Source: Opitutia bacterium ISCC 52 (lineage in GTDB: Bacteria > Verrucomicrobiota > Verrucomicrobiia > Opitutales > UBA2995). From it: a DNA stretch of 64,000 bases. Positions 1-64,000 of the stretch are shown here, one piece after another. The translations under genes and the position numbers were made by a program. Below the pieces are notes generated by a model, which ran no database searches, was not told where the DNA came from, and saw only the letters and a program-made list of their open reading frames with translations. The DNA lies in assembly GCA_014529675.2 (NCBI GenBank), contig CP076040.1, forward strand, positions 1,302,001 to 1,366,000. Direction: 5' to 3'. Within the stretch, counting starts at the first letter, position 1. Each line of letters starts with the position of its first letter.

Positions 1-458
1 TCCGCAGCGGCTAGCTCTTTATCGCGTGTTGCTGAGGCGGATTGGCTTTGTGCTGAAATTTCAGCCTGACGCTTTTCTGCAGCTTCCAAGGATGCCGCTA
101 ACGCATCCAGACGGGATTTGGTTTCAGCCGCCAGGCGTTCGGCTTCCGCACGGGCGGCTTCTTCAGCTTCCAGACGAGCCGTGACCTCGGCAATCTTCCG
201 CTTTTGCTCATCCTTGGCTTGTTGGATTTGTAGCTCGGCCATGCGGATGGCTTCTGCTTTTTCAGCTTCCAGGGCTGCGAGTTCAGCAGCTGTCTTTTCT
301 GATTCTGCTGTATTAGCCATGTCGGAAGCAGCGGAGCTGTTCTCAACGACAGCCTCACCGGCTTCGGAGTTAGAACCCGAAGGTTTTTGCAAAAATAATA
401 TCCAGCCTGCCAGAGCAAAAATGACAGCGATAACAAGGATGATGGTGTTTTTATTCAT
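1..458 (-). CDS. Membrane-anchored coiled-coil protein, C-terminus cut by the window edge
   Basis: I translated this frame from the minus strand: it starts at an ATG at 456-458 and stays open for 152 codons to the left edge, so the C-terminus is missing. Residues about 4-23 form one hydrophobic segment (IILVIAVIFALAGWILFL), a membrane anchor or uncleaved signal. From about residue 50 on the chain is almost all Ala, Glu, Lys, Gln and Arg in heptad-like order (ELAALEAEKAEAIRMAEL), a long coiled coil. It may be a periplasmic tether, a TolA-like or LemA-like protein or an SMC-like stalk; the visible part has no family-defining motif. The leader has no clear Shine-Dalgarno sequence; it reads AACCCAAGTTACC just before the ATG. 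Confidence 0.75.
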   Translation of the reverse strand, partial: MNKNTIILVIAVIFALAGWILFLQKPSGSNSEAGEAVVENSSAASDMANTAESEKTAAELAALEAEKAEAIRMAELQIQQAKDEQKRKIAEVTARLEAEEAARAEAERLAAETKSRLDALAASLEAAEKRQAEISAQSQSASATRDKELAAA

Positions 459-1021
459 TGGTAACTTGGGTTAAAATGACAGGTCGTGACGCTGACGAAG
501 GTTACGCTAAACGGTTACGAAGAATTAGGTTAAGGTTGTGGGATTTCGATAGAGGATTTCAGGTTTTACGCGGAATTACAAGGCTATGATGATCTAATTC
601 CAGAGTCCAAAAAGCGGATTTCCCGCAGGGTTATTAGCTGTTTGTTCTGCTGGTTCCGATGGTCGACCGAATGTAGAGACACATCGTCGAAGGAATTGTT
701 CTCAATCACGAATGGGGTGTGGCATATTCTGTAAACATGAGCCTCTCCTCAATCGGTCGTGGCTGATCGAAGGTGTAATGGCCGATCACATTTTCTTTCA
801 ACCAATCGTGATCGCACATCTGAAATCAAATGAGGCCCCGTAGACAGGTAATATTTGTGTTAATTCAATGGATTTGTAGGTTTCCTCTTGTTCCCCGGGA
901 CACGCTATACCGAAACTTAGCCTCAATAAAATCAGTTGTGTTCCAGGAGTCCCTGATCAAATAATAAATTGAGTTTGGTGTATGGAACTCCAAAGCTAAA
1001 CCGTTATCTCATCTATCCTAT
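459..1021. other. Intergenic region between divergent genes; no gene supported
   Basis: These 563 bases separate the divergent coiled-coil gene and sppA, so promoters for both should lie here, but I could not fix a convincing -35/-10 pair. On the minus strand a 37-codon frame (819 to 706) followed by an open stretch in a neighbouring frame to 584 looks mildly protein-like and could be the wreck of a gene. The evidence is too thin to call it. Confidence 0.4.
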
Positions 1022-2821
1022 ATGTGGCGATTTATTCAAAACACCTTTAGCAGTTTCCTCGGAACGCTGCTCGCTCTTTTCATTCTCGGATTTGGAGGGT
1101 TCTTATTGCTCCTGATCGTGGGGCTTAGCTTTCAGCAGCCGGTAGCTGACATTCCGGACGAAGCGGTGCTGGTCGTGGATCTCTCGATGAGCATCAACGA
1201 TAAGCCCCCTTCGGTTACCTTTGATCAGGCGTTACAGGATGCTATCGCAGGAAGTGCAGTTCCACAACTGGGTTTAAGGAACCTGCTCAATGCCATCAAG
1301 TATGCCAAAACGGATAATGCGATCAAGGGTATCTACCTGACCGGAAATCTACAATCGGTCAATTATGGCTCTGGCTACGCAGCGGTCAAAGAGCTGCGCG
1401 AAGCACTCGAAGACTTTAAAACTACCGGGAAACCGATTCATGCCTACGTTGTAAATGCCATGCAGCGCGATTATTACGTTCTCTCATGTGCCAACAAAGT
1501 GTCCATGAATCCTTTCGGCGAAATGCACTTCAATGGCTTGGGTATTGAGATGATGTTTTATGCGAACGCCTTTGAGAAATGGGGTATCGGGGCTCAACCG
1601 GTTCGTGTGGGTACGTTTAAAGCCGGGATTGAGCCGTATGTTCAAGATCATATGAGTGAAGCCAATCGGGAACAGACCATGGTATTGATCGAAGGTCTGT
1701 GGGATTCCATGGCGAGTGATGTTGCAGAATCACGTGGCATAAATCCTGAAACCTTGGATGAGCTCGTCGGTGCGAATCGATCGTTTGATGCTGAATCTGC
1801 CAAAGCAGCAGGTCTCGTTGACGAGCTGGTATATTTTGATGAGATTTTGGACGAATTAAAACGTTTAGCTGGAGACGACTCCGATGAACGCACTTTCAGT
1901 CAGGTCGATATTGCTTCCTACATTGAAGCGAAACCCATTCATGGTGACCGAGACGCGAACGACGAAATTGCTGTTGTTTATGTCGAAGGGGTTATCGTTG
2001 GTGGAGAAGGGGATTCGGCCCAAGCGGGGGGAGATCGGATTGCCCGTCGACTCAGAAGCATACGTCTCGACGACGACGTAAAAGCGGTAGTTCTCCGCGT
2101 GAATTCTCCAGGTGGAGGAGCCCAGGCATCTGAAATAATTCAGCGTGAAATTCGCCTGCTTAAAGAAAATAAACCTGTGGTAGCCTCAATGGGATATGTG
2201 GCAGCCAGTGGTGGTTATTGGGTATCCACTTATACAAACCGTATATTTGCGCAGGAAAATACCATTACCGGTTCTATCGGTGTTTATGGATTGATTTTTA
2301 ATGTTCAGGAGATTGCCAATAACCTTGGTATCACTTGGGACTATGCCGGCACCCATGACTATGCCGGTAGTTGGACCACCACCCGTCCACAAACCGAGGT
2401 TGAAATTGAGCAACTCGAAGAGTCGACCTCATGGTATTATGATCAATTTCTCGAAAAGATTGCCGATTCTCGTAACATGGATGTCGAGTATCTAGACACC
2501 GTGGCTCAGGGCCGTACCTGGCTGGGGAAAGATGCCTTGGACAAAGGGCTGGTAGATGAAATTGGCGGACTCGATGATGCCATCGAGCATGCTGCGGAGT
2601 TAGCCGGACTGTCGGAATACAAAGTGGTTGATCATCCCCGTGGAAACAATCTCGACGAAATGCTTCAAGCTCTCCTGGAAGGCCAGGAGTTGGATGTGTC
2701 AGTGGATCCTGCCACGCGTCTGCTGCGGACCTTTCAGAGGGAGTTAGATTTGCTCAAGTCCTTCAATGATCCCCGTGGGATCTATCTACTGCCAGAGATC
2801 AATTTTCAGTTTTTGAAGTAG
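1022..2821 (+). CDS. sppA: Signal peptide peptidase SppA, long (67K) type
   Basis: Membrane-bound serine peptidase that degrades cleaved signal peptides and other membrane fragments. It is 599 residues, the length of the long Gram-negative form with two tandem S49 domains. Residues about 12-37 form the single N-terminal membrane anchor. The Ser/Lys dyad is visible: Lys200 in VGTFKAGIEPY of the first domain and Ser396 in YVAASGGYW of the second. NSPGGGA at 361-367 is the glycine-rich segment typical of the second domain. The ATG at 1022 is chosen because it is followed at once by the anchor. It precedes sufT by 62 bases on the same strand and could be co-transcribed with it. Confidence 0.95.
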   Translation: MWRFIQNTFSSFLGTLLALFILGFGGFLLLLIVGLSFQQPVADIPDEAVLVVDLSMSINDKPPSVTFDQALQDAIAGSAVPQLGLRNLLNAIKYAKTDNAIKGIYLTGNLQSVNYGSGYAAVKELREALEDFKTTGKPIHAYVVNAMQRDYYVLSCANKVSMNPFGEMHFNGLGIEMMFYANAFEKWGIGAQPVRVGTFKAGIEPYVQDHMSEANREQTMVLIEGLWDSMASDVAESRGINPETLDELVGANRSFDAESAKAAGLVDELVYFDEILDELKRLAGDDSDERTFSQVDIASYIEAKPIHGDRDANDEIAVVYVEGVIVGGEGDSAQAGGDRIARRLRSIRLDDDVKAVVLRVNSPGGGAQASEIIQREIRLLKENKPVVASMGYVAASGGYWVSTYTNRIFAQENTITGSIGVYGLIFNVQEIANNLGITWDYAGTHDYAGSWTTTRPQTEVEIEQLEESTSWYYDQFLEKIADSRNMDVEYLDTVAQGRTWLGKDALDKGLVDEIGGLDDAIEHAAELAGLSEYKVVDHPRGNNLDEMLQALLEGQELDVSVDPATRLLRTFQRELDLLKSFNDPRGIYLLPEINFQFLK

Positions 2822-2883
2822 AGGGCTCATCCCAGTGCCATTTCTCTTGCGCTTTCCTCCCCCATGAAAAGGGTGGGTAAATC

Positions 2884-3435
2884 ATGGCGCAGACCTTTAC
2901 ACTCACTCGCGATACCAAGGCCACACTTATTCCAGCTGGAGACGTGTTATCTCTTAAAGAAGGCTTAGAAGTCCAAGTTACACAGGCACTAGGCGGCACT
3001 GTTACTGTGCAGGCCAATGGTGGACTGTATCGGATCGGTTCAGCTGATCTGGATGCCTTAGGTGAGGAGGGGCAGGCAGCATTCGCGGAAGAGGAAAAAG
3101 AAACAACGGTAGTTCCTGGCGAGTTCTCTGAAGACCAGGTATGGGAATCACTAAAGACCTGCTTCGACCCTGAGATTCCAGTCAATATTGTCGATCTGGG
3201 ACTCATTTACGATTTGAGAGGTGGCGAAGTAGCAGCAGGCGTGCACGACGTATTTGTTAAAATGACCCTCACTGCACAAGGATGTGGTATGGGTCCGAGC
3301 ATCGCCGCCGATGCCCAGCAAAAAATTGAAAGCCTTCCATCCGTCCGTTCTGCCCAGGTAGATATCGTATGGGACCCTGTCTGGACCCCCCATATGATCA
3401 GTGACGAAGGCCGTAAGGTTCTGGGGTTGAACTAG
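2884..3435 (+). CDS. sufT: SufT-type Fe-S cluster assembly factor (MIP18/DUF59 domain)
   Basis: A 183-residue protein with an N-terminal beta-rich part (1-75) and a C-terminal MIP18/DUF59 domain (about 80-180). The domain shows the family landmarks DPEIPVNIVDLGLIYD and the conserved cysteine in LTAQGCGMG, followed by a region ending VWDPVWTPHMIS. The N-terminal extension plus one DUF59 domain is the arrangement annotated as SufT, which helps in maturation of Fe-S proteins under high demand. No other suf gene lies in the window. A SufR-like Fe-S regulator is encoded 26 kb away, but a link is only a guess. The start ATG follows a G-rich leader (AAAAGGGTGGG). Confidence 0.85.
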   Translation: MAQTFTLTRDTKATLIPAGDVLSLKEGLEVQVTQALGGTVTVQANGGLYRIGSADLDALGEEGQAAFAEEEKETTVVPGEFSEDQVWESLKTCFDPEIPVNIVDLGLIYDLRGGEVAAGVHDVFVKMTLTAQGCGMGPSIAADAQQKIESLPSVRSAQVDIVWDPVWTPHMISDEGRKVLGLN

Positions 3436-3742
3436 GTCTATTGAAGTTGTTTGAGACGATCATAGTCTCACTATACCAATCAATTTGTATAGCGCACACC
3501 TGCGACTTCCCGAACGCCCACGATAAGATTTCGGATTTGACGGGATAAAGTTGTTGAGCTTGACGACTGAGTGGTGAGGGAGCGCACTTCGGTGCGTGAC
3601 TGCTGCCACGATGAAGGAATACTCGACAAATTTTCCCGAGGATGGGTTTGGCCGACTATCTATTGGCTAGAGCAGGCATTTGGGCTTCGGAGTTTTTCTT
3701 TATTTCCAAATCCTCCCAACCCCATCCGTTCAAAGCCGAAAT
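3436..3742. other. Intergenic region between converging genes
   Basis: These 307 bases lie between sufT and the oppositely oriented DUF5069 gene. Open frames here are short and compositionally unconvincing. A weak G-rich stretch (GAGGATGGGTTTGG, about 3640) faces a C-rich one (TCCTCCCAACCCC, about 3711) and might pair loosely. I see no clean terminator and no gene. Confidence 0.4.
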
Positions 3743-4132
3743 CTAAGACCAGGCTTCGCGCCATTGCTCAGGATGGTAGCGCCCCTCATCCATTTCGATG
3801 ATGTCGAAATCCGTCAACAACCTTGGATCTGGATTTACTCCGTATGACTCCATGAGCGCCGGTATAAATTCCTCCGTCTCATCGTCACGCCAGCCCCGCT
3901 TGCTCATAAAACTATTGTAGATCAGAATCTCCTCATCGGTCAGTCGACGTCCCTTTTCAAAATACCACTCAAGTACCTCTCGATTTGACTTCCCGGACAG
4001 CACTTCCTTCTTAACAAAATCGTATTCGACCCAAAGGTACCTGCAAGTTCGGCCGTCAAAACCATCGCCAAGCATATCAAAGTAATCCTCAGGCAAATCT
4101 CCTGAGGCATGCAGACGAATCTTCGAGCACAT
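3743..4132 (-). CDS. DUF5069 domain protein
   Basis: A small soluble protein of 129 residues, acidic and rich in aromatic residues. The pattern SKIRLHASGDLPEDYFDMLG, then CRYLWVEYDFVKKEVL, then VLEWYFEKGRRLTDEEI fits the DUF5069 family, common in Verrucomicrobiota and Planctomycetota and of unknown function. No signal peptide or membrane segment is seen. The ATG at 4130-4132 gives the family-like N-terminus. It is alone on its strand; an imperfect inverted repeat at 4178-4209 lies in its upstream region. The family call is from memory of the pattern. Confidence 0.7.
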   Translation of the reverse strand: MCSKIRLHASGDLPEDYFDMLGDGFDGRTCRYLWVEYDFVKKEVLSGKSNREVLEWYFEKGRRLTDEEILIYNSFMSKRGWRDDETEEFIPALMESYGVNPDPRLLTDFDIIEMDEGRYHPEQWREAWS

Positions 4133-4177
4133 TCGTGCAAAATAGAATAGTTTTCCTGTTTTTTCCCAGCAACTTGC

Positions 4178-4209
4178 TAGTCCTTCTATTCACATAGTGA
4201 ATAGGACTA
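4178..4209. repeat. Imperfect inverted repeat in the divergent promoter region
   Basis: TAGTCCTTCTATTCAC is followed after three bases by GTGAATAGGACTA; the arms match except for an inserted CTT-like bulge. It sits between the divergent DUF5069 gene and the rhomboid-like gene, and could be a regulator binding site or a transcribed hairpin. No poly-T follows on either strand, so it is not a standard terminator. Confidence 0.4.
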
Positions 4210-4328
4210 CAGTGCCTCAATAAGGTGCCCAGAAAAATCTAAGATGGGAGGGGTCTAAGTTCCACATCGCTTAAATCTGGACAGGTAAGGAACCGCTCCT
4301 TTGTTTAGGTCTCTTTATTTACTACTGA

Positions 4329-5105
4329 ATGGACTGGATCGATAAGTTGGAAAAACGACTGGGTGGCTTAACTCTAAGTAATCTCCCCATTATTATCATT
4401 TTTGGTCAGATCGCGGTCTGGCTATTAGTTTATAGTAAGGTTTATCCTGCTGAGACCCTACTTCTCATACCTTACAAAGTGCTTCAGGGGGAGGTGTGGA
4501 GGTTATTTACCTTTCTATTTGTTCCCGAGTTAGGATGGGGTCCGATCTTTTTGCTTTTGGGCTGGTATGTCTTTTGGTTTACCTCCCAGGGACTCATCGC
4601 TCAGTGGGGCGCCTTTAGATACAATCTTTTTATTTGGATGGGGTTGTTGTTCACCATTCTCATCTCATTTGTCAGTCCATTCAATTGGTATACCAATTTT
4701 TATATTGAATTATCGGTGCTACTCGCGTTCGCAACCTTGTACCCAAATTTTGAGTTCAGGCTTTATTTTCTCCTTCCGGTGAAAGTAAAATGGATTGCCC
4801 TGATCAGTTTGGGAATTCCTTTGATTAATTTCCTGAACGGCCCTTGGTCTGTGCGCTTAGTCATATTCGCATCTCTTGGAAATTACATGCTTTTTTTTGG
4901 TCGGGATCTCTACCGAACTCTCTATTATCGAAAGCGTAGAATTGATCACCAAAAAGACACTCAGGCTGCTGCTGCAGAAGCATTTCACACCTGTGCGAGC
5001 TGTGGGGCTACCGACAAAACCAATCCTGAACGGACCTTCCGTTATAAAGAAGGGGAAGGCGTCTGTGACGTTTGCTTGGCCAAAGAACCGGACGCAGAAA
5101 GCTGA
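4329..5105 (+). CDS. Rhomboid-like multi-pass membrane protein with C-terminal zinc ribbon
   Basis: The 258-residue protein begins with a short amphipathic N-terminus, then about six hydrophobic segments between residues 18 and 192, and ends in a soluble tail. The order and the phrase VLQGEVWRLFTFLFVP after the first helix match rhomboid-family proteins (compare GQxWRLxT). The catalytic GxSG serine helix is absent and no histidine stands in the last helices, so it is probably a rhomboid pseudoprotease. The tail carries CASC (about 223) and CDVC (about 247), two CxxC pairs spaced for one zinc ribbon. Substrate or partner unknown. Confidence 0.65.
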   Translation: MDWIDKLEKRLGGLTLSNLPIIIIFGQIAVWLLVYSKVYPAETLLLIPYKVLQGEVWRLFTFLFVPELGWGPIFLLLGWYVFWFTSQGLIAQWGAFRYNLFIWMGLLFTILISFVSPFNWYTNFYIELSVLLAFATLYPNFEFRLYFLLPVKVKWIALISLGIPLINFLNGPWSVRLVIFASLGNYMLFFGRDLYRTLYYRKRRIDHQKDTQAAAAEAFHTCASCGATDKTNPERTFRYKEGEGVCDVCLAKEPDAES

Positions 5106-5161
5106 TTTATAGATATGTGGCGGCATTGCGAGGACGCAATCGTCTCCGACTATTCCGCTTC

Positions 5162-5581
5162 TCAGTATCTCAAAATATCGACACCCGGATCTTCCACTTC
5201 GTTGGCAATGACGAAGAACACCAGGTGGTCCGTTTCGCTGGTGTTAAACAGGCGATGATAGGTGCCTTTCGGCTGGTAAAAGCAGTCACCTTTTTTGATG
5301 GGGAATTCTTCGTCGCCTCGACACATAATGCCTTCGCCTTCCACGACAATGAAAAATTCATCCATATGCGGATGGGCGTGTTGAGGACAATTGTGATGCC
5401 GAGGCAGAATCCTCGTCATTTCTACATCAAAGGGATGAATGGGATTACCTTCTTTCCCAGAACCCAAGGCTACCGATACATGTCGTCGAAGGCGTTTGTA
5501 CTTCTGGTTCTCGCCCCAGAAATTTTCAGATTCTCGGACATCATCTAAATTTACGATTGGAGGAATAGACATGAAGAGCAC
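5162..5581 (-). CDS. Small cupin-domain protein
   Basis: A single-domain cupin of 139 residues. The metal-binding motif 1 is seen as QHAHPHMDEFFIVVEGEG and motif 2 as KKGDCFYQPKGTYHRLFN, giving His, His, Glu and His ligands for one metal ion. Such proteins are dioxygenases, isomerases or sensors, and the substrate cannot be read from sequence. The GTG at 5579-5581 is preferred over the ATG at 5572 because GGAG lies nine bases upstream of it. It is followed by a 42-base gap and then lies convergent with the rhomboid-like gene. Confidence 0.75.
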   Translation of the reverse strand: MLFMSIPPIVNLDDVRESENFWGENQKYKRLRRHVSVALGSGKEGNPIHPFDVEMTRILPRHHNCPQHAHPHMDEFFIVVEGEGIMCRGDEEFPIKKGDCFYQPKGTYHRLFNTSETDHLVFFVIANEVEDPGVDILRY

Positions 5582-5610
5582 CGTAGTGATCTCCTCTCCC
5601 CCTTCAAAAC

Positions 5611-5865
5611 TTAATTCTGCTCGAAGGTCTTAATGTCTGGAATTCCCTTCTTACGATTAGCCAATCGGACAATCCAATAAACGATAGGAGTAGCGAACGA
5701 AAAGATTATCAGAAAAACGATCCACAGTATTTTTAAATTGGATGGTAAATCTGTTCTCCTAGCTACACTAATGAGTGCACTTATCCATAAAGGAATGAAA
5801 CCGAAAAGAAACAATACAATGAGGATTTCCATCGGCCCGAGGCCTTGAAGGAATGCGAGTGTCAT
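5611..5865 (-). CDS. Small two-helix membrane protein, PLDc_N-like
   Basis: An 84-residue protein with two hydrophobic segments (about 13-34 and 46-67) followed by the basic tail RLANRKKGIPD. The sentence-like order LKILWIVFLIIFSFATPIVYWIVR is typical of the phospholipase D nuclease N-terminal (PLDc_N) domain that often stands alone as a short membrane protein of unknown role. A second possible start at 5832 (MEILIV) would leave the same two helices. It lies 29 bases upstream of the cupin gene on the same strand and 36 bases downstream of the TIM-barrel gene. Confidence 0.65.
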   Translation of the reverse strand: MTLAFLQGLGPMEILIVLFLFGFIPLWISALISVARRTDLPSNLKILWIVFLIIFSFATPIVYWIVRLANRKKGIPDIKTFEQN

Positions 5866-5901
5866 GGGGAGTTGAGTTGAGGGTTCTGGATGGAAACTGG
5901 C

Positions 5902-6825
5902 TTATGCCAGCTCCACAAGTAATCGATCCATAACCGCTTTGGTCATGGCGACACCTTGCATGGGTGTCTGATAGCTGCCTTCGTACTCGATGCCAATGTA
6001 GCCGTGATAGCCATACTTCAATACGATCTCGAGGCAGCGTTTGAAATCGATGACCACTTCGTGTTCTCCGTGTTTACCGCGGGATACATTTGGATTAGGA
6101 TCTTTTGCCCAATCGTTTGCCTTGGCGCTTACCGCCTTGGCGTGAGGCATTAGGTCTTCCATACCTTGGTAGATATCGTAGTGTTCGCCGGTTTGGCGAT
6201 TGATGGTAAAGTTTCCAAAATCGGGCAAAGTTCCACAGCGGTCGTGGTCGACCATCTCCATGACTCCGCTTAGCCATTTTCCGTTGGAAGAAAGGCCTCC
6301 GTGATTTTCTACGATGACGTTAATTCCACGCTTTCCTCCAGCCTCACTGAGTTTGTGCAAACCATTGGCCGCGAGTTTCTGTTGTTCTTTATAACTGCCC
6401 TTGCTTCCTGCGTTCACGCGGATGGAGTGACACCCCAGGGTTTTGGCCGCATCCAGCCATTTGAGATGATTTTCAACGGTTTGATTGCGCTTGGCGTTAT
6501 CGGGATCACCGAGCAGTCCTTCGCCATCTACCATGACGAGTAGGCTTTTTACGCCTTCGCCGTCAGCCCGCTTAATCATCTCTTTCAAGTAGGCCTGGTC
6601 TTTGGCTTTGGTTTTGAACATCTGATTCACGTATTCAATCGCATCGATACCGAACGAGCGGGCGGTCTTGGCGAAGTCGAGATTATCGAGCTTGGAATAC
6701 CCACCGCGTTCGAAAAAGTGTTTATTCTTTGGGTTAACTAGGTGTTCTGGTCGTTTATTCAGATCAATTTTCTGAAACTTGCCCAGATAAATTCTATCGA
6801 TGGTATTGAAGTCGAAATCAACCAT
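5902..6825 (-). CDS. Sugar phosphate isomerase/epimerase family TIM-barrel protein
   Basis: The 307-residue protein resembles the AP-endonuclease-2/xylose-isomerase-like TIM barrel family. Family-like segments are VIVENHGGLSSN (about 170, a metal-ligand Glu), DFGNF (about 203, a metal-ligand Asp) and the C-terminal YHGYIGIEYEGS (about 270, with the last Glu). It has no evident signal peptide. Such enzymes isomerise or epimerise sugars and inositols with a divalent metal; the substrate is not predictable. It is the first gene of a minus-strand run with the PLDc_N-like and cupin genes, preceded by a REP pair that separates it from the M24 peptidase gene. Confidence 0.8.
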   Translation of the reverse strand: MVDFDFNTIDRIYLGKFQKIDLNKRPEHLVNPKNKHFFERGGYSKLDNLDFAKTARSFGIDAIEYVNQMFKTKAKDQAYLKEMIKRADGEGVKSLLVMVDGEGLLGDPDNAKRNQTVENHLKWLDAAKTLGCHSIRVNAGSKGSYKEQQKLAANGLHKLSEAGGKRGINVIVENHGGLSSNGKWLSGVMEMVDHDRCGTLPDFGNFTINRQTGEHYDIYQGMEDLMPHAKAVSAKANDWAKDPNPNVSRGKHGEHEVVIDFKRCLEIVLKYGYHGYIGIEYEGSYQTPMQGVAMTKAVMDRLLVELA

Positions 6826-6846
6826 TCCTCGGTTAAATTTACTAAA

Positions 6847-6913
6847 TCGGCAGCAAGCTACCTTCCTACAGTTTTCGTCGATCGTTTGATGTAGGAGAGC
6901 AGCTTGCTGCCGA
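6847..6913. repeat. Inverted pair of REP-like palindromes (type A)
   Basis: TCGGCAGCAAGCTACCTTCC (6847 on) faces TGTAGGAGAGCAGCTTGCTG (6890 on) across a 19-base spacer. Each unit has a GTAG head and an internal CAGCAAGCT-type palindrome. Related units recur at 23124-23146 and 49303-49325, all between genes, which is the signature of REP/BIME elements. Confidence 0.75.
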
Positions 6914-6927
6914 TTCCTATTTATCGC

Positions 6928-8061
6928 CTAGCGGAGTGCGATCTTATGATGGCTTAAATTTTCGGATCCTGATTCTGTAATAAGGTAGTTTCGCTCGATG
7001 CGTACGCCACCGATGCCTGGGATGTAGTTTCCTGGTTCTAGGGTTACGACATCTCCTAAGAGCAAAGTATCTGTGCTGTTTGCCACAATGGCAGGGGGTT
7101 CAGGGTGTTCTAGCCCGAGTCCGTGTCCGGCATGACTTGGTAGAGGTTCGAAACCTTTCGCTACCATGGTATCAGAGCAGAGATCGAAAATGGTTTTGCA
7201 GGAGATGTCAGTTTTCAAAGCTTCCTCACCAGCTTCCAGACTTGCGAGGCAAGCATTCATGAGCGCTTGCTGATCTGCAGAGGGTTCTCCTACTGCAATA
7301 GTGTTGGTAAAGTCACTTCGGTAACCGTCCAGGATCACTGAGTAGTCTAGAATGTATAAGTCACCTTCCTGCAGAGTGTACCCGATGGGTAGACCACCTG
7401 CTTTGGGTAGTTCGGCATTGTTAGCTCGGAAATCACCGTACACCACGCAAGGTCGTCCAGCTTCTTCTAGGACAGCGGCATGAACCGCTCGATAGACATC
7501 CATATCCGTTACTCTCGGGCGAACATACTCAAGTGCTGCCAGGTGGCCGGCTTCGCACGCTTGCATGCAGGTCATCAGATGCTCGACTTCGTCTGCCTCT
7601 TTCTTGCGTCGAAGAAATTTGATGACATCGCCCAGTTTGATGTTCAGCTCTGGTTTTCCTTCAATGGTTTCCAGGGCGGTTATGGCAAGCGAGTCTTCTT
7701 CCACGGCCCCGTTTCTTAGATCCAAGGTTCCAAAATGTTTCTTCAGGGCGATCGCCTGTTTGGAGTCTCGGTTTTCCACCGAGTTTTCCCCATCGTACCA
7801 GATTTCTGATACGGTTTCGTCTACATAGGCTTCACCACTCAAAGACTTGAGTGTGAAATTGTCGGCGAGTGCAGTAGCTTTTCCGGAGCGTTCCAAATGC
7901 AGCCATACGGTTTGACTGGCTGAGAAGCTGACTGGATTAACCCAGATGTTGGAGAAATACTTAACATGCCGAGGATTGGATATGAGCACCCATTCGACCG
8001 AGTCGGGTAGGGAAGCCCAGAGTCTTTCTCGGCGTTTGTTACAACCTTCTTGTGTTAGCAT
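6928..8061 (-). CDS. M24 family metallopeptidase (Xaa-Pro aminopeptidase-like)
   Basis: The 377-residue protein has an N-terminal creatinase-like domain (1-150) and a C-terminal pita-bread domain. All five di-metal ligands are present: Asp239 (YILDYS), Asp250 (YRSDFT), His313 (HAGHGLG), Glu342 (LEPGNY) and Glu356 (RIERN). It should cleave the residue before proline in small peptides, or act on a related amide, in the cytoplasm. It lies four bases downstream of leuS on the same strand, so the two are probably co-transcribed. The ATG at 8059-8061 gives a full N-terminal domain. Confidence 0.88.
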   Translation of the reverse strand: MLTQEGCNKRRERLWASLPDSVEWVLISNPRHVKYFSNIWVNPVSFSASQTVWLHLERSGKATALADNFTLKSLSGEAYVDETVSEIWYDGENSVENRDSKQAIALKKHFGTLDLRNGAVEEDSLAITALETIEGKPELNIKLGDVIKFLRRKKEADEVEHLMTCMQACEAGHLAALEYVRPRVTDMDVYRAVHAAVLEEAGRPCVVYGDFRANNAELPKAGGLPIGYTLQEGDLYILDYSVILDGYRSDFTNTIAVGEPSADQQALMNACLASLEAGEEALKTDISCKTIFDLCSDTMVAKGFEPLPSHAGHGLGLEHPEPPAIVANSTDTLLLGDVVTLEPGNYIPGIGGVRIERNYLITESGSENLSHHKIALR

Positions 8062-8065
8062 AAGT

Positions 8066-10816
8066 TTAGTTCGCTACAACGTTTAGGATTCGTCCGGGAA
8101 CGTAGATGACTTTTCTAACCGTTTTCCCTTCAATACTGTTTTGCACACGTTCCTGACTCAACCCGAGGGCTTCGACATCCTCTTTGGATATGTCGGCTGA
8201 CACCATGATTTCACCCCGGTGCTTGCCGTTTACTTGAAGGACGATTTTTACCTCGTCGGAAACAAGTTTGGATTCATCGAATACGGGCCAAGAGGCATCA
8301 CTGATTGAACCACTCCCTCCCAGACGATTCCAAAGTTCCTCGGAAATGTGAGGAGCAAGCGGGTTAAGCAGTTGAAGGAAGTTCTTAACGGTTTGCTTAG
8401 AGTAGGAAGATTCTTTAACGAGTTGATTAAGGAGAATCATCAATTGAGAAACCACGGTGTTGAAACTGAGGCGATCAATGTCGTCTGTTACCTTCTTGAT
8501 CGATTCGTGGAGTAACTTATCCAGCGCCTTATTCGTCTCTGGGCCGTCGGTAAGTTTTGCATTTAGAGAGCCGTCCTCGTTGACGACTTCTTTCCAGAGG
8601 CGTCTCAGGAATCGTGATACGCCTTCGATGCCCTGGGTATTCCATGGCTTCATATCTTCAATCGGACCCAGGAACATTAAGAACAAGCGGGTGGCATCTG
8701 CGCCGTAGCTCTTGATTAATTTATCGGGATTAACCACATTGCCCCGGCTTTTGCTCATTTTATGAGAACGGGCATCCACTTTGATTGAGTGATCTAACTT
8801 CAGCACCCAGCTGTCACCTGCCTTCTCAACTTCTGATTCCTCCAGGGCCTTCGGTGTTAGGTCTTCTCGGTCCTTGGCGGCGTCTGAAGAAACGGCGTTT
8901 CCTTCATTGTCCTGGAACAAAGTGAACTCCATCTCACCGAGTATCATTCCCTGGTGAATCAAGGATGGAAATGGTTCGGGGTTCGGAGTCACACCTTCAT
9001 CAAATAACACCTGGTGCCAGAATCGTGCGTAAAGCAGGTGTAGGTTCACGTGCTCGGCTCCGCCGATGTAAAAATCTGGAACACCCCAGTACTCTGCCAG
9101 TTTTGGATCGATGACCGCGTCGGTGTTTTTGGGGTCGCAATAACGAAGGTAATACCAACATGACCCAGCCCATTGTGGCATCGTATTGGTCTCTCGGGTA
9201 CCCGTTACCCACTGATCGCCAGCTGGCTTTTCGTTGGAGCGGGGCAGGGTTTCGCTGGTTTCAATATTCAACCAAATTTCTAGCCATTCAGGCACACCGG
9301 CGAGTGGGCTTTCTCCTGTGCCAATGGGTTCGTAAGATTCCACGTCGGGAAGCTCAAGTGGCAGTTGGTTTGCTGGAACAGGCAGGGCGTAACTCACTTC
9401 ACCGTCCACCTCAAAAGTGACAGGCTCTTCAGGTAGAAATTCGCTAAATGGGTTGTTCTCAGCTGCGGTCGCTTTTTCGTAGTCTTCTTTGGATACCCAG
9501 CTTACTGGAAAAGGTTCTCCCCAGTAGCGCTGTCGTGAGAAAAGCCAATCACGCAGCTTGTATTGAACACTCGCCGAACCCAGTGACTTCCCTTCGAGGT
9601 CTGCGATGATCTTTGCTTTTCCTTCGTCGGAAGATTGGCCGGTGTATTCCCCGGAGTTGACCATCGTTCCTTTGCCGCAGAACGGAAGAATAGTTTCCTC
9701 GCCTTTCGCTTTTGCCGCATCGTCCTCAATCACCTGGAGGATTGGAATATCCATCGCTTCCGCGAATTCGAAATCTCGTTCATCGTGGCCAGGAACAGCC
9801 ATGATGGCGCCGGTGCCATAGCTCATCAAAACATAGTCTGCCACCCATATGGGGACCTTGGCTCCATTAACCGGGTTGATGGCATAGCTTCCTGTAAATT
9901 CTCCCGTTTTGTCTTTGGCCAGGTCTGTCCGTTCGAGGTCACTCTTTTTAGCTGAGTTTACTCTGTATTGCTCAACTGCGGATTTCCGGTCTTCGGAAGT
10001 CAGTTGATCGACGAGTGGGTGTTCTGGAGATAACACCATATAAGTGGCTCCGTGCAGCGTATCCGGACGAGTGGTATAAATGCGTAGTTTGTCATCGTGA
10101 CCATCGATCGCGAATTCGACTTCGGCTCCTGTGGAACGTCCTATCCAGTTCTTTTGCAGACGGATCGAAGAATCCGGCCATTGCAGGTTCTTGTGGCCTT
10201 CCAGAAGTTTCTCCGCATAAGCCGTAATTTTCAAAACCCATTGGCGGAGTTTGCGACGCTCGACCGGAAAGTTTCCGCGTTCTGATTTGCCATCCACAAC
10301 CTCTTCATTGGCCAAAACGGTTCCTAGTTCCGGGCACCACCACACAGGTTGTTCAGATACATAGGCCAATCCACGTTTGAACAGCTGGAGGAAGATCCAC
10401 TGGGTCCACTTCATGTAGCCCGGATCCGTCGTGTTGATCTCGCGGCCCCAATCGATTGCAAATCCCAGCTTTTGTAATTGTGGGCGAAAAATCTCCACGC
10501 GCTGCTCGGTTACGATCCGTGGGTGAGTGCCGGTTTTGATAGCAAATTGTTCAGTCGGCAGTCCGAAGGCATCCCATCCCATCGGCTGCAGCGTGTTAAA
10601 GCCATTTGATTTCTTATAGCGGGCCAGAATATCAGGTGCCGCGTAATTGATCGCATGACCGATGTGAAGACCGTCCCCGGATGGGTACGGATACATCGAC
10701 AAAATGTAGTATTTCGGCTTTTCCGAAAAGTCTTCGGCCGTGAAGGTCTTGTCTTTGGCCCAAAACTTTTGCCAGCGCGCTTCTATTTTACTTGGATTGT
10801 AATCAAAGGAATTCAT
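8066..10816 (-). CDS. leuS: Leucine--tRNA ligase
   Basis: Class I aminoacyl-tRNA synthetase that charges tRNA-Leu. The HIGH motif (PYPSGDGLHIGH, residues 45-55) and the KMSKS motif (residues 686-690) are both intact, with the CP1 editing domain between them and the anticodon-binding and C-terminal domains after. At about 916 residues it is somewhat longer than the common 820-870. The ATG at 10814-10816 is preferred over the TTG one codon upstream. It is divergent from the htrA-like gene, with 95 bases between their starts, and is followed closely by the M24 peptidase gene. Confidence 0.97.
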   Translation of the reverse strand: MNSFDYNPSKIEARWQKFWAKDKTFTAEDFSEKPKYYILSMYPYPSGDGLHIGHAINYAAPDILARYKKSNGFNTLQPMGWDAFGLPTEQFAIKTGTHPRIVTEQRVEIFRPQLQKLGFAIDWGREINTTDPGYMKWTQWIFLQLFKRGLAYVSEQPVWWCPELGTVLANEEVVDGKSERGNFPVERRKLRQWVLKITAYAEKLLEGHKNLQWPDSSIRLQKNWIGRSTGAEVEFAIDGHDDKLRIYTTRPDTLHGATYMVLSPEHPLVDQLTSEDRKSAVEQYRVNSAKKSDLERTDLAKDKTGEFTGSYAINPVNGAKVPIWVADYVLMSYGTGAIMAVPGHDERDFEFAEAMDIPILQVIEDDAAKAKGEETILPFCGKGTMVNSGEYTGQSSDEGKAKIIADLEGKSLGSASVQYKLRDWLFSRQRYWGEPFPVSWVSKEDYEKATAAENNPFSEFLPEEPVTFEVDGEVSYALPVPANQLPLELPDVESYEPIGTGESPLAGVPEWLEIWLNIETSETLPRSNEKPAGDQWVTGTRETNTMPQWAGSCWYYLRYCDPKNTDAVIDPKLAEYWGVPDFYIGGAEHVNLHLLYARFWHQVLFDEGVTPNPEPFPSLIHQGMILGEMEFTLFQDNEGNAVSSDAAKDREDLTPKALEESEVEKAGDSWVLKLDHSIKVDARSHKMSKSRGNVVNPDKLIKSYGADATRLFLMFLGPIEDMKPWNTQGIEGVSRFLRRLWKEVVNEDGSLNAKLTDGPETNKALDKLLHESIKKVTDDIDRLSFNTVVSQLMILLNQLVKESSYSKQTVKNFLQLLNPLAPHISEELWNRLGGSGSISDASWPVFDESKLVSDEVKIVLQVNGKHRGEIMVSADISKEDVEALGLSQERVQNSIEGKTVRKVIYVPGRILNVVAN

Positions 10817-10911
10817 CAAAAAGTCAGATAATATGGACCAATTGGGCGGTCCTCGTGGAAAGAAAAGGATCTAGCTTGATAGTTTCCGATTCCCAGTCAA
10901 TAACCCAGACT

Positions 10912-12279
10912 ATGATTCCCAAACGGATCTATTATCTACCCGTTATACTATTTATTGCCCTGTTTTTCACGGCTTGTGAAACCACCCAATCTGTAAGCAG
11001 TACGGATGAATCCGCTGAGGTGGGTTTCAAGCGTTTGCTGGAGGCGGTCGTTCGCATCGATGTTCGAGAAGTGACCTATCGTGGAGGATCCAAGCAGAAT
11101 GTGAGCGGCGTGGGCTCAGGTGTGATTATCTCTGAGGAAGGCCACATCCTCACCAACGCTCATGTAGTGTCGACCTTCGCCGAGGAGATTCGGATCACGT
11201 TGTCTAATCTGGAGCGTGTGAGTGCCGAGCTGATTGGCTGGGACCACTGGACGGATCTGGCTCTGCTCAAGCTGGACTTGGATGAACTCGAGGAGCGAGG
11301 ACTGAGTTTTACCATCGCTGAGTTTGGTGACTCCGATGAAGTTTATCCCGGGCTAACAGTATTTGCAGTAGGAACTCCCAACGGATTAACCAGGACCGTG
11401 AGTCGTGGTATCATTTCCAATACTAACCGATTCTTCGAAGGTGCGGATGGGGTTCGCGGATATGAGACCGGCTACTTCAATACCTGGCTTCAAACCGATG
11501 CGGCCATCAATCCAGGAAACAGTGGGGGGCCACTCGTTCGTGAGGATGGTAAAATCATCGGAATTAATACACGGGCCTATTTGGGCTCTAACAACCTGGG
11601 TTTTGCTGTTCCTGGCAAGACCGCTCAGTTTGTTCTCTCTGGCTTGTTGGAGAGTGAGGAGATCGTACGTAGTTACTCTGGGATTACACTCGGCCCGATG
11701 CAGGACCTGGAAAACTTCTACAATCTGCAAGCCAACCAAGGAGTGCTTATTGAGAGCGTAGATCCTGGATCGCCGGCAGCCAATCAAGGCATTCAGCCAG
11801 GTGATATTCTTTTATCATTGGATGAAGATCTGGTGGACGGACGTTTTCCTGAGCAACTTCCTCCCATTCAAAATACGATTGCAAACTACTCTGTTGGATC
11901 CGAGATCGTTTTGGACCTAAATCGACAGGGACAAAGCATTACTAAGAAGGTAACCACCGAAAAGCTCGAAAGCCGAGTGGGGGAAGAGTGGGCATTCGAT
12001 AAATGGGGCCTCAGCCTGCGTGAAGTAAGCCGTGCGTATGCCCGGGAAAATAAACTGGAGTCCGATGATGGTTTCCTCGTTCTCGGATCCAAAACCGCAT
12101 TCCCCGCTGCCAAGGCTGGCATCCGTTCAGGAGACATCATTTCCAAAATCAACCGCGCTCCGGTGGGGACCATGGATGAGCTTAAGCAACGCCATGAGGA
12201 ATTTACGGACGATTCGGAACCCTTATTTGTTGAAGTGACTCGAAATTATCGAACCTCCCTCTTTATCTTAAAACCATGA
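10912..12279 (+). CDS. HtrA/DegP-family serine protease, lipoprotein, two PDZ domains
   Basis: The ATG at 10912 starts a lipoprotein signal with the lipobox LFFTAC, placing lipidated Cys22 in the periplasm; an earlier in-frame ATG at 10792 would overlap leuS and bury this signal. The trypsin-like domain (about 35-255) has an intact triad: His84 (TNAHVV), Asp115 (HWTDLALL) and Ser204 (NPGNSGGP). Two PDZ domains follow (about 260-360 and 375-455, seen at PGSPAANQGIQPGDI and AKAGIRSGDIISKI). It should be an envelope quality-control protease. Its stop overlaps the start of the next gene by four bases (ATGA), so the two are translationally coupled. Confidence 0.9.
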   Translation: MIPKRIYYLPVILFIALFFTACETTQSVSSTDESAEVGFKRLLEAVVRIDVREVTYRGGSKQNVSGVGSGVIISEEGHILTNAHVVSTFAEEIRITLSNLERVSAELIGWDHWTDLALLKLDLDELEERGLSFTIAEFGDSDEVYPGLTVFAVGTPNGLTRTVSRGIISNTNRFFEGADGVRGYETGYFNTWLQTDAAINPGNSGGPLVREDGKIIGINTRAYLGSNNLGFAVPGKTAQFVLSGLLESEEIVRSYSGITLGPMQDLENFYNLQANQGVLIESVDPGSPAANQGIQPGDILLSLDEDLVDGRFPEQLPPIQNTIANYSVGSEIVLDLNRQGQSITKKVTTEKLESRVGEEWAFDKWGLSLREVSRAYARENKLESDDGFLVLGSKTAFPAAKAGIRSGDIISKINRAPVGTMDELKQRHEEFTDDSEPLFVEVTRNYRTSLFILKP

Positions 12280-13664
12280 AACGATTATTGTTAACCTTGG
12301 CTGTTTCTCTGTTGGGAGTTTCGGGCCTAAATGCCGATCCCTATCCGGCAAATCTTCATGAGCTGGTATTAGAGCGTTCCAAATCTGTCGTGGCTCTTGA
12401 ATTTGTAGTAGAGCGCGAAATTGATCGCCAGCAGGGGTTCGCCTATGGGCTCGTTGTCGATGAGAAGGGCACCATAGTGGTCCTTGAAAGTCTGATTCCC
12501 ACTTGGGTTCCTGTGGATAAGATGAAAAGCTTTATCGGTTATACGCTACCTCATAATGACAAAGAGTATGATTTAAAGTATCTTGGAACAGACTACCCAT
12601 CCGGGTGGCATATTCTTTCATTTGAAAATGGATTGCCTGAGGAATTTACTCCCATCTCTGCTTTCGATCGAGGCATTGCTAGTATGGGGGATCCGGTATT
12701 CGGTATTGGAGCCGTCGGAAAGGATATGGGTTTTGATCCTTTTGTTCTGACTGCTCGCGTGGCTCTTACGAAGAAGATGCCTGATCGCCAAGTTATCATG
12801 CGTGATGACATCGCCAATCCCGGTTGCCCCATTTTCAATGTGGAAGGGGCCTTTGTAGCTTGGGCAACGGATCCGCAATCCTATCGTCGCACGATGAATG
12901 TAGGGCGCGAAACCCTCACCGTAACTTTGAGCAATCCTGAAGAAACATCGGTTGCGCTCAGTAGTGATGACTTCTTTGCCTACTTGGAAGATATTGATCC
13001 CGCTAATGTGGAAGGGCCACGACCCTGGATCGGAGTTTCTGGTATGCAGCCGATTGATCCTGATGTGGCAGAATTCCTGGGGATCAAAAACCAATCAGGC
13101 ATTGTTTTGAGTGAGATACTCGACGATAGCCCATCGAGTCGTGCTGGTTTGGAGAACAATGACATTCTGATCACCGTCGACGGGGAGATCCTTCCTCGAT
13201 TTCGTCCTGACTATTCGGTAACTCCTTACTTCCAAAAACTCATTCGCCAAAAAGCACCTGGAGAGACCATGACTGCCGAGGTGATTCGAGGAGAAGAAAG
13301 GAAGTCATTCGATGTGGTTGTTGGTGATGGTCCAAAAGTGGTCCGAGAGGCTGATTATCGTTACTTCCAGAAACTCGGGTTTACGGTTCGTGAGTTTCTC
13401 CTAACGGATGGTATCCGCCGAAGACTGCCCAAGTCAGACATGAATGGGGCGATTGTGAATTTTGTGACTCGAAGCTCCGCTGTTGAAACAGCTGGTCTGC
13501 GAATGGGAGATTGGATTAAACAAGTCGAAGGGGAAGAGGTTTCCTCTTTTGATGATGTGCTTGGTCTACTTGATCTTGTTGAGCAAGACGAAGAAAAATC
13601 TGAGTTCGTATTGCTCGTCGAGCGGAATAATGAAACCTCTTTTATCCGGGCACAATTGAAGTAA
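12276..13664 (+). CDS. Catalytically dead HtrA paralogue with PDZ domains
   Basis: A 462-residue exported protein with a cleavable signal (1-20, ending GLNA). Its layout mirrors the upstream HtrA: a protease-like domain and two PDZ domains (about 245-350, with DDSPSSRAGLENNDILITVDG, and about 365-455). The protease-like domain has lost the triad: the His segment reads VVLESLI, the Asp segment SGWHILSF, and the Ser segment NPGCPIFN instead of NPGNSGGP. It is therefore probably a scaffold, substrate adaptor or regulator for the active partner with which it is coupled by a 4-base overlap. The riboflavin synthase ATG follows its stop with no gap. Confidence 0.85.
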   Translation: MKRLLLTLAVSLLGVSGLNADPYPANLHELVLERSKSVVALEFVVEREIDRQQGFAYGLVVDEKGTIVVLESLIPTWVPVDKMKSFIGYTLPHNDKEYDLKYLGTDYPSGWHILSFENGLPEEFTPISAFDRGIASMGDPVFGIGAVGKDMGFDPFVLTARVALTKKMPDRQVIMRDDIANPGCPIFNVEGAFVAWATDPQSYRRTMNVGRETLTVTLSNPEETSVALSSDDFFAYLEDIDPANVEGPRPWIGVSGMQPIDPDVAEFLGIKNQSGIVLSEILDDSPSSRAGLENNDILITVDGEILPRFRPDYSVTPYFQKLIRQKAPGETMTAEVIRGEERKSFDVVVGDGPKVVREADYRYFQKLGFTVREFLLTDGIRRRLPKSDMNGAIVNFVTRSSAVETAGLRMGDWIKQVEGEEVSSFDDVLGLLDLVEQDEEKSEFVLLVERNNETSFIRAQLK

Positions 13665-14273
13665 ATGTTTACGGGCATCGTTGAAGAAACTGGTACCATC
13701 CTGAGTTTTGATCAGGAGGAGGAGGCCTATGTACTCAAGATAAAGGCCGAAAAGGTCCTCGAAGGCATAGCTTATGGGGATAGCATAGCAGTGAATGGTT
13801 GCTGTTTGTCAGTCACTCAATTCAACGCTGAAACCGGTGAGATTCAGTTCGATGTCCTTGAAGAGACGAAACGTCTGACCTCTCTGGCCAACCTTGCTCA
13901 GGGTAACCTAGTGAATTTGGAACGAAGTCTGTCCTTTAATGGCAAAGTGGGCGGTCACTTTGTCACGGGCCACATTGATGCGACCGGTGATGTCGAAGTC
14001 ATTGAAAAGCGTGGAAATGATTTTTACCTCCGTGTATCCATACCTGAGGAACAATCCAAATATGTCGTTTGGAAAGGTTCTATCTCGCTGGATGGTATTT
14101 CACTGACCGTTGCTGAAGCGAATCCCACGAGCCTTGCTGTGTGGTTGATTCCGACTACGATGGATATTACTAACCTAAAAGAAAAGAAGGTGGGTGATCC
14201 CATGAATCTTGAATTTGATGTTTTGGGTAAGTATGTTGAGTCACTAACGATGGGAAAAAGGAATGCGGTCTAA
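13665..14273 (+). CDS. ribE: Riboflavin synthase, alpha chain
   Basis: Converts two molecules of 6,7-dimethyl-8-ribityllumazine to riboflavin and a pyrimidinedione. The 202-residue protein has the two lumazine-binding repeats, each opened by the signature MFTGIVEETG (residue 1) and the matching GGHFVTGHIDATG (about 97). Key segments SIAVNGCCLSVT and KGSISLDGISLTV are in place. The ATG follows the stop of the preceding gene directly and its end overlaps the next gene by 11 bases, so it belongs to the same forward run. Other riboflavin genes are not in the window. Confidence 0.95.
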   Translation: MFTGIVEETGTILSFDQEEEAYVLKIKAEKVLEGIAYGDSIAVNGCCLSVTQFNAETGEIQFDVLEETKRLTSLANLAQGNLVNLERSLSFNGKVGGHFVTGHIDATGDVEVIEKRGNDFYLRVSIPEEQSKYVVWKGSISLDGISLTVAEANPTSLAVWLIPTTMDITNLKEKKVGDPMNLEFDVLGKYVESLTMGKRNAV

Positions 14274-15222
14274 GATCGAGTCAGTCGTAAACGAACTAAA
14301 GCGCCTTAAACAAGAAGGTGTTGAAGGTATATATGTGAGCGACTCAACGATGGCAGGGTTAAGGGCATCCGTGGGGACTGGAAGTGCTTCTGCAGCACCA
14401 AGCAACCCGACCGCTGAATCATCTGCGACACAGGCGGTACCCAAAAAACGGGCACAGATGGGAGAGTCATTAGAATCTTTGGTCAAGAAAGGACCGATGG
14501 AGACGGCTGCTAAAAAAGCGACGGCTAAAGCTGCCCTCAATCAACATGGCAATCCCGTTGCTGCCATACCTGACACGCCGCCTGAAGTGAATTTTCACGA
14601 AGGAGATAAGCAAGCCCAATGGGAAGCTTTAAAGGAGCAAGTGTTGAATGACCCTGTTTGTCAGGAGCATTTGAATCCCGGTGCGCAAGTTGTTTTTGGA
14701 GTTGGTAGTGTCGACGCAGACATCTTTTTTTGCGGAGAAGCACCCGGAGGTGATGAAGAAAAGCAGGGAGAACCGTTTGTCGGAAAGGCCGGGGCATTAC
14801 TTACTAAAATCATTACTGCGATGGGACTCAGTCGTGAGCAGGTCTACATTGGGAACATCATGAACTGGCGACCTGAGATGCCAACCCCGGTGGGGAATCG
14901 TCCTCCTACGCCTGAAGAAATGGCTTACTGTTTGCCATACCTGCGTGCGCAGATCGAGGTGGTAAAGCCAAAGATCATTGTGGCGCTCGGAATGACGGCG
15001 GTGAATGGGTTATTAGGTCCTGACCCAGCACGTCGTATGGGAGCCATTCGGGGACAGTTTTTCGAATTCCAAGATTTACCGCTACTGGTCACCTACCATC
15101 CGTCCTACTTGTTGCGCTACGCTACGATGAAGACCAAGCGTTTGGTTTGGGAAGACATGCTCTTGGCAATGGAAAATATAGGTCTGCCGATTTCTGAAAA
15201 ACAGCGGGGCTTTTTCCAATAG
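14263..15222 (+). CDS. Uracil-DNA glycosylase, family-4-like, without the usual Fe-S cysteines
   Basis: Base-excision repair enzyme that removes uracil from DNA. The catalytic domain (about 130-305) shows motif 1 [17 protein letters not shown] (158 on), [28 protein letters not shown] and the closing HPSYLLR. Family 4 enzymes normally hold a 4Fe-4S cluster with a CxxC pair before motif 1 and a cysteine in the kCRPP segment. Here there is one Cys133, and the kCRPP cysteine is Trp (NWRP), so the cluster is probably absent. Residues 30-110 are an Ala/Thr/Pro-rich linker. The start overlaps ribE by 11 bases; a downstream ATG in the linker is possible but less likely. Confidence 0.85.
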
Positions 15223-15237
15223 TCTTCTACCCAGGTC

Positions 15238-15957
15238 ATGGCTGATTCTACTGAGAGTGTTTTCTTTCATCCGAGGTATGCCGATTTGAGTGAAGAGCTG
15301 AAGGATATCATGTTTGATCCGGAGGCACTTCAAAAAGCCGGGTTGATATTCCGAGAGTTGAAAGGACGCGGAACCACCTATTTTTACCATCTAGAACAAC
15401 AGTCGGTGGTTTTACGTCACTATTGGCGTGGAGGTTTTATGCAAAATGTGTCTAAAGATGCATACGTTTGGACTGGTTTGTCGAAGACACGGTCGTACAG
15501 AGAGTGGAAGCTGTTAGAACGGATGGCGGAGCTTGGACTGCCGACCCCTCGCCCCGTTGCTTTGCAGATTAAGCGGACCGGGCTTTGCTATCGCTCGGAT
15601 ATTGTGACCGAAGAAATTAAAGAAGCTGAGTCGTTTTCCGAAATCCTAAAGCAGAGGCCCGCTACGAGCGACGAGTGGCAACTTGTGGGCGAGACCATCA
15701 AGCAGTTCCATGAGAGCCAGGTATTTCATGCGGACCTAAACGCAAATAATATCCTACTGACTAACTCTTCCTGCTACTGGATTGATTTTGATCGCGGACG
15801 GATTCAAGGAGGAGACAGATGGAAAACCGCGGTGATCGCTCGGTTGAAGCGCTCCCTCGAAAAGCTAAAAGGCAAACATGAAGCGTTCTGTTTTACCGAG
15901 AATGATTGGGAGAAATTACTTAGAGCGTATGGGAATCCATCTATTCCCACTGACTAG
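15238..15957 (+). CDS. kdkA: 3-deoxy-D-manno-octulosonic acid (Kdo) kinase
   Basis: Phosphorylates the Kdo of lipid A-Kdo in the inner core of lipopolysaccharide. The 239-residue protein has the small kinase fold of the WaaP/KdkA family: a nucleotide lobe with RHYWRGGFM, RSYREWKLLERM, the catalytic loop FHADLNANNIL (about 164-174) and the metal-binding segment WIDFDRGRI (about 180). There is no membrane segment, as expected for a cytoplasmic-face enzyme. It follows the glycosylase gene after 15 bases and ends the forward run, facing the P-loop gene on the other strand. Its presence implies a lipopolysaccharide outer membrane. Confidence 0.88.
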   Translation: MADSTESVFFHPRYADLSEELKDIMFDPEALQKAGLIFRELKGRGTTYFYHLEQQSVVLRHYWRGGFMQNVSKDAYVWTGLSKTRSYREWKLLERMAELGLPTPRPVALQIKRTGLCYRSDIVTEEIKEAESFSEILKQRPATSDEWQLVGETIKQFHESQVFHADLNANNILLTNSSCYWIDFDRGRIQGGDRWKTAVIARLKRSLEKLKGKHEAFCFTENDWEKLLRAYGNPSIPTD

Positions 15958-15961
15958 TAAG

Positions 15962-16483
15962 TCAGCTAAGTTTCTGGTCCAATAGAAACTTCTTCAGCGC
16001 TCTTTTGCTTTTTAGGTGATAGATCTGGGTAGAACCTGAGTATTTGCTTACGAGTTTTCTGAGTTTTGGGAGAGCGTCCCCATTAACCTGATAAACCGTT
16101 TTTAATACGCTGATTGTTTGGCCTCGAAGAGGACAATTTTTTTGGATCTTAACTAACTCTGGACGAATCCAAGCCAGTATTTGTCTTTTGAAAGCCCACC
16201 ACAGATGGATGTGGAGGGGGAGATCCACTAATACAATTGTATCACTGCGTTTAAAGCGTTCCTCAATGGTTTCCATGGCCCCCCAGCCATCGATGATCCA
16301 TTGATCTTCATCTATTATATCGGTAATGGTATCCACCGCTTCCTCTCGAGGAACCCTTGTCCAGTTTTCTCGCCATTGAATGTGATCGATTGAATGGTAA
16401 GGGAGATTGTGGATACGTTGTAGCGTCTCGCAAAGCGCTGTTTTTCCGCCTCCGGCGTTACCAATAACTGCAGCTTTTCTCAT
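15962..16483 (-). CDS. P-loop nucleotide kinase-like protein (FlaR/adenylate kinase-like)
   Basis: A 173-residue P-loop NTPase. The Walker A motif is GNAGGGKTAL (residues 8-17), followed by the family segments YHSIDHIQWRENW and DEDQWIIDGWGA, then a Walker B-like strand DTIVLVDLP. This order fits the small adenylate-kinase-like proteins annotated as topology modulation protein FlaR, whose true substrate is unknown. The end of the protein is basic (KSKRALKKFL). It is convergent with kdkA (four bases between stops). The Walker motifs are certain, the specific role is not. Confidence 0.75.
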   Translation of the reverse strand: MRKAAVIGNAGGGKTALCETLQRIHNLPYHSIDHIQWRENWTRVPREEAVDTITDIIDEDQWIIDGWGAMETIEERFKRSDTIVLVDLPLHIHLWWAFKRQILAWIRPELVKIQKNCPLRGQTISVLKTVYQVNGDALPKLRKLVSKYSGSTQIYHLKSKRALKKFLLDQKLS

Positions 16484-16912
16484 ATTACCTGATTAACCTT
16501 TTCCTTAGAGTCTAAAGCATTCTCGCCTTCAGTCTGAATGAAAAATCAAATACACACCGGGTTTGGCTGATATCCGATGCTGGTTTGCCGAGTTGATTGC
16601 GAAAAGGCCAAGCCTCTAATTCCGTTTTTGAGCCAACGTTTAGAATAGCGAAGTTACAAGGTTTAATGATTGGCCTGGGTGTAGTTTAATGGATTCCATT
16701 AGGAGGAAAGTAGGCGCGCGATTTTCTTTTCTCCTAGCCATTTCCCCATCCCAAAGTCTGGTGTGTTCCCTTGTCTTTCAGTTGTTTAGAGGAGAATTGA
16801 GGAAGTTAATGATTAAGCTATTGCCAACCTGTATGGCTGTTTTTCTGCATTTTTGTATGCTTAGAACCAATACTTCGAATGTTGGAACAAAACAACGCGG
16901 TTCGAATAATGG
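16484..16912. other. Intergenic region; no gene supported
   Basis: These 429 bases lie upstream of the P-loop gene and downstream of a small membrane-protein gene. An 83-codon plus-strand frame (16689-16940) overlaps the end of that gene, starts before an AGGAGG rather than after it, and does not look like a folded protein, so I do not call it. No terminator or repeat was seen. Confidence 0.45.
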
Positions 16913-17242
16913 TTACTCAACGAACAGTGCCAGAGAGTAAATAAAAGCGATCCACAATATGTTGAGAATAGAAAAAGTGATCATCACTTTTCTCTTATGA
17001 TCTCGATCTAGAGTATAAAAAAATCCTAGAAGGTAATACACAGCCATCAGGTAGATAATCAGTGATACGATATCCATCAGAATCCCCTGGAAAAAGAACT
17101 TAGGCAGAATCGACAGAATACCGCTTATCAGTATTATCCCAATCGGCCTCATAATGTCGCTCCTGACATCGATCCCTGCAATCAAGGTCAATAGTAGCGC
17201 GAGGATGACTCCGCTAATTCCTATCCAAAATATGAGAGTCAT
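16913..17242 (-). CDS. Small integral membrane protein of unknown function
   Basis: The 109-residue product is almost wholly hydrophobic with about four membrane segments, broken by short charged turns (DVRSDIMRP, LDRDHKRKV). I choose the ATG at 17240-17242 (MTLIFWIG), which follows the stop of the solA-like gene by four bases; a start at 17278 would overlap that gene by 32 bases. The tight spacing suggests co-transcription with solA. I do not recognise a family. It ends about 430 bases before the next minus-strand gene. Confidence 0.6.
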   Translation of the reverse strand: MTLIFWIGISGVILALLLTLIAGIDVRSDIMRPIGIILISGILSILPKFFFQGILMDIVSLIIYLMAVYYLLGFFYTLDRDHKRKVMITFSILNILWIAFIYSLALFVE

Positions 17243-17246
17243 TGAT

Positions 17247-18401
17247 CTACCTAAACCTCTCCAATCCCAAGAATCCAATCGGGTGGTGCGTTGATCCGCT
17301 CGTGGCTAAGTTGGCAAGGACTTCTCCCATGACACTGCTAAATTTGTATCCATGTCCGCTGAAGCCGGCTGCGATAGTCACTCTATCATTATCTGGGATT
17401 TTATCTACAATGAAGTGTTGGTCTGGGCTATTCGTATAGAGGCAAGTGCAAGAATTGAGAAGTTGGCCGGCTGCATCAGGAATGTATTGAGCTAAGGTGT
17501 TTTGAAGTGCTTTGAGTTCAACGTCCGTGGGTTTAGCAATGGCCCTGCTTATATCTTCTAGGGGAACCGTATCACCGGGCCTGTGTTCGGCAATCTTGAC
17601 TCCTTTTTGTCCAAGCAGGATGGGAAATCCATAATGTCCGTGAGGAGCGTCCGTTTCGATGAACCAACAAGGGAAGTTGTCGGGGCTGAATGCTTCGGGA
17701 TCGATCTTAGGTTCGAACCAGGCTTGAACTTGGCGAGTAACGGTTAGTTCTACCCCAAGGTTCTTTAGCATCTTATTCGTCCAGGCACCGGTGCTAATAA
17801 TGAGTTGGTCTGCGTGAAGGGTGCCTTCTGCGGTGCGAACTTCGACACCGTCGTTTGTGGCCTTCCAATTGAGAGCGGGTGTATTCGTCAGAATCATGGC
17901 GCCTAAACCGGAAGCCTGCCAAGCATGCTCAACGATCGCATCCTCCGGTCTTAAGTATCCGCCATCAGTTTCGAAAAAACCTTCAAAGCTTTCATTTACT
18001 TGGAAGGCTGGATAGTCGGATTTGATGGCTTCTCCATTTAGGTGACGGTGGGGAAGTCCATGTTCTTTCGCGGACTTCATTGAACCTGTTATTACCGAGT
18101 TATCTGATTCGCAGAGATAGAGCGCGCCTGTTTTATTTAGAATAGGTTCCTGAGCTTTCTCCTGAAGTTCCTCCCACAGCTCATAAGCGCGTTCTAGCAA
18201 AGGTACGTAATTGGGGTGCTCGCTATAGGCCTTTCGAATCATCCGAGACTTGCCATGATGGGATCCGTGACGATGTGGAACATCGAACTGCTCTACGCCA
18301 ACAACTTTAGCTCCACTCTTGGCCAAGTGATAGCATGCAGCTGAGCCCATGGATCCTACCCCAAGGACAATAACGTCGAAATGGTTTTCTTTTGGGTTCA
18401 T
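17247..18401 (-). CDS. solA: Sarcosine oxidase / N-methyl-L-tryptophan oxidase-like flavoenzyme
   Basis: A monomeric FAD oxidase that demethylates N-methyl amino acids to the amine acid, formaldehyde and H2O2. The 384-residue chain has the N-terminal dinucleotide fold VIVLGVGSMGSAA (about 10-23) and the MSOX signature HRHGSHHGKSRMIRKAY (44-59). Cys320 in CTCLYTNSPDQHF matches the cysteine that carries covalent FAD in monomeric sarcosine oxidase, and GFSGHGYKF closes the flavin site. It is divergent from the thiamine operon leader. The related glycine oxidase ThiO serves thiamine synthesis, but the Cys-FAD motif and MSOX-like length favour an N-methyl amino acid oxidase. Confidence 0.85.
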   Translation of the reverse strand: MNPKENHFDVIVLGVGSMGSAACYHLAKSGAKVVGVEQFDVPHRHGSHHGKSRMIRKAYSEHPNYVPLLERAYELWEELQEKAQEPILNKTGALYLCESDNSVITGSMKSAKEHGLPHRHLNGEAIKSDYPAFQVNESFEGFFETDGGYLRPEDAIVEHAWQASGLGAMILTNTPALNWKATNDGVEVRTAEGTLHADQLIISTGAWTNKMLKNLGVELTVTRQVQAWFEPKIDPEAFSPDNFPCWFIETDAPHGHYGFPILLGQKGVKIAEHRPGDTVPLEDISRAIAKPTDVELKALQNTLAQYIPDAAGQLLNSCTCLYTNSPDQHFIVDKIPDNDRVTIAAGFSGHGYKFSSVMGEVLANLATSGSTHHPIGFLGLERFR

Positions 18402-18556
18402 GGTCTTAGGGATTCACAATAACAATAGGGATAAAGAGGGAGGCTGCGCCTAAGATAAAGATCGAAATTGAACGAGAGATAGTAGTTGGGAGTAACTTGT
18501 GAGCAACTTGGGTATAACATACATCGATTTTGATTGCAGGATTCACACGCTGAAAT

Positions 18557-20667
<2,111 letters not shown>

Positions 20668-20679
20668 GAGGGCACTACG

Positions 20680-20883
20680 ATGACCATTACGGTTAACGAT
20701 GAAATTCAATCGCTGGAGGATATTTCCTCCCTGCATGATCTGTTGCAATCAATGGCGTTGGTTGAAAAAACTGGCATTGCTGTTGCGGTCAACGAGAGCG
20801 TTGTGACTCGAACTGCCTGGTCTGAATGCGCTTTAAGCGACAGTGATCGGGTGACCATTATTCAAGCGACGCAGGGCGGCTAA
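20680..20883 (+). CDS. thiS: Sulfur carrier protein ThiS
   Basis: A 67-residue ubiquitin-like carrier that brings sulfur as a C-terminal thiocarboxylate to thiazole synthase. The fold pattern (MTITVNDEIQSL, then AVAVNESVVTR and the tail IIQATQGG) is complete, and the final Gly-Gly needed for adenylation by ThiF is present. A strong Shine-Dalgarno (AGGAGG, 20667-20672) precedes the ATG. The stop is followed immediately by the next ATG. Confidence 0.95.
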   Translation: MTITVNDEIQSLEDISSLHDLLQSMALVEKTGIAVAVNESVVTRTAWSECALSDSDRVTIIQATQGG

Positions 20884-21513
20884 ATGTTGGATCCTATTGT
20901 CATATCTCCGGAAGCTGATTACCCCAATGAACTGGATTGGGTCATAAAGCTTTTTGAGGCTGGCATGAAGCGATATCACCTTCGCAAGCCTGGCATGACA
21001 GATCAGGAAGTCTTTGATTACTTGCAGGCGATTCCCCGCGTGTGGAGGCCCTTTGTTGTGCCTCACCAGTGCCATGCACTCGTTGATCCTATGAAGTTGG
21101 GCGGCTGGCATTTTAAGGACGATCCGGTGCAACTATCTAAAGCTGGGCAATGGCGAAGCTCACGCGAAGCAGGGCAGATGATGAGTCGCTCCATTCATTG
21201 CCTGGATGATCTGAATGAGGATTTGAGTGGCTGGGACTACGTGTTCCTAAGCCCGGTTTTTCAGTCTATATCTAAACAAAATTATGGCCCCCAATGGGAA
21301 TACTCTCAATTGAGTGCTGCCTTACAATATTGCAAAGATGCATACCGCACCAAGGTGTATGCTTTGGGAGGAGTTGATGATGCACACATCTCCAACGTGG
21401 GTGAAATGGGATTCGATGGTGTGGCCTTATTGGGAGCAATCTGGACTTCTCGCTATCCGTTAGCATCTTTCCTGCAAGTCCAAGAGACATTGAACCTGAT
21501 CGAGCATACATGA
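20884..21513 (+). CDS. TenI-like protein (ThiE fold, probable thiazole tautomerase)
   Basis: A 209-residue TIM barrel of the thiamine phosphate synthase superfamily. It keeps the scaffold phrases GMKRYHLRKPGMTDQEV, DYVFLSPVFQSISK and VYALGGVDDAHI but lacks the phosphate and Mg segments that the neighbouring ThiE has (NDYLDVA, GVHLG, GVGPF). It is therefore unlikely to be a second ThiE. TenI of Bacillus, the closest functional model, aromatises the thiazole phosphate made by ThiG; the position between thiS and thiE fits this. The assignment rests on fold and context. Its TGA overlaps the thiE ATG by four bases. Confidence 0.75.
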   Translation: MLDPIVISPEADYPNELDWVIKLFEAGMKRYHLRKPGMTDQEVFDYLQAIPRVWRPFVVPHQCHALVDPMKLGGWHFKDDPVQLSKAGQWRSSREAGQMMSRSIHCLDDLNEDLSGWDYVFLSPVFQSISKQNYGPQWEYSQLSAALQYCKDAYRTKVYALGGVDDAHISNVGEMGFDGVALLGAIWTSRYPLASFLQVQETLNLIEHT

Positions 21514-22136
21514 GCCAGTTTCTTCTCCAGTGCATAACTTTGGATGGGATAGAAATGTCGCATTGCGATCAGGTCAGCGCTCTCTGCGAGGCCGGAGCAA
21601 AGTGGATCCAGCTGCGGATGAAGGAAGCCACCGAAAGTGACGTAGAAAAGGTCGCTCTGGAGGCATTGAACATCTGCGAAGAACATGGAGCCTTGTTGAT
21701 CATTAACGATTATTTGGACGTCGCTCTCAAGGTAGGAGCGGGTGGGGTGCATCTCGGGACCTCGGATACTAATTGGAAAGCCGCGCGTAACCTTGCAGGC
21801 CCGGACTTGGTCATTGGTGGAACTGTTAACTCATTGGGTGATGCTCGCGAAGCATTAGCCAGTAAGAGTTTGGACTATGTCGGTGTCGGACCCTTCCGGC
21901 ATACCAGCACCAAGAAGAACCTTGCCCCAGTATTGGAGAAGAAAGCGTTTGCTGAATTACTACAATTTCTAGGCGACCTGCCCAAAGTGGTAATTGGAGG
22001 GGTGCTGCCAGAGGATTTGCCAACGATCTCTTCCATGGATGCTGAGGGTGTTGCTGTCTCTTCGGGTTTATTCGGAGAAGGATCGGTGGCTGAAAATTTA
22101 AACAACTATTTGGAGCAATGGCCGGATGAAGGCTGA
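21510..22136 (+). CDS. thiE: Thiamine-phosphate synthase ThiE
   Basis: Joins HMP pyrophosphate and thiazole phosphate to thiamine phosphate. The 208-residue barrel shows the substrate-site segments WIQLRMKEA (30-38), [39 protein letters not shown] and VVIGGV in family order. The start ATG is embedded in the stop of the TenI-like gene (ATGA). It precedes thiG by 20 bases. Confidence 0.93.
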
Positions 22137-22156
22137 ATCTTAACCTTGGATGTCGC

Positions 22157-22936
22157 ATGACAGAACCACTCATTATTGCTAATCGAACCTTTCATTCCCG
22201 TCTGTTTTTGGGAACGGGAAAATATGCATCGGGTCAAGCGATGGCGGAAAGCTTAGCTGCCAGTGGCACCGAACTGGTGACCATGGCGATGCGTCGAGTG
22301 CGCGTACAGGGAGAGGAAGATGCGATCATGGATTATTTGGATCAAGATCGTTACCAACTGCTGCCCAATACGTCGGGTGTGCGTGATGCCAAGGAAGCGA
22401 TATTTGCAGCTGAGCTGGCCCGAGAGGCGTTAGGAACCCACTGGCTTAAACTGGAAATTCATCCAGATCCGAAATACTTGATGCCCGACCCTGTGGAGAC
22501 ACTCAATGCCACACGTGAGTTGGTAAAACGAGGATTCACAGTATTGCCATACGTTCATGCCGATCCTGTCTTGTGTAAACAGCTGGAAGATGTGGGAGCC
22601 GCAGCAGTCATGCCTCTAGGTGCTCCTATCGGTACCAATCAAGGGCTGGAATCGCGACGGTTTATTGAGATCATTATTGAGCAATGTGAAGTGCCGGTGG
22701 TCATCGATGCGGGATTAGGATCGCCTTCCCATGTGGCTGAAGCTTTGGAAATGGGCGCCGATGCAGTTTTGGTAAATACAGCTATTGCCGCCGCCAAAGA
22801 TCCCACAGCTATGGGTGCCGCTTTTAAGCTGGGTGTTGAAGCCGGTCGCCTCGCCTATGAAGCAGGTAAAGGTAGAGTGTCTTCCGAAGCGGTTGCTTCA
22901 TCACCGTTAACCGCTTTTTTGAGTGCGAAGGACTAG
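22157..22936 (+). CDS. thiG: Thiazole synthase ThiG
   Basis: Condenses deoxyxylulose phosphate, dehydroglycine and the ThiS thiocarboxylate into the thiazole ring. The 259-residue barrel has the classic order [42 protein letters not shown] (with the Schiff-base lysine), [31 protein letters not shown] and [12 protein letters not shown]. The ATG at 22157 is chosen; another lies at 22150 out of frame. It needs ThiH for dehydroglycine, encoded just downstream beyond a REP cluster. Confidence 0.97.
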
Positions 22937-22988
22937 GGCAATGGGGAACTATATACTAAGACTTAACCGACCGATTAGAGATGGTGAG

Positions 22989-23146
22989 GTCGCGAACAAG
23001 TTTGCTCCTACAATTGAATTTCGACCCGCATCTGTAGGAGCAAACTTGTTCGCGACTTTTGCGTCACCGAGTGTATGGATCGCGGCTGTAGCGGATCGAA
23101 TATGGCGATTCCATTCTTTCAAATGTAGGAGGTAGCTTGCTGCCGA
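22989..23146. repeat. REP-like cluster: inverted type B pair plus one type A unit
   Basis: GTCGCGAACAAGTTTGCTCC (22989 on) and TGTAGGAGCAAACTTGTTCG (23033 on) are inverse copies of a 24-base unit separated by 20 bases. A type A unit, TGTAGGAGGTAGCTTGCTGC, follows at 23124. All have the GTAG head and an inner palindrome. The cluster sits in the only sizeable gap (220 bases) of the thi operon, between thiG and thiH, where it would be transcribed and could fold into a long hairpin affecting messenger stability or termination. Confidence 0.8.
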
Positions 23147-23156
23147 ACCCAGGAAC

Positions 23157-24302
23157 ATGAGCTTTTTAGAACAGTTTAATCAGTATCGCTGGGATGATGT
23201 CTCAGAGAGCATCTTGGATAAGACGAAGGCGGATGTGGAGTTGGCATTAGGGAAAGAAAAAGGCCGCCTTGGGTTGGAGGACTTTAAGGCTCTTATCTCT
23301 CCGGCAGCTGCCCCTTTCCTGGAAGAAATGGCCCAGCGTAGTCATCAGCATACGGTGGAACGTTTTGGACGTGTCCAGCAGTTGTATGCTCCCATGTATT
23401 TGTCGAATGTATGCAGCAACATTTGCACGTATTGTGGATTTAGCGCGACCAACCGAATTCCGAGAAAGATCCTTAATGAAGCGGAAATTCTAGAAGAATA
23501 CCGCGCGATTAAAGCGATGGGTTTTGATCACATCTTATTGGTGACTGGCGAAGCGAATCAGCGAGTAGGAGTTCCCTATTTGCAACGGGCGTTTCAATTG
23601 GCTCGTGAATTCTTTTCGAGTATCTCGATGGAAGTGCAGCCACTGGAGCAGGATGCTTATGAAGCATTGGTGCCCTATGGGCTTAGTTCTGTTTTGGTGT
23701 ATCAGGAAACTTATCATCGCTCGGCCTACGCAGATTATCATCTGAAAGGCATGAAGTGTGACTTTGACTATCGTTTGGGTACACCCGATCGACTTGGAAA
23801 GGCGGGAGTAAAAAAGATTGGGCTAGGGGCCTTGTATGGATTGGAAGATTGGCGAACCGACACATTCTTTGTTGCCCTTCATCTTTCTTATATGGAACGG
23901 AAGTATTGGAAATCCAGGTACAGTATTTCCTTTCCCAGAATTCGACCCCATGAAGGTGAGTTTCAGCCTCGGTCCATAATGAGCGATCGCAATTTGGTTC
24001 AAGTGATTTGTGCCTATCGATTGTTAAGTCAGGAATTAGAACTTTCACTGTCGACACGCGAGAGAGAGTCCTTCCGTGATCATGCAATCCGTTTAGGGAT
24101 TACGACGATGAGTGCCGGGTCGAAAACAAACCCCGGCGGGTATACCGTGGACCCGCAGACGCTGGAGCAGTTTGAGATTTCGGATGAGCGGAGTCCTGCT
24201 GAGGTTGCTGCTATGCTTCGACAAAATGACTATGAGCCCGTCTGGAAGGATTGGGATGCCTCTTATGATGGCTACGAATCTCTTAGAGTTTCTAATGTTT
24301 AG
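23157..24302 (+). CDS. thiH: 2-iminoacetate synthase ThiH
   Basis: Radical-SAM tyrosine lyase that supplies dehydroglycine (2-iminoacetate) for the thiazole ring, with p-cresol as by-product. The 381-residue protein carries the cluster motif CSNICTYC (Cx3Cx2C) in YLSNVCSNICTYCGFS at about residues 81-96, and family segments LLVTGEANQRVG, SMEVQPLEQDAYE and SAGSKTNPGGY. AGGA lies six bases before the ATG. Use of ThiH rather than ThiO marks the tyrosine-dependent route. Confidence 0.96.
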   Translation: MSFLEQFNQYRWDDVSESILDKTKADVELALGKEKGRLGLEDFKALISPAAAPFLEEMAQRSHQHTVERFGRVQQLYAPMYLSNVCSNICTYCGFSATNRIPRKILNEAEILEEYRAIKAMGFDHILLVTGEANQRVGVPYLQRAFQLAREFFSSISMEVQPLEQDAYEALVPYGLSSVLVYQETYHRSAYADYHLKGMKCDFDYRLGTPDRLGKAGVKKIGLGALYGLEDWRTDTFFVALHLSYMERKYWKSRYSISFPRIRPHEGEFQPRSIMSDRNLVQVICAYRLLSQELELSLSTRERESFRDHAIRLGITTMSAGSKTNPGGYTVDPQTLEQFEISDERSPAEVAAMLRQNDYEPVWKDWDASYDGYESLRVSNV

Positions 24303-24314
24303 GAGGTTGATACA

Positions 24315-25427
24315 ATGAGCGAACTAACCCTTCAGGAAATTGAGCATTATCAGAGGCATTTGAGTCTTCCACAGTTTGGGGAAGAGGCACAGTTGAAGTT
24401 AAAGAATTCGAAGGTGTTGGTCGTTGGTGCCGGTGGACTTGGGTGTCCTGTTTTGCAGTATCTTGCGGCAGCGGGAGTTGGAACTTTAGGTATTATAGAT
24501 TTTGACACGGTAGACGTATCCAATTTGCAACGACAGATATTGTTTACAGAGGAAGATGTCGGAAAGCCTAAGGCTGAAGTGGCTGCAAAGCGCCTTCACG
24601 CGATGAATTCCTGCATCGAGGTGGTCATAATTCCAGAGCGATTGACCGCTGAGAATGCATTGGCTCTGTTTTCTGACTACGACTTGGTCGTAGATGGGTC
24701 AGACAATTTCACTACCCGTTACCTGGTAAATGATGCCTGTGTGATTGCAGACAAGCCGCTTATCTATGGTGCTATCTATACCTTCCAAGGACAGGTGAGT
24801 GTGTTTAATTATCAGGGTGGGCCAACTTACCGTTGCTTATTTCCAGATCCTCCTGATCCCAAGGATGCGCCCAATTGTTCTGAGATTGGAGTCATTGGAG
24901 TATTACCGGGATTGATTGGGACGCTCCAGGCTTCTGAAGCGATCAAGGTGCTTACAGGAGTTGGTGAGCCATTAAGTGGAACGCTTCTTCTTTTGGATGT
25001 CCTTTCCATGAAGCAACAAACGGTCCGGTTCCAACGAGTGCCCGAGGCTGCTCATGTCACCGAGCTGAAGGAGATTGAATTTAGCTGCGAGTTAGAGCCA
25101 GTGAACGAAGATCGTGAAGAAATTGATGTGCAGGAGCTCAAATCCTGGATGTCGGAAGGCCGAGACTTTCAATTGTTGGATGTTCGGGAAGGATGGGAGC
25201 GTGCGATGGCCAAGATTGACTCGCATCATATTCCTGTGGGGGAACTGCTTACTCCGGGAAGCGACTTAGTATCACATGGACTGAAGGAGGATAAGCCGTT
25301 GGTTATTTACTGTGCCTCAGGTGGGAGAAGTTTGATGGCAACGCGCCAACTGAGGGCTCGTTGCAATGCTTCAACCATCTTAAGCCTAAAAGGTGGTATC
25401 GGTGCCTGGGCTCAAGCCGGAAACTAG
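24315..25427 (+). CDS. thiF: ThiF/MoeB-type adenylyltransferase fused to a rhodanese domain
   Basis: The N-terminal E1-like domain (1-245) adenylates the ThiS C-terminus: nucleotide motif VVGAGGLGCP (36-45), DVSNLQRQ with the arginine finger (67-74), DNFTTRY and CSEIGVIGVLPG with Cys188. The C-terminal rhodanese domain (about 270-370) has its active cysteine in YCASGGRS (Cys333), which should carry the persulfide passed to ThiS. Of the two CxxC zinc pairs usual in MoeB/ThiF, only isolated Cys174 and Cys258 remain, so the zinc site is probably absent. AGGAGG precedes the ATG. The fusion supplies the sulfurtransferase that ThiI gives in E. coli. Action on MoaD too is possible. Confidence 0.9.
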   Translation: MSELTLQEIEHYQRHLSLPQFGEEAQLKLKNSKVLVVGAGGLGCPVLQYLAAAGVGTLGIIDFDTVDVSNLQRQILFTEEDVGKPKAEVAAKRLHAMNSCIEVVIIPERLTAENALALFSDYDLVVDGSDNFTTRYLVNDACVIADKPLIYGAIYTFQGQVSVFNYQGGPTYRCLFPDPPDPKDAPNCSEIGVIGVLPGLIGTLQASEAIKVLTGVGEPLSGTLLLLDVLSMKQQTVRFQRVPEAAHVTELKEIEFSCELEPVNEDREEIDVQELKSWMSEGRDFQLLDVREGWERAMAKIDSHHIPVGELLTPGSDLVSHGLKEDKPLVIYCASGGRSLMATRQLRARCNASTILSLKGGIGAWAQAGN

Positions 25428-25433
25428 AGTTTT

Positions 25434-26216
25434 ATGCCTCGTCCATATGTCATTACGATTTCCGGATCAGATGCTTCTGGTGGAGCAGGGCTTCAGGCCG
25501 ATAATCGAGCGATATTGTCCACCGGTGCCTTTCCACTGAATGTAATAACGGCGCTGAGTTTACAGACAGACCGCGGAGTTGAATCGCTAGACCTGATTTC
25601 AGTGGACTTGGTGAGGATGCACCTTCTGGGCCTTTTAAAAGCTTATCCTGTTTCTGTTTTAAAAGTCGGAATGCTTGGGAACGCCGAAATCGTGCAGGTT
25701 CTGGTGGATGTGTTGGAGCAATACAGGGATTTGAAGGTCGTTTTAGATCCTGTCCTGCGTGCTACAAGTGGGCGCCCGTTATTAGATCAGGAAGGTTTTA
25801 GCCTTCTAAAAGACCGACTGCTACCTAGAATATTTCTTCTGGCGCCAAATCTTCCAGAGTTAGTTGCATTCTCTGATTCGAGCGAATTAGGCACCGAGGA
25901 AACTGAAGCCGGGGCTGTTGCTGCTTTGTTGGAAACCGGATGTCACGCTGTTTTAGTGAAGGGAGGGCATGGATTAGGTAATGACTGTGTAGATCGACTG
26001 TTTTGGGCGAATGAATCCCAAGATTTTACTTCTCCCAAAGTGGATACTCAGAATGCACGCGGAACAGGGTGTGCGCTAGCCTCGCTTATTGCGGGTGGCC
26101 TAGCTAACGGTCTTGAACTTCAACCTGCTATTCATAAAGCCAAGCTTCGTTTGCACCAATCCTTGATCGATAGGTCAGATGAGGATTGGAAGGGGCATGG
26201 TCCAGGATTTTTGTGA
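25434..26216 (+). CDS. thiD: Hydroxymethylpyrimidine/phosphomethylpyrimidine kinase ThiD
   Basis: Phosphorylates HMP and HMP-P to HMP pyrophosphate. The 260-residue ribokinase-fold protein has the N-terminal ITISGSDASGGAGLQAD (8-24), VLDPVLRATSG, LLAPNLPELVAFS, VLVKGGHG and the anion-hole/catalytic segment NARGTGCALAS with the conserved Gly-Thr-Gly-Cys. Last gene of the thi operon, six bases after thiF. thiL, needed for the last step to TPP, and dxs are not in the window. Confidence 0.93.
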   Translation: MPRPYVITISGSDASGGAGLQADNRAILSTGAFPLNVITALSLQTDRGVESLDLISVDLVRMHLLGLLKAYPVSVLKVGMLGNAEIVQVLVDVLEQYRDLKVVLDPVLRATSGRPLLDQEGFSLLKDRLLPRIFLLAPNLPELVAFSDSSELGTEETEAGAVAALLETGCHAVLVKGGHGLGNDCVDRLFWANESQDFTSPKVDTQNARGTGCALASLIAGGLANGLELQPAIHKAKLRLHQSLIDRSDEDWKGHGPGFL

Positions 26217-26336
26217 TTTTGGTTAAAAAAGGCTCTATTGTTGCATTGTTATCTAAAGTTTGAGGATATTTGTAACCGGATTCTTCGTTGGTCCGTTTAC
26301 CACTAGGACATCTTCTTCTCGTTAACCCACTCGCAT

Positions 26337-26843
26337 ATGAAATCAGTACTATTACGCCTCTTTCTCGCATTAACGCTAACCTTCGGATTCTCAGTCTTGC
26401 CGCTATCTGCGCAGGACGAAGAGAACAAGGAGGAACAGAATGAAAATCAGCGTGGTCAACGCGGTCAAGGCGGTGGGCAGCGCCCAGGTGGTCTTGGTGA
26501 TATGTCGGAAATGACAAAGGAAGAGCGCATGGCTCACCTCAATAAACTCATTAACACCAATGTGGTACAGATGATCGACGCTGCTCAGGTTCGCGAAGAT
26601 CAGCAAGAAGCCTTTGTAAAAGCCCAGGCCAAATTTGAGATAGAACTCATAAAAGTTCTGGGGCAGATGCAATCGGTAGGTCGGGATCGCGATAAGCGTC
26701 AGAAACTGATGCAAACCAGGATGAAAGCCACGTCTGCTGTGGCTAAAGAGGTGAAAAAAATCCTAGATAAGGATCAGTTCAAGCTCTACCAGGCCAAAAT
26801 GAAAGAGCGCACCCCTCAACCGCGAGGCGGTCGTAGACGTTAA
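26337..26843 (+). CDS. Small exported charged helical protein
   Basis: A 168-residue protein with a signal peptide (1-25, ending LPLSAQ). A Gln/Arg/Gly-rich stretch (38-52) follows, then a helical region to 155 rich in Lys, Gln and Met and a basic end (PRGGRRR). The MTKEERMAHLNKLI and KILDKDQFKLYQAKM phrases recall Spy/LTXXQ-like periplasmic helical proteins that include a run of Met and Gln, but the LTxxQ motif itself is not seen. It could bind membrane, nucleic acid or unfolded protein; I do not assign a role. A terminator follows at 26871. Confidence 0.7.
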   Translation: MKSVLLRLFLALTLTFGFSVLPLSAQDEENKEEQNENQRGQRGQGGGQRPGGLGDMSEMTKEERMAHLNKLINTNVVQMIDAAQVREDQQEAFVKAQAKFEIELIKVLGQMQSVGRDRDKRQKLMQTRMKATSAVAKEVKKILDKDQFKLYQAKMKERTPQPRGGRRR

Positions 26844-26870
26844 TTGCTACTGGAAACTTTAAAATTTAAA

Positions 26871-26898
26871 CGAGTCGGATTTTCCGGCTCGTTTTTTT
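26871..26898 (+). terminator. Rho-independent terminator after the exported helical protein
   Basis: CGAGTCGG (26871-26878), loop ATTTT, CCGGCTCG (26884-26891), then eight T. One G-T pair in an otherwise perfect 8-bp stem. It ends the 26337 transcript before the threonine aldolase gene. Confidence 0.9.
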
Positions 26899-26923
26899 TG
26901 TCCACATAACCTTTAACAGGTGG

Positions 26924-28003
26924 ATGCAAGCTGACCGTCAGCGAAATTTTGTGAGCGACAATCATTCTGGTATTTGTCCGGAGGCCTGGCATGCCATGGC
27001 TGAAGCCAATAGTCATCACGTAGATGCGTATGGGAGGGATCAATACACCGAAAAGGTATGTGGTCTTTTCAGGGAAATGTTCGAAACGGAATGCGAGGTC
27101 TATTTTGCCTTCAATGGTACGGCTGCCAACTCACTTGCCCTCGCCAGTATTTGTCGTTCGTACCATAGCATTTTGTGTCATCAAATATCTCACGTTGAGA
27201 CTGATGAGTGTGCTGCTCCTGAATTTTACACGGGTGGGGCCAAGGTTTTACCTATTGCTGGTGAACTCGGGAAATTGAACCCAGTGGGTGTAGAGGAGGC
27301 TGTTAAAAAGAGGACCGATTTGCATTTCCCAAAAGCGAAGGCCTTGAGCTTAACCCAAGCGACAGAGGTTGGTAGCGTATATAAGCTGAATGAACTTAAA
27401 GCTCTTAAGGACACGGCTCGTGAGTTGGGGCTAAACATTCATATGGATGGCGCTCGATTTGCCAATGCAGTTGCGGCATTGAGTTGCAGTCCGAGGGAAA
27501 TGATCGCCCAGGCAGGCGTGGATGTCCTTTGCTTTGGTGGCACCAAAAATGGGATGTCCATAGGTGAAGTGATCATTCTATTCAACAACGAGCTGTCTCA
27601 AGAGTTTGATTTTCAATTAAAGCAAGCCGGCCAATTATGTTCTAAAATGCGTTACTTGTCAGCACCTTGGTTGGGTATGCTACAAGAGGACGTGTGGCTC
27701 AAGAATGCGAAAACCTCCAATGCAATGGCTCAGCGTTTGAAGATCGGAATGGAAGAAATGGGTGTCGAGGTCTTGTATCCCGTCGAAGCCAATAGTGTGT
27801 TTGCCAAGCTTGATGATCGTTTGATTGCTGGGATGCTTTATCGCGGTTGGAAGTTCGTGAAATTCATTGCAGCTGGTGGTTGCCGCATCATGTGTAGCTG
27901 GGATACAACTACGGATGATGTGGATGCTTTCCTTTCAGATATGCGAGAGTTGCTTGGCGGCAATGAAGATCGTAGTGGGGAAGTTGAAATTATGAGTCAT
28001 TAA
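26924..28003 (+). CDS. ltaE: Low-specificity threonine aldolase
   Basis: PLP enzyme that splits threonine or allo-threonine to glycine and acetaldehyde. The 359-residue beta-eliminating-lyase-fold protein has NFVSDNHSGICPEAW (8-22), FNGTAANSLAL (63-73), HMDGARFANA (173-182, the cofactor Asp) and the Schiff-base Lys208 in CFGGTKNG. AGGTGG stands upstream of the ATG. No partner in glycine metabolism is adjacent; the glycine it yields is also what a ThiO route would use, but this cell has ThiH. Confidence 0.88.
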   Translation: MQADRQRNFVSDNHSGICPEAWHAMAEANSHHVDAYGRDQYTEKVCGLFREMFETECEVYFAFNGTAANSLALASICRSYHSILCHQISHVETDECAAPEFYTGGAKVLPIAGELGKLNPVGVEEAVKKRTDLHFPKAKALSLTQATEVGSVYKLNELKALKDTARELGLNIHMDGARFANAVAALSCSPREMIAQAGVDVLCFGGTKNGMSIGEVIILFNNELSQEFDFQLKQAGQLCSKMRYLSAPWLGMLQEDVWLKNAKTSNAMAQRLKIGMEEMGVEVLYPVEANSVFAKLDDRLIAGMLYRGWKFVKFIAAGGCRIMCSWDTTTDDVDAFLSDMRELLGGNEDRSGEVEIMSH

Positions 28004-28015
28004 CTTGGATATGGT

Positions 28016-29185
28016 ATGCTGATGGTCAGAAAAATAATTAGGCGGATGGGCCGATTTAAATTAAGTTTGTTTTTATTTCTTGGGAGTCTGCCAACCTTTC
28101 TCTCCGCCCATAAGCTAGAGACGGGGCAGGCGGTGCTTACAATAACCCCTGATTTGGTTTGGATACTCGAGCTTGAGGTCAATCTGACAAGGTACATTCA
28201 GAGCAATCCGGAGTTGGCCGAAAATGTTCGTCCCTATTATAATGAATTAGAGTCAGAAGGTGTGTTTAAAGACGTACGGTTCAGTGGTTGGGAGCGTGTG
28301 TTCATCAATTGCGAGAATCAGTTTAGGAAAGAGATTCAAGTTCTTGAAGACGAAGAAAGAATTCAGAATTTCGAACTTTGGTTCCCTCATCCCTCGGAAT
28401 TATCGGATCAAGCTTTTGAAACGATGCAAGCGGAGGGATTACATGTGAAAGTCTTCGCTACCGGTAAGCTATCGACCGAAGAAACGCTCCTCCAATTTCG
28501 GTTCCCCATGGATATTGAAGAGGTCGTCTTAACTACTTTGAAACCAGAGGTTCAATGGGTGATTACAGGAGAATTCAGTGAGCCCATATCTATGGGAGCG
28601 GGGGCTGGCTTTTCGTTTGAAGACGAAGGCAGGTCATCTGTCTTTCGTTATTTGAAAGTGGGATTCATCCACATTATTCCGGAGGGATTGGATCACATTC
28701 TTTTTGTGATTGGATTGTTTTTGTTGGCTGCAAGATTCAGGCCTCTCCTCATGCAGGTGACGTGCTTTACGCTAGCACATACTTTGACGTTGGGCTTATC
28801 CATTTATGGAGTGATTTCCTTACCTTCGAGTGTGGTTGAACCATTGATCGCTTTGTCGATTGCGTTGGTTGCATTGGAAAATGTGTTCACCTCAAAGATT
28901 CGACCTTGGCGACCCGTGTTGGTGTTTTTGTTTGGTCTACTTCACGGTTTAGGCTTCGCCGGCGTGTTGAGCGAAATTGGGCTCCCGCGGGATGAGTTTC
29001 TATTCGCCCTCGTATTTTTTAACATAGGAGTCGAGTTGGGTCAGCTATTTGTGATCGTTGCGGCCTTTGTATTGATCGGTCTCTTCCGTAAGAAAGAATG
29101 GTATCGAGCAAGGCTTACGGTTCCTCTCTCCTGCATCATAGGCCTGGTGGGGCTTTATTGGACCGTCGAGCGAATATTCTTTTAA
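28016..29185 (+). CDS. HupE/UreJ-like membrane protein with N-terminal exported domain
   Basis: A 389-residue protein with a signal peptide (to about 32), an exported domain of about 170 residues, and a C-terminal membrane half (from about 215) with about six helices. This half is of the HupE/UreJ-2 type, seen in HIIPEGLDHILFVIGLFLL, FTLAHTLTLGLS, LLHGLGFAGVL and FFNIGVELGQL. The His/Asp/Glu residues in the helices are those proposed to bind metal ions such as nickel in HupE. No hydrogenase or urease gene is near, so the cargo is open. Starts at 28016 or 28046 (MGRFKLSL) both keep the signal. It ends convergently with the next gene, overlapping by four bases. Confidence 0.8.
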   Translation: MLMVRKIIRRMGRFKLSLFLFLGSLPTFLSAHKLETGQAVLTITPDLVWILELEVNLTRYIQSNPELAENVRPYYNELESEGVFKDVRFSGWERVFINCENQFRKEIQVLEDEERIQNFELWFPHPSELSDQAFETMQAEGLHVKVFATGKLSTEETLLQFRFPMDIEEVVLTTLKPEVQWVITGEFSEPISMGAGAGFSFEDEGRSSVFRYLKVGFIHIIPEGLDHILFVIGLFLLAARFRPLLMQVTCFTLAHTLTLGLSIYGVISLPSSVVEPLIALSIALVALENVFTSKIRPWRPVLVFLFGLLHGLGFAGVLSEIGLPRDEFLFALVFFNIGVELGQLFVIVAAFVLIGLFRKKEWYRARLTVPLSCIIGLVGLYWTVERIFF

Positions 29186-29826
29186 GAAGCCTCGATCTTG
29201 TAAACGCAGCGCCGTTCCCCTGAGAGTAGATGTTCTATGCGTTCTACTTTGGAACTTTCACCAAGAGACTTTTGAAATACTTTGAGTTCCGAATCGCAAA
29301 GCCCAGTGCAGTTTTGCGCGGCACGGCAAATGGGGCAGTGGTTTTCAATTAAGAGAAACTGTCCAGTTTCTGTTTCCTTAAACTCAGCCATATAACCTTC
29401 GGAGGAGCGGAACTGAGCCAGCTGTTTGACTTTAGATTTCAAATCTTCCTTGGAATCCAATTGCGCCTTATAGTCTCTGACTTGTTGGTTCGCTCGGTGG
29501 TCGAGAACTTTGTCTAATTTATCTTTGCCAAGTGTTTCCTCGATGCCGGCAATAAAATTGAGGAGCAAATCGTTGTGTCTGTCCGGGAAAAATTGTTCAG
29601 CCACTTCTGTAAGCATCCAGATTTTGGCAGGACGTCCAATGGGTTTAGACTGTTCTTTGAAATCAACCCAGCCGCGCTTTTGGAAGCTATATAAGTGTTG
29701 CCTGACTGCCATGGCCGAGATCCCCAATTTTTGAGCCAAGGAATTGGAGTCTTGCGGACCGGCCGTTTTTAGCAGGTGCAGGATCTCATCCCTGGCTTTG
29801 GGTTTCGGCTGTGGTTGGCTGGCCAT
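29182..29826 (-). CDS. SufR-like winged-helix regulator with a cysteine cluster
   Basis: Transcription factor of 214 residues. The N-terminal winged helix (about 10-75) has SNSLAQKLGISAMAVRQHLY and the wing WVDFKEQSKPIGRPAKIW. A middle helical region leads to a C-terminal cluster CPICRAAQNCTGLC (Cx2Cx5Cx3C), likely ligands of an Fe-S cluster as in SufR-type repressors of Fe-S assembly genes. The ATG at 29824-29826 is preferred to the TTG two codons upstream. Its target is not visible: the neighbours are hupE-like (convergent) and mtnB (divergent, 70 bases away), so control of the mtn genes or itself is possible. Confidence 0.78.
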   Translation of the reverse strand: MASQPQPKPKARDEILHLLKTAGPQDSNSLAQKLGISAMAVRQHLYSFQKRGWVDFKEQSKPIGRPAKIWMLTEVAEQFFPDRHNDLLLNFIAGIEETLGKDKLDKVLDHRANQQVRDYKAQLDSKEDLKSKVKQLAQFRSSEGYMAEFKETETGQFLLIENHCPICRAAQNCTGLCDSELKVFQKSLGESSKVERIEHLLSGERRCVYKIEAS

Positions 29827-29896
29827 AATCAACTGCCCAATTTAGAGCTCGCAGTAGGTTTATAAAGAAAAATCTTGAAAAAGTGCGGATGCCAAG

Positions 29897-30568
29897 ATGC
29901 AGGTCGGATCAATCATTGACAGTTCATTTCTCGAACGACTGTCTTTGGAACTTATGGGAATCAATTTGTCAGAAGACGACAATGCTACAGCGCTTTGTGA
30001 AGCCATCTCCTTTATCGCAAATAAAGGATGGGCACCTGGTACGGGTGGGAACTTTAGTGTCGTTGTAAGTGAGAAACCGCTTCAGTTGCTAGTGACTAAA
30101 AGTGGTGTCGATAAACACAGTGTGTCTCCTGATGAGCTCTTGCTCGTCAACCGTTCGGGAAAGGTGTTGAACAGTCGAGCGAAGCCTTCAGCTGAGACAC
30201 TGCTTCATGCCATGATCGCTCGAGTGACAGGTGCGTCTTGTATTCTGCATACACATACTATTTGGAATACAGTGATTTCCTCACGCGAGTCAGGTCCTGT
30301 CTTAGAGTTGACTGGATTCGAAATGCTCAAGGGCTTGGAGGGAGTTAAATCGCACGAGCATGTGGAAAAGGTTCCGATGTTTGAAAATTCCCAAGATATT
30401 CCGGCTCTGGCACGAAAGATAAGTGCCCGCATGAAAAAGGAACCGGACATGCATGGCTTTTTACTCCGTGGACATGGGTTATATACCTGGGGAGCTAGCG
30501 TTGCTGAAGCTCGCCGCCATGTAGAGATTTTTGAATTTCTCTTCGAAGTATACGGTCAGCTGAATTAA
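29897..30568 (+). CDS. mtnB: Methylthioribulose-1-phosphate dehydratase
   Basis: Methionine salvage: dehydrates 5-methylthioribulose-1-phosphate to the diketo sugar. The 223-residue class II aldolase-fold protein shows GWAPGTGGNFSVV (39-51), LLVTKSGVDK, the zinc histidines in CILHTHTIWNT (about 116) and RGHGLYTWG (about 193). The GEW-type ends match MtnB rather than fuculose aldolase. Starts 70 bases from the divergent regulator and 42 bases before mtnD; the three mtn genes form one operon. Confidence 0.9.
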   Translation: MQVGSIIDSSFLERLSLELMGINLSEDDNATALCEAISFIANKGWAPGTGGNFSVVVSEKPLQLLVTKSGVDKHSVSPDELLLVNRSGKVLNSRAKPSAETLLHAMIARVTGASCILHTHTIWNTVISSRESGPVLELTGFEMLKGLEGVKSHEHVEKVPMFENSQDIPALARKISARMKKEPDMHGFLLRGHGLYTWGASVAEARRHVEIFEFLFEVYGQLN

Positions 30569-30610
30569 GAAGGCACTTTACACGTATTTCTTCGTTACTA
30601 GTGTCTGGGC

Positions 30611-31168
30611 ATGGCTTTGTTACGCATACCTGAGGACGATACAGTGGTTTCCGAGTTCGATGAAGTTCGGTCTCAACTAAAGTCGATTAACATAGACTAT
30701 GGTATCTGGAAAACGGATCACGAGCTTCCGGATAATCCCTCCAATGATGATATTTTGGATGCTTACTCGACCGAAATCGAGCGTGCAAAAGCTGAAGGAG
30801 GGTATGTTACCGCCGACGTTATTGCGGTTCAGGCAGATACCCCTGGTCTTGATGCAATGCTTGCCAAATTCAGTTGCGAGCATTGGCACGATGAAGATGA
30901 AGTTCGCTTCATCATCGACGGCACTGGAGTGTTCCATATCAATCCTGGCGAGGGTAAGCCTGTAGTGGCTTTAGAGGTGAGTGCTGGAGATTACATTCGG
31001 GTGCCTAAGGGAACTTTGCATTGGTTCGACCTCTGCCAGGATCGAACGATTAAAGCGATTCGCTTGTTTCAGGATCCTTCTGGCTGGACACCCAATTACA
31101 CGGAAAGTGGTAAGGAAGCGACTTTCCTCGAAGTGTGCTTGGGGCCTTCATTTATTTCATCGAATTAA
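30611..31168 (+). CDS. mtnD: Acireductone dioxygenase
   Basis: Methionine salvage: oxidises acireductone to the keto acid precursor of methionine (Fe form) or to off-pathway products (Ni form). The 185-residue cupin has the metal ligands in EHWHDEDEVRFIIDGTGVF (His, His, Glu) and the last His in GTLHWFDL. Length and the N-terminal DIWKTDHELP-like segment (GIWKTDHELPDN) fit the family. Followed by mtnC with a gap of five bases. Confidence 0.92.
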   Translation: MALLRIPEDDTVVSEFDEVRSQLKSINIDYGIWKTDHELPDNPSNDDILDAYSTEIERAKAEGGYVTADVIAVQADTPGLDAMLAKFSCEHWHDEDEVRFIIDGTGVFHINPGEGKPVVALEVSAGDYIRVPKGTLHWFDLCQDRTIKAIRLFQDPSGWTPNYTESGKEATFLEVCLGPSFISSN

Positions 31169-31173
31169 TCCAC

Positions 31174-31878
31174 GTGAGTTTACCCGCTGAGGCTAAAGTC
31201 GTTTTGCTCGATATTGAAGGAACGACCACTCCCATCGATTTTGTCTACAAGACTCTTTTCCCGTTTGCCCGTGCGCAAATGGAACGGTTCATAAGCGAAA
31301 ACTTTGAATCTGTATCCGCTTCGATTGATTTGTTAGAAGCTGATCATGCTCAGGAGAAGGAAGAGAATGTGCCTTCCTGGGAACGGAGTCCATCTGCCGC
31401 CGCAAGGTATGCGCTTTGGTTAATGGATCAGGATCGGAAGGCGACCGGATTAAAGTCGCTGCAAGGGCTTATCTGGAAAGCGGGTTATGCTTCGTGTGAA
31501 TTGAAGGCTACGCTCTATGACGATGTAGAGCCCGCGATTCGTCGGTGGCATGAATCAGCTAAGCGTGTTTGTATTTACTCTTCAGGCAGTGTGCTTGCGC
31601 AGAAGTTATTATTTGCCCATACGGTAGCCGGCGACCTGACTAGTCAGCTCGAAAATTATTTCGACACGACTACAGGTCCGAAACAAGCGGCGGAAAGCTA
31701 CCGAAAAATTGCCGAAGCGCTCCATGTAAGTTGTGAAGAGGTCTTCTTCTTATCGGACAGCGTTCCAGAATTAGACGCGGCATCTGAGGCTGGATGTTCG
31801 GTTGGCCTCGCGGTGCGAGATGAACTCCCAGAAAATCCTAATGCTTACCCGATCTACAATGATTTTGTAGATCTCTGA
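31174..31878 (+). CDS. mtnC: Enolase-phosphatase E1
   Basis: Methionine salvage: bifunctional HAD enzyme that enolises and dephosphorylates the diketo sugar to acireductone. The HAD motif 1 reads VVLLDIEGTTTPIDFV; further MtnC segments are GLIWKAGYASCELK, VCIYSSGSVLAQKL and FFLSDSVPELDAA. I choose the GTG at 31174, five bases after the mtnD stop; an in-frame ATG at 31135 would overlap mtnD by 34 bases. The gene order mtnB-mtnD-mtnC covers the middle of the pathway; mtnA and mtnK are not here. Confidence 0.92.
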   Translation: MSLPAEAKVVLLDIEGTTTPIDFVYKTLFPFARAQMERFISENFESVSASIDLLEADHAQEKEENVPSWERSPSAAARYALWLMDQDRKATGLKSLQGLIWKAGYASCELKATLYDDVEPAIRRWHESAKRVCIYSSGSVLAQKLLFAHTVAGDLTSQLENYFDTTTGPKQAAESYRKIAEALHVSCEEVFFLSDSVPELDAASEAGCSVGLAVRDELPENPNAYPIYNDFVDL

Positions 31879-31900
31879 TGTTCTGACTCTCGGGTAGCGA

Positions 31901-32881
31901 TTAGAGCATCGCCCGGACCATATCGCGCTCGGTACGAAGCTCATCGATGGTCGCATCCAATTTGGACTGACCAAACTCGTTTAGCGGAACGTTCTGAACG
32001 ATTTCCCATTCATTTCCATCTGTGCGAACAGGGAAGGAAGCAATGAGTCCTTCATCCACGCCATAACTTCCATCGGAGGCCACGCATACGCTGGTCCAAT
32101 CACCTTCTGGGGTTGGAGTTGTCAGAGAGCGAACGGTGTCTACTACCGCATTTGCTGCAGAAGCTGCCGAAGAAGATCCACGAGCTGCAATGATTGCTGC
32201 ACCCCGTTTTTGGACGACTGGAATAAAGGTATCTTGTAGCCAGGCTTCATCGCCGATCACCTCAGCTGCGCCGGTACCATTGATCTTGGCATTATAGAAA
32301 TCCGGATACTGCGTCGCCGAGTGGTTGCCCCAGATAGTCATATTTGAAACGGCGGTGACATTGACTCCCGCCTTTTGGGCGAGCTGAGTTTTGGCGCGGT
32401 TTTCGTCTAGACGTGTCATGGCAAACCAGCGATTAGTTGGCACGTCCTTGGCGTTGTTCATGGCAATGAGGCAATTTGTATTACACGGATTACCAACAAC
32501 CAGAGTGCGTACATCAGAAGCTGCATTATTTTGGATCGCTTGTCCTTGGCCTGTAAAGATGCCTCCGTTGATATTTAACAGATCACCACGTTCCATACCT
32601 GGGCCGCGAGGAACACTTCCTACTAGTAGGCACCAGTTTGCTCCGGCGAATCCTTTTTCTGGGCTCAAGGCTGGCTTGATGTCTTTTAGAAGGGGGAACG
32701 CGCAGTCGTTCAACTCCATCATTACTCCCTCGAGAGCTTTTTCAGCTTGAGGGATTTCAACCAAGTTTAGAGCAACTGGCTGATCTGCACCAAACATGGA
32801 TCCGGATGCGATTCTGAAAAGAAGGGAGTAGCCGATTTGTCCGGCCGCTCCAGTAACTGCAACGCGAATGGGTGAGTTCAT
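31901..32881 (-). CDS. mdh: Malate dehydrogenase (NAD-dependent)
   Basis: TCA-cycle enzyme converting malate and oxaloacetate. The 326-residue chain has the NAD fold [21 protein letters not shown] (split at 8-28), [18 protein letters not shown] with substrate Arg residues, [19 protein letters not shown] and the catalytic [11 protein letters not shown] (His). This is the LDH-like cytosolic MDH type 2 form. It stands alone on the minus strand, convergent with mtnC (22 bases between ends). Confidence 0.95.
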
Positions 32882-32956
32882 AGTAATAGTTTTATAGAAG
32901 TGGTTATAGAATTATAAGCTGAAGAATCTCTGGCTAATTGCAAGAAATCGGACCAA

Positions 32957-34042
32957 TTAACTGAAACGAGGTGCCAAGCTCGCGTGGAGTTTCGCCAAAG
33001 ATTCGACAGTGGTTTCCCAATCGATACAGGCATCTGTTATGGATACACCGTGTTGAAGGTCTTCTTTCGGTTGAGGAAATTTTTGATTTCCAGCATTGAG
33101 GTTACTTTCGATCATTAGACCTATGATTGAATGATTTCCCTGCTGAATTTGTTCAATGACCGAGTCCACGATTTTGGGTTGATTCTCATGGTTCTTCGCA
33201 CTGTTGGCGTGGGACGCGTCTACCATGATGGCTTCTTTCAATCCCGCTTTCTGCAAGTCACCTTCATATTTGGAAATATACTCAGCTTCATAGTTTGGCC
33301 CAGTTGTTCCGCCGCGTACTACCAGGTGACAGTTCTTATTCCCGCGCGTAGTTACTGCGGACGAGATACCATCTTGGTTAATACCTAAGAAGGTTTGTTC
33401 GCCACTGGCTGCCTTAATGGCATTGATGGCAGCAGTCATCGACCCGTCGATACTGTTTTTAAATCCTAAAGGCATGGAGAGACCTGATGCCATTTGCCGG
33501 TGAGTTTGGGACTCGGTGGTTCGGGCTCCGATGGCAGACCAGGAGATCAAGTCACTGATATACTGCGGTGTAATGGGATCGAGAAGTTCTGTGGCCGTTG
33601 GAACTTCCATCTCGATGAGCTTTGAAAGAAACGAACGTGCCGTTTCCAGTCCCTTTTCAAGATCGCACGAGCCATCTAAATCTGGATCCATGATCAGGCC
33701 CTTCCAACCAAGAGAAGTTCTTGGTTTTTCAAAATAGGCGCGCATGACAATGCAGAGACGATCTGAGAGCTCATTAGCAAGGCTCTTCAAACGTGACGCA
33801 TATTCGATTCCGGCATCTACATCGTGGATAGAGCAGGGGCCGACAACCACCAGGAGTCGTGAGTCATCACCAAAAATGATGTGCTCTATTTCTTCCCGTG
33901 ATTTAGATACAAATTGTGCCTGATCTTCGGACTTGGGCACTCGATCACGTAACTGCCCTGGGCTGGGAAGTGAAATCGTGCTAAGGACGTTAACGTCAGT
34001 AACTTGCGTGTGGTTTGAAACTGGTAGCGATTCTGAGCTCAT
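32957..34042 (-). CDS. 3-deoxy-7-phosphoheptulonate (DAHP) synthase, class I AroF/G/H type
   Basis: First step of the shikimate pathway: phosphoenolpyruvate plus erythrose-4-phosphate. The 361-residue protein shows LLVVVGPCSIHD (64-75), MRAYFEKPRTSLGWKGLI, SWSAIGARTTESQTHRQMASGL and MVDASHANSAKNH with the metal site, all E. coli-like class I. Which paralogue it corresponds to, and which amino acid inhibits it, is not decided here. Its promoter should lie in 34043-34307, which holds no other gene; two tandem small-RNA candidates on the same strand stand further upstream. A second shikimate gene, aroE, lies 5 kb away. Confidence 0.93.
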   Translation of the reverse strand: MSSESLPVSNHTQVTDVNVLSTISLPSPGQLRDRVPKSEDQAQFVSKSREEIEHIIFGDDSRLLVVVGPCSIHDVDAGIEYASRLKSLANELSDRLCIVMRAYFEKPRTSLGWKGLIMDPDLDGSCDLEKGLETARSFLSKLIEMEVPTATELLDPITPQYISDLISWSAIGARTTESQTHRQMASGLSMPLGFKNSIDGSMTAAINAIKAASGEQTFLGINQDGISSAVTTRGNKNCHLVVRGGTTGPNYEAEYISKYEGDLQKAGLKEAIMVDASHANSAKNHENQPKIVDSVIEQIQQGNHSIIGLMIESNLNAGNQKFPQPKEDLQHGVSITDACIDWETTVESLAKLHASLAPRFS

Positions 34043-34307
34043 GGGATTCTTCGGTCTGATGCCGTTCCTGGAAAAATAAAAGGAAGGTTACATACCTGAT
34101 TCCCGAGGAGTTCCAGCTAAAAAACGCGGATCAGGTGTTCCTTTTCGGTTATCATATAGGGGGCGTCGGGGTAGGGCGGTCATAGGATGGTTTGAGCTAA
34201 GCTTAAGCTCATAACGGGGAACCTGGAATCCGAAATTAGCTGAGATAAAGTCCCTCCAAACCACTGGCATTGGATTCCTAAATACCTCGTCTCTGCCATT
34301 TAGGCAT

Positions 34308-34430
34308 AAAAAAAGGCAGGATGCCTACCCCTAAGCATCCTGCCATATTCTTCTTCTCAATCAGTTACCCCAAGTCTCCTTATTCAGGAGATGGTGAATT
34401 TGAAGATTGCTTTTTTAGCAACAAAGTCAA
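34308..34430 (-). ncRNA. Candidate small RNA, copy 1 of a tandem pair
   Basis: Read on the minus strand the block opens with TTGACT (34430-34425), then hairpin 1 (TTGCT/AGCAA, 34421-34407), hairpin 2 (TCTCCT/AGGAGA with loop GAATA, 34391-34375) and a single-stranded linker of about 30 bases (ACTTGGGGTAACTGATT, then purine-rich). Hairpin 3 has a perfect 10-bp stem GGCAGGATGC/GCATCCTGCC with loop TTAGGGGTAG (34344-34315) and is followed by seven T, a rho-independent terminator. No convincing reading frame spans the block. Upstream TATAAA (about 34437) could be a -10. Nearly the same block recurs 368 bases upstream. Confidence 0.65.
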
Positions 34431-34675
34431 GTAGGGATTTATAAAAAATGAAATATTTTTCAGAAGCCAGCAATTTAGGAGGTTTTTGAGTATCCTTTAG
34501 GATGAGAATAGGTGAATTTCAGAAGCAATGGGCTGTTTACTGCACTCATTATTGTGTCTGACCAAGGATGTTTACAAATTCTACAATCCTGCAAGAAGCC
34601 GAATATATAAGGCTTTGGATAATGAAGAGTGAAATCTGCAAGAACTGATTCTCGGTAAATTCGAGATATGCGTAC

Positions 34676-34799
34676 AAAAAAAGGCAGGTTGCCTACCCCT
34701 AAGCAACCTGCCATGTTCTTCTTCTTAATCAGTTACCCCAAGTCTCCTTATTCAGGAGATTGTTCTTATGAAGGTTGCTAAATTAGCAACACATGTCAA
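34676..34799 (-). ncRNA. Candidate small RNA, copy 2 of a tandem pair
   Basis: Same architecture as the block at 34308: TTGACA (34799-34794), hairpin 1 GTTGCT/AGCAAC (34790-34774), hairpin 2 TCTCCT/AGGAGA (34759-34743), the same linker, and hairpin 3 GGCAGGTTGC/GCAACCTGCC with loop TTAGGGGTAG (34712-34683) plus T7. Against copy 1 the stem of hairpin 3 has A-T exchanged for T-A at the same pair, and the loop of hairpin 1 has changed while its stem core is kept, so pairing has been preserved. TAGAAT (about 34806) is a possible -10. The start of ygfZ lies 30 bases beyond, divergent. Confidence 0.65.
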
Positions 34800-34828
34800 C
34801 TGTTATTCTAACTTTTTATTTACGCTAA

Positions 34829-35740
34829 ATGTTACCTGAATTGACCACCAATGGTTACCACGTTTTTCATCCGTTTTCCTGGGTTTTGGCCGAGGGAGAG
34901 GACGCTCACGAATTCTTGCAAAGTCAGTTCAGTAATGACCTTTCTGGACTTGAGATAGGAGCTGCTTGCTATGGACTCTGGCTGGATCAAAAAGGCAAAG
35001 TTCATGGAGACAGCCAGATTATCCGAGACGGTGAGGAGCGCTTTTATATTTTCAGCTACTTCACCAAAGCGGATGATCTGATTGAAAAGTTGGAAACATT
35101 TATCGTAGCGGATGATGTTGAGCTCGAGAATTTGGGATCCGATGTAACTGGAGTTTCGTTGTTGGGATCCTCAATTGAGGAACTTGACGCATTAGATCCT
35201 GGTTCAATCTCGGAAATGGACCTGATTCGCCTCCCTGGAAGAAGAAGCTCACGACCTTCGTCGGATATCGTTTTGCCAAAGGAGAATTTGCAAAAACTGA
35301 TCGATTTGATTCAGCGGGGATGTTCGGTTTCCGAATTGGATGAATCGATGATGGAAGGAGAAAGGATTCTTCATCGTATTCCGCGAGTTCCTAACGACAT
35401 AGGGCCAAATGAATTGCCACAGGAAGGACGATTGGAAAATGAAGGGGTGAGTTTCACTAAAGGCTGTTATTTAGGGCAGGAAGTCATGTCGCGACTTCAC
35501 TCGATGGGACAAGTTAGAAGATTGGTACAATTAATTGAATCGGCGGATGCTATACCGTCTGGAGATTTTCTATATCATAAAGGGAAGAAAGTAGGGGTAG
35601 CCAAAACTTCTTTTGAGTTTGAAGAGCGTTTTTTCGGGTTGGCATTGGTAGCCAATATTGTGCCCGATCAATCTACGCTTCAGTTTGGTGATGGAAATGC
35701 TTCCGTGAAGGTTTATCACGCTGATGCCAATCATGGATAA
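34829..35740 (+). CDS. ygfZ: YgfZ/GcvT-domain folate-binding Fe-S maintenance protein
   Basis: Folate-dependent protein that helps make or repair Fe-S enzymes. The 303-residue chain has the GcvT-like N-terminal fold, with FLQSQFSNDLSGL (29-41) and CYGLWLDQKGKVHGD (49-63). Near residue 210 stands the hallmark FTKGCYLGQEVMSR, whose KGCYxGQE motif holds the essential cysteine. A beta-barrel end follows. The ATG follows an AT-rich leader without Shine-Dalgarno. Its last codons overlap the next gene (ATGGATAA). Confidence 0.9.
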   Translation: MLPELTTNGYHVFHPFSWVLAEGEDAHEFLQSQFSNDLSGLEIGAACYGLWLDQKGKVHGDSQIIRDGEERFYIFSYFTKADDLIEKLETFIVADDVELENLGSDVTGVSLLGSSIEELDALDPGSISEMDLIRLPGRRSSRPSSDIVLPKENLQKLIDLIQRGCSVSELDESMMEGERILHRIPRVPNDIGPNELPQEGRLENEGVSFTKGCYLGQEVMSRLHSMGQVRRLVQLIESADAIPSGDFLYHKGKKVGVAKTSFEFEERFFGLALVANIVPDQSTLQFGDGNASVKVYHADANHG

Positions 35741-35918
35741 AACCGAGGAGCAACTTATCGATTTCTTCAGAAGTTCTGGGGCGAATGAAGCTCAATCGAA
35801 GGTCATGGCCAAGCAAATGATCAAGCGAGCGGCTCAGTTGTCTGAGGAGCGAGGTTGGTCTGATGTGGAGGCCATGCAGCATCTTTTAAAACTCTTCGTA
35901 GAGGCTCAGCAGGGCTAG
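35733..35918 (+). CDS. Small helical protein coupled to ygfZ
   Basis: A 61-residue, mostly helical, soluble protein (EEQLIDFFRSSGANEAQSKV, then KRAAQLSEERGW). The ATG at 35733 overlaps the ygfZ stop (ATGGATAA), a sign of translational coupling; an ATG at 35724 would add three residues. Codon use and the absence of a competing frame support a real gene. I do not recognise a family; a role linked to YgfZ is only suggested by the coupling. Confidence 0.6.
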   Translation: MDKTEEQLIDFFRSSGANEAQSKVMAKQMIKRAAQLSEERGWSDVEAMQHLLKLFVEAQQG

Positions 35919-36119
35919 TTCATTTTCGCTTTCTTCCAAATCACCCGGAAGTCCTTTATTTATTAGGTTTTTGGAGTGATTTATGGGTTGACGGTGGAAA
36001 ATTAATCACCTTCGTTAATCTGCTTTATACCTTAATCCTGGGGCTTTGAAAGGCTGCCTGTTGCAGCTCTGAGAAGTTCCTAATTATCAAAAGCCAAAAT
36101 ACCAAAAATATAAGCCTGG

Positions 36120-36434
36120 ATGAATAAAGCTGAACTTATTCTCAACGTCCAAAAAAGCCTCGGCGGGGACACATCAAAAGCACAAGCAGAAAGAGCTATC
36201 GACGCAGTTCTTGACGCAGTAAAAGCTGGCATCAAGTCAGCTGGCAAAGAGGTGAAAATGAAGGGCGACGCTTCTAGCGCCGTTGCTGTTCAACTCGTTG
36301 GCTTCGGAACTTTTTCCGTAGCTCGTCGCAATGCCCGTTCTGGTGTAAACCCAGCCACTGGCGAAAAGATCAAAATTAAAGCCTCTAAAGGCGTGAAGTT
36401 CAAGCCAGGCGCAGGTCTCAAAGGACTCCTGTAA
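36120..36434 (+). CDS. HU-family DNA-binding protein with an extra loop
   Basis: Histone-like nucleoid protein of 104 residues. The HU pattern is clear: MNKAELILNVQ, VGFGTFSVARRNARSGVNPATGEKI (split about 60-84) and FKPGAGLKGLL at the end. Ordinary HU has about 90 residues; here about 12 extra residues (KMKGDASSAVAV, 46-57) lie between the N-terminal helices and the first beta strand. It is followed by a strong terminator at 36459, so it is a one-gene unit with a leader of up to 200 bases. Confidence 0.92.
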   Translation: MNKAELILNVQKSLGGDTSKAQAERAIDAVLDAVKAGIKSAGKEVKMKGDASSAVAVQLVGFGTFSVARRNARSGVNPATGEKIKIKASKGVKFKPGAGLKGLL

Positions 36435-36458
36435 TTGGATTTTAATTACTTCTATAAG

Positions 36459-36493
36459 AACCCGTGGCGATTTCATCGTTACGGGTTTTTTTT
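36459..36493 (+). terminator. Rho-independent terminator after the HU gene
   Basis: AACCCGT (36459-36465) pairs with ACGGGTT (36481-36487), with a further inner CGAT/ATCG pairing; eight T follow the stem. It separates the HU gene from galK, whose ATG lies 15 bases on. Confidence 0.9.
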
Positions 36494-36507
36494 ATTTCAA
36501 AACTTCC

Positions 36508-37707
36508 ATGCCTCCTAATACTGGCCGCATGATTGATCAGGTCCGCGAACTATTTAGAACGAGCTTTGGAGAGGAGCCTACTGTGATTGCTCGTGCTCCA
36601 GGTCGTATTGAGTTTGTAGGTAACCATACCGATTACAACGGAGGCGATGTACTGGGGGTTGCAGTAGAACAGGGGATTGTTCTGGCCGTGCGCAAACGTA
36701 CTGATCGATTGGTAAAAGGAGTGAGCCACAGTATAGAGACGGCCTTTGAATATTCGTTGGATAATCTTGAAACGCGGCCTAAAGAATCCAGCTGGTCGCG
36801 TTATCCCTTGGGAGTTGTGTGGGCAATTCAGGAGCATGGGCTCAAGTTCGAGCAGGGATTTGATTTTGCAGTCATATCCAATGTCCCCAGTGGAGCGGGA
36901 ATGAGTAGTAGTGCTGCGCTGGAACTCGCCACTGCCTATGCTGTTCTTGAAGAATCTATTCACGAATTCTCACGAAAAGATATTGTTAGAATATGTAGGT
37001 ATGCAGAAAATCATTACGTGGGTGTTCCTTGTGGGATTCTTGATCAAGGGGTTTCAGGATTCGGAAAGAAAGATCACTTGGTCTTTATTGATTGTAAGAA
37101 TGAGTCCTTTGAGAATGTACCCATTCCACCGAATACTCACTTCTGGATCTTTAATACCGATGTGAAGCACAGTTTAATTGATTCACTTTATTCCGAACGT
37201 TTTTCAGAGTGCGGCGAAGGCTTCGAGGTCGCCAAGAGTTTACACCCTAATATCGAATGTTTGGTCGATTATCCGCTCAATGAACTAGATTCACTCGGGG
37301 AGCACTTGGGGAGTAACCCGTATCGTCGGGTAAATCATGTGCTGAATGAAAATCAGCGAGTAAAAGATGTTGTGAAGCTATTGGGTGAGCCTGAAGTAGA
37401 CCTACATGTCACGGGCAGGTTCTTATTTGATTCGCATGCTAGCTCACGAGACCTCTTTAGAAATAGCACGGAAGAGTTGGATTATTTGGTATCTCTATTA
37501 GAAGGCTACGATCAAGTCTTCGGAGCTCGTCTGACAGGTGGTGGTTTTGGGGGAGCTGTTATGGCTTGGACCTCGGCAGGTTTTTCAGAAACCGATGCGA
37601 ATGCGGTAAGCTGTAAGTATGAGCGGCGGTTTGGTCATCCTGCCCGCATCATACATTGCGAGAGTGGTGATGGCGCCCATATTACCTGGAAGGAATCGAG
37701 TCCCTAG
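36508..37707 (+). CDS. galK: Galactokinase
   Basis: Phosphorylates galactose at C1 with ATP. The 399-residue GHMP kinase has the galactose-site signature GRIEFVGNHTDYNGG (32-46), the ATP loop VPSGAGMSSSAALE (about 126-139), CGILDQGVSGFG and the third motif RLTGGGFGGAVMAW. The ATG at 36508 is used; a second at 36529 (MIDQVREL) is possible, and the first falls close to the HU terminator, which would argue for an internal promoter within the HU unit. Together with the secreted mutarotase at 51-52 kb it points to galactose use; galT and galE are not in the window. Confidence 0.93.
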   Translation: MPPNTGRMIDQVRELFRTSFGEEPTVIARAPGRIEFVGNHTDYNGGDVLGVAVEQGIVLAVRKRTDRLVKGVSHSIETAFEYSLDNLETRPKESSWSRYPLGVVWAIQEHGLKFEQGFDFAVISNVPSGAGMSSSAALELATAYAVLEESIHEFSRKDIVRICRYAENHYVGVPCGILDQGVSGFGKKDHLVFIDCKNESFENVPIPPNTHFWIFNTDVKHSLIDSLYSERFSECGEGFEVAKSLHPNIECLVDYPLNELDSLGEHLGSNPYRRVNHVLNENQRVKDVVKLLGEPEVDLHVTGRFLFDSHASSRDLFRNSTEELDYLVSLLEGYDQVFGARLTGGGFGGAVMAWTSAGFSETDANAVSCKYERRFGHPARIIHCESGDGAHITWKESSP

Positions 37708-37844
37708 CATTTTCTTTTCGTGACCAGGTGCGGTATCTTATGAAGATACTTTTTTCGACCTGCAGCGGGCAATTGATTCTAGAACTGGAAACTTATTCGG
37801 GGAAATGGCTTAAGTTGTTTCCTGTCCGTCGGGACCTGAAAATA

Positions 37845-38738
37845 CTACTGAGTCAAAACCCAGCTGAATTGCCCAAAGTAATCATCCACCATGGGTCCTA
37901 GGTAGAGGTAGTAAAGAAGGCTTCCTGCGGCCAACATCGGTCCAAACGGGATCTCTCTCCCAATCATGCCTTCGTCATCCTCACTCGTTTTCTTCTTAGG
38001 AGTTACCAGCTTGATAAGCTGAATGATCATGATTGCGATAGTGCCCAGAACGGCTCCTCCAAAGAGACCGAAGATGGCACCTTGCCAACCGCAAAAGGCA
38101 CCTATGGCTCCCATAAGTTTTACGTCTCCAAAGCCTAAGGCTTCTTTTTTTAGTACCAGCTCCGCAAGGATCATTATCCAAAGAATGATCGCTGATCCTA
38201 TCAGTGCACCTTGGATGGCAGTAAACGCCCCCTGGATACCTGCTAGAAGGGCGTGTTCTGTTTGGATATGGTGTATGCTTGGTACGAGGGCAGATAAAAT
38301 GATCCCGATAATAAGGCCACCGATAGAAAAACGATTGGGAATGATCATATGGTCCAGATCGATGAATGTGGTCGCAACCAATATTGAGATCCAAACCATA
38401 CCCGCGATAGCTGCTGGAGCTGGTAGTAACAGCCAGGATGCTAGAAACAGCACCCCCGTCAGAAATTCTATGGCTGGGTAACGAATGCTGAAAGGGGCAC
38501 CACAGCACGCAGCTTTTCCCCTTAGAACTATCCAAGCCAAGATGGGGACGTTTCTATGAAATGGAATCGGAGTGCCACAAGCTCCACACCTTGAAGGTGG
38601 GTGGGCGATAGAAAGTCCTTCGGGTATCCGATAAATACATACGTTTAAAAAACTGCCGATGCAGGCGCCCAGACCAAAGCTGAGGATGGGGAAGAACCAG
38701 GGAGCTATAGATTCAATCGAGTCAATGTATTCCTGCAT
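37845..38738 (-). CDS. pilD: Prepilin peptidase / type IV leader peptidase
   Basis: Membrane aspartic protease that cuts and often N-methylates type IV pilin-like precursors. The 297-residue protein has about eight membrane helices. The two catalytic Asp are in FIDLDHMIIPN (about 127-137) and GFGDVKLMGAIG (about 200). The cytoplasmic zinc loop has CGAC (51-54), but the second pair reads AACCG (Cys78, Cys79) where the family has CxxC. It closes the run yggS-sirB1-aroE-pilD, starting three bases after the aroE stop. Confidence 0.92.
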   Translation of the reverse strand: MQEYIDSIESIAPWFFPILSFGLGACIGSFLNVCIYRIPEGLSIAHPPSRCGACGTPIPFHRNVPILAWIVLRGKAACCGAPFSIRYPAIEFLTGVLFLASWLLLPAPAAIAGMVWISILVATTFIDLDHMIIPNRFSIGGLIIGIILSALVPSIHHIQTEHALLAGIQGAFTAIQGALIGSAIILWIMILAELVLKKEALGFGDVKLMGAIGAFCGWQGAIFGLFGGAVLGTIAIMIIQLIKLVTPKKKTSEDDEGMIGREIPFGPMLAAGSLLYYLYLGPMVDDYFGQFSWVLTQ

Positions 38739-38741
38739 GGA

Positions 38742-39677
38742 TTAAGTTGGGTTAAGTCCGGCCCTGGCGGCGTCGAACATTGTCTTGGCGGATGGGTTTT
38801 TTTGAGTCCAGATACTAAGGGATCTTTCGCCTTGATAAGCAAGCATACCCAGCCCATTTGTTGCCTGCATTCCTAGAGATTCAGCTTCTTTTAACAAAGC
38901 TGTCCTGGCTGGATTGTAAATCATATCGAAGACCAACGTCGAAGCGGGCAAATTACTTAGATCAGCAGGGGTAGGGTCTTCTGGCTTCAGTCCCAAAGAA
39001 GTAGCGTTTATGATCAGGAGTTTGTCTGAAGTGTTTGGCAAGGGTTCACTCAGTTTACAGGTATCTACCGTGGGGCGTTTTCTTAACTTATTGAGGACGC
39101 CTTTAATGCTATCAAGTCTCACAATGGTACGATTGGCCAAGGTGAGTGATTGGACTCCGGCTTTTGCACAAGCGATGGCAGCCGCGCGTGCGGCCCCTCC
39201 TGCACCGAGCAGAATGACGTCCCTGTCTTGTAACCGAATTTCGAATTCATTCTCAATGGCGGAGGTCATGCCGTAGAGATCGGTGTTATAACCGGTGTAT
39301 CCATCCGGGGTCCACAACAGCGTATTGCAGGCTTCGGTGAGTTCCACTTCGGATTCGCCGATATTCACCCATTGGGCTGCAAGTATCTTGTGTGGCACTG
39401 TTAAATTCAGACCACGGAATCCTTTTTCATAGAACTGCTTGATGGCTGATGCGAGATTATCGGGTGAGACATCAAACTTATAGTAGGTCCAATCAGAGAA
39501 AGACGGATTGCTTTTGCTGAGCTCTTCTAATGCTGCGTTGTGCATGGGAGGGCTCAGCGAATGTTTTACCGGATGTCCAAGGACTGCCAAGGAAGTGCCG
39601 CTCTTGGGCCATCTTTCCAAGTCTTCTATCGCGTAGAGTTTGCTGCTAGATAGATCGTTTTTCAAAATGAGCTTCAA
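38742..39677 (-). CDS. aroE: Shikimate dehydrogenase
   Basis: NADPH enzyme of the shikimate pathway that reduces 3-dehydroshikimate. The 311-residue chain has AVLGHPVKHSLSPPMHNAAL (split 31-50), FRGLNLTVPHK with the catalytic Lys, GYNTDLYGM with the Asp, VILLGAGGAARAAAI, INATSLGL and LAYQGERSL. About 30 residues precede the usual N-terminus, reading IEDLERWPKSGTS. The start is a TTG (39675-39677) that overlaps sirB1 by 32 bases; no nearer ATG would keep the core. The other shikimate gene here, DAHP synthase, is at 33 kb. Confidence 0.92.
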   Translation of the reverse strand: MKLILKNDLSSSKLYAIEDLERWPKSGTSLAVLGHPVKHSLSPPMHNAALEELSKSNPSFSDWTYYKFDVSPDNLASAIKQFYEKGFRGLNLTVPHKILAAQWVNIGESEVELTEACNTLLWTPDGYTGYNTDLYGMTSAIENEFEIRLQDRDVILLGAGGAARAAAIACAKAGVQSLTLANRTIVRLDSIKGVLNKLRKRPTVDTCKLSEPLPNTSDKLLIINATSLGLKPEDPTPADLSNLPASTLVFDMIYNPARTALLKEAESLGMQATNGLGMLAYQGERSLSIWTQKNPSAKTMFDAARAGLNPT

Positions 39678-40512
39678 ACTCCGTCACAAACGATTGATAC
39701 AGGTCGGCTTTGTCGTCTTCGAAAAGCAAGCGATACTGGTGAGCCAGGTTGCGGCAGCATCTGCAAAGGACCGTTCCCACGGGACAAGGCCCGAAATGCC
39801 CGAGGTCTGCTTCCAATTCGTTTACATCTAAGAAGCGTAATAGATCTTCGAGTGACCTGAAGACTCCGTTTTCAAATACATCAATAAAGAACGGTTCCAC
39901 TTCCAGATAACAACCGACCATAAAGCGTCCCGGTATGGCGACGGGTTCCAGTTCTAGTTCCAAACGACGAGCGACCATCAGGTAAACGATGGAAAGGCTA
40001 ATCGGTAGTCCCTTGCGCGTTTCAAAAAGCGTGTGGATAAAGGTGTTATCTGGGTTATCAAAATCTGATCGGTTCCCTGTAAAACCATACTCGTGGAAAA
40101 TGACTCGGTTGAGAATGCGGCAACGATCTCTTGGGCCCAGGGGAGAGGTAAATAGTGTCTGGCAACGAAGTGTCATTTCGTCCAATCGCTCCATAAAGTC
40201 CGTGATCTTAATCTCAGGATCTTCAGTTCGACTAAGTAAAAAATACCCGGACTCCAGCTCGTAATTCATCGACTTGATGAAGCGGCTGAACATATTATTG
40301 GGCGAATCCTTATCCAGAGTCTCCAGAACTGCGATGGCATGCTTTCTCAGCTCGAGATCACTGCCTTTGCAGAGTTCGTTCAGAAATGCACGGCCCGCCG
40401 TTCCGTGGGAAACCAGTTCATCAATTAAGGCATTCCGCACCGAAGGTGATGGGTCATCTAAAAGGCCCGCAATTGCTTTTAAACGGGCAGCAGTATCCGT
40501 TGGGATGGGCAC
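39646..40512 (-). CDS. SirB1/transglutaminase-like core 2 protein
   Basis: A 288-residue soluble protein. The first 90 residues are HEAT-like helices (DDPSPSVRNALIDEL, ELRKHAIAVLETL). The rest is the Transglut_core2 (SirB1) domain, with NRVIFHEYGFTGN, RKGLPISLSIVYLMVARRLEL, VAIPGRFMVGC and FIDVFENG. The classical Cys of transglutaminases is replaced here by the family-typical ISLSIVY segment, so enzymatic activity is doubtful. The start is GTG (40510-40512). It overlaps aroE by 32 bases and lies 60 bases after yggS. Confidence 0.82.
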   Translation of the reverse strand: MPIPTDTAARLKAIAGLLDDPSPSVRNALIDELVSHGTAGRAFLNELCKGSDLELRKHAIAVLETLDKDSPNNMFSRFIKSMNYELESGYFLLSRTEDPEIKITDFMERLDEMTLRCQTLFTSPLGPRDRCRILNRVIFHEYGFTGNRSDFDNPDNTFIHTLFETRKGLPISLSIVYLMVARRLELELEPVAIPGRFMVGCYLEVEPFFIDVFENGVFRSLEDLLRFLDVNELEADLGHFGPCPVGTVLCRCCRNLAHQYRLLFEDDKADLYQSFVTEFEAHFEKRSI

Positions 40513-40572
40513 TGTGTAAGTTGGGTAAAAGGATTAAAAACTGTCTCCACAATTCGCTTTGTAGAGGAAAAG

Positions 40573-41271
40573 TCAAACCGGCCTTTGCCCAAATAACGCT
40601 GACCCGACTCGAATGCAGGTACTCCCGGCTGCGATAGCGGCTTCCAGATCTCCAGACATTCCCATCGAAAGTTCCGGTAGCGGTTTGCCTGTTTTCTCTG
40701 AGAGTTGGTCTCGAAGCTTCCGTAGATTTTCGAATGCGGCTGTTGCCCTTTCCAGGGTGGCAGGAAGGGGAGCGATGGTCATTAAGCCCTCTATCTTGAG
40801 AGCCCCCATATTGAGGATTTGCTCTAAGGCTCCCTCGGTTTCAGCCGTATTGAAGCCGAATTTGCCAGGATCTTCTCCGGTATTGACCTGCAGGAGAATC
40901 GGGAGCTCCTTGCCGATTTCCTCTGAAAAACGATTGAGCCTCCGTGCCAGTTTGACGGAATCGACACTTTGAATCGCGTCGAAGTGCTGTACGGCTAATT
41001 GAGCTTTGTTAGATTGTAAGTGGCCGATGAGTTCCCAACGAGCATCGAAAGTGGCCCTTTGAATCTTATCTGCCGCCTCCTGAATCCGATTTTCTCCTAA
41101 CAATGATAAACCCGCTTGGACCGCCGAGGCTGCTATCTCAAGTGGAAATCGTTTGGTAACAGCCATCAGTTTCACCGCTTCTCGGGGGCGATTGCAGTGG
41201 CGGCAAGCAGCTTCGATACGCTCGTTTAGAGTGCTCAGGTTCTTGGTTAAAGAATGGCTAAGATGATCCAT
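40573..41271 (-). CDS. yggS: YggS/PLPBP family pyridoxal phosphate-binding protein
   Basis: Cytoplasmic PLP-carrying protein needed for vitamin B6 balance; no catalysis is known. The 232-residue alanine-racemase-like barrel has VKLMAVTKRFP (PLP lysine, about 42), LLGENRIQEAADK, WELIGHLQSNKA, LLQVNTGEDPGKFGF, GLMTIAPLPA and LSMGMSGDLEAAIAAGSTCIRVGSALFG. Upstream gene of the sirB1-aroE-pilD run; divergent from the LysR regulator (55 bases). Confidence 0.93.
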   Translation of the reverse strand: MDHLSHSLTKNLSTLNERIEAACRHCNRPREAVKLMAVTKRFPLEIAASAVQAGLSLLGENRIQEAADKIQRATFDARWELIGHLQSNKAQLAVQHFDAIQSVDSVKLARRLNRFSEEIGKELPILLQVNTGEDPGKFGFNTAETEGALEQILNMGALKIEGLMTIAPLPATLERATAAFENLRKLRDQLSEKTGKPLPELSMGMSGDLEAAIAAGSTCIRVGSALFGQRPV

Positions 41272-41326
41272 AAGAATTACTTTAAAAAGATTTGCTTATT
41301 AATTAGAAACAGTTATAGCTTAAATC

Positions 41327-42232
41327 ATGCATATCGAAAACCTGAAGATCTTTTCCGATCTTGTAGAAAGCCAAAGTTTCTCTAAAGCAGCAAAACTGAA
41401 TTCGATTACCCAATCTGCGGTGAGTCAACAGCTACGGGCGATGGAAAAGCACTTTAGTATTCTGATCATCGATCGAAGCCAAAAGCAGTTTAGGCTCACT
41501 CGTGAAGGGCAAAAGCTCTATGACTCGGCTAAGGAGATCCTGCATCGCTATGAGAAGCTTATCAGTGAGTTGCAGGAGATGAAAAAGATCATCAGTGGGA
41601 ATATACATATCTCGACTATTTATTCGATTGGTCTGCACGAACTGCCTCCTTACATCAAAAACTTCCTGCAAAAATACCCTTCGGTAAACGTGCGCGTTGA
41701 GTATCGACGGTCCAACCTTGTTTACGAAGATATCCTTCATAATTCAGTGGATTTAGGGCTCGTTGCATTTCCAAACCAGATGCGTCAATTGGAGGTGATC
41801 CCGTTCCGAGAGGACGAACTCGTTCTCATTTGTCACCCTGGGCACGAATTGGCGAAGCAAGCTGAGGTAGCAATTGAAGATTTGAGGGACTGCAAAGTGA
41901 TCGGCTTCGATCAGGATATTCCTACCAGAAAGGCTACTGATAGCATTTTTCGCGACCATCAGCTCGATTTGGAGCCGATCATGGAATTCGATAATATCGA
42001 GACGGTTAAACGGGCTGTTGAGATTGATGCCGGCGTGGCCATTGTGCCTCAGGCAACGGTACTTCAAGAGATTAAGCAGGGAACCATTCGCAGGGTAGGT
42101 CTAAAAGGCGGTAACTTCACTAGGCCCTTAGCTGTGATTCACCGGAAGGGGCGTGTACTTACACCTGCTATGAAGAAGTTCATCGAAATGCTGACGGGAG
42201 TAACTGCAGAAAAGGAAGAAGAAAAGAAGTAG
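41327..42232 (+). CDS. LysR-type transcriptional regulator
   Basis: A 301-residue regulator with the N-terminal winged helix (MHIENLKIFSDLVESQSF, then SITQSAVSQQLRAMEKHF) and a periplasmic-binding-protein-like effector domain from about 90. The recognition helix has the usual SxSAVSQQLR order. It is divergent from yggS, which is the classical target position, and lies 355 bases ahead of the ABC ATPase genes. The ligand cannot be read from sequence. Confidence 0.93.
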   Translation: MHIENLKIFSDLVESQSFSKAAKLNSITQSAVSQQLRAMEKHFSILIIDRSQKQFRLTREGQKLYDSAKEILHRYEKLISELQEMKKIISGNIHISTIYSIGLHELPPYIKNFLQKYPSVNVRVEYRRSNLVYEDILHNSVDLGLVAFPNQMRQLEVIPFREDELVLICHPGHELAKQAEVAIEDLRDCKVIGFDQDIPTRKATDSIFRDHQLDLEPIMEFDNIETVKRAVEIDAGVAIVPQATVLQEIKQGTIRRVGLKGGNFTRPLAVIHRKGRVLTPAMKKFIEMLTGVTAEKEEEKK

Positions 42233-42258
42233 ACCTCGCGGTAGGATGAAGTGTCTTT

Positions 42259-42295
42259 AAAAAAAGGGCCTGGCAAAACCCCAGATGCCAAGCCC
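42259..42295 (-). terminator. Minus-strand terminator with GGGG loop
   Basis: On the minus strand GGGCTTGGCA (42295-42286), a ten-base loop TCTGGGGTTT and TGCCAGGCCC (42275-42266), then seven T. One G-T pair breaks an otherwise perfect 10-bp stem. No annotated minus-strand gene ends here, so it marks an unrecognised transcript, possibly the small frame at 42310-42423. Stem, loop length, GGGG and T7 match the terminators of the small RNAs at 34 kb. Confidence 0.8.
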
Positions 42296-42309
42296 CCTTA
42301 ATTTCTAAC

Positions 42310-42423
42310 TTATGTACTACTACCTAACACATTTGTGTGGCGAACAACCACAACATGACTACAAACTTCTATTGTGTGTCTTCTAGCATCCGTGATGCCA
42401 ATTTCACGGAAACGTAGAATCAT
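42310..42423 (-). CDS. Possible 37-residue small protein before the GGGG-loop terminator
   Basis: An ATG at 42423-42421 opens a 37-codon frame ending in TAA just 15 bases before the stem of the terminator at 42259-42295. The product begins MILRFREIGITDARRHTIEV and continues with a valine-rich stretch CSHVVVVRH. It is too short to judge by codon use and the leader shows no Shine-Dalgarno. The main support is the terminator placed to end a minus-strand transcript with no other gene. A non-coding RNA over the same span is the alternative. Confidence 0.3.
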   Translation of the reverse strand: MILRFREIGITDARRHTIEVCSHVVVVRHTNVLGSST

Positions 42424-42587
42424 TTCTATTTTTTACTGCGAATCAGATTTGGATAAACCTGAGACCTCGATCGCATGATCAATAATTCCTACTAGAGCAT
42501 CTAGCTGCGGAAAAATGTACAGCTTCTGTTCGACCAAGCATAGAAAAATTCTTTCTTTTCCTGCCTTGATGACCTAGACCTGATTGT

Positions 42588-43430
42588 ATGCCCACTGATC
42601 CGTTACTAGAAGTTAAGAACCTGCGCATAGTATTTGAGTCTCGCTCAGGACAAAACGAAGCGGTCAGAGGAGTCGATTTCACCTTAAATGCGGGAGAGAC
42701 CCTCGCGGTAGTAGGAGAGAGTGGTAGTGGGAAATCAGTTACAGCGCTTTCACTATCTAAACTATTGCCGGGACCACCTGCCTGCCAGGTCAGTGGAAGT
42801 ATCCAGCTGGAAGGAAAGGACATACTATCGCTGCCAGAGAAGGAGCTGTTGTCCGTCCGGGGAAAAGAAATCGCATATATTTTTCAGGAGCCTTCTACTT
42901 CATTGAATCCCTTCTTTTCCGTTGGCTATCAAATCGCAGAAGCCATCAAGCTGCACCGTCCCGAAGTGAAGGATGTGAAAGCTGAAGTGATTAATGCCCT
43001 CGACCTGGTTGGGATTCGGATGCCCGAAAAGCGATATAAGGATTATCCACACCAATTGAGTGGGGGAATGCAGCAGCGCGTCATGATTGCGATGGGACTC
43101 AGTTGCCACCCAAAGGTCTTAGTCGCTGACGAACCTACGACTGCTTTGGACGTGACCATTCAGGCTCAAATCATGGATTTGATGCAGGACCTGAAAGAGA
43201 AGCTCAATATGTCCATTATTCTCATCACTCACAATTTTGGTATCGTCGACGGTTTTGCGGACAAGCTGATCGTTATGTATCGTGGGAAAATTGTTGAAGC
43301 TGGAGAGACGACTCAGGTGCTTTCCAATCCTCAACATCCTTACACGCGCGCACTGATTGCCTGTATACCAAAATTGGGCGGGAATCGCGAACGACTTGAA
43401 ACCATCGACCATAGCAAGCTTGCCGGTTAA
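42588..43430 (+). CDS. Peptide-type ABC transporter ATPase, OppD/DppD family
   Basis: Energises uptake of peptides or similar solutes. The 280-residue ATPase has Walker [14 protein letters not shown] (39-51), the Q-loop [10 protein letters not shown], the signature [15 protein letters not shown] (about 149-163), Walker [13 protein letters not shown] and the switch His in ILITHN. The C-terminal part with [14 protein letters not shown] is the OppD-specific extension with a cluster-like end, here without the usual several cysteines. It pairs with the next gene, three bases on. No permease or binding protein gene is near. Confidence 0.92.
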
Positions 43431-43433
43431 TCT

Positions 43434-44246
43434 ATGTCTCTCATCGAAGTAAAAGATCTCAAAGTTCACTTCCCCATTCAGGAAGGATTTTTTTCGAAAA
43501 CGAAACAGTTTGTTAAAGCCGTAGACGGCGTGTCCTTCAAAATTGAGAAGGGATCCACCGTGGGTTTAGTAGGCGAAAGTGGTAGTGGCAAAAGTACTAT
43601 CGGCAAAACGATTGTTCGGCTGAATGTACCTACGGCTGGGGATATCCACTATCAGGGGCAGTCCATCATGAGTCTGGGTGAGAGTGAATTCTTTCCTTAC
43701 CGGAAAAAGATTCAGATGATCTTTCAAGATCCCTACAATTCACTGAATCCTCGGATGACGGTATCCGGAATCATCAGCGAGCCGCTGGACATTCATTTCC
43801 CGGATATGAGTCCTTCCGTAAAAGACGATAAGATCGCAGAGCTATTGGTCAAAGTGGGCCTTCAGGCTGATCACCGAAATCGTTACCCTCACCAATTTAG
43901 TGGTGGGCAACGACAGCGTATCGGAATTGCTCGCGCTCTTTCCGTAGAACCCGACTTCATCATCTGTGACGAAGCGGTCAGTGCCTTGGATGTATCCGTT
44001 CAGGCGCAAATCATTAATCTGCTACAGGACGTGCAGGAAGAATACGACCTTACCTATCTCTTCATCGCTCACGACCTGGCAGTCGTCGAACACATCAGCG
44101 ACTTTGTTCTGGTCATGAGTCAGGGGGAAATCGTGGAGCAGGCCACGGCCGATGAGATCTACGCCAATCCACAAGATCCCTACACCCAGAAACTCCTGAA
44201 TGCCATTCCCAAAATGCCGACCATCAATGCTGTGGGGCTGGGCTAA
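43434..44246 (+). CDS. Peptide-type ABC transporter ATPase, OppF/DppF family
   Basis: Second ATPase of a peptide-type importer. The 270-residue protein has Walker [14 protein letters not shown] (46-58), IFQDPYNSLNPRMTV, the signature FSGGQRQRIGIARAL (about 147-161), Walker B FIICDEAVSALD and LFIAHDLAVVEHISD. The end YTQKLLNAIP is of the OppF type. It should heterodimerise with the preceding OppD-like protein. No membrane or solute-binding subunit is encoded in this stretch; the next gene is an unrelated PLP enzyme. Confidence 0.92.
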   Translation: MSLIEVKDLKVHFPIQEGFFSKTKQFVKAVDGVSFKIEKGSTVGLVGESGSGKSTIGKTIVRLNVPTAGDIHYQGQSIMSLGESEFFPYRKKIQMIFQDPYNSLNPRMTVSGIISEPLDIHFPDMSPSVKDDKIAELLVKVGLQADHRNRYPHQFSGGQRQRIGIARALSVEPDFIICDEAVSALDVSVQAQIINLLQDVQEEYDLTYLFIAHDLAVVEHISDFVLVMSQGEIVEQATADEIYANPQDPYTQKLLNAIPKMPTINAVGLG

Positions 44247-44267
44247 GTTATACCTCTTAATTCGTTT

Positions 44268-45500
44268 ATGAGCGTCTCCTTGGAGCCTTTAATTGAAAAA
44301 CCGTTGGTCGATCCAGCACTCTTTGCATTGGATCCGAATCTGGTCTTTCTAAACCACGGATCATTCGGCGCCTGTCCGCATGAAGTATTGGCTTATCAAT
44401 CGGAATTGAGACAGCGCATGGAGCGACAGCCCGTCCATTTCTTCCAGCGCGAAATGGAAGCTCTCCTGGATGAAGCAAGGTCTGCGGTGAGTGAGTTTGT
44501 GGGTTGCGATTCTGACGACCTGGTTTTCGTGGCCAATGCGACTTCTGGTGTGAATACAATACTGCGATCCATTCCCTTTGAACCTGGCGATGAGCTTCTT
44601 GTATCCAATCACGAATACAATGCCTGCCGGAATGCGATTCATTTCGTGGCGGACCAATGTGGAGCCAAGGTGATTACCATAGACATCCCGTTTCCCATCG
44701 CTTCCGAAGATGAAGTGGTGGAAGCTGTCATGAATTGCGTAACTGAAAAAACGCGACTTTTACTTATCGATCACGTGACCAGTCAGACGGGCCTTGTGCT
44801 CCCGATTAAACGAATCATTGACCTGCTTGAGGAGAAGGGAATCGAAACCTTGATTGATGGTGCGCATGCACCCGGAATGATTCCGCTCAACTTAAAAGAG
44901 TTGGGGGCGACCTACTATACGGGAAACTGTCATAAATGGATATGTGCACCCAAGAGTGCAGCATTACTATATATTCGTAAGGTTAAACAGCAGCAAATAC
45001 GTCCATTATCCATCAGTCATGGAGCCAATTCACCCCGCACCGACCGTTCCCGTTTACAGATCGAATTTGCTTGGATGGGGACTCGTGATCCAACTTCCGC
45101 TCTGAGTGTTCCTTTTGTCATTAATTACCTCAATGACATCGTTCCTGGTGGATGGCCGGCCTTAATGGACCGCAATCGACGACTGGCTCTCAAAGCACGC
45201 CGAATCTATTGCGATTCTTACAATGCCCCGATGCCGTCACCGGACAGCATGATAGGTTCACTTGTTTCTATTCCTATCTTCGACTCTCGTGCTCCCAAAC
45301 CTATTGAGAACTATTTGTATTTGGATCACTGGCAATACGAGCTGATTAAGCGTAGCTCAATTGAAGTACCTATTCTTGCATGGCCCGCGTTTCCCAGGCG
45401 TCTGGTTCGGTTTTCCTGCCAAGCCTACAATTTCTTGTCCCAATACGAACTCTTGGGAGAGGCGATCAAGGAACTGGTAGACGATCAGTTCGTAGAGTAG
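44268..45500 (+). CDS. Class V aminotransferase-like PLP enzyme (isopenicillin N epimerase-like)
   Basis: A 410-residue fold-type I PLP enzyme. Family features are FLNHGSFGACP (26-36), VFVANATSGVNTIL (84-97), LLIDHVTSQTGLVLPI, the cofactor Asp in LIDGAHAPGM and the Schiff-base Lys in YYTGNCHKWICAPK. This matches the CefD-like (isopenicillin N epimerase) branch, whose bacterial members act on various amino acids or as ergothioneine-type lyases. No antibiotic genes accompany it, so the substrate is open. It follows the ABC ATPases after 21 bases and could share their transcript; a terminator follows directly. Confidence 0.85.
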   Translation: MSVSLEPLIEKPLVDPALFALDPNLVFLNHGSFGACPHEVLAYQSELRQRMERQPVHFFQREMEALLDEARSAVSEFVGCDSDDLVFVANATSGVNTILRSIPFEPGDELLVSNHEYNACRNAIHFVADQCGAKVITIDIPFPIASEDEVVEAVMNCVTEKTRLLLIDHVTSQTGLVLPIKRIIDLLEEKGIETLIDGAHAPGMIPLNLKELGATYYTGNCHKWICAPKSAALLYIRKVKQQQIRPLSISHGANSPRTDRSRLQIEFAWMGTRDPTSALSVPFVINYLNDIVPGGWPALMDRNRRLALKARRIYCDSYNAPMPSPDSMIGSLVSIPIFDSRAPKPIENYLYLDHWQYELIKRSSIEVPILAWPAFPRRLVRFSCQAYNFLSQYELLGEAIKELVDDQFVE

Positions 45501-45523
45501 CACAGGCATCTTGCCTGTGTTTT
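45501..45523 (+). terminator. Rho-independent terminator after the class V PLP enzyme gene
   Basis: CACAGGCA, loop TCT, TGCCTGTG, then TTTT starting at the end of the stem. It begins right after the stop codon and is an 8-bp perfect stem with a short T-run. Confidence 0.8.
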
Positions 45524-45643
45524 ATTCAAAGTCGTCCCGTCTCTTCAGAGTAAACCGGGAGGAAGTCCCATCCTTCATTCTGTAGGGTCGTTCATTCTGA
45601 CACCCGACACCTATTCACTTTGCCTAATCCTTTGGCGAAGCAG

Positions 45644-46819
45644 CTACTCTACCAACCTCCCATGCTTTCTCAGAAGCTCTTGCACCTCCTCATGTGGCAA
45701 CGCCATTACGGTGTGGTCATCTCGCCCGGTCATGGTTTCAGCTGCAACTAATGCATTGATGATGGCTTCTTCGGTTGCCAAGGCCACGGCTGAAAAGAGA
45801 CCACTGATATGGTCGTTTGAAAGTGCGCTGACCAGAGCCACACCGTCCTCGGTGCTTTTCGTTTCCGCATTGGCGGTGGAAAAGGCTATGAAAATATCGC
45901 CGGATCCGTTGCCGGAGGTTGAACCGGTTCGTGCCACCCCCAGACTCACACGGGTGGCCATGCGCTTGAGTTGCACGGGCAGCAGGGGTGCATCAGTGGC
46001 CACAACAGCGATGATGGAGCCCGTTTCCTCGTAGAGATCTCTTCCATCCGTGTAGGGCGCATGATCGGTGAGTGTTTGTCCGATTGGTATACCTCCTATG
46101 AGTAGCTGATGGCGTCTTCCAAAATTAGCTTGTACTAAAACACCCACCGTAAAGGTACCCGCTCCGGTCTTCATGATGCGCGAAGCGGTCCCGGTGCCTC
46201 CTTTAAATTCGTAACAGACCATGCCCGTTCCTCCGCCTACATTGCCTTCACGGATGACACCCCCTTGTGCTGACTCAATCGCCTCCGCCACGTGTTCGTA
46301 ACCCACATGAAATCCATTGATGTCATTCAAGTAACCATCCCAGGTTTCGCCTACAACCGGTAGCGACCAGGTGGTGTTGTAGGTTCCTTGTTTTACTTGC
46401 CACTTGAGGACCGCTTCATGAACCGAGCCGACGGAGTGCGTATTCGTAATCATGACTGGGCCTTCCAGATAACCCGATTCCTCCACCCAGGCCAAGCCAG
46501 TCATTTCGCCATTGCCGTTCAGCGCGTAGGATCCCGCAAAAACCGCATCGTCTGGATCACGACCTCTTGGGAATACAGCCGTAACCCCCGTTCGGGCAGG
46601 CCCTTCTCCCACCTCAAGCTTACCGTTTCCTTTAATTACCGAGGCATAGCCCACTTCGATACCGGCAACATCCGTGATTGCATTAAGCTCTCCGGGAACT
46701 CCTGCGAAAGGAATGCCCAGGTCGCGGGCTCGAGGAGCTGAGTGAAGATAATGAGAGATGAGAAAAGCAACGGTTACCAAAAATGCCGTTCTAGGATGTT
46801 TGAGATATGGTTTTATCAT
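45644..46819 (-). CDS. P1 family peptidase (DmpA-type aminopeptidase), exported
   Basis: An N-terminal-nucleophile peptidase of the DmpA/BapA family that releases N-terminal residues or beta-amino acids after self-cleavage. The chain has about 391 residues, a signal peptide (to about 27, ending SAPRA), then the family opening RDLGIPFAGVPGELNAITDV, and segments ARTGVTAVFP, NTHSVGSVH, GEGNVGGGTGM-like GNVGGGTGMVCYEFKGGTGTASR (split) and VVATDAPLLPVQLKRMA. The ATG at 46817-46819 is preferred over a TTG five codons upstream. The nonsense-riddled gene lies 31 bases upstream on the same strand. Confidence 0.87.
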   Translation of the reverse strand: MIKPYLKHPRTAFLVTVAFLISHYLHSAPRARDLGIPFAGVPGELNAITDVAGIEVGYASVIKGNGKLEVGEGPARTGVTAVFPRGRDPDDAVFAGSYALNGNGEMTGLAWVEESGYLEGPVMITNTHSVGSVHEAVLKWQVKQGTYNTTWSLPVVGETWDGYLNDINGFHVGYEHVAEAIESAQGGVIREGNVGGGTGMVCYEFKGGTGTASRIMKTGAGTFTVGVLVQANFGRRHQLLIGGIPIGQTLTDHAPYTDGRDLYEETGSIIAVVATDAPLLPVQLKRMATRVSLGVARTGSTSGNGSGDIFIAFSTANAETKSTEDGVALVSALSNDHISGLFSAVALATEEAIINALVAAETMTGRDDHTVMALPHEEVQELLRKHGRLVE

Positions 46820-46850
46820 GAAGGAAGAATCCAAACTGGAGAGAAACGAC

Positions 46851-47693
46851 TTAGAAGAGTTTTGGGAAATCCTTTTTTAGTTTTTTCAATAAATCTTTCT
46901 TGGTGCCCTCGAATAAATACATCTTTCCTCGAATGGCTTTCGTTTCGCCTGGCTCGAGAGGACCCACTCGAATGGACAAGTGCATGCACTTTTAGGGATT
47001 GTGGCCTTGAGCGGTTAGGAAATCTTCCCAGACGATGGCCATGGTTTGAGAGCGGTCTTCCGATTCGCGTACCAGTAATCCTCGGTGAGCATTTCGCTTA
47101 GAAATTGGCCATTTGTGGTGCCAGACAAACTGATCGTCGTCTCTTTGCTTCTCTCAGCTTTCAATCGCTGGCAACAAGGCTTGGTTAAAATGAATTTCAC
47201 GTGGGGCATCGCCGGCCAGGAGGTCCAATCCATCTTCGCCGTAAAAGTATGTATGGTCGTGGCTATCGTCCAAAAAGTTCGGGTTGGGAATGGCGTCCGT
47301 TCGCTTGGGGCCATCATAGCCAGGATTGAAGCAGGGGATTATAGACGCAATATCCGGCCAGTCACGATCGGTGGTGTTCGTTACCTTTAGGAGAAGTTCC
47401 GCTCCATCCTCCACAGCAGTGACACTGAAGTCGAACTAGTCCCCACTGGTTTGAGCGTAGCTTTGGGTCGATACCAGACCCCACTTCCAATCCGCAAGAC
47501 CGGTGGTGTGTTCTCCTTCATGAACCGCCTCAAACATATTCCATTCATAGAACCACAAGTAGGCAAAGAGATCTTCGACTGTGGGCGATGTGAGTTTTAC
47601 CCCTCGATCCCAAATGGATAGTTTAATGGTTTCTGCCGTGATGAAGGAGCCCATACAACAGGCGAGTAGGGAAATCAGGATCGTTCGAATCAT
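46851..47693 (-). pseudogene. Exported-protein gene with three in-frame stop codons
   Basis: From the ATG at 47691-47693 one reading frame runs 281 codons to a TAA at 46851-46853 and is broken only by TAG (47436-47438), TGA (47154-47156) and TAA (46992-46994). The start encodes a signal peptide (MIRTILISLLACCMGSFITA). Parts between the stops read as protein (LLLKVTNTTDRDWPDIA, MAIVWEDFLTAQGHNP, VGPLEPGETKAIRGKMYLF). I checked that the distances between the stops are multiples of three, so no frameshift is needed. It resembles exported proteins found beside sulfatases; the exact family is not named. Trp codons at the stops (TGG) would fit at least the first two by one base change. Confidence 0.8.
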
Positions 47694-47792
47694 AAGCTTT
47701 GTGACTTTTACTTAGCCTAAAGGTGGAGGCAGGACAACGGATTTCTGGTTTCAAGATTGATAAGGCTCCTGTGAAGAACCTAAGCTATTTCC

Positions 47793-49241
47793 ATGATACC
47801 CCTGAGAGCACGCTTCCTAGTCCTATCCTTTCTTTTAGTTCTGCCATCCATGGCCCAGGCCGAGCGCCCCAATATCCTTTTGATCGTATCCGATGACCAG
47901 GGCTATAACGACCTCGGTCTCATAAACTCCGAGATCATTACTCCCAGTCTTGACCGCCTGGCCAGGGAAGGTACGCGACTAACGAGTTTTTATGTGGCCT
48001 GGCCAGCCTGCACACCGTCCCGCGGTGCCTTTCTCAGCGGGCGCTACCCACAGCGTAATGGCATCTACGACATGATTCGTAATGAAGCACCTGACTACGG
48101 ATACAAATATCCGAGTTGGGATAAATACAATGTGACCTGGGAGCGTATAGGAGGGATGGATACACGTGAAATACTGCTTCCGGCCATTCTGAAACCTCAA
48201 GGCTACGTTTCTGGTATCTATGGAAAGTGGGACCTGGGGATCAGTAAACGATTCCTTCCTTTGGCCAAAGGCTTTGATGATTTTTTCGGCTTGGTGAACA
48301 CCGGGATCGATTACTACACCCACGAGCGCTATGGTGTTCATAGCATGTATCGGAACAACGAGCGAACCGAAGAAGATCGTGGAGTCTACGCCACCTATTT
48401 ATTCGAGCGAGAAGCCCTGCGGTTCCTGGATGAACAAAGTGGTGAAGATCCTTTCTTTCTATATGTGCCATTCAACGCACCTCATGGATCCTCAGCGTTG
48501 GACCCTAAGATCCGTGGTACGGTCCAGGCTCCACCGGAGTTCGAGGCCATGTATCCAGAAGTGGATGAACTTTACACAATGGGGGAACGATACGGTGAAA
48601 AGACCTTGGTCTCTTCAAAGCAGAAACGTTACCGCGACTACCGCGCTGCGACTACTTGCATGGATGCCTCTATCGGCAAACTCTTAGACAAACTGGACGA
48701 AAAAGGACTCGCCGAAAATACCATTGTCATTTTCTTCGCCGATAACGGTGGGAGTGGGGGAGCTGATAATTATCCTCTGAGAGGTAATAAATCACAAACC
48801 TGGGACGGAGGGGTTCGTGTTTTGTCACTCGTCCGATGGCCTGCCGGTGGGATTCCTGCGGGAGCCGTGAACGATGCTTTTCTGTCCAGCATGGAACTCT
48901 TTCCCAGTCTGGCTTCGGTTACCGGAGCGCAACGGCCCGAAGGTGTCATCCTCGATGGATTCGACTGGTGGTCGACTCTGCGAGGTGAAACTGAAAGCCC
49001 CCGCACCATGCTGTTTTGGAAACGACAGAATCGCCTGGGCGCTCGCGTCAATAACTGGAAGTGGGTCGACATGGAAGGCACGAGTGGCGGCCTCTTTGAT
49101 TTGTCCAAGGATATCGGAGAAAAACACGACCTTTCGAAGGAGCGACCTGAGATCCTGGCTATGGTAAAAGCTGAATTCGATGCCTGGTACCAGGAAACGA
49201 TGATCGACGCCGAACCTCGAGGACCATTTAAAGATTTCTAA
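47793..49241 (+). CDS. Exported sulfatase, type I formylglycine (CTPSR)
   Basis: A secreted hydrolase that removes sulfate esters, probably from polysaccharide. The 482-residue protein has a signal peptide (1-24, ending AQA), the metal Asp pair in IVSDDQGYNDLG (Asp34, Asp35), and the formylglycine motif CTPSRGAFLSGRYP with Cys73. Further metal and substrate residues are seen in KWDLGIS and FFADNGGSGG. It needs a sulfatase-maturing enzyme, which is not in the window. It is 99 bases from the divergent broken exported-protein gene. Confidence 0.92.
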   Translation: MIPLRARFLVLSFLLVLPSMAQAERPNILLIVSDDQGYNDLGLINSEIITPSLDRLAREGTRLTSFYVAWPACTPSRGAFLSGRYPQRNGIYDMIRNEAPDYGYKYPSWDKYNVTWERIGGMDTREILLPAILKPQGYVSGIYGKWDLGISKRFLPLAKGFDDFFGLVNTGIDYYTHERYGVHSMYRNNERTEEDRGVYATYLFEREALRFLDEQSGEDPFFLYVPFNAPHGSSALDPKIRGTVQAPPEFEAMYPEVDELYTMGERYGEKTLVSSKQKRYRDYRAATTCMDASIGKLLDKLDEKGLAENTIVIFFADNGGSGGADNYPLRGNKSQTWDGGVRVLSLVRWPAGGIPAGAVNDAFLSSMELFPSLASVTGAQRPEGVILDGFDWWSTLRGETESPRTMLFWKRQNRLGARVNNWKWVDMEGTSGGLFDLSKDIGEKHDLSKERPEILAMVKAEFDAWYQETMIDAEPRGPFKDF

Positions 49242-49302
49242 TTTTTCTACTCAGATACTTCCATTGGATTCGGTGATTTAAAGGCTAAGAAAGCCGCGAG
49301 AT

Positions 49303-49370
49303 TCGGCAGCAAGCCACCTCCTGCCTTTAAATGATAGAAGCTTTATTGTAGGAGCAAGCTTGCTCGCGAC
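49303..49370. repeat. REP-like pair: type A (reverse) and type B
   Basis: TCGGCAGCAAGCCACCTCCT (49303 on) is a degenerate reverse type A unit; TGTAGGAGCAAGCTTGCTCG (49347 on) is a type B unit with a perfect inner CAAGCTTG core. They lie between the converging sulfatase and broken trpB2 genes. Confidence 0.75.
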
Positions 49371-49419
49371 CCGAACGTTTTATGAGTTTCAATCGCAGCT
49401 CAAGCAGCTCCTGCTCATC

Positions 49420-50784
49420 TTACTGATTTCCGAAGGACGGCAGTCCCGCAAGAGCCATGGAGATTTCTTCGTCTGGATACTCGTAGTCGATCAATTTTCC
49501 TGCATTGAAGTCGATTTAGGCCTGCATATCAAAATGGCCGTGCCCACAGAGGTTAAACAAGATCGTCTTTTCAGTGCCTTCTTCTTTGCAGCGCTCTGCT
49601 TCGCGGATGGCACCGACCACTGTGTGGTTGGCTTCTGGTGCAGGGATGATTCCTTCAGCTTTAGCGAATTGTAAGCCTGCAGAAAATGTTTCGAGTTGAT
49701 TGTAGGACGTTGCTTCAATGAGCCCCAGTTTCATGGCGTGACTGACCATGGGTGCCATGCCGTGGTAGCGAAGCCCACCACTATGGAAGCCACGCGGTAC
49801 GAATGTGCTACCGAGAGTGTTCATTTTTACCAGTGGAGTCAGGTGTCCAGTGTCACCAAAATCATATTTGAGTGGGCCCTTTGTCAGGGTAGGGCAGGCG
49901 GCTGGTTCCACAGCGACGATTCGGATATCTTTTCCGTCGCGAATCATGTCTCCCATATACTGAAATGCCAGACCGGAAAAATTGGAGCCTCCGCCGGTGC
50001 ATCCGACAATGACATCCGGGTAGTCGCCCGCTAGGTCCATTTGTTTCTGTGCTTCTAGTCCAATAACGGTTTAGTGAAGCAGCACATGATTTAAAACGCT
50101 ACCCAGGCAATACTTGGTATCTTCATTTTGGGCGGCCACCTCCACGGCTTCTGAGATAGCTATACCGAGGGAGCCCGAACAATCCGGATCGTCAGCCAAT
50201 ACCGCACGTCCAGATTCGGTGGTATCGCTAGGGCTGGCGATGCAGTTTGCGCCAAAGGTCTCCATCATGCCCCGACGGTAGGGCTTTTGGTTAAAGCTCA
50301 CCTTCACCATGTAGACCAGGCATTCGAGTCCGAAGATCTGACAAGCTAGGGCCAGTGATGAGCCCCACTGACCGGCACCGGTTTCAGTAGAAATCTTTTT
50401 CACTCCCTCCTTCATGTTGTAATACGCCTGAGGGATGGAGGTGTTGGGTTTGTGAGAACCACTTGGGCTAACGCCTTCGTACTTGTAGTAAATTTTGGCC
50501 GGCGTATCGAGGGCTTTCTCCAGTCGGCGGGCACGGTATAATGGGGTACATCTCCATTGCGCTAGAATTTGGTTTACCTCTTCGGGAATCTCGATCCATC
50601 GGTCTGTTGAGACTTCCTGTTTGATTAGCTCCATGGCAAACAGCGGAGCCAGGTCGTCGGGGCCAATCGCTTGTCCTGTTTCAGGGTGTAGAACAGGGGG
50701 AAGTGGTTCGGAGAAATCCGCAGTCAGGTTATACCAGGCTGTAGGCATATCCGTCTCATTAAGGAGATATTTAATGGTTTCCAT
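49420..50784 (-). pseudogene. Tryptophan synthase beta chain, TrpB2 type, with two in-frame stops
   Basis: One frame of 455 codons from the ATG at 50782-50784 to a TAA at 49420-49422, the normal TrpB2 length, is interrupted by TAA at 50071-50073 and TAA at 49516-49518. Everything else looks like an intact enzyme: the PLP Lys in [26 protein letters not shown], then after the first stop TVIGLEAQKQMDLAGDYPDV, GCTGGGSNFSG and VEPAACPTLTKG. Family members have Gln at the first stop (CAA to TAA) and an aromatic residue, usually Tyr, at the second. TrpB2 makes tryptophan from indole and serine; a working copy would have to lie elsewhere. Two short separate proteins are the only other reading. Confidence 0.88.
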
Positions 50785-50993
50785 GGTGCATGAATATCAG
50801 CTCCTCATGGAATCGAAACAAGCCGATTCAGCTAGTCGGCGTGCTTATTAGCAATCTGAGTTGGCTTAATAAGCGGATACTATTGCTAACTGGTTTGAAT
50901 CATCTGACTAGTTGCTTGCAACTTGGCCACCGTGAATTCCATCCCTACTTCTTGAAGCCTTGATACATCAAGCCTTACCTCACGAGACTCTTC

Positions 50994-51026
50994 AAAAAAG
51001 CCCGACTCACGGGAGTCGGGCTTTTC
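50994..51026 (-). terminator. Terminator after the galactose mutarotase gene
   Basis: On the minus strand AAAAGCCCGACTC (51025-51013), loop CCGT, GAGTCGGGCTTTT (51008-50996): a perfect 13-bp stem that includes the T-run, followed by further T. It lies 24 bases after the galM stop. Its symmetry would let it work on the plus strand too. Confidence 0.9.
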
Positions 51027-51049
51027 ATTAAAGATACTGCCGATTCGAT

Positions 51050-52195
51050 CTATCGGGTCCCAAACTTGTAGATGGTGGTTGTTTTATACTCTTCCCCTGG
51101 CTTTAGCACCGTGGAAGGAAAGTCAGGTTGGTTGATGGAGTCGGGATAGTGCTGTGTCTCGAGGCAGAAGCCATTACGAAAATTATAAGCTTTGCCCGCT
51201 TTACCGATATTGGAACCATTGAGGAAGTTTCCGCTATAAAACTGCATGCCCGGTTCCTCCGTCCAGACTTCCATAAAACGACCCGAGGTGGGTTCAAAAA
51301 CAGTGGCAGCCAAAGCCAGATCACCATCTTGATTATCGAGCACCCAGTTGTGGTCATAACCTCCGCCGAAGCCCATTTGCTCATGGGTGTTACTGACCCG
51401 TTCGCCAATGGCATGAGGAGTTGTGAAATCGAAGGGAGTGCCCTTTACAGGAGCAATTTCTCCAGTCGGTATCAGCCCCGCATCAACCGGTGTATAGTTG
51501 GCGGCATTAAACATGAGTACGTGGTTAAGGATATCCCCGTTGCCCTCTCCCTTGAGATTGAAGTAGGAATGGTTGGTCAGGTTAACCGGAGTCGCCTTGT
51601 CAGTGGTTGCCAGGTAATCGATCTTCAACGCGTTGTCGTTGGTGAGCCGATACCATACAGTGACATCCAGGTTGCCAGGATAGCCTTCTTCGCCATCCAC
51701 GCTAAGGTAGTGCAGCTTTAATCCGGGAACATTATTCTCGATGAAAGGCTCAGCATCCCAGACAACTTTGTCGTAACCCACGGTTCCGCCGTGCAAGTGG
51801 CAGGGGATTCCAGCAGGTTCATTGTTCGTGACCAGGTTGTAAGTGGTTCCGTCTAGTGTGAACTTTCCATCCGCAACCCGATTGCCAATACGCCCGATGA
51901 GGGAACCGAAGTAGGGCGAATCCAAAATGTATTCTGCGACGGTGTTATAACCGAGGACTACGTCGTCCAGGTTACCTTCACGATCTGGGACAAACAACCT
52001 TACCACAGTGCCTCCATAATTGGTGATGTCGGTTTTTACCCCATTGGCATTGGTTAAGGTATAGAGAGCTGTGTCCACGCCATCCTTGGTCTTGCCAAAG
52101 GACTGCATGGTGATGGTGGCCTTGTTGCTTGCGAAGGCAGTGGTCCAAACCAGGGTAAATAAAACGAAAAGAGAAAGCAGAGATTTATGTTTCAT
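51050..52195 (-). CDS. galM: Galactose mutarotase (aldose 1-epimerase), exported
   Basis: Interconverts alpha and beta forms of galactose and other aldoses. The 381-residue beta-sandwich protein has a signal peptide (1-22, ending TTAFA), unusual for the cytoplasmic E. coli form but common in polysaccharide degraders. Catalytic and binding segments are ITNYGGTVV, GRIGNRVADGKF, HLHGG with the first His, NLTNHSYFNL with the second, and CLETQHYPDSIN with the base Glu. The ATG at 52193-52195 is preferred over a TTG three codons upstream. The terminator at 50994 follows. Confidence 0.93.
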   Translation of the reverse strand: MKHKSLLSLFVLFTLVWTTAFASNKATITMQSFGKTKDGVDTALYTLTNANGVKTDITNYGGTVVRLFVPDREGNLDDVVLGYNTVAEYILDSPYFGSLIGRIGNRVADGKFTLDGTTYNLVTNNEPAGIPCHLHGGTVGYDKVVWDAEPFIENNVPGLKLHYLSVDGEEGYPGNLDVTVWYRLTNDNALKIDYLATTDKATPVNLTNHSYFNLKGEGNGDILNHVLMFNAANYTPVDAGLIPTGEIAPVKGTPFDFTTPHAIGERVSNTHEQMGFGGGYDHNWVLDNQDGDLALAATVFEPTSGRFMEVWTEEPGMQFYSGNFLNGSNIGKAGKAYNFRNGFCLETQHYPDSINQPDFPSTVLKPGEEYKTTTIYKFGTR

Positions 52196-52217
52196 AGAAT
52201 ACAAAGGTGATTTTCTT

Positions 52218-52267
52218 TAGGAGCTGCTTCAGCTGCGATTTACTCAACATCCATGTTCGCTCCTACA
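52218..52267. repeat. Degenerate REP-like hairpin upstream of galM
   Basis: TAGGAGCTGCTTCAGCTGCG (52218 on) has the GTAG-like head and an inner CTGCTTCAGCTG palindrome; TTCGCTCCTACA (52256-52267) is the reverse head of a second unit. This fits a worn REP pair in the 270-base gap between galM and iorA. Confidence 0.5.
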
Positions 52268-52475
52268 AATTATGAAATGGACTTTTCCAAGCTTCGTAAA
52301 GTGGGTTTTGTTTATTTTAAATACTTCCTTTATGTTTCCGTAATGTAAGCCTCCCCCGCGATCAACTGAATGTTGTTATTCCTGAACAGAGCCATGAAGA
52401 ATGTAATGAAAGGCTGCTTCTATGATTGCATATATCTTGGAGCAGAACTAGGGTGATACTCCTAAACCTTACCCT

Positions 52476-52943
52476 ATGGCAAATTATACCCTGTCTATTA
52501 ATGGTTCGCAGCAATCCGTCGATGCGGACCCCTCCATGCCCCTCTTGTGGGTGCTGAGAGATCTTTTAAACATGACCGGCACCAAATACAGTTGCGGTAT
52601 TGGTCAATGTGGCGCCTGCACCATCCACTTGAATGGCGCGCCGATCCGGTCCTGCACCTTCCCGGTTTCCGGAGCGGTTGGTCAATCGATCACCACCATC
52701 GAAGGCATCGCAGTCGCTGGTGGCCAGTCCGTCCAGGAAGCCTGGAAGGAAGAAGATGTTCCTCAGTGTGGCTACTGTCAGGCGGGACAAATTATGTCTG
52801 CGACCGCGCTCTTAAAAAGTAATTCGAATCCTACCGACGAAGACATCGACGCGGCCATGACCGGGAACATCTGCCGCTGTGGTACCTACAAACGCATCCG
52901 CAAGGCGATTCACCTGGCAGCAGAGAAGGGAGGTGCGGCATGA
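52476..52943 (+). CDS. Two-2Fe-2S subunit of an isoquinoline 1-oxidoreductase-like molybdoenzyme
   Basis: Electron-transfer subunit of 155 residues. The plant-ferredoxin-like cluster has Cys in [18 protein letters not shown] (36-53) plus one further on, and the second cluster [10 protein letters not shown] with CRCGTY near 128. This is the small-subunit type of xanthine-oxidase-family enzymes with two 2Fe-2S clusters. It is coupled to the large subunit by a 4-base overlap (ATGA). No FAD subunit is present, as is usual for the IorAB type that passes electrons to a cytochrome or other acceptor. Confidence 0.92.
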
Positions 52944-55054
52944 GTGTAAGCACAAAACCATTTAACCGTCGTAATTTTATTAAGGTATCTGCCGCCGTGG
53001 GTGGAGGTCTGCTTATTGGTTTCCGTTGGGGTATGGCCTCGGATTGGGACGCAAAAGGGAGCGGGGTTTTTAAACCCAATGCGTTTCTGAAAATCGATCG
53101 CGATGGCAGCGTGACTTTAATGAGCCAGAATCCCGAGTGTGGACAAGGCATCAAAACTGCCTTTCCCATGATCATCGCTGAAGAGCTGGATGTAGACTGG
53201 AAGGATGTGACGGTCGAACAAGCGCCGTTGGATACCGACGCTTACGTGCGCCAGGTAGCCGGAGGTAGTGGTTCGATTCGTTCCAGTTACACCGTGCTTC
53301 GTGAAGCGGGTGCTTCCGCTCGAGCCTTACTGGTAGCGGCTGCCGCCAAACAATGGGGGGTCAAGCCAGGCCAATGCTCGACCAGGAACAGCGTGGTTTC
53401 CTGCAAAGGAAAGAACGCTTCCTATGGCGATCTTGTCGATGCCGCTAGCAAATTACCCGCTCCCAAGAGCGTAAAACTGAAGGACAAGAAGGACTTCCGG
53501 ATCTTTGGCACACGCATCCCCAATTGCGACAACGACGGCATCGTCACCGGTGCTCAGAAGTTTGGCATCGACACCCAAACCGAAGGCATGCTCTACGGCG
53601 CCATTTCTAATCCACCGGCCCACGGATTGAAGCTGGGTGGTTTTAACGACTCGGCTGCGCTCAATGTACCCGGTGTGACCAAGGTCATCAGCTGGGATGA
53701 CAAGGTAGCCGTTCTGGCAACCTCCAACTACGCCGCATTTAAAGGAAAGGACGCACTCCAGATCGACTGGAAGGAAAATGGGGTGCGTGAAAACACGGCC
53801 CAGATTTCCAACGATTTTGCCAAAGCCGTAGAAAACGGAAACGGCGATACCAAGCGTAAAGTGGGCGACGTCCATGCCGGTTTGAAAAAGGCTGCCAAGG
53901 TGATCGAAGCGACTTACGAAGTGCCGTTCGTTTCTCATGCACCCATGGAACCCATCAACACCTACGCGGATGTTAAAAAAGACTCCGCTTATATTCTCGG
54001 TCCTACACAGACGCCGGAACGGGCCCGTCAAGCTGCCTCACAAATACTCGGGATTCCAGAAAGTAAGATTAAGGTTGATATGACCCGTATCGGCGGAGGT
54101 TTTGGCCGGCGGTTAAAAACCGATGCGGTGGAAGATGCGGTCAACGCATCGAGGCTGGCCGGTGCTCCAGTCAATATTGTCTGGAAACGAGAAGAGGACA
54201 TGCACGCCGGAAATTTCCGTCCAGCGGCGTTATACAAATATCAGGCTGGCATCGATAAAGATGGCAATCTGGATACTTGGTACATGCGTTCAGCCAGTAC
54301 CTTTGAACGTGGTGCGGTTCGTGCGGAGAATTTCCCGAATGGGGGAGTGCCCAACTACCAGGTTGATACCTTTGCCATTCCTTCCAAGATAACCAGCCAG
54401 GCTTGGCGTTCGCCCCATCACAATGTGATTTCCTATACGGACCAGGCCTTTCTCGAAGAGGTGGCCAAGGAGCTAGGCAAAGATGTGCTGGAGATGCGCT
54501 TGGAACTGCTTGATCGAGCGATTCACGATCCGCAGGGTAAACTGGATTACGATCCGGTCCGCTTGAAGGGTGTGCTGGAGGCCGCGGCAAAGATGGCCAA
54601 CTGGGGCAATGCTCCAAAGGGCGTTGGTCAAGGCATTTCAGCGCACTATTCTCACCACTCTTATGTGGGGCAAGTCGCCGAAGTATCAGTGGAAAACGGC
54701 AATTTGAAAGTGCACAAGTATTACTGCGCCGTAGATTGCGGACAGCTGATCAATCGCGCGGGTGCTGAGAATCAATGCGAAGGGGGCATCATCGATGGAC
54801 TGGGCATGGCCTGGTTCGGCGACATGCCCATCGAAGGTGGTTCATCCAAGAACTTGAACTTCGATAGCTACCGACTCATTCGCATGAATGAAGCCCCCGA
54901 TGTCGAAACCAAGTTCCTCGATACCGATTTCCCACCCACCGGACTCGGCGAACCGGCCTTGCCACCTGCACCCGCAGCCGTCGCTAACGCCATCTTTGCC
55001 GCTACGGGTGTGAGGGTTCGGAAGCTACCCTTTGTTCAGAACAAGTTGGCCTAA
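52940..55054 (+). CDS. Molybdopterin-binding subunit, isoquinoline 1-oxidoreductase-like (IorB)
   Basis: Molybdenum catalytic subunit of 704 residues that hydroxylates N-heterocycles or oxidises aldehydes. A twin-arginine signal ([19 protein letters not shown], 9-27) exports it folded, with its small partner, to the periplasm. Molybdopterin segments [34 protein letters not shown] and the catalytic Glu in [13 protein letters not shown] (about 672) are present. The real substrate is unknown; members of this family are mostly named only from isoquinoline and aldehyde enzymes. Maturation genes (XdhC-like) and an electron acceptor are not near. Confidence 0.9.
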
Positions 55055-55139
55055 CAATAATTGCGCTATCTCTTCCTGGGAACGCCAAGCACCAGCTTCG
55101 CAAAAGGGTAGCTGCGTCCCCGCAGTGCCTCTCTCATCA

Positions 55140-55275
55140 GTAGCCACGGTCGTGAGACCGCAGACTCAAATGTTCATCACCGACCTACGGTTTCTCGGCA
55201 TAGCTGGAAGCTATGGCCCTACCTTTTCAGATCAGATTTAATAATAATGGTAGGGCGCGATCGCCGAGCGCGCCG
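55140..55275. repeat. Cluster of three REP-like palindromes (types C and D)
   Basis: GTAGCCACGGTCGTGAGACC (55140 on; type D), CATAGCTGGAAGCTATGGCC (55199 on; type C, reversed) and GGTAGGGCGCGATCGCCGAG (55249 on; type C) stand in the gap after iorB. All share a GTAG head and an inner palindrome. The two type C units face each other over 25 AT-rich bases. Relatives are at 63161 and 63261. Confidence 0.7.
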
Positions 55276-55349
55276 ATTCTTACGCCATTCGCCAAACTCA
55301 AATTTTGAATGAACCTCTCGTCTCTCGCCCTGCGTCCCACGCCTCGTCC

Positions 55350-56330
55350 CTAATGCGTCAACGAATACCCCATGCCCTTGTCGATTTCGTTGATCAAGGG
55401 CTTACCATTCCTGAAGCGTTCCAGATTCTTCAAAAACAAGCTTAAAGCCTCATAAGTGTAATCCGGTTGGTCTCCCGAACAATGGGGAGAAAGAATAACA
55501 TTGTCCAATTTCCAGAGCTCTGAGTTTTCCGGTAAGGGCTCGGTTTCAAAGGTATCCAAGCCTGCGCCCTTTATGAAACCATTTTTAAGGGCTGCGATCA
55601 GGGCATCTTCATCGATATGCATCCCTCGACCCAAGTTCACGAGATAGGCGCTCGGTTTCATGAGCTCAAATTGTCGTGCTCCTAGAATATTGCGTGAATC
55701 GGGAGTACTCGGTAGGAGACTGACGATGTAATCGGCTCGAGGTAACAATTCATCCAACTGATCCCGGCCGTGCATCTCATCAACGAACTCACAAGCGCGT
55801 TCCGGTTGGCGTCTTATGCCAAGCACACGGATATCATGGGCCTGGGCCAGCTTGGCCACTTGTTTACCGATAGCGCCAACGCCGAGGATCAACATGGTCT
55901 TTCCGGCGATGGTTTCCATGGGAGCTCCTGGTAGGGTGCCTTCCCATTTGCCTTTGATCTGATTGCGAAGGATTTTAGTAAGTGTTCGCTCGTGAGCCAG
56001 AATCAAGGCGAAGGTATGTTCACTCATCGGGATAGCGTGGATTCCCGAAGAATTCGTCAGAACCATGGGCAGGTTCATGTAGTCCTCGATTTCCCACATC
56101 CAATCCATGCCAGCGGAAAAGGCATGATGCCATTTGAGGCTGCCGTTCAGAATGAGTTCATGCGGCGGCTTAAAGCCGGCACTGATTTCCACTTCGGCTA
56201 AGCGTTCCGGATTATCGTCCAATGGTTTTCTTGTCATCCAGAGCTCATGGTCTGGCGCCAGTTCACGGATTGCTTTTATTTGGTCAGGATTGACCTCGTC
56301 GGAATTTCTCAGGAGTAGAATAGTTGCCAT
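55350..56330 (-). CDS. D-2-hydroxyacid dehydrogenase
   Basis: NAD(P)H enzyme that reduces 2-keto acids to D-2-hydroxyacids or catalyses the reverse. The product has about 326 residues. The NAD fold is TMLILGVGAIGKQVAKLAQ (split about 143-161), with the catalytic Arg in VNLGRGMHIDEDAL, the Glu in AGLDTFETEPLP and the His in VILSPHCSGDQPDY. The ATG at 56328-56330 gives MATILLLRN; a TTG at 56366 would add 12 residues. It is divergent from the sulfatase at 56378. The substrate is not predictable. Confidence 0.9.
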   Translation of the reverse strand: MATILLLRNSDEVNPDQIKAIRELAPDHELWMTRKPLDDNPERLAEVEISAGFKPPHELILNGSLKWHHAFSAGMDWMWEIEDYMNLPMVLTNSSGIHAIPMSEHTFALILAHERTLTKILRNQIKGKWEGTLPGAPMETIAGKTMLILGVGAIGKQVAKLAQAHDIRVLGIRRQPERACEFVDEMHGRDQLDELLPRADYIVSLLPSTPDSRNILGARQFELMKPSAYLVNLGRGMHIDEDALIAALKNGFIKGAGLDTFETEPLPENSELWKLDNVILSPHCSGDQPDYTYEALSLFLKNLERFRNGKPLINEIDKGMGYSLTH

Positions 56331-56377
56331 AGCGGAGTTTGGTAGGCCTAATTTAAGTTTACCCAAGTGATACCCTT

Positions 56378-57772
56378 ATGAAATGCAAACTACTTTTTCT
56401 TAGCCTCTTAGCATTCTACTCTCTGCTCTTCGCTTCTCTGCTCCAAGCTCAAGACAAGCCAAACCTCGTCCTCATCATCGCTGACGATGCCACCTACCGT
56501 GATCTTGAAGTCTACGGTGGCCAGGCCAAGACACCGCATATGAACGCTTTGGCCAAAGAGAGTCTGAAGTTCAATCAGTGCTTTCAGGCGGCGCCCATGT
56601 GTTCGCCGACTCGGCACAACCTATACACCGGCATCTATCCGGTCAAATCCGGAGCGTACCCGAATCACACCTACATTAAGGAAGGCGTTAAATCGTTACC
56701 CCATTATTTAAAGCCCCTCGGCTATCGGGTGGCGCTTTCAGGAAAAACGCATATCAATCCCAAAGATCAGTTTCCCTTTGAATATTCAGATCGCCCTTCT
56801 CCCGATGGAGGCAATCCAAGAGGGGATCCCGACTTCGATGCTATCGATCAGTTGTTTAAAGAGTCCAAGGAGGCTGAGACGCCCTTTTGCCTGATCATTG
56901 CATCGAAGGAACCGCACGGCCCGCTTAATCGGGGAGATCCTTCCATCTATCCACCGGAGTCTTTGAAGCTGCGTCCTTTCCATGTGGATACGCCGGAGTT
57001 CCGCTCAGAGTTTTCTAAATACCTGGCTGAGATCACCGTGTTTGATGAACAGGTGGGGGAGGCCTTGGATTTATTAGATAAGCATGGGTTGAAAGAAAAC
57101 ACCCTGTTTGTGGTGCTATCCGAACAGGGGAATGCCTTCAGTCGGGCTAAATGGTCTTGTTACGAGGACGGCGTCAAAAGCGGCTGCATTGTTCGCTGGC
57201 CCGGGAAAACGAAACCCGGAACCGAAACCGATGCGGCCATCGAGTATGTCGATATCGTGCCCACGTTCCTTGAGGCCGCCGGAGCAGACATCCCAGACGT
57301 GCTGGATGGGAAGTCCTTTGTTCCGGTCCTTACCGGAGAAGCCGACGATCACAAAGAATACGTGTATGCTCTTCACACTACCCTGGGTATCCAAAACAAT
57401 GGTGGAGCCTTCGGTATCCGTACGGTGAGGTCTTCCAAATACCGCTACATTCTCAATACGAATCCTGAGAACCAATTTAAATGTGCCGTAGATCGTGGCA
57501 AATGGATGCAATCCTGGATGGCCAAAGCCGAAGCTGGTGACAAACACGCCATCGAGTATGTCGGGCGCCACCGCAATCGCCCCGAAGTCGAACTCTACGA
57601 CGTAGCCAACGATCCTGACAACATTCACAACCTGGCCGACGACTCTAAATACATCGCTGTTAAAGCCTCCCTCCGTGCCCGCCTCGATAGCTGGATGAAC
57701 GAGCAGGGCGACCTGGGTCGAGAAACGGAGCTGACTGCAGAAACCCGTTTGTTTAAAAACCGGGATAAATAG
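56378..57772 (+). CDS. Exported sulfatase, type I formylglycine (CSPTR)
   Basis: A secreted sulfatase of 464 residues. The signal peptide (1-25, ending LLQAQ) is followed by the metal Asp pair in LIIADDATYRDLE (Asp36, Asp37) and the formylglycine motif CSPTRHNLYTG with Cys75. Further family segments are SGKTHINPK, IASKEPHGP and VLSEQGNAF. The overall order is near that of heparan N-sulfatase-like sulfohydrolases, but the substrate is not fixed. It starts 48 bases from the divergent dehydrogenase and is followed by the sulfotransferase on the other strand. Confidence 0.92.
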   Translation: MKCKLLFLSLLAFYSLLFASLLQAQDKPNLVLIIADDATYRDLEVYGGQAKTPHMNALAKESLKFNQCFQAAPMCSPTRHNLYTGIYPVKSGAYPNHTYIKEGVKSLPHYLKPLGYRVALSGKTHINPKDQFPFEYSDRPSPDGGNPRGDPDFDAIDQLFKESKEAETPFCLIIASKEPHGPLNRGDPSIYPPESLKLRPFHVDTPEFRSEFSKYLAEITVFDEQVGEALDLLDKHGLKENTLFVVLSEQGNAFSRAKWSCYEDGVKSGCIVRWPGKTKPGTETDAAIEYVDIVPTFLEAAGADIPDVLDGKSFVPVLTGEADDHKEYVYALHTTLGIQNNGGAFGIRTVRSSKYRYILNTNPENQFKCAVDRGKWMQSWMAKAEAGDKHAIEYVGRHRNRPEVELYDVANDPDNIHNLADDSKYIAVKASLRARLDSWMNEQGDLGRETELTAETRLFKNRDK

Positions 57773-57812
57773 TTCTAGTAAAGCCGGCTGTGCCGGGGAC
57801 CGCTAAATTACG

Positions 57813-58550
57813 CTAATTGACGCTAATATTGATCAGACCATAAATGATAGCTGCCACTAATAACCCGCTAACGGCTAAAAGCCCATATGCCACTCCTGTC
57901 AGCTTATTTATGAAGCCTTGAAATTCCTTGGAGTCATTGACGTTTGGAAATTCCATTTCCGGAATATCTTTCTCCAAAAATTGGCAGAGGGGTTCCCATC
58001 CTTGGTCGACGGAATAGATGAGCAACTTATCCTCAGGTACCTCGGCCCTGACTTCTTCGATGTGCTGATTGTAACGAGCGATGGCTTCTTCTCGATTTAC
58101 CAGAGTCTTTTTATGAGACCGGTGCCAAATCAGCTTACGGCACATCTGCGTCATCTTCCGCATTTTGGGGATGAAAAAGGCCAGCACCTTGAACTGCCAA
58201 AGGGCCTCGGTTTTGTAGATCGTATTGATCGTGCTCTTATACCAGGCCTCAGGTCCTTTCGGATGGAGCGTTAAGACCACCTTGGCATCGGGGTACTTTT
58301 CGACCAACTCCCGCCATACACAACAAGCGGGATTATCCACGGTCGCATCGTAGTTTTTAAACACCTCGTGCCAATCGTGTTGTACGCCTTCCGCTGCATG
58401 GGCCACACGATGCCAGAAGTCCAAGTGATGCTTGTTCGCTTTGTTCTCCAGAACCTCGAACATGTGATAACAGTTATACCCCAGCTCGTTCAGTGCGGTA
58501 AATGTAGAGAGGGTTCCTGTGCGGCCAAAGCCGACGCCTATGATTTTCAT
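57813..58550 (-). CDS. Sulfotransferase family protein with C-terminal membrane segment
   Basis: A 245-residue protein of the Sulfotransfer_4-like family. The PAPS 5'-phosphosulfate loop is GVGFGRTGTLSTFTALNELG (split 6-25), and VVLTLHPKGPEAWYKS is the second nucleotide segment (LTxRDPxxWYxS in the family). The end (about 222-243) is a membrane helix, so it is anchored to the membrane facing the cytoplasm or exported face. It would transfer sulfate from PAPS to a sugar or lipid. Its neighbours are two sulfatases, so the region both adds and removes sulfate. Confidence 0.85.
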   Translation of the reverse strand: MKIIGVGFGRTGTLSTFTALNELGYNCYHMFEVLENKANKHHLDFWHRVAHAAEGVQHDWHEVFKNYDATVDNPACCVWRELVEKYPDAKVVLTLHPKGPEAWYKSTINTIYKTEALWQFKVLAFFIPKMRKMTQMCRKLIWHRSHKKTLVNREEAIARYNQHIEEVRAEVPEDKLLIYSVDQGWEPLCQFLEKDIPEMEFPNVNDSKEFQGFINKLTGVAYGLLAVSGLLVAAIIYGLINISVN

Positions 58551-58783
58551 GTTCGTTTTGGTAAAGAACCTAATCTTCGTTTTTCAGATCCATAAAATCC
58601 TGTCTTATTCATGCGCTATTTAAAGTCTTATCGGTTCAATTCTTTCAAAAGGGGCACGAAACAAGGAGATTTTTATGGGGAGACGAGTGGAGAGAGCGTT
58701 GAACTTCAAAAACTAGGAATATTCTAGGGTGATTGAAGGTTTGAATGAGCAGGCTTTGATTCGTTTTTGGACTATTTAGGGAC

Positions 58784-58819
58784 AAAAAAAGGACCCACCC
58801 TTGCGGGTGGATCCTTTTT
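58784..58819 (-). terminator. Terminator after the sugar MFS transporter gene
   Basis: On the minus strand AAAAAGGATCCACCC, loop GCAA, GGGTGGGTCC and then seven T. One G-T pair breaks the stem. It lies 32 bases after the MFS stop. Confidence 0.92.
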
Positions 58820-58850
58820 GTTTGGGGTAGGAAAATAAGTTTCCAGTGCG

Positions 58851-60449
58851 TTAGGCTTCCATAGGTGCATTGACACCACCGGTGGCCCGCTCGGTTTCAA
58901 TCGACTTGGGTTTGTATCCGCCGATTGATTTGAAATACAGCATGAGCAGCAAGTAGATCACCGCCATGGCGAGCGGGATAAACGAGTCTGCTTTCAAAGT
59001 CTTCCGGTCACCTATGATGCTCGCTTCCGCAACCAGAACTTGGTCGGGTGTTTGAGCCTCAGCGGTTTGAGCATCGGAAAGCTTGGTTCCGTCCAGGCCA
59101 GTCACTTCTTTGAAGAGGGTGAATGAACTGGAAGTTTCTGCTTTGTATGCTTCGTAGATGGCAGCGTTGGTTGTTTGAAGATGCTCCGCGGTGTAGCGGT
59201 CCTTAGCGTATCCTAATCCTGGGCCACCGAGCATACCGGCAGACATCATACCGATTCCACCCATAATAGACATGGCGATGGCGCCTGTCTGTGGGAAACG
59301 GTCACCCACCACAGCCAACATGGTTGGCCAGAAGAAGGTTTTACCAACGGCGTAAATCGCCAATGCAACCATGGCTCCCACGAAGGTGGTGATGCCACTG
59401 ACCATCTGGAGTCCGATCACAGCAAGAACAGAGCAGATGAGAAGCAATCCAATGGGAGAAATCTTCAGGTTCTTTTCAATGAAGTGAGCGCAGAATCGCA
59501 GAGCGAACATGAGCAAGGATGTAAATACAAAGAGGATCTTGCCCTGAGCAGGCGTCAGGATGTTTCCGGTGATGTTTTGAATCCATCCATCCGTACCCAG
59601 CTCAACAGCACCTACGAGTGCGTGGGTTACAAAGAGAACAAACAAGAGGAAGGAACCAATCGAGAACCCGGTAATGACACCGACGACTACGAGGAGGATA
59701 CCTCCAATGATCCAGGAGACTGCACCGGGTAGTCCGAGAGCTCCTGAAAAGAAGAGAACCAGCAAGTAGGCCGCCACGGCTGAACCGAGAATACCCACTT
59801 CTTTGAACATGTCGCCCATTTTGAGGCCTTTGGCAGCTGCTTCTGATTTTGGGAACTTTTGTCCCATAAATGCTACACCATAAAGAATGGTTGGGATAAG
59901 GAAGAGACCGAGTTGGATTTTCCAGCTGAATCCGCCTTCTCCGCCCATCGTCCATCCGATGAGTCCACCAATAACCAAACCAGCAGGCCATGAGGCGTGC
60001 AGGATGTTGAGGTAGTGGGTGCGGTTTTTCGGGAAGAGCGTTGATACCAACGGATTGGCAACAGCTTCCAGGGTTCCGTTTGCGAGAGCAAAAATAAAGG
60101 TGCCCCAATAAAGGAACTGGTAAGCGGTCATTTGCTCCTGCCCCGCTGTGGCCCCAAAGGTAACCAGCGCGGATGCGACGTGGAAAACAAACGCGGCTAA
60201 AACGAGTTTGCCGTATCCGATCTTATCAACGACGACACCGCCAATGATAATACCGAAGCAAAAGCCCGTCAAGCCGGCACCACCAATGGCGCCAAGTTGT
60301 GCACCGGTGAATCCGAAGTCGGCTGCCCAGTTTGCCAGGATGCCGCCACGGACACCAAAGCCTATTCCGGCAGCGAGAATCGCAAGAAAACCGGCCCAAA
60401 GTAGCCGTTTTGCGTTAGGCGCTATGCCATTGTCAGTGTCATTACTCAT
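58851..60449 (-). CDS. MFS sugar transporter, FucP-like
   Basis: A 532-residue major facilitator with about 12 helices. Features are [17 protein letters not shown], the first-half loop [15 protein letters not shown] (DRxGRR-like) and the FucP-like phrase [20 protein letters not shown]. The length is above the usual 420-450 because of an extra soluble stretch (about 430-490) before the last helix. FucP-type carriers are proton symporters for fucose, galactose or glucose, which suits a cell with galK and a mutarotase. It stands alone before a strong terminator; the ATG is at 60447-60449. Confidence 0.85.
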
Positions 60450-60787
60450 ATTTGATTAATGGTTTATTATGGTTGTTAGAGATGAGTTCCGCGCGGACAT
60501 AGCTATAGCAGCTGTGCATCCTCTTGGAGCTTGGATCGATTATTAGAAATTACGGATGGATAGAAAACTGTTTGAGAACCAGGGTAGGGCTCTATGGAAA
60601 GAAATCTCGGGGGCTTGTCCACTTCATAAGTGATTCTTGTTAAAGATTCGGGGGTTTTTTCACCTATTTCAGGGTGTCCACATTTTCTGGATACTTAATT
60701 CCCTGAGCCAATGGGTAGTAAAAACACTTCTTTAGTGAAATTTCTGAGATTGAAACAGGTGCAAGAGACCTACTTAGTGGTTAGCTA
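60450..60787. other. Divergent intergenic region; promoters only inferred
   Basis: These 338 bases separate the divergent MFS and Agl23 genes. They hold no convincing frame, RNA or repeat. A short TCACCTATTTCAGGGTGTCC near 60660 has an imperfect hairpin. Promoters for both genes must lie here but were not resolved. Confidence 0.4.
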
Positions 60788-62305
60788 ATGAAGCGTATCA
60801 GTATATTAGTCATCCTCGGCCTGGTGGTGTGGGCGGGATTCTATCTGCGTTTCATAGACCTCGGCCAAAAGCCCATGCACACCGATGAAGCGGTAAATGG
60901 CGTGATGATCCAGCAGAGTCTGGCAGGTGAGGATGTGCATTTCGATCCCGGTCACTACCATGGCCCCTTGTTGCGTTATCTGTCGATTCCGGTGGTAGTG
61001 ATGGCAGATGCCATTGCCGGAGATGGACTTACGGAAGGCAGTCTACGCTGGCTGACTGCGTTGGCAGGCGGATTGGGGGTTTTGGGGTATATCTTATTCC
61101 GGACCCAGGCGGGAAGGGATGGCAGCTTCGTTGCGCTGGTGTTTGCGGCCGTTTCGCCTCCTATGGTGTATTATAGCCGGTACTTTATCCACGAATCTGT
61201 CTTTGTTCTGTTCTCTTTGATCTTTCTTTATTGTGTGTGGCGCTTCTTTGAGGAGAAAACCCTGCGCTTTGCCATCTGGACGGGGGTGATGGCTGGTCTT
61301 TTGCACGCCACGAGGGAGACCGTCGTCCTGGTCCTGACGGCATCGGTCATAGCGTTGCTTGTTTCATTTGGAAAGGACTGGAAGCAACAACTTACCTGGC
61401 TGGTATCGAAAGAGGGACTGCAACGGCTGGGCGTGGGTGTGCTTAGCGGTGCGATTGTCTCGGTTTTCTTTTACTCGGCCTTCTTCACTTATTGGCAGGG
61501 GCCGGTGGATTCGATGCTTACTTATTTTAATTATCAAACGCAGGCTGGGCATGAAGACAGCTGGTATTACTATCTGGGATTGATCCTGGGTGAACGAACT
61601 CCGGTTAGCTACTGGGGGCAGGTTTGGATTCTGATCCTGGCTGCGGCTGGACTCTGGCAGGCCTTTGTCGAAAAGGAGAGGGAAGCGCCCCGCTTGCCCT
61701 ACTTCAGGTTCATCGCGAGTTACACCTTGGTGACCACGGCCTTGTATTCGATTATTTCCTACAAAACGCCTTGGTTGATGCTCAATTTTCTCGTGGGTTG
61801 GATCTTGTTGGCTGGCATCGGTTGGGTCTATTTGTGGGGCAAACTTCGTTCTGTTCTTGTTCATGCCATTCTGGTGATTGTGCTACTGTTTTCGTTGGGT
61901 CATTCCTTGCGCCAATCCTGGTTGTTAAGCTTTCGTTTCTCGGCCGATCCACGAAATCCGTTTGTATACAGCCATACCTCGCCGGATTTAATGAACCTCG
62001 TTGAGCGTATTGAGCGCTTGTCTCAACTGCATCCGGATGGAACAGGGATGCGGATTGATATCGCGGGCATAGAGTATTGGCCGTTGCCCTGGTATTTGAG
62101 AGAGTACCCGAATGTTGGGTACTGGGAATCTTTGCCCGAAGATTCAGATGCTCCAATGAAGGTGTTCAGTTTTTCTGGTGATCAGGAAGTTCCGGAGCTT
62201 GATCCCGATGCCTATATGTCAGAACTGCGTGGTCTTCGGGAGAGCGTATTTCTTCTGACTTTTATTGAGATGGACTTGTGGAATAAGCAGTTCCCTTCCG
62301 AATAA
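60788..62305 (+). CDS. Agl23/TIGR03663-like membrane glycosyltransferase
   Basis: Integral membrane protein of 505 residues with about 11-12 helices. It opens with FYLRFIDLGQKPMHTDEAVNG, carrying the HTDEA acidic motif of PMT/ArnT-type GT-C glycosyltransferases (about 31-35), then YSRYFIHES with the second acidic pattern. The C-terminal 80 residues are soluble. This is the family annotated as flippase activity-associated Agl23, found in Archaea and several bacterial phyla, thought to move sugars from lipid carriers. It overlaps apbE by one base (TAATG). Confidence 0.85.
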   Translation: MKRISILVILGLVVWAGFYLRFIDLGQKPMHTDEAVNGVMIQQSLAGEDVHFDPGHYHGPLLRYLSIPVVVMADAIAGDGLTEGSLRWLTALAGGLGVLGYILFRTQAGRDGSFVALVFAAVSPPMVYYSRYFIHESVFVLFSLIFLYCVWRFFEEKTLRFAIWTGVMAGLLHATRETVVLVLTASVIALLVSFGKDWKQQLTWLVSKEGLQRLGVGVLSGAIVSVFFYSAFFTYWQGPVDSMLTYFNYQTQAGHEDSWYYYLGLILGERTPVSYWGQVWILILAAAGLWQAFVEKEREAPRLPYFRFIASYTLVTTALYSIISYKTPWLMLNFLVGWILLAGIGWVYLWGKLRSVLVHAILVIVLLFSLGHSLRQSWLLSFRFSADPRNPFVYSHTSPDLMNLVERIERLSQLHPDGTGMRIDIAGIEYWPLPWYLREYPNVGYWESLPEDSDAPMKVFSFSGDQEVPELDPDAYMSELRGLRESVFLLTFIEMDLWNKQFPSE

Positions 62306-63165
62306 TGGCAAACGAAATCCAGAGCTTTCGTCATTTCGCCATGAACACCTGGTTTGAGGTATCCATTGCCGGGCAGGAGAGTGACTACGCTCGCAAGGCG
62401 GCCACGGAAGCCTTTCATGAAATCGATCGCTTGGAAAATCTACTGAGTCGTTTTCGCGAGGGGAGCGATATTGATATCTTGAACAAAAAGGGTTCGAAAG
62501 AGCCGGTGCGTGTAACGGAGGAAACCTGGGACTGCCTCTTGACAGCTTTGGATTTGGAGATCCTAACCGAAGGGCGATTCAGTGTCGCTTTTGAGTATTA
62601 TATGGAGGCAACTCATCGAGGTGAAAAACCCGAGGTGGCCAGTTGGCTGGAGATGGATGCGGATAGGAAGACCGTGCTGTTTAAGCAGCCCGAGCTCATG
62701 ATTGACCTTGGTGGTATTGGTAAAGGATTCGCCTTGGATTGGGTGGTTGAGCACCTCCAGGATTGGGAAATCGATTCTCTGTTGATTCACTCGGGCACCA
62801 GTAGTGTGGTGGCGAGAGGGAGTCGGGATGAATCGGGTGGCTGGCCTATTTCTGTGGGAGCCGATGAATTTCCTCAGGAGATTGCCCTGAACGACTTGTC
62901 TTTGAGTGGTTCCAGCTTGGCTGTGCAAGGGGCACATATTTTGGATGTGAAGGCAAAGAGTTTATTGGATACTGAACGGCGAGCCTGGGCCTGGGCATCC
63001 AGTGGCGTGCTGTCGGACGCTTTATCAACGAGCTTCATGTTGATGGCGCCAGATGAAATAGATGCGCTTTGTCAGCGGGCTCCAGGACTGGGTGCGTTGG
63101 TTGTGGATCCTGCGCTGGAACCGACCAAATACGTGTTTGGAGTGGCGAATGACTACGTCGGGTAG
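62305..63165 (+). CDS. apbE: FAD:protein FMN transferase (ApbE)
   Basis: Attaches FMN to Thr/Ser of flavoproteins such as NqrB/C and RnfG. The 286-residue protein has the ApbE fold with FRHFAMNTWFEVSIAG (8-23), IDLGGIGKGFALD (132-144), SGTSSVVARG and the metal segment SDALSTSFMLM (about 240-250). The HILDVK segment stands where others have H(V/I)xDP. No clear signal peptide is seen, unlike many ApbE that are lipoproteins. It is coupled to the Agl23 gene (TAATG). Its stop TAG is in the head of a REP-like element. Confidence 0.88.
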   Translation: MANEIQSFRHFAMNTWFEVSIAGQESDYARKAATEAFHEIDRLENLLSRFREGSDIDILNKKGSKEPVRVTEETWDCLLTALDLEILTEGRFSVAFEYYMEATHRGEKPEVASWLEMDADRKTVLFKQPELMIDLGGIGKGFALDWVVEHLQDWEIDSLLIHSGTSSVVARGSRDESGGWPISVGADEFPQEIALNDLSLSGSSLAVQGAHILDVKAKSLLDTERRAWAWASSGVLSDALSTSFMLMAPDEIDALCQRAPGLGALVVDPALEPTKYVFGVANDYVG

Positions 63166-63287
63166 GGTGCTATCGCCGAGAGCGCCGATAGCAATGTGGT
63201 ACGTTTAAAACGTAGCGATTGTCATGAGACCATCGACAAGAAGCGGTACGGGCGTGTTCGGTCCACGGTCCCACGTCCGTGGCTACA
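63161..63287. repeat. REP-like palindromes type C and type D downstream of apbE
   Basis: GGTAGGGTGCTATCGCCGAG (63161 on) has a TGCTATCG/CGATAGCA stem and contains the apbE stop codon in its GTAG head. GTCCACGGTCCCACGTCCGT (63261 on) is a reversed type D unit, close to the one at 55140. A perfect ACGTTTTAAAACGT-like palindrome (about 63200) lies between them. Confidence 0.7.
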
Positions 63288-63296
63288 TTAATGATG

Positions 63297-64000
63297 CTAC
63301 TCTTTGTTAGCCGTCTTGGCGAACAGCTCTCGGGATTGGTGTAGAATACTAATGAGTTTATCTGGGTCCGAACTTGCTTGCAGGGCGTTCCGCATTTCCG
63401 AGTCATTAAAATCGACGACTGGATTTCCTGGCACCCAAATATCCTCTGCGCTCATCATATTGTAGCGCCAGCGGCCAAATTCTGTGAGATCAATCGCTTT
63501 GGCCCAGGTCCAGAGTCGGGCAATGTCCTTCACATTTATCTGCTGTGGCAATTCGTTCCAATCTGGAATGCCTTGGTGCCAAGTGTCGTACCAATCCGGA
63601 CCGCAAATGTTTTCAACTTCGTGAAGGATACGATTGAGAGCAGGGGCAATGGTTGCTGATACATCGTCAAGTTGTTCGACTGCCTCTATGTGAATATCGA
63701 AGTTGGAAGGTTCAGCGGCGCCACAGCTCAGTGTGTGGACCCTTGGGTCTGCCAGGCAAAAGAGATCATTGAAAGCCATCGGGTGAAGGGGAGCACATAA
63801 GTCGACCAGCTTTTGAGGTGGCTTGTAGAGATGTCCGCCCTTGTCGCTAGGACTGATAATGAATATGCCCATATCCTGCTGGGAAGCAGCTTCAATGGCA
63901 GGCTCATTTAGCTGGTTTGTGAAATACCAATGTAGATTCACGTAATCAAATTGGCCTGTATTTATAATTTTTACGATATCCTTGGTAGAGCCGTGAGTTG
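63297..64000 (-). CDS. Aldo/keto reductase family protein, N-terminus beyond the window
   Basis: The frame is open from the right edge and ends at 63297. The first visible residues are THGSTKDIVKIINTG and FDYVNLHWYFTN, then GIFIISPSDKGGHLYKPP and VHTLSCGAAEPSNFD, the order of the predicted aldo/keto reductases of the COG1453 type. About 234 residues are seen; the nucleotide-binding start and the catalytic Tyr are outside. A GTG at 63941 could be read as a start, but the coding sequence continues upstream of it. Whether the C-terminal Fe-S cluster of the COG1453 group is present is doubtful; the visible end has no CxxC. Confidence 0.8.
   Translation of the reverse strand, partial: THGSTKDIVKIINTGQFDYVNLHWYFTNQLNEPAIEAASQQDMGIFIISPSDKGGHLYKPPQKLVDLCAPLHPMAFNDLFCLADPRVHTLSCGAAEPSNFDIHIEAVEQLDDVSATIAPALNRILHEVENICGPDWYDTWHQGIPDWNELPQQINVKDIARLWTWAKAIDLTEFGRWRYNMMSAEDIWVPGNPVVDFNDSEMRNALQASSDPDKLISILHQSRELFAKTANKE

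Follow-up and report, generated by a model that had tools for sequence, protein, structure and literature searches.

A tandem pair of predicted small-RNA genes upstream of a DAHP synthase gene in Opitutia bacterium ISCC 52 belongs to an undescribed family of the order Opitutales

The window analysed here, a stretch of 64,000 nucleotides of Opitutia bacterium ISCC 52 (contig CP076040.1), carries on its minus strand two closely similar blocks flanked by a ygfZ-like gene on one side and a DAHP synthase gene on the other (Table 1). In each block a promoter-like TTGAC is followed by a hairpin, then by a TTGGGGTAAC linker and finally by an intrinsic terminator. Direct reading of the sequence gives copy 1 the limits 34799 (TTGAC) and 34676 (last base of a T7 run); for copy 2 the corresponding limits are 34430 and 34308. 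Over 116 bases the two share 89% identity; they are offset by 368 bases at the terminators and by 369 at TTGAC, because the first spacer of copy 2 is one base shorter. The two terminators have the loop TTAGGGGTAG in common, and their stems, GGCAGGTTGC/GCAACCTGCC in one copy and GGCAGGATGC/GCATCCTGCC in the other, are distinguished by a single swapped base pair. An earlier note on this DNA had described two near-identical minus-strand blocks with a swapped terminator pair, an unchanged loop and an offset of 368 bases; the description proved exact on direct reading, and the offset holds at the terminators. These are the only full copies in the 4.8-Mb genome. Elsewhere in the window, a TPP riboswitch was found at 18567-18679 on the plus strand (60.6 bits, above the Rfam gathering score).

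Table 1. Features of the duplicated element and its neighbours, in window coordinates
Feature	Position	Strand	Basis
sRNA copy 1, predicted transcript of ~90 nt	34676..34768	-	R1 match 34767-34668, 79.9 bits; fold z -4.7; 5' end estimated from the distance to the promoter, T7 run taken as 3' end
sRNA copy 2, predicted transcript	34308..34400	-	R1 match 34399-34300, 79.8 bits; fold z -4.6
-35 box TTGACA, copy 1	34794..34799	-	TTGAC spacing, 77/118 upstream regions
-35 box TTGACT, copy 2	34425..34430	-	TTGAC spacing, 77/118 upstream regions
Palindrome TTGCTAATTTAGCAA, copy 1, probable operator over the -10 region	34775..34789	.	Unique in genome within 1 mismatch; genus copies only
Palindrome TTGCTAAAAAAGCAA, copy 2	34407..34421	.	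Sequence
5' hairpin of copy 1, UCUCCUGAAUAAGGAGA	34743..34759	-	Two-sided changes at 5/5 modelled pairs among family members
5' hairpin of copy 2	34375..34391	-	Same basis as copy 1 hairpin
Conserved linker UUGGGGUAAC, copy 1	34732..34741	-	GGGGTA here in 60/67 family members
Conserved linker UUGGGGUAAC, copy 2	34364..34373	-	Same basis as copy 1 linker
Intrinsic terminator of copy 1, GGCAGGUUGC-UUAGGGGUAG-GCAACCUGCC-U7	34676..34712	-	Loop GGGGTA 66/67; 12/13 stem pairs with two-sided changes
Intrinsic terminator of copy 2, GGCAGGAUGC-UUAGGGGUAG-GCAUCCUGCC-U7	34308..34344	-	Same basis as copy 1 terminator
ygfZ-like gene (GCV_T folate-binding domain), divergent neighbour	34829..35740	+	Pfam PF01571
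DAHP synthase gene (aroG-type), usual downstream neighbour	32957..34042	-	Pfam PF00793

Both blocks fold better than their dinucleotide shuffles (z -4.7 for copy 1 and -4.6 for copy 2), with none of 200 shuffles as good. Their covariance-model scores of 79.9 and 79.8 bits come from a model whose seed includes both window sequences, and the independent evidence is that of homologues in other genomes. A second species of the genus (G005) has both copies in the same order and with the same two terminator stems, which shows that the duplication and the swapped pair predate the split of these species.

We aligned 67 members drawn from many families, fitting the alignment to the structure; in it, 98.6% of cells pair and 17 of the 18 pairs change on both sides. 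The covariation score is 0.522, whereas shuffles gave 0.170 and slid partners never exceeded 0.109. A structure-blind MAFFT alignment gave two-sided changes at 11 of the 18 pairs, with 99.0% paired. The reading of the blocks as a duplicated small RNA with covarying stems, already advanced in the earlier note, is borne out by these changes. The loop of the 5' hairpin swaps among GNRA types (GAAA, GCAA, GUAA), UACG and a UAG type while its stem is kept, as expected for an RNA hairpin, and the terminator stem is 99.4% paired across the 67 sequences and is followed by a T-rich run. The motif GGGGUA is kept in the linker UUGGGGUAAC in 60 of the 67 members and in the terminator loop in 66, an invariance that is inflated in seed A1, partly picked by exact pattern, and less biased, though not bias-free, in set A3, which was selected on covariance score and has some loci in common with A1. 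These two motifs, which the earlier note had singled out as candidate contact sites, are among the most conserved parts of the element, and the terminator stem is almost freely rewritten. Terminators work without any particular loop sequence, and a loop that is invariant all the same probably has a role beyond termination. Our analysis thus points to a transcript of ~90 nt that would fold into two hairpins and show GGGGUA twice, once in the linker and once in the terminator loop. A single copy in G003 (L218, 9201-9301, minus strand) has a decayed 5' hairpin and linker (TTAGAGTAAATG) and a perfect terminator loop; it is possible that this is a degenerating copy, one that sets the two motifs apart from each other.

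Upstream of the RNA, TTGAC precedes the linker GGGGTA by 55-85 nt, mostly 69-74, in 77 of a non-redundant set of 118 upstream regions, compared with a mean of 4 and a maximum of 8 in shuffles; the -35 box thus keeps a fixed spacing. A TA-rich, -10-like hexamer 16 bases further on is visible in many relatives and, by inspection, TTGCA, TTGCG or TTGGC stands at the -35 place in other families. In the source genus, the interval from the conserved -35 box to the -10 position contains the palindrome TTGCTAAnTTAGCAA; in the form TTGCTAATTTAGCAA this palindrome begins five bases past TTGAC and overlaps the -10 position, and it should therefore be upstream of the transcription start. It is present in copies of this genus only and absent from other families, and its TTGCT/AGCAA arms never vary, which leaves base pairing between them unsupported. 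The earlier note had counted this palindrome as the first of three hairpins; its place in the promoter leaves the RNA with two. The palindrome is probably promoter or operator DNA for a repressor of the small RNA and not an RNA hairpin. As a marker of a wider regulon it gave nothing, since no other site in the genome lies within one mismatch, and the uniqueness of the exact form suggests a dedicated local repressor.

A covariance-model scan of related genomes, which the earlier note had named as a check, revealed covarying stems far beyond the genus. A model built from 47 diverse sequences matched 251 of the 373 genomes and 79 of the 100 genera of Opitutales (Verrucomicrobiota), including 183 of the 231 genomes of good quality, the E-values of the family models being rough. 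Positive genomes usually have 1-3 copies, and up to 6, often in tandem. By DNA search, matches were obtained in 112 of the same 373 genomes. Scanning GTDB genomes with an exact pattern gave 114 stretches, and those titles that were listed were nearly all Opitutales, Opitutaceae, Pelagicoccus, Ereboglobus, Geminisphaera or unnamed Verrucomicrobia. No member was found outside Opitutales in the genomes sampled: all 61 positives among 388 genomes of the phylum, and all 41 among 236 genomes of the class searched with a broader model, belong to this order. The broader model also recovered some genomes that the first had missed. Some very small Opitutales genomes (families f7, f12 and f26-f28) gave no match, and the family is therefore not universal in the order. 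No intact copy was found in the close relatives G001, G002 and G006, several such relatives being fragmented assemblies, and G007 has only the 5' half of the RNA, at a contig end.

Three kinds of match were discarded. A contig labelled Parcubacteria (L062, LBRC01000022.1) had appeared to hold a member outside the order; its RNA copy is at the contig edge, Opitutales sequence is present from the hairpin onward only, and the upstream part is AT-rich, unlike Opitutales, so the contig is probably chimeric. BLAST matches of 20 bases, AAGAAGAAGAACATGGCAGG, in genomes of family f10 were dropped, being probably due to chance or to coding sequence, and antisense model matches (20-33 bits) are a mirror of the terminator. 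The two blocks in the window are members of a small-RNA family that is undescribed, and the earlier interpretation was mostly right but too modest, as conservation across an order was not visible from the sequence alone.

The neighbourhood of the window copies recurs in other genomes. Among 118 copies in named contigs, ygfZ lies within 1.5 kb upstream and antisense in 79 and aroG downstream in sense in 68, with gene calls outside the window being crude longest-ORF calls. By this synteny, the ancestral locus consists of a divergent ygfZ, the small-RNA gene and then aroG in the sense direction. In seven loci (L045, L053, L065, L103, L111, L123 and L148) the RNA lies between ygfZ and mdh (malate dehydrogenase), and aroG was not found between them. 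Several families have a convergent gene downstream, coding for an FAD-binding oxidase, a type II secretion F protein, a DinB, an RmlD-like protein or a GNAT acetyltransferase; the RNA cannot be a leader or attenuator there. In six other loci (L199, L200, L202, L215, L143 and L146), a PIN/PhoH-like gene in the sense direction follows the copies at a distance of 40-500 bases, and this site is possibly a second ancestral locus. Copies of family f10 adjoin dciA, and some units of the two- or three-unit arrays beside dciA in that family (L216 4953-5596, L227 and L236) have an extra hairpin within the linker. Tandem arrays of three copies (L199 and L216) or two (L200, L210, L212, L227 and L236) recur, indicating that copy-number change is habitual in the family. 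The link to DAHP synthase proposed in the earlier note therefore stands as a matter of position, being old synteny, but not as regulation of aroG, since the RNA is kept where aroG was not found at the locus and lies elsewhere in other families.

That the RNA persists without aroG and has convergent neighbours elsewhere argues for a free-standing gene. The element has its own promoter, its own intrinsic terminator, a covarying structure and freedom from any one downstream gene, and from these features and the genomic context we infer that it is transcribed and is very probably an independent small-RNA gene. If the element acted in cis on aroG or another downstream gene, as a leader or attenuator with its terminator as the switch, this would agree with the 68 copies upstream of aroG and with the strong terminator that closes each unit. 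However, such a leader would have two full units in series before one gene in the window, would have to persist between ygfZ and mdh where aroG was not found, and is not always upstream of a gene in sense, given the convergent genes of other families. No alternative antiterminator pairing was seen either, and the terminator stem simply covaries, making this explanation very unlikely. A dispersed repeat or mobile element of the REP or MITE type whose hairpin resembles a terminator could account for genomes with as many as six copies, tandem ones among them, but hardly for a conserved promoter, a locus conserved across genera and the presence of two copies only in this genome; we regard it as more improbable still. 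The least credible of these readings is a small protein gene, starting at AUGGC before the terminator or read as UUG/AUG-GGG-UAA in the linker. Although AUG is frequent before the terminator and NUG GGG UAA is readable in many members, AUG becomes GUG, AAG or ACG in relatives, no stop is conserved, the linker reading is broken in several members, and the paired double changes alter codons in both arms. The statement in the earlier note that no reading frame explains the blocks agrees with this.

How the RNA might act is less settled than what it is. We give roughly even chances to a trans-acting small RNA in which the GGGGUA sites of the linker and of the terminator loop would pair with short C-rich stretches (UACCCC) of target RNAs in an Hfq-free manner. 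Dependence on Hfq was rejected, since a Pfam search, positive in control genomes and of limited sensitivity to very divergent Hfq, found Hfq in none of 52 Opitutales genomes, this one included. Searches for antisense words in the genome itself supported no target. Complementary sites, GTTACCCCA, were not enriched (31 against 44 for the reversed control) and few of them adjoin start codons, and TACCCC occurred near the starts of only 5 of 887 crude gene calls, which is not an enrichment, with a far-upstream control contaminated by the small-RNA gene itself. These results lower a simple model with many ribosome-binding-site targets.

The main rival to pairing is protein titration, in which the same independent RNA, like CsrB or 6S RNA, would use GGGGUA, present once in a single strand and once in a stable loop, to bind and titrate an RNA-binding protein or enzyme. 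The presence of one word in two structural settings, kept across families, speaks for titration, as do the lack of enrichment of complementary sites and the multiple and tandem copies, which raise dosage; the loop motif is also more constant than the linker, a pattern expected from a protein ligand as well. On the other hand, CsrA was not found in this genome and GGA is in neither motif, no candidate protein is known, and each RNA offers two sites only, whereas CsrB has many protein sites per RNA. Titration is thus a real possibility, though one that falls short of being probable. Under the pairing reading, the locus would hold two paralogous genes for one independent ~90-nt RNA, each with its own sigma-70-type promoter and intrinsic terminator, and in the RNA a 5' hairpin would be followed by the exposed linker UUGGGGUAAC, then by an A-rich stretch and lastly by a terminator hairpin whose loop is UUAGGGGUAG. 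The tandem copies may be redundant or dosage-raising siblings, and the operator palindrome added in the source genus may let a repressor control both. Transcription in vivo and action in trans are both our inference.

Comparison with known systems places the family within a known kind of molecule. No Rfam 15 family reached its gathering score over the element, either in the window copies or in those of ten relatives, permissive thresholds having also been tried, in line with the expectation of the earlier note that no described family would fit. The best Rfam match to copy 1 was SR1 (RF02376), at 24.5 bits and an E-value of 0.013; this is far below the gathering score of 45, SR1 did not match the relatives searched, and the identity was rejected. 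The family is like the intergenic trans-acting small RNAs of enterobacteria in having its own promoter, a length of 80-120 nt, a hairpin, an exposed linker and a U-tailed terminator. It is unlike them in that no Hfq was found in Opitutales, the terminator loop is its most conserved sequence, and it has no similarity to a named family. Sibling small RNAs such as OmrA/B, PrrF1/2, LhrC and Qrr occur as near-identical tandem or multiple copies in which seeds are kept while stems drift. The present family resembles them in its tandem copies and kept motifs, although no Rfam match was obtained at the element. With CsrB and RsmZ it shares a short motif repeated once in a loop and once single-stranded, but the motif is GGGGUA (in UUGGGGUAAC and UUAGGGGUAG) rather than ANGGA, and there are two sites. 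Membership of that group was rejected, as CsrA was not found in the one genome searched and the motifs have no GGA. Phage records gave no match to the element. The open literature, apart from subscription papers and supplementary tables, yielded no such RNA, and two surveys of structured RNAs do not mention the group in their main text. This is a new family of a known kind, the small RNA, as far as a prior description can be excluded. A review counts only 8 annotated small RNAs for the PVC group as a whole (PMC9029176).

Against this background the family stands out by its conservation across an order, by a doubled motif with an invariant terminator loop and by its setting in a lineage without detected Hfq. 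The invariance of that loop suggests that the hairpin is conserved for more than termination. We put forward, tentatively, that this could be a global regulatory RNA of an apparently Hfq-less order, whose doubled GGGGUA might be read by a new protein or RNA partner and which might then represent a new regulatory system. As such, the family offers a probe of RNA regulation in a lineage without Hfq.
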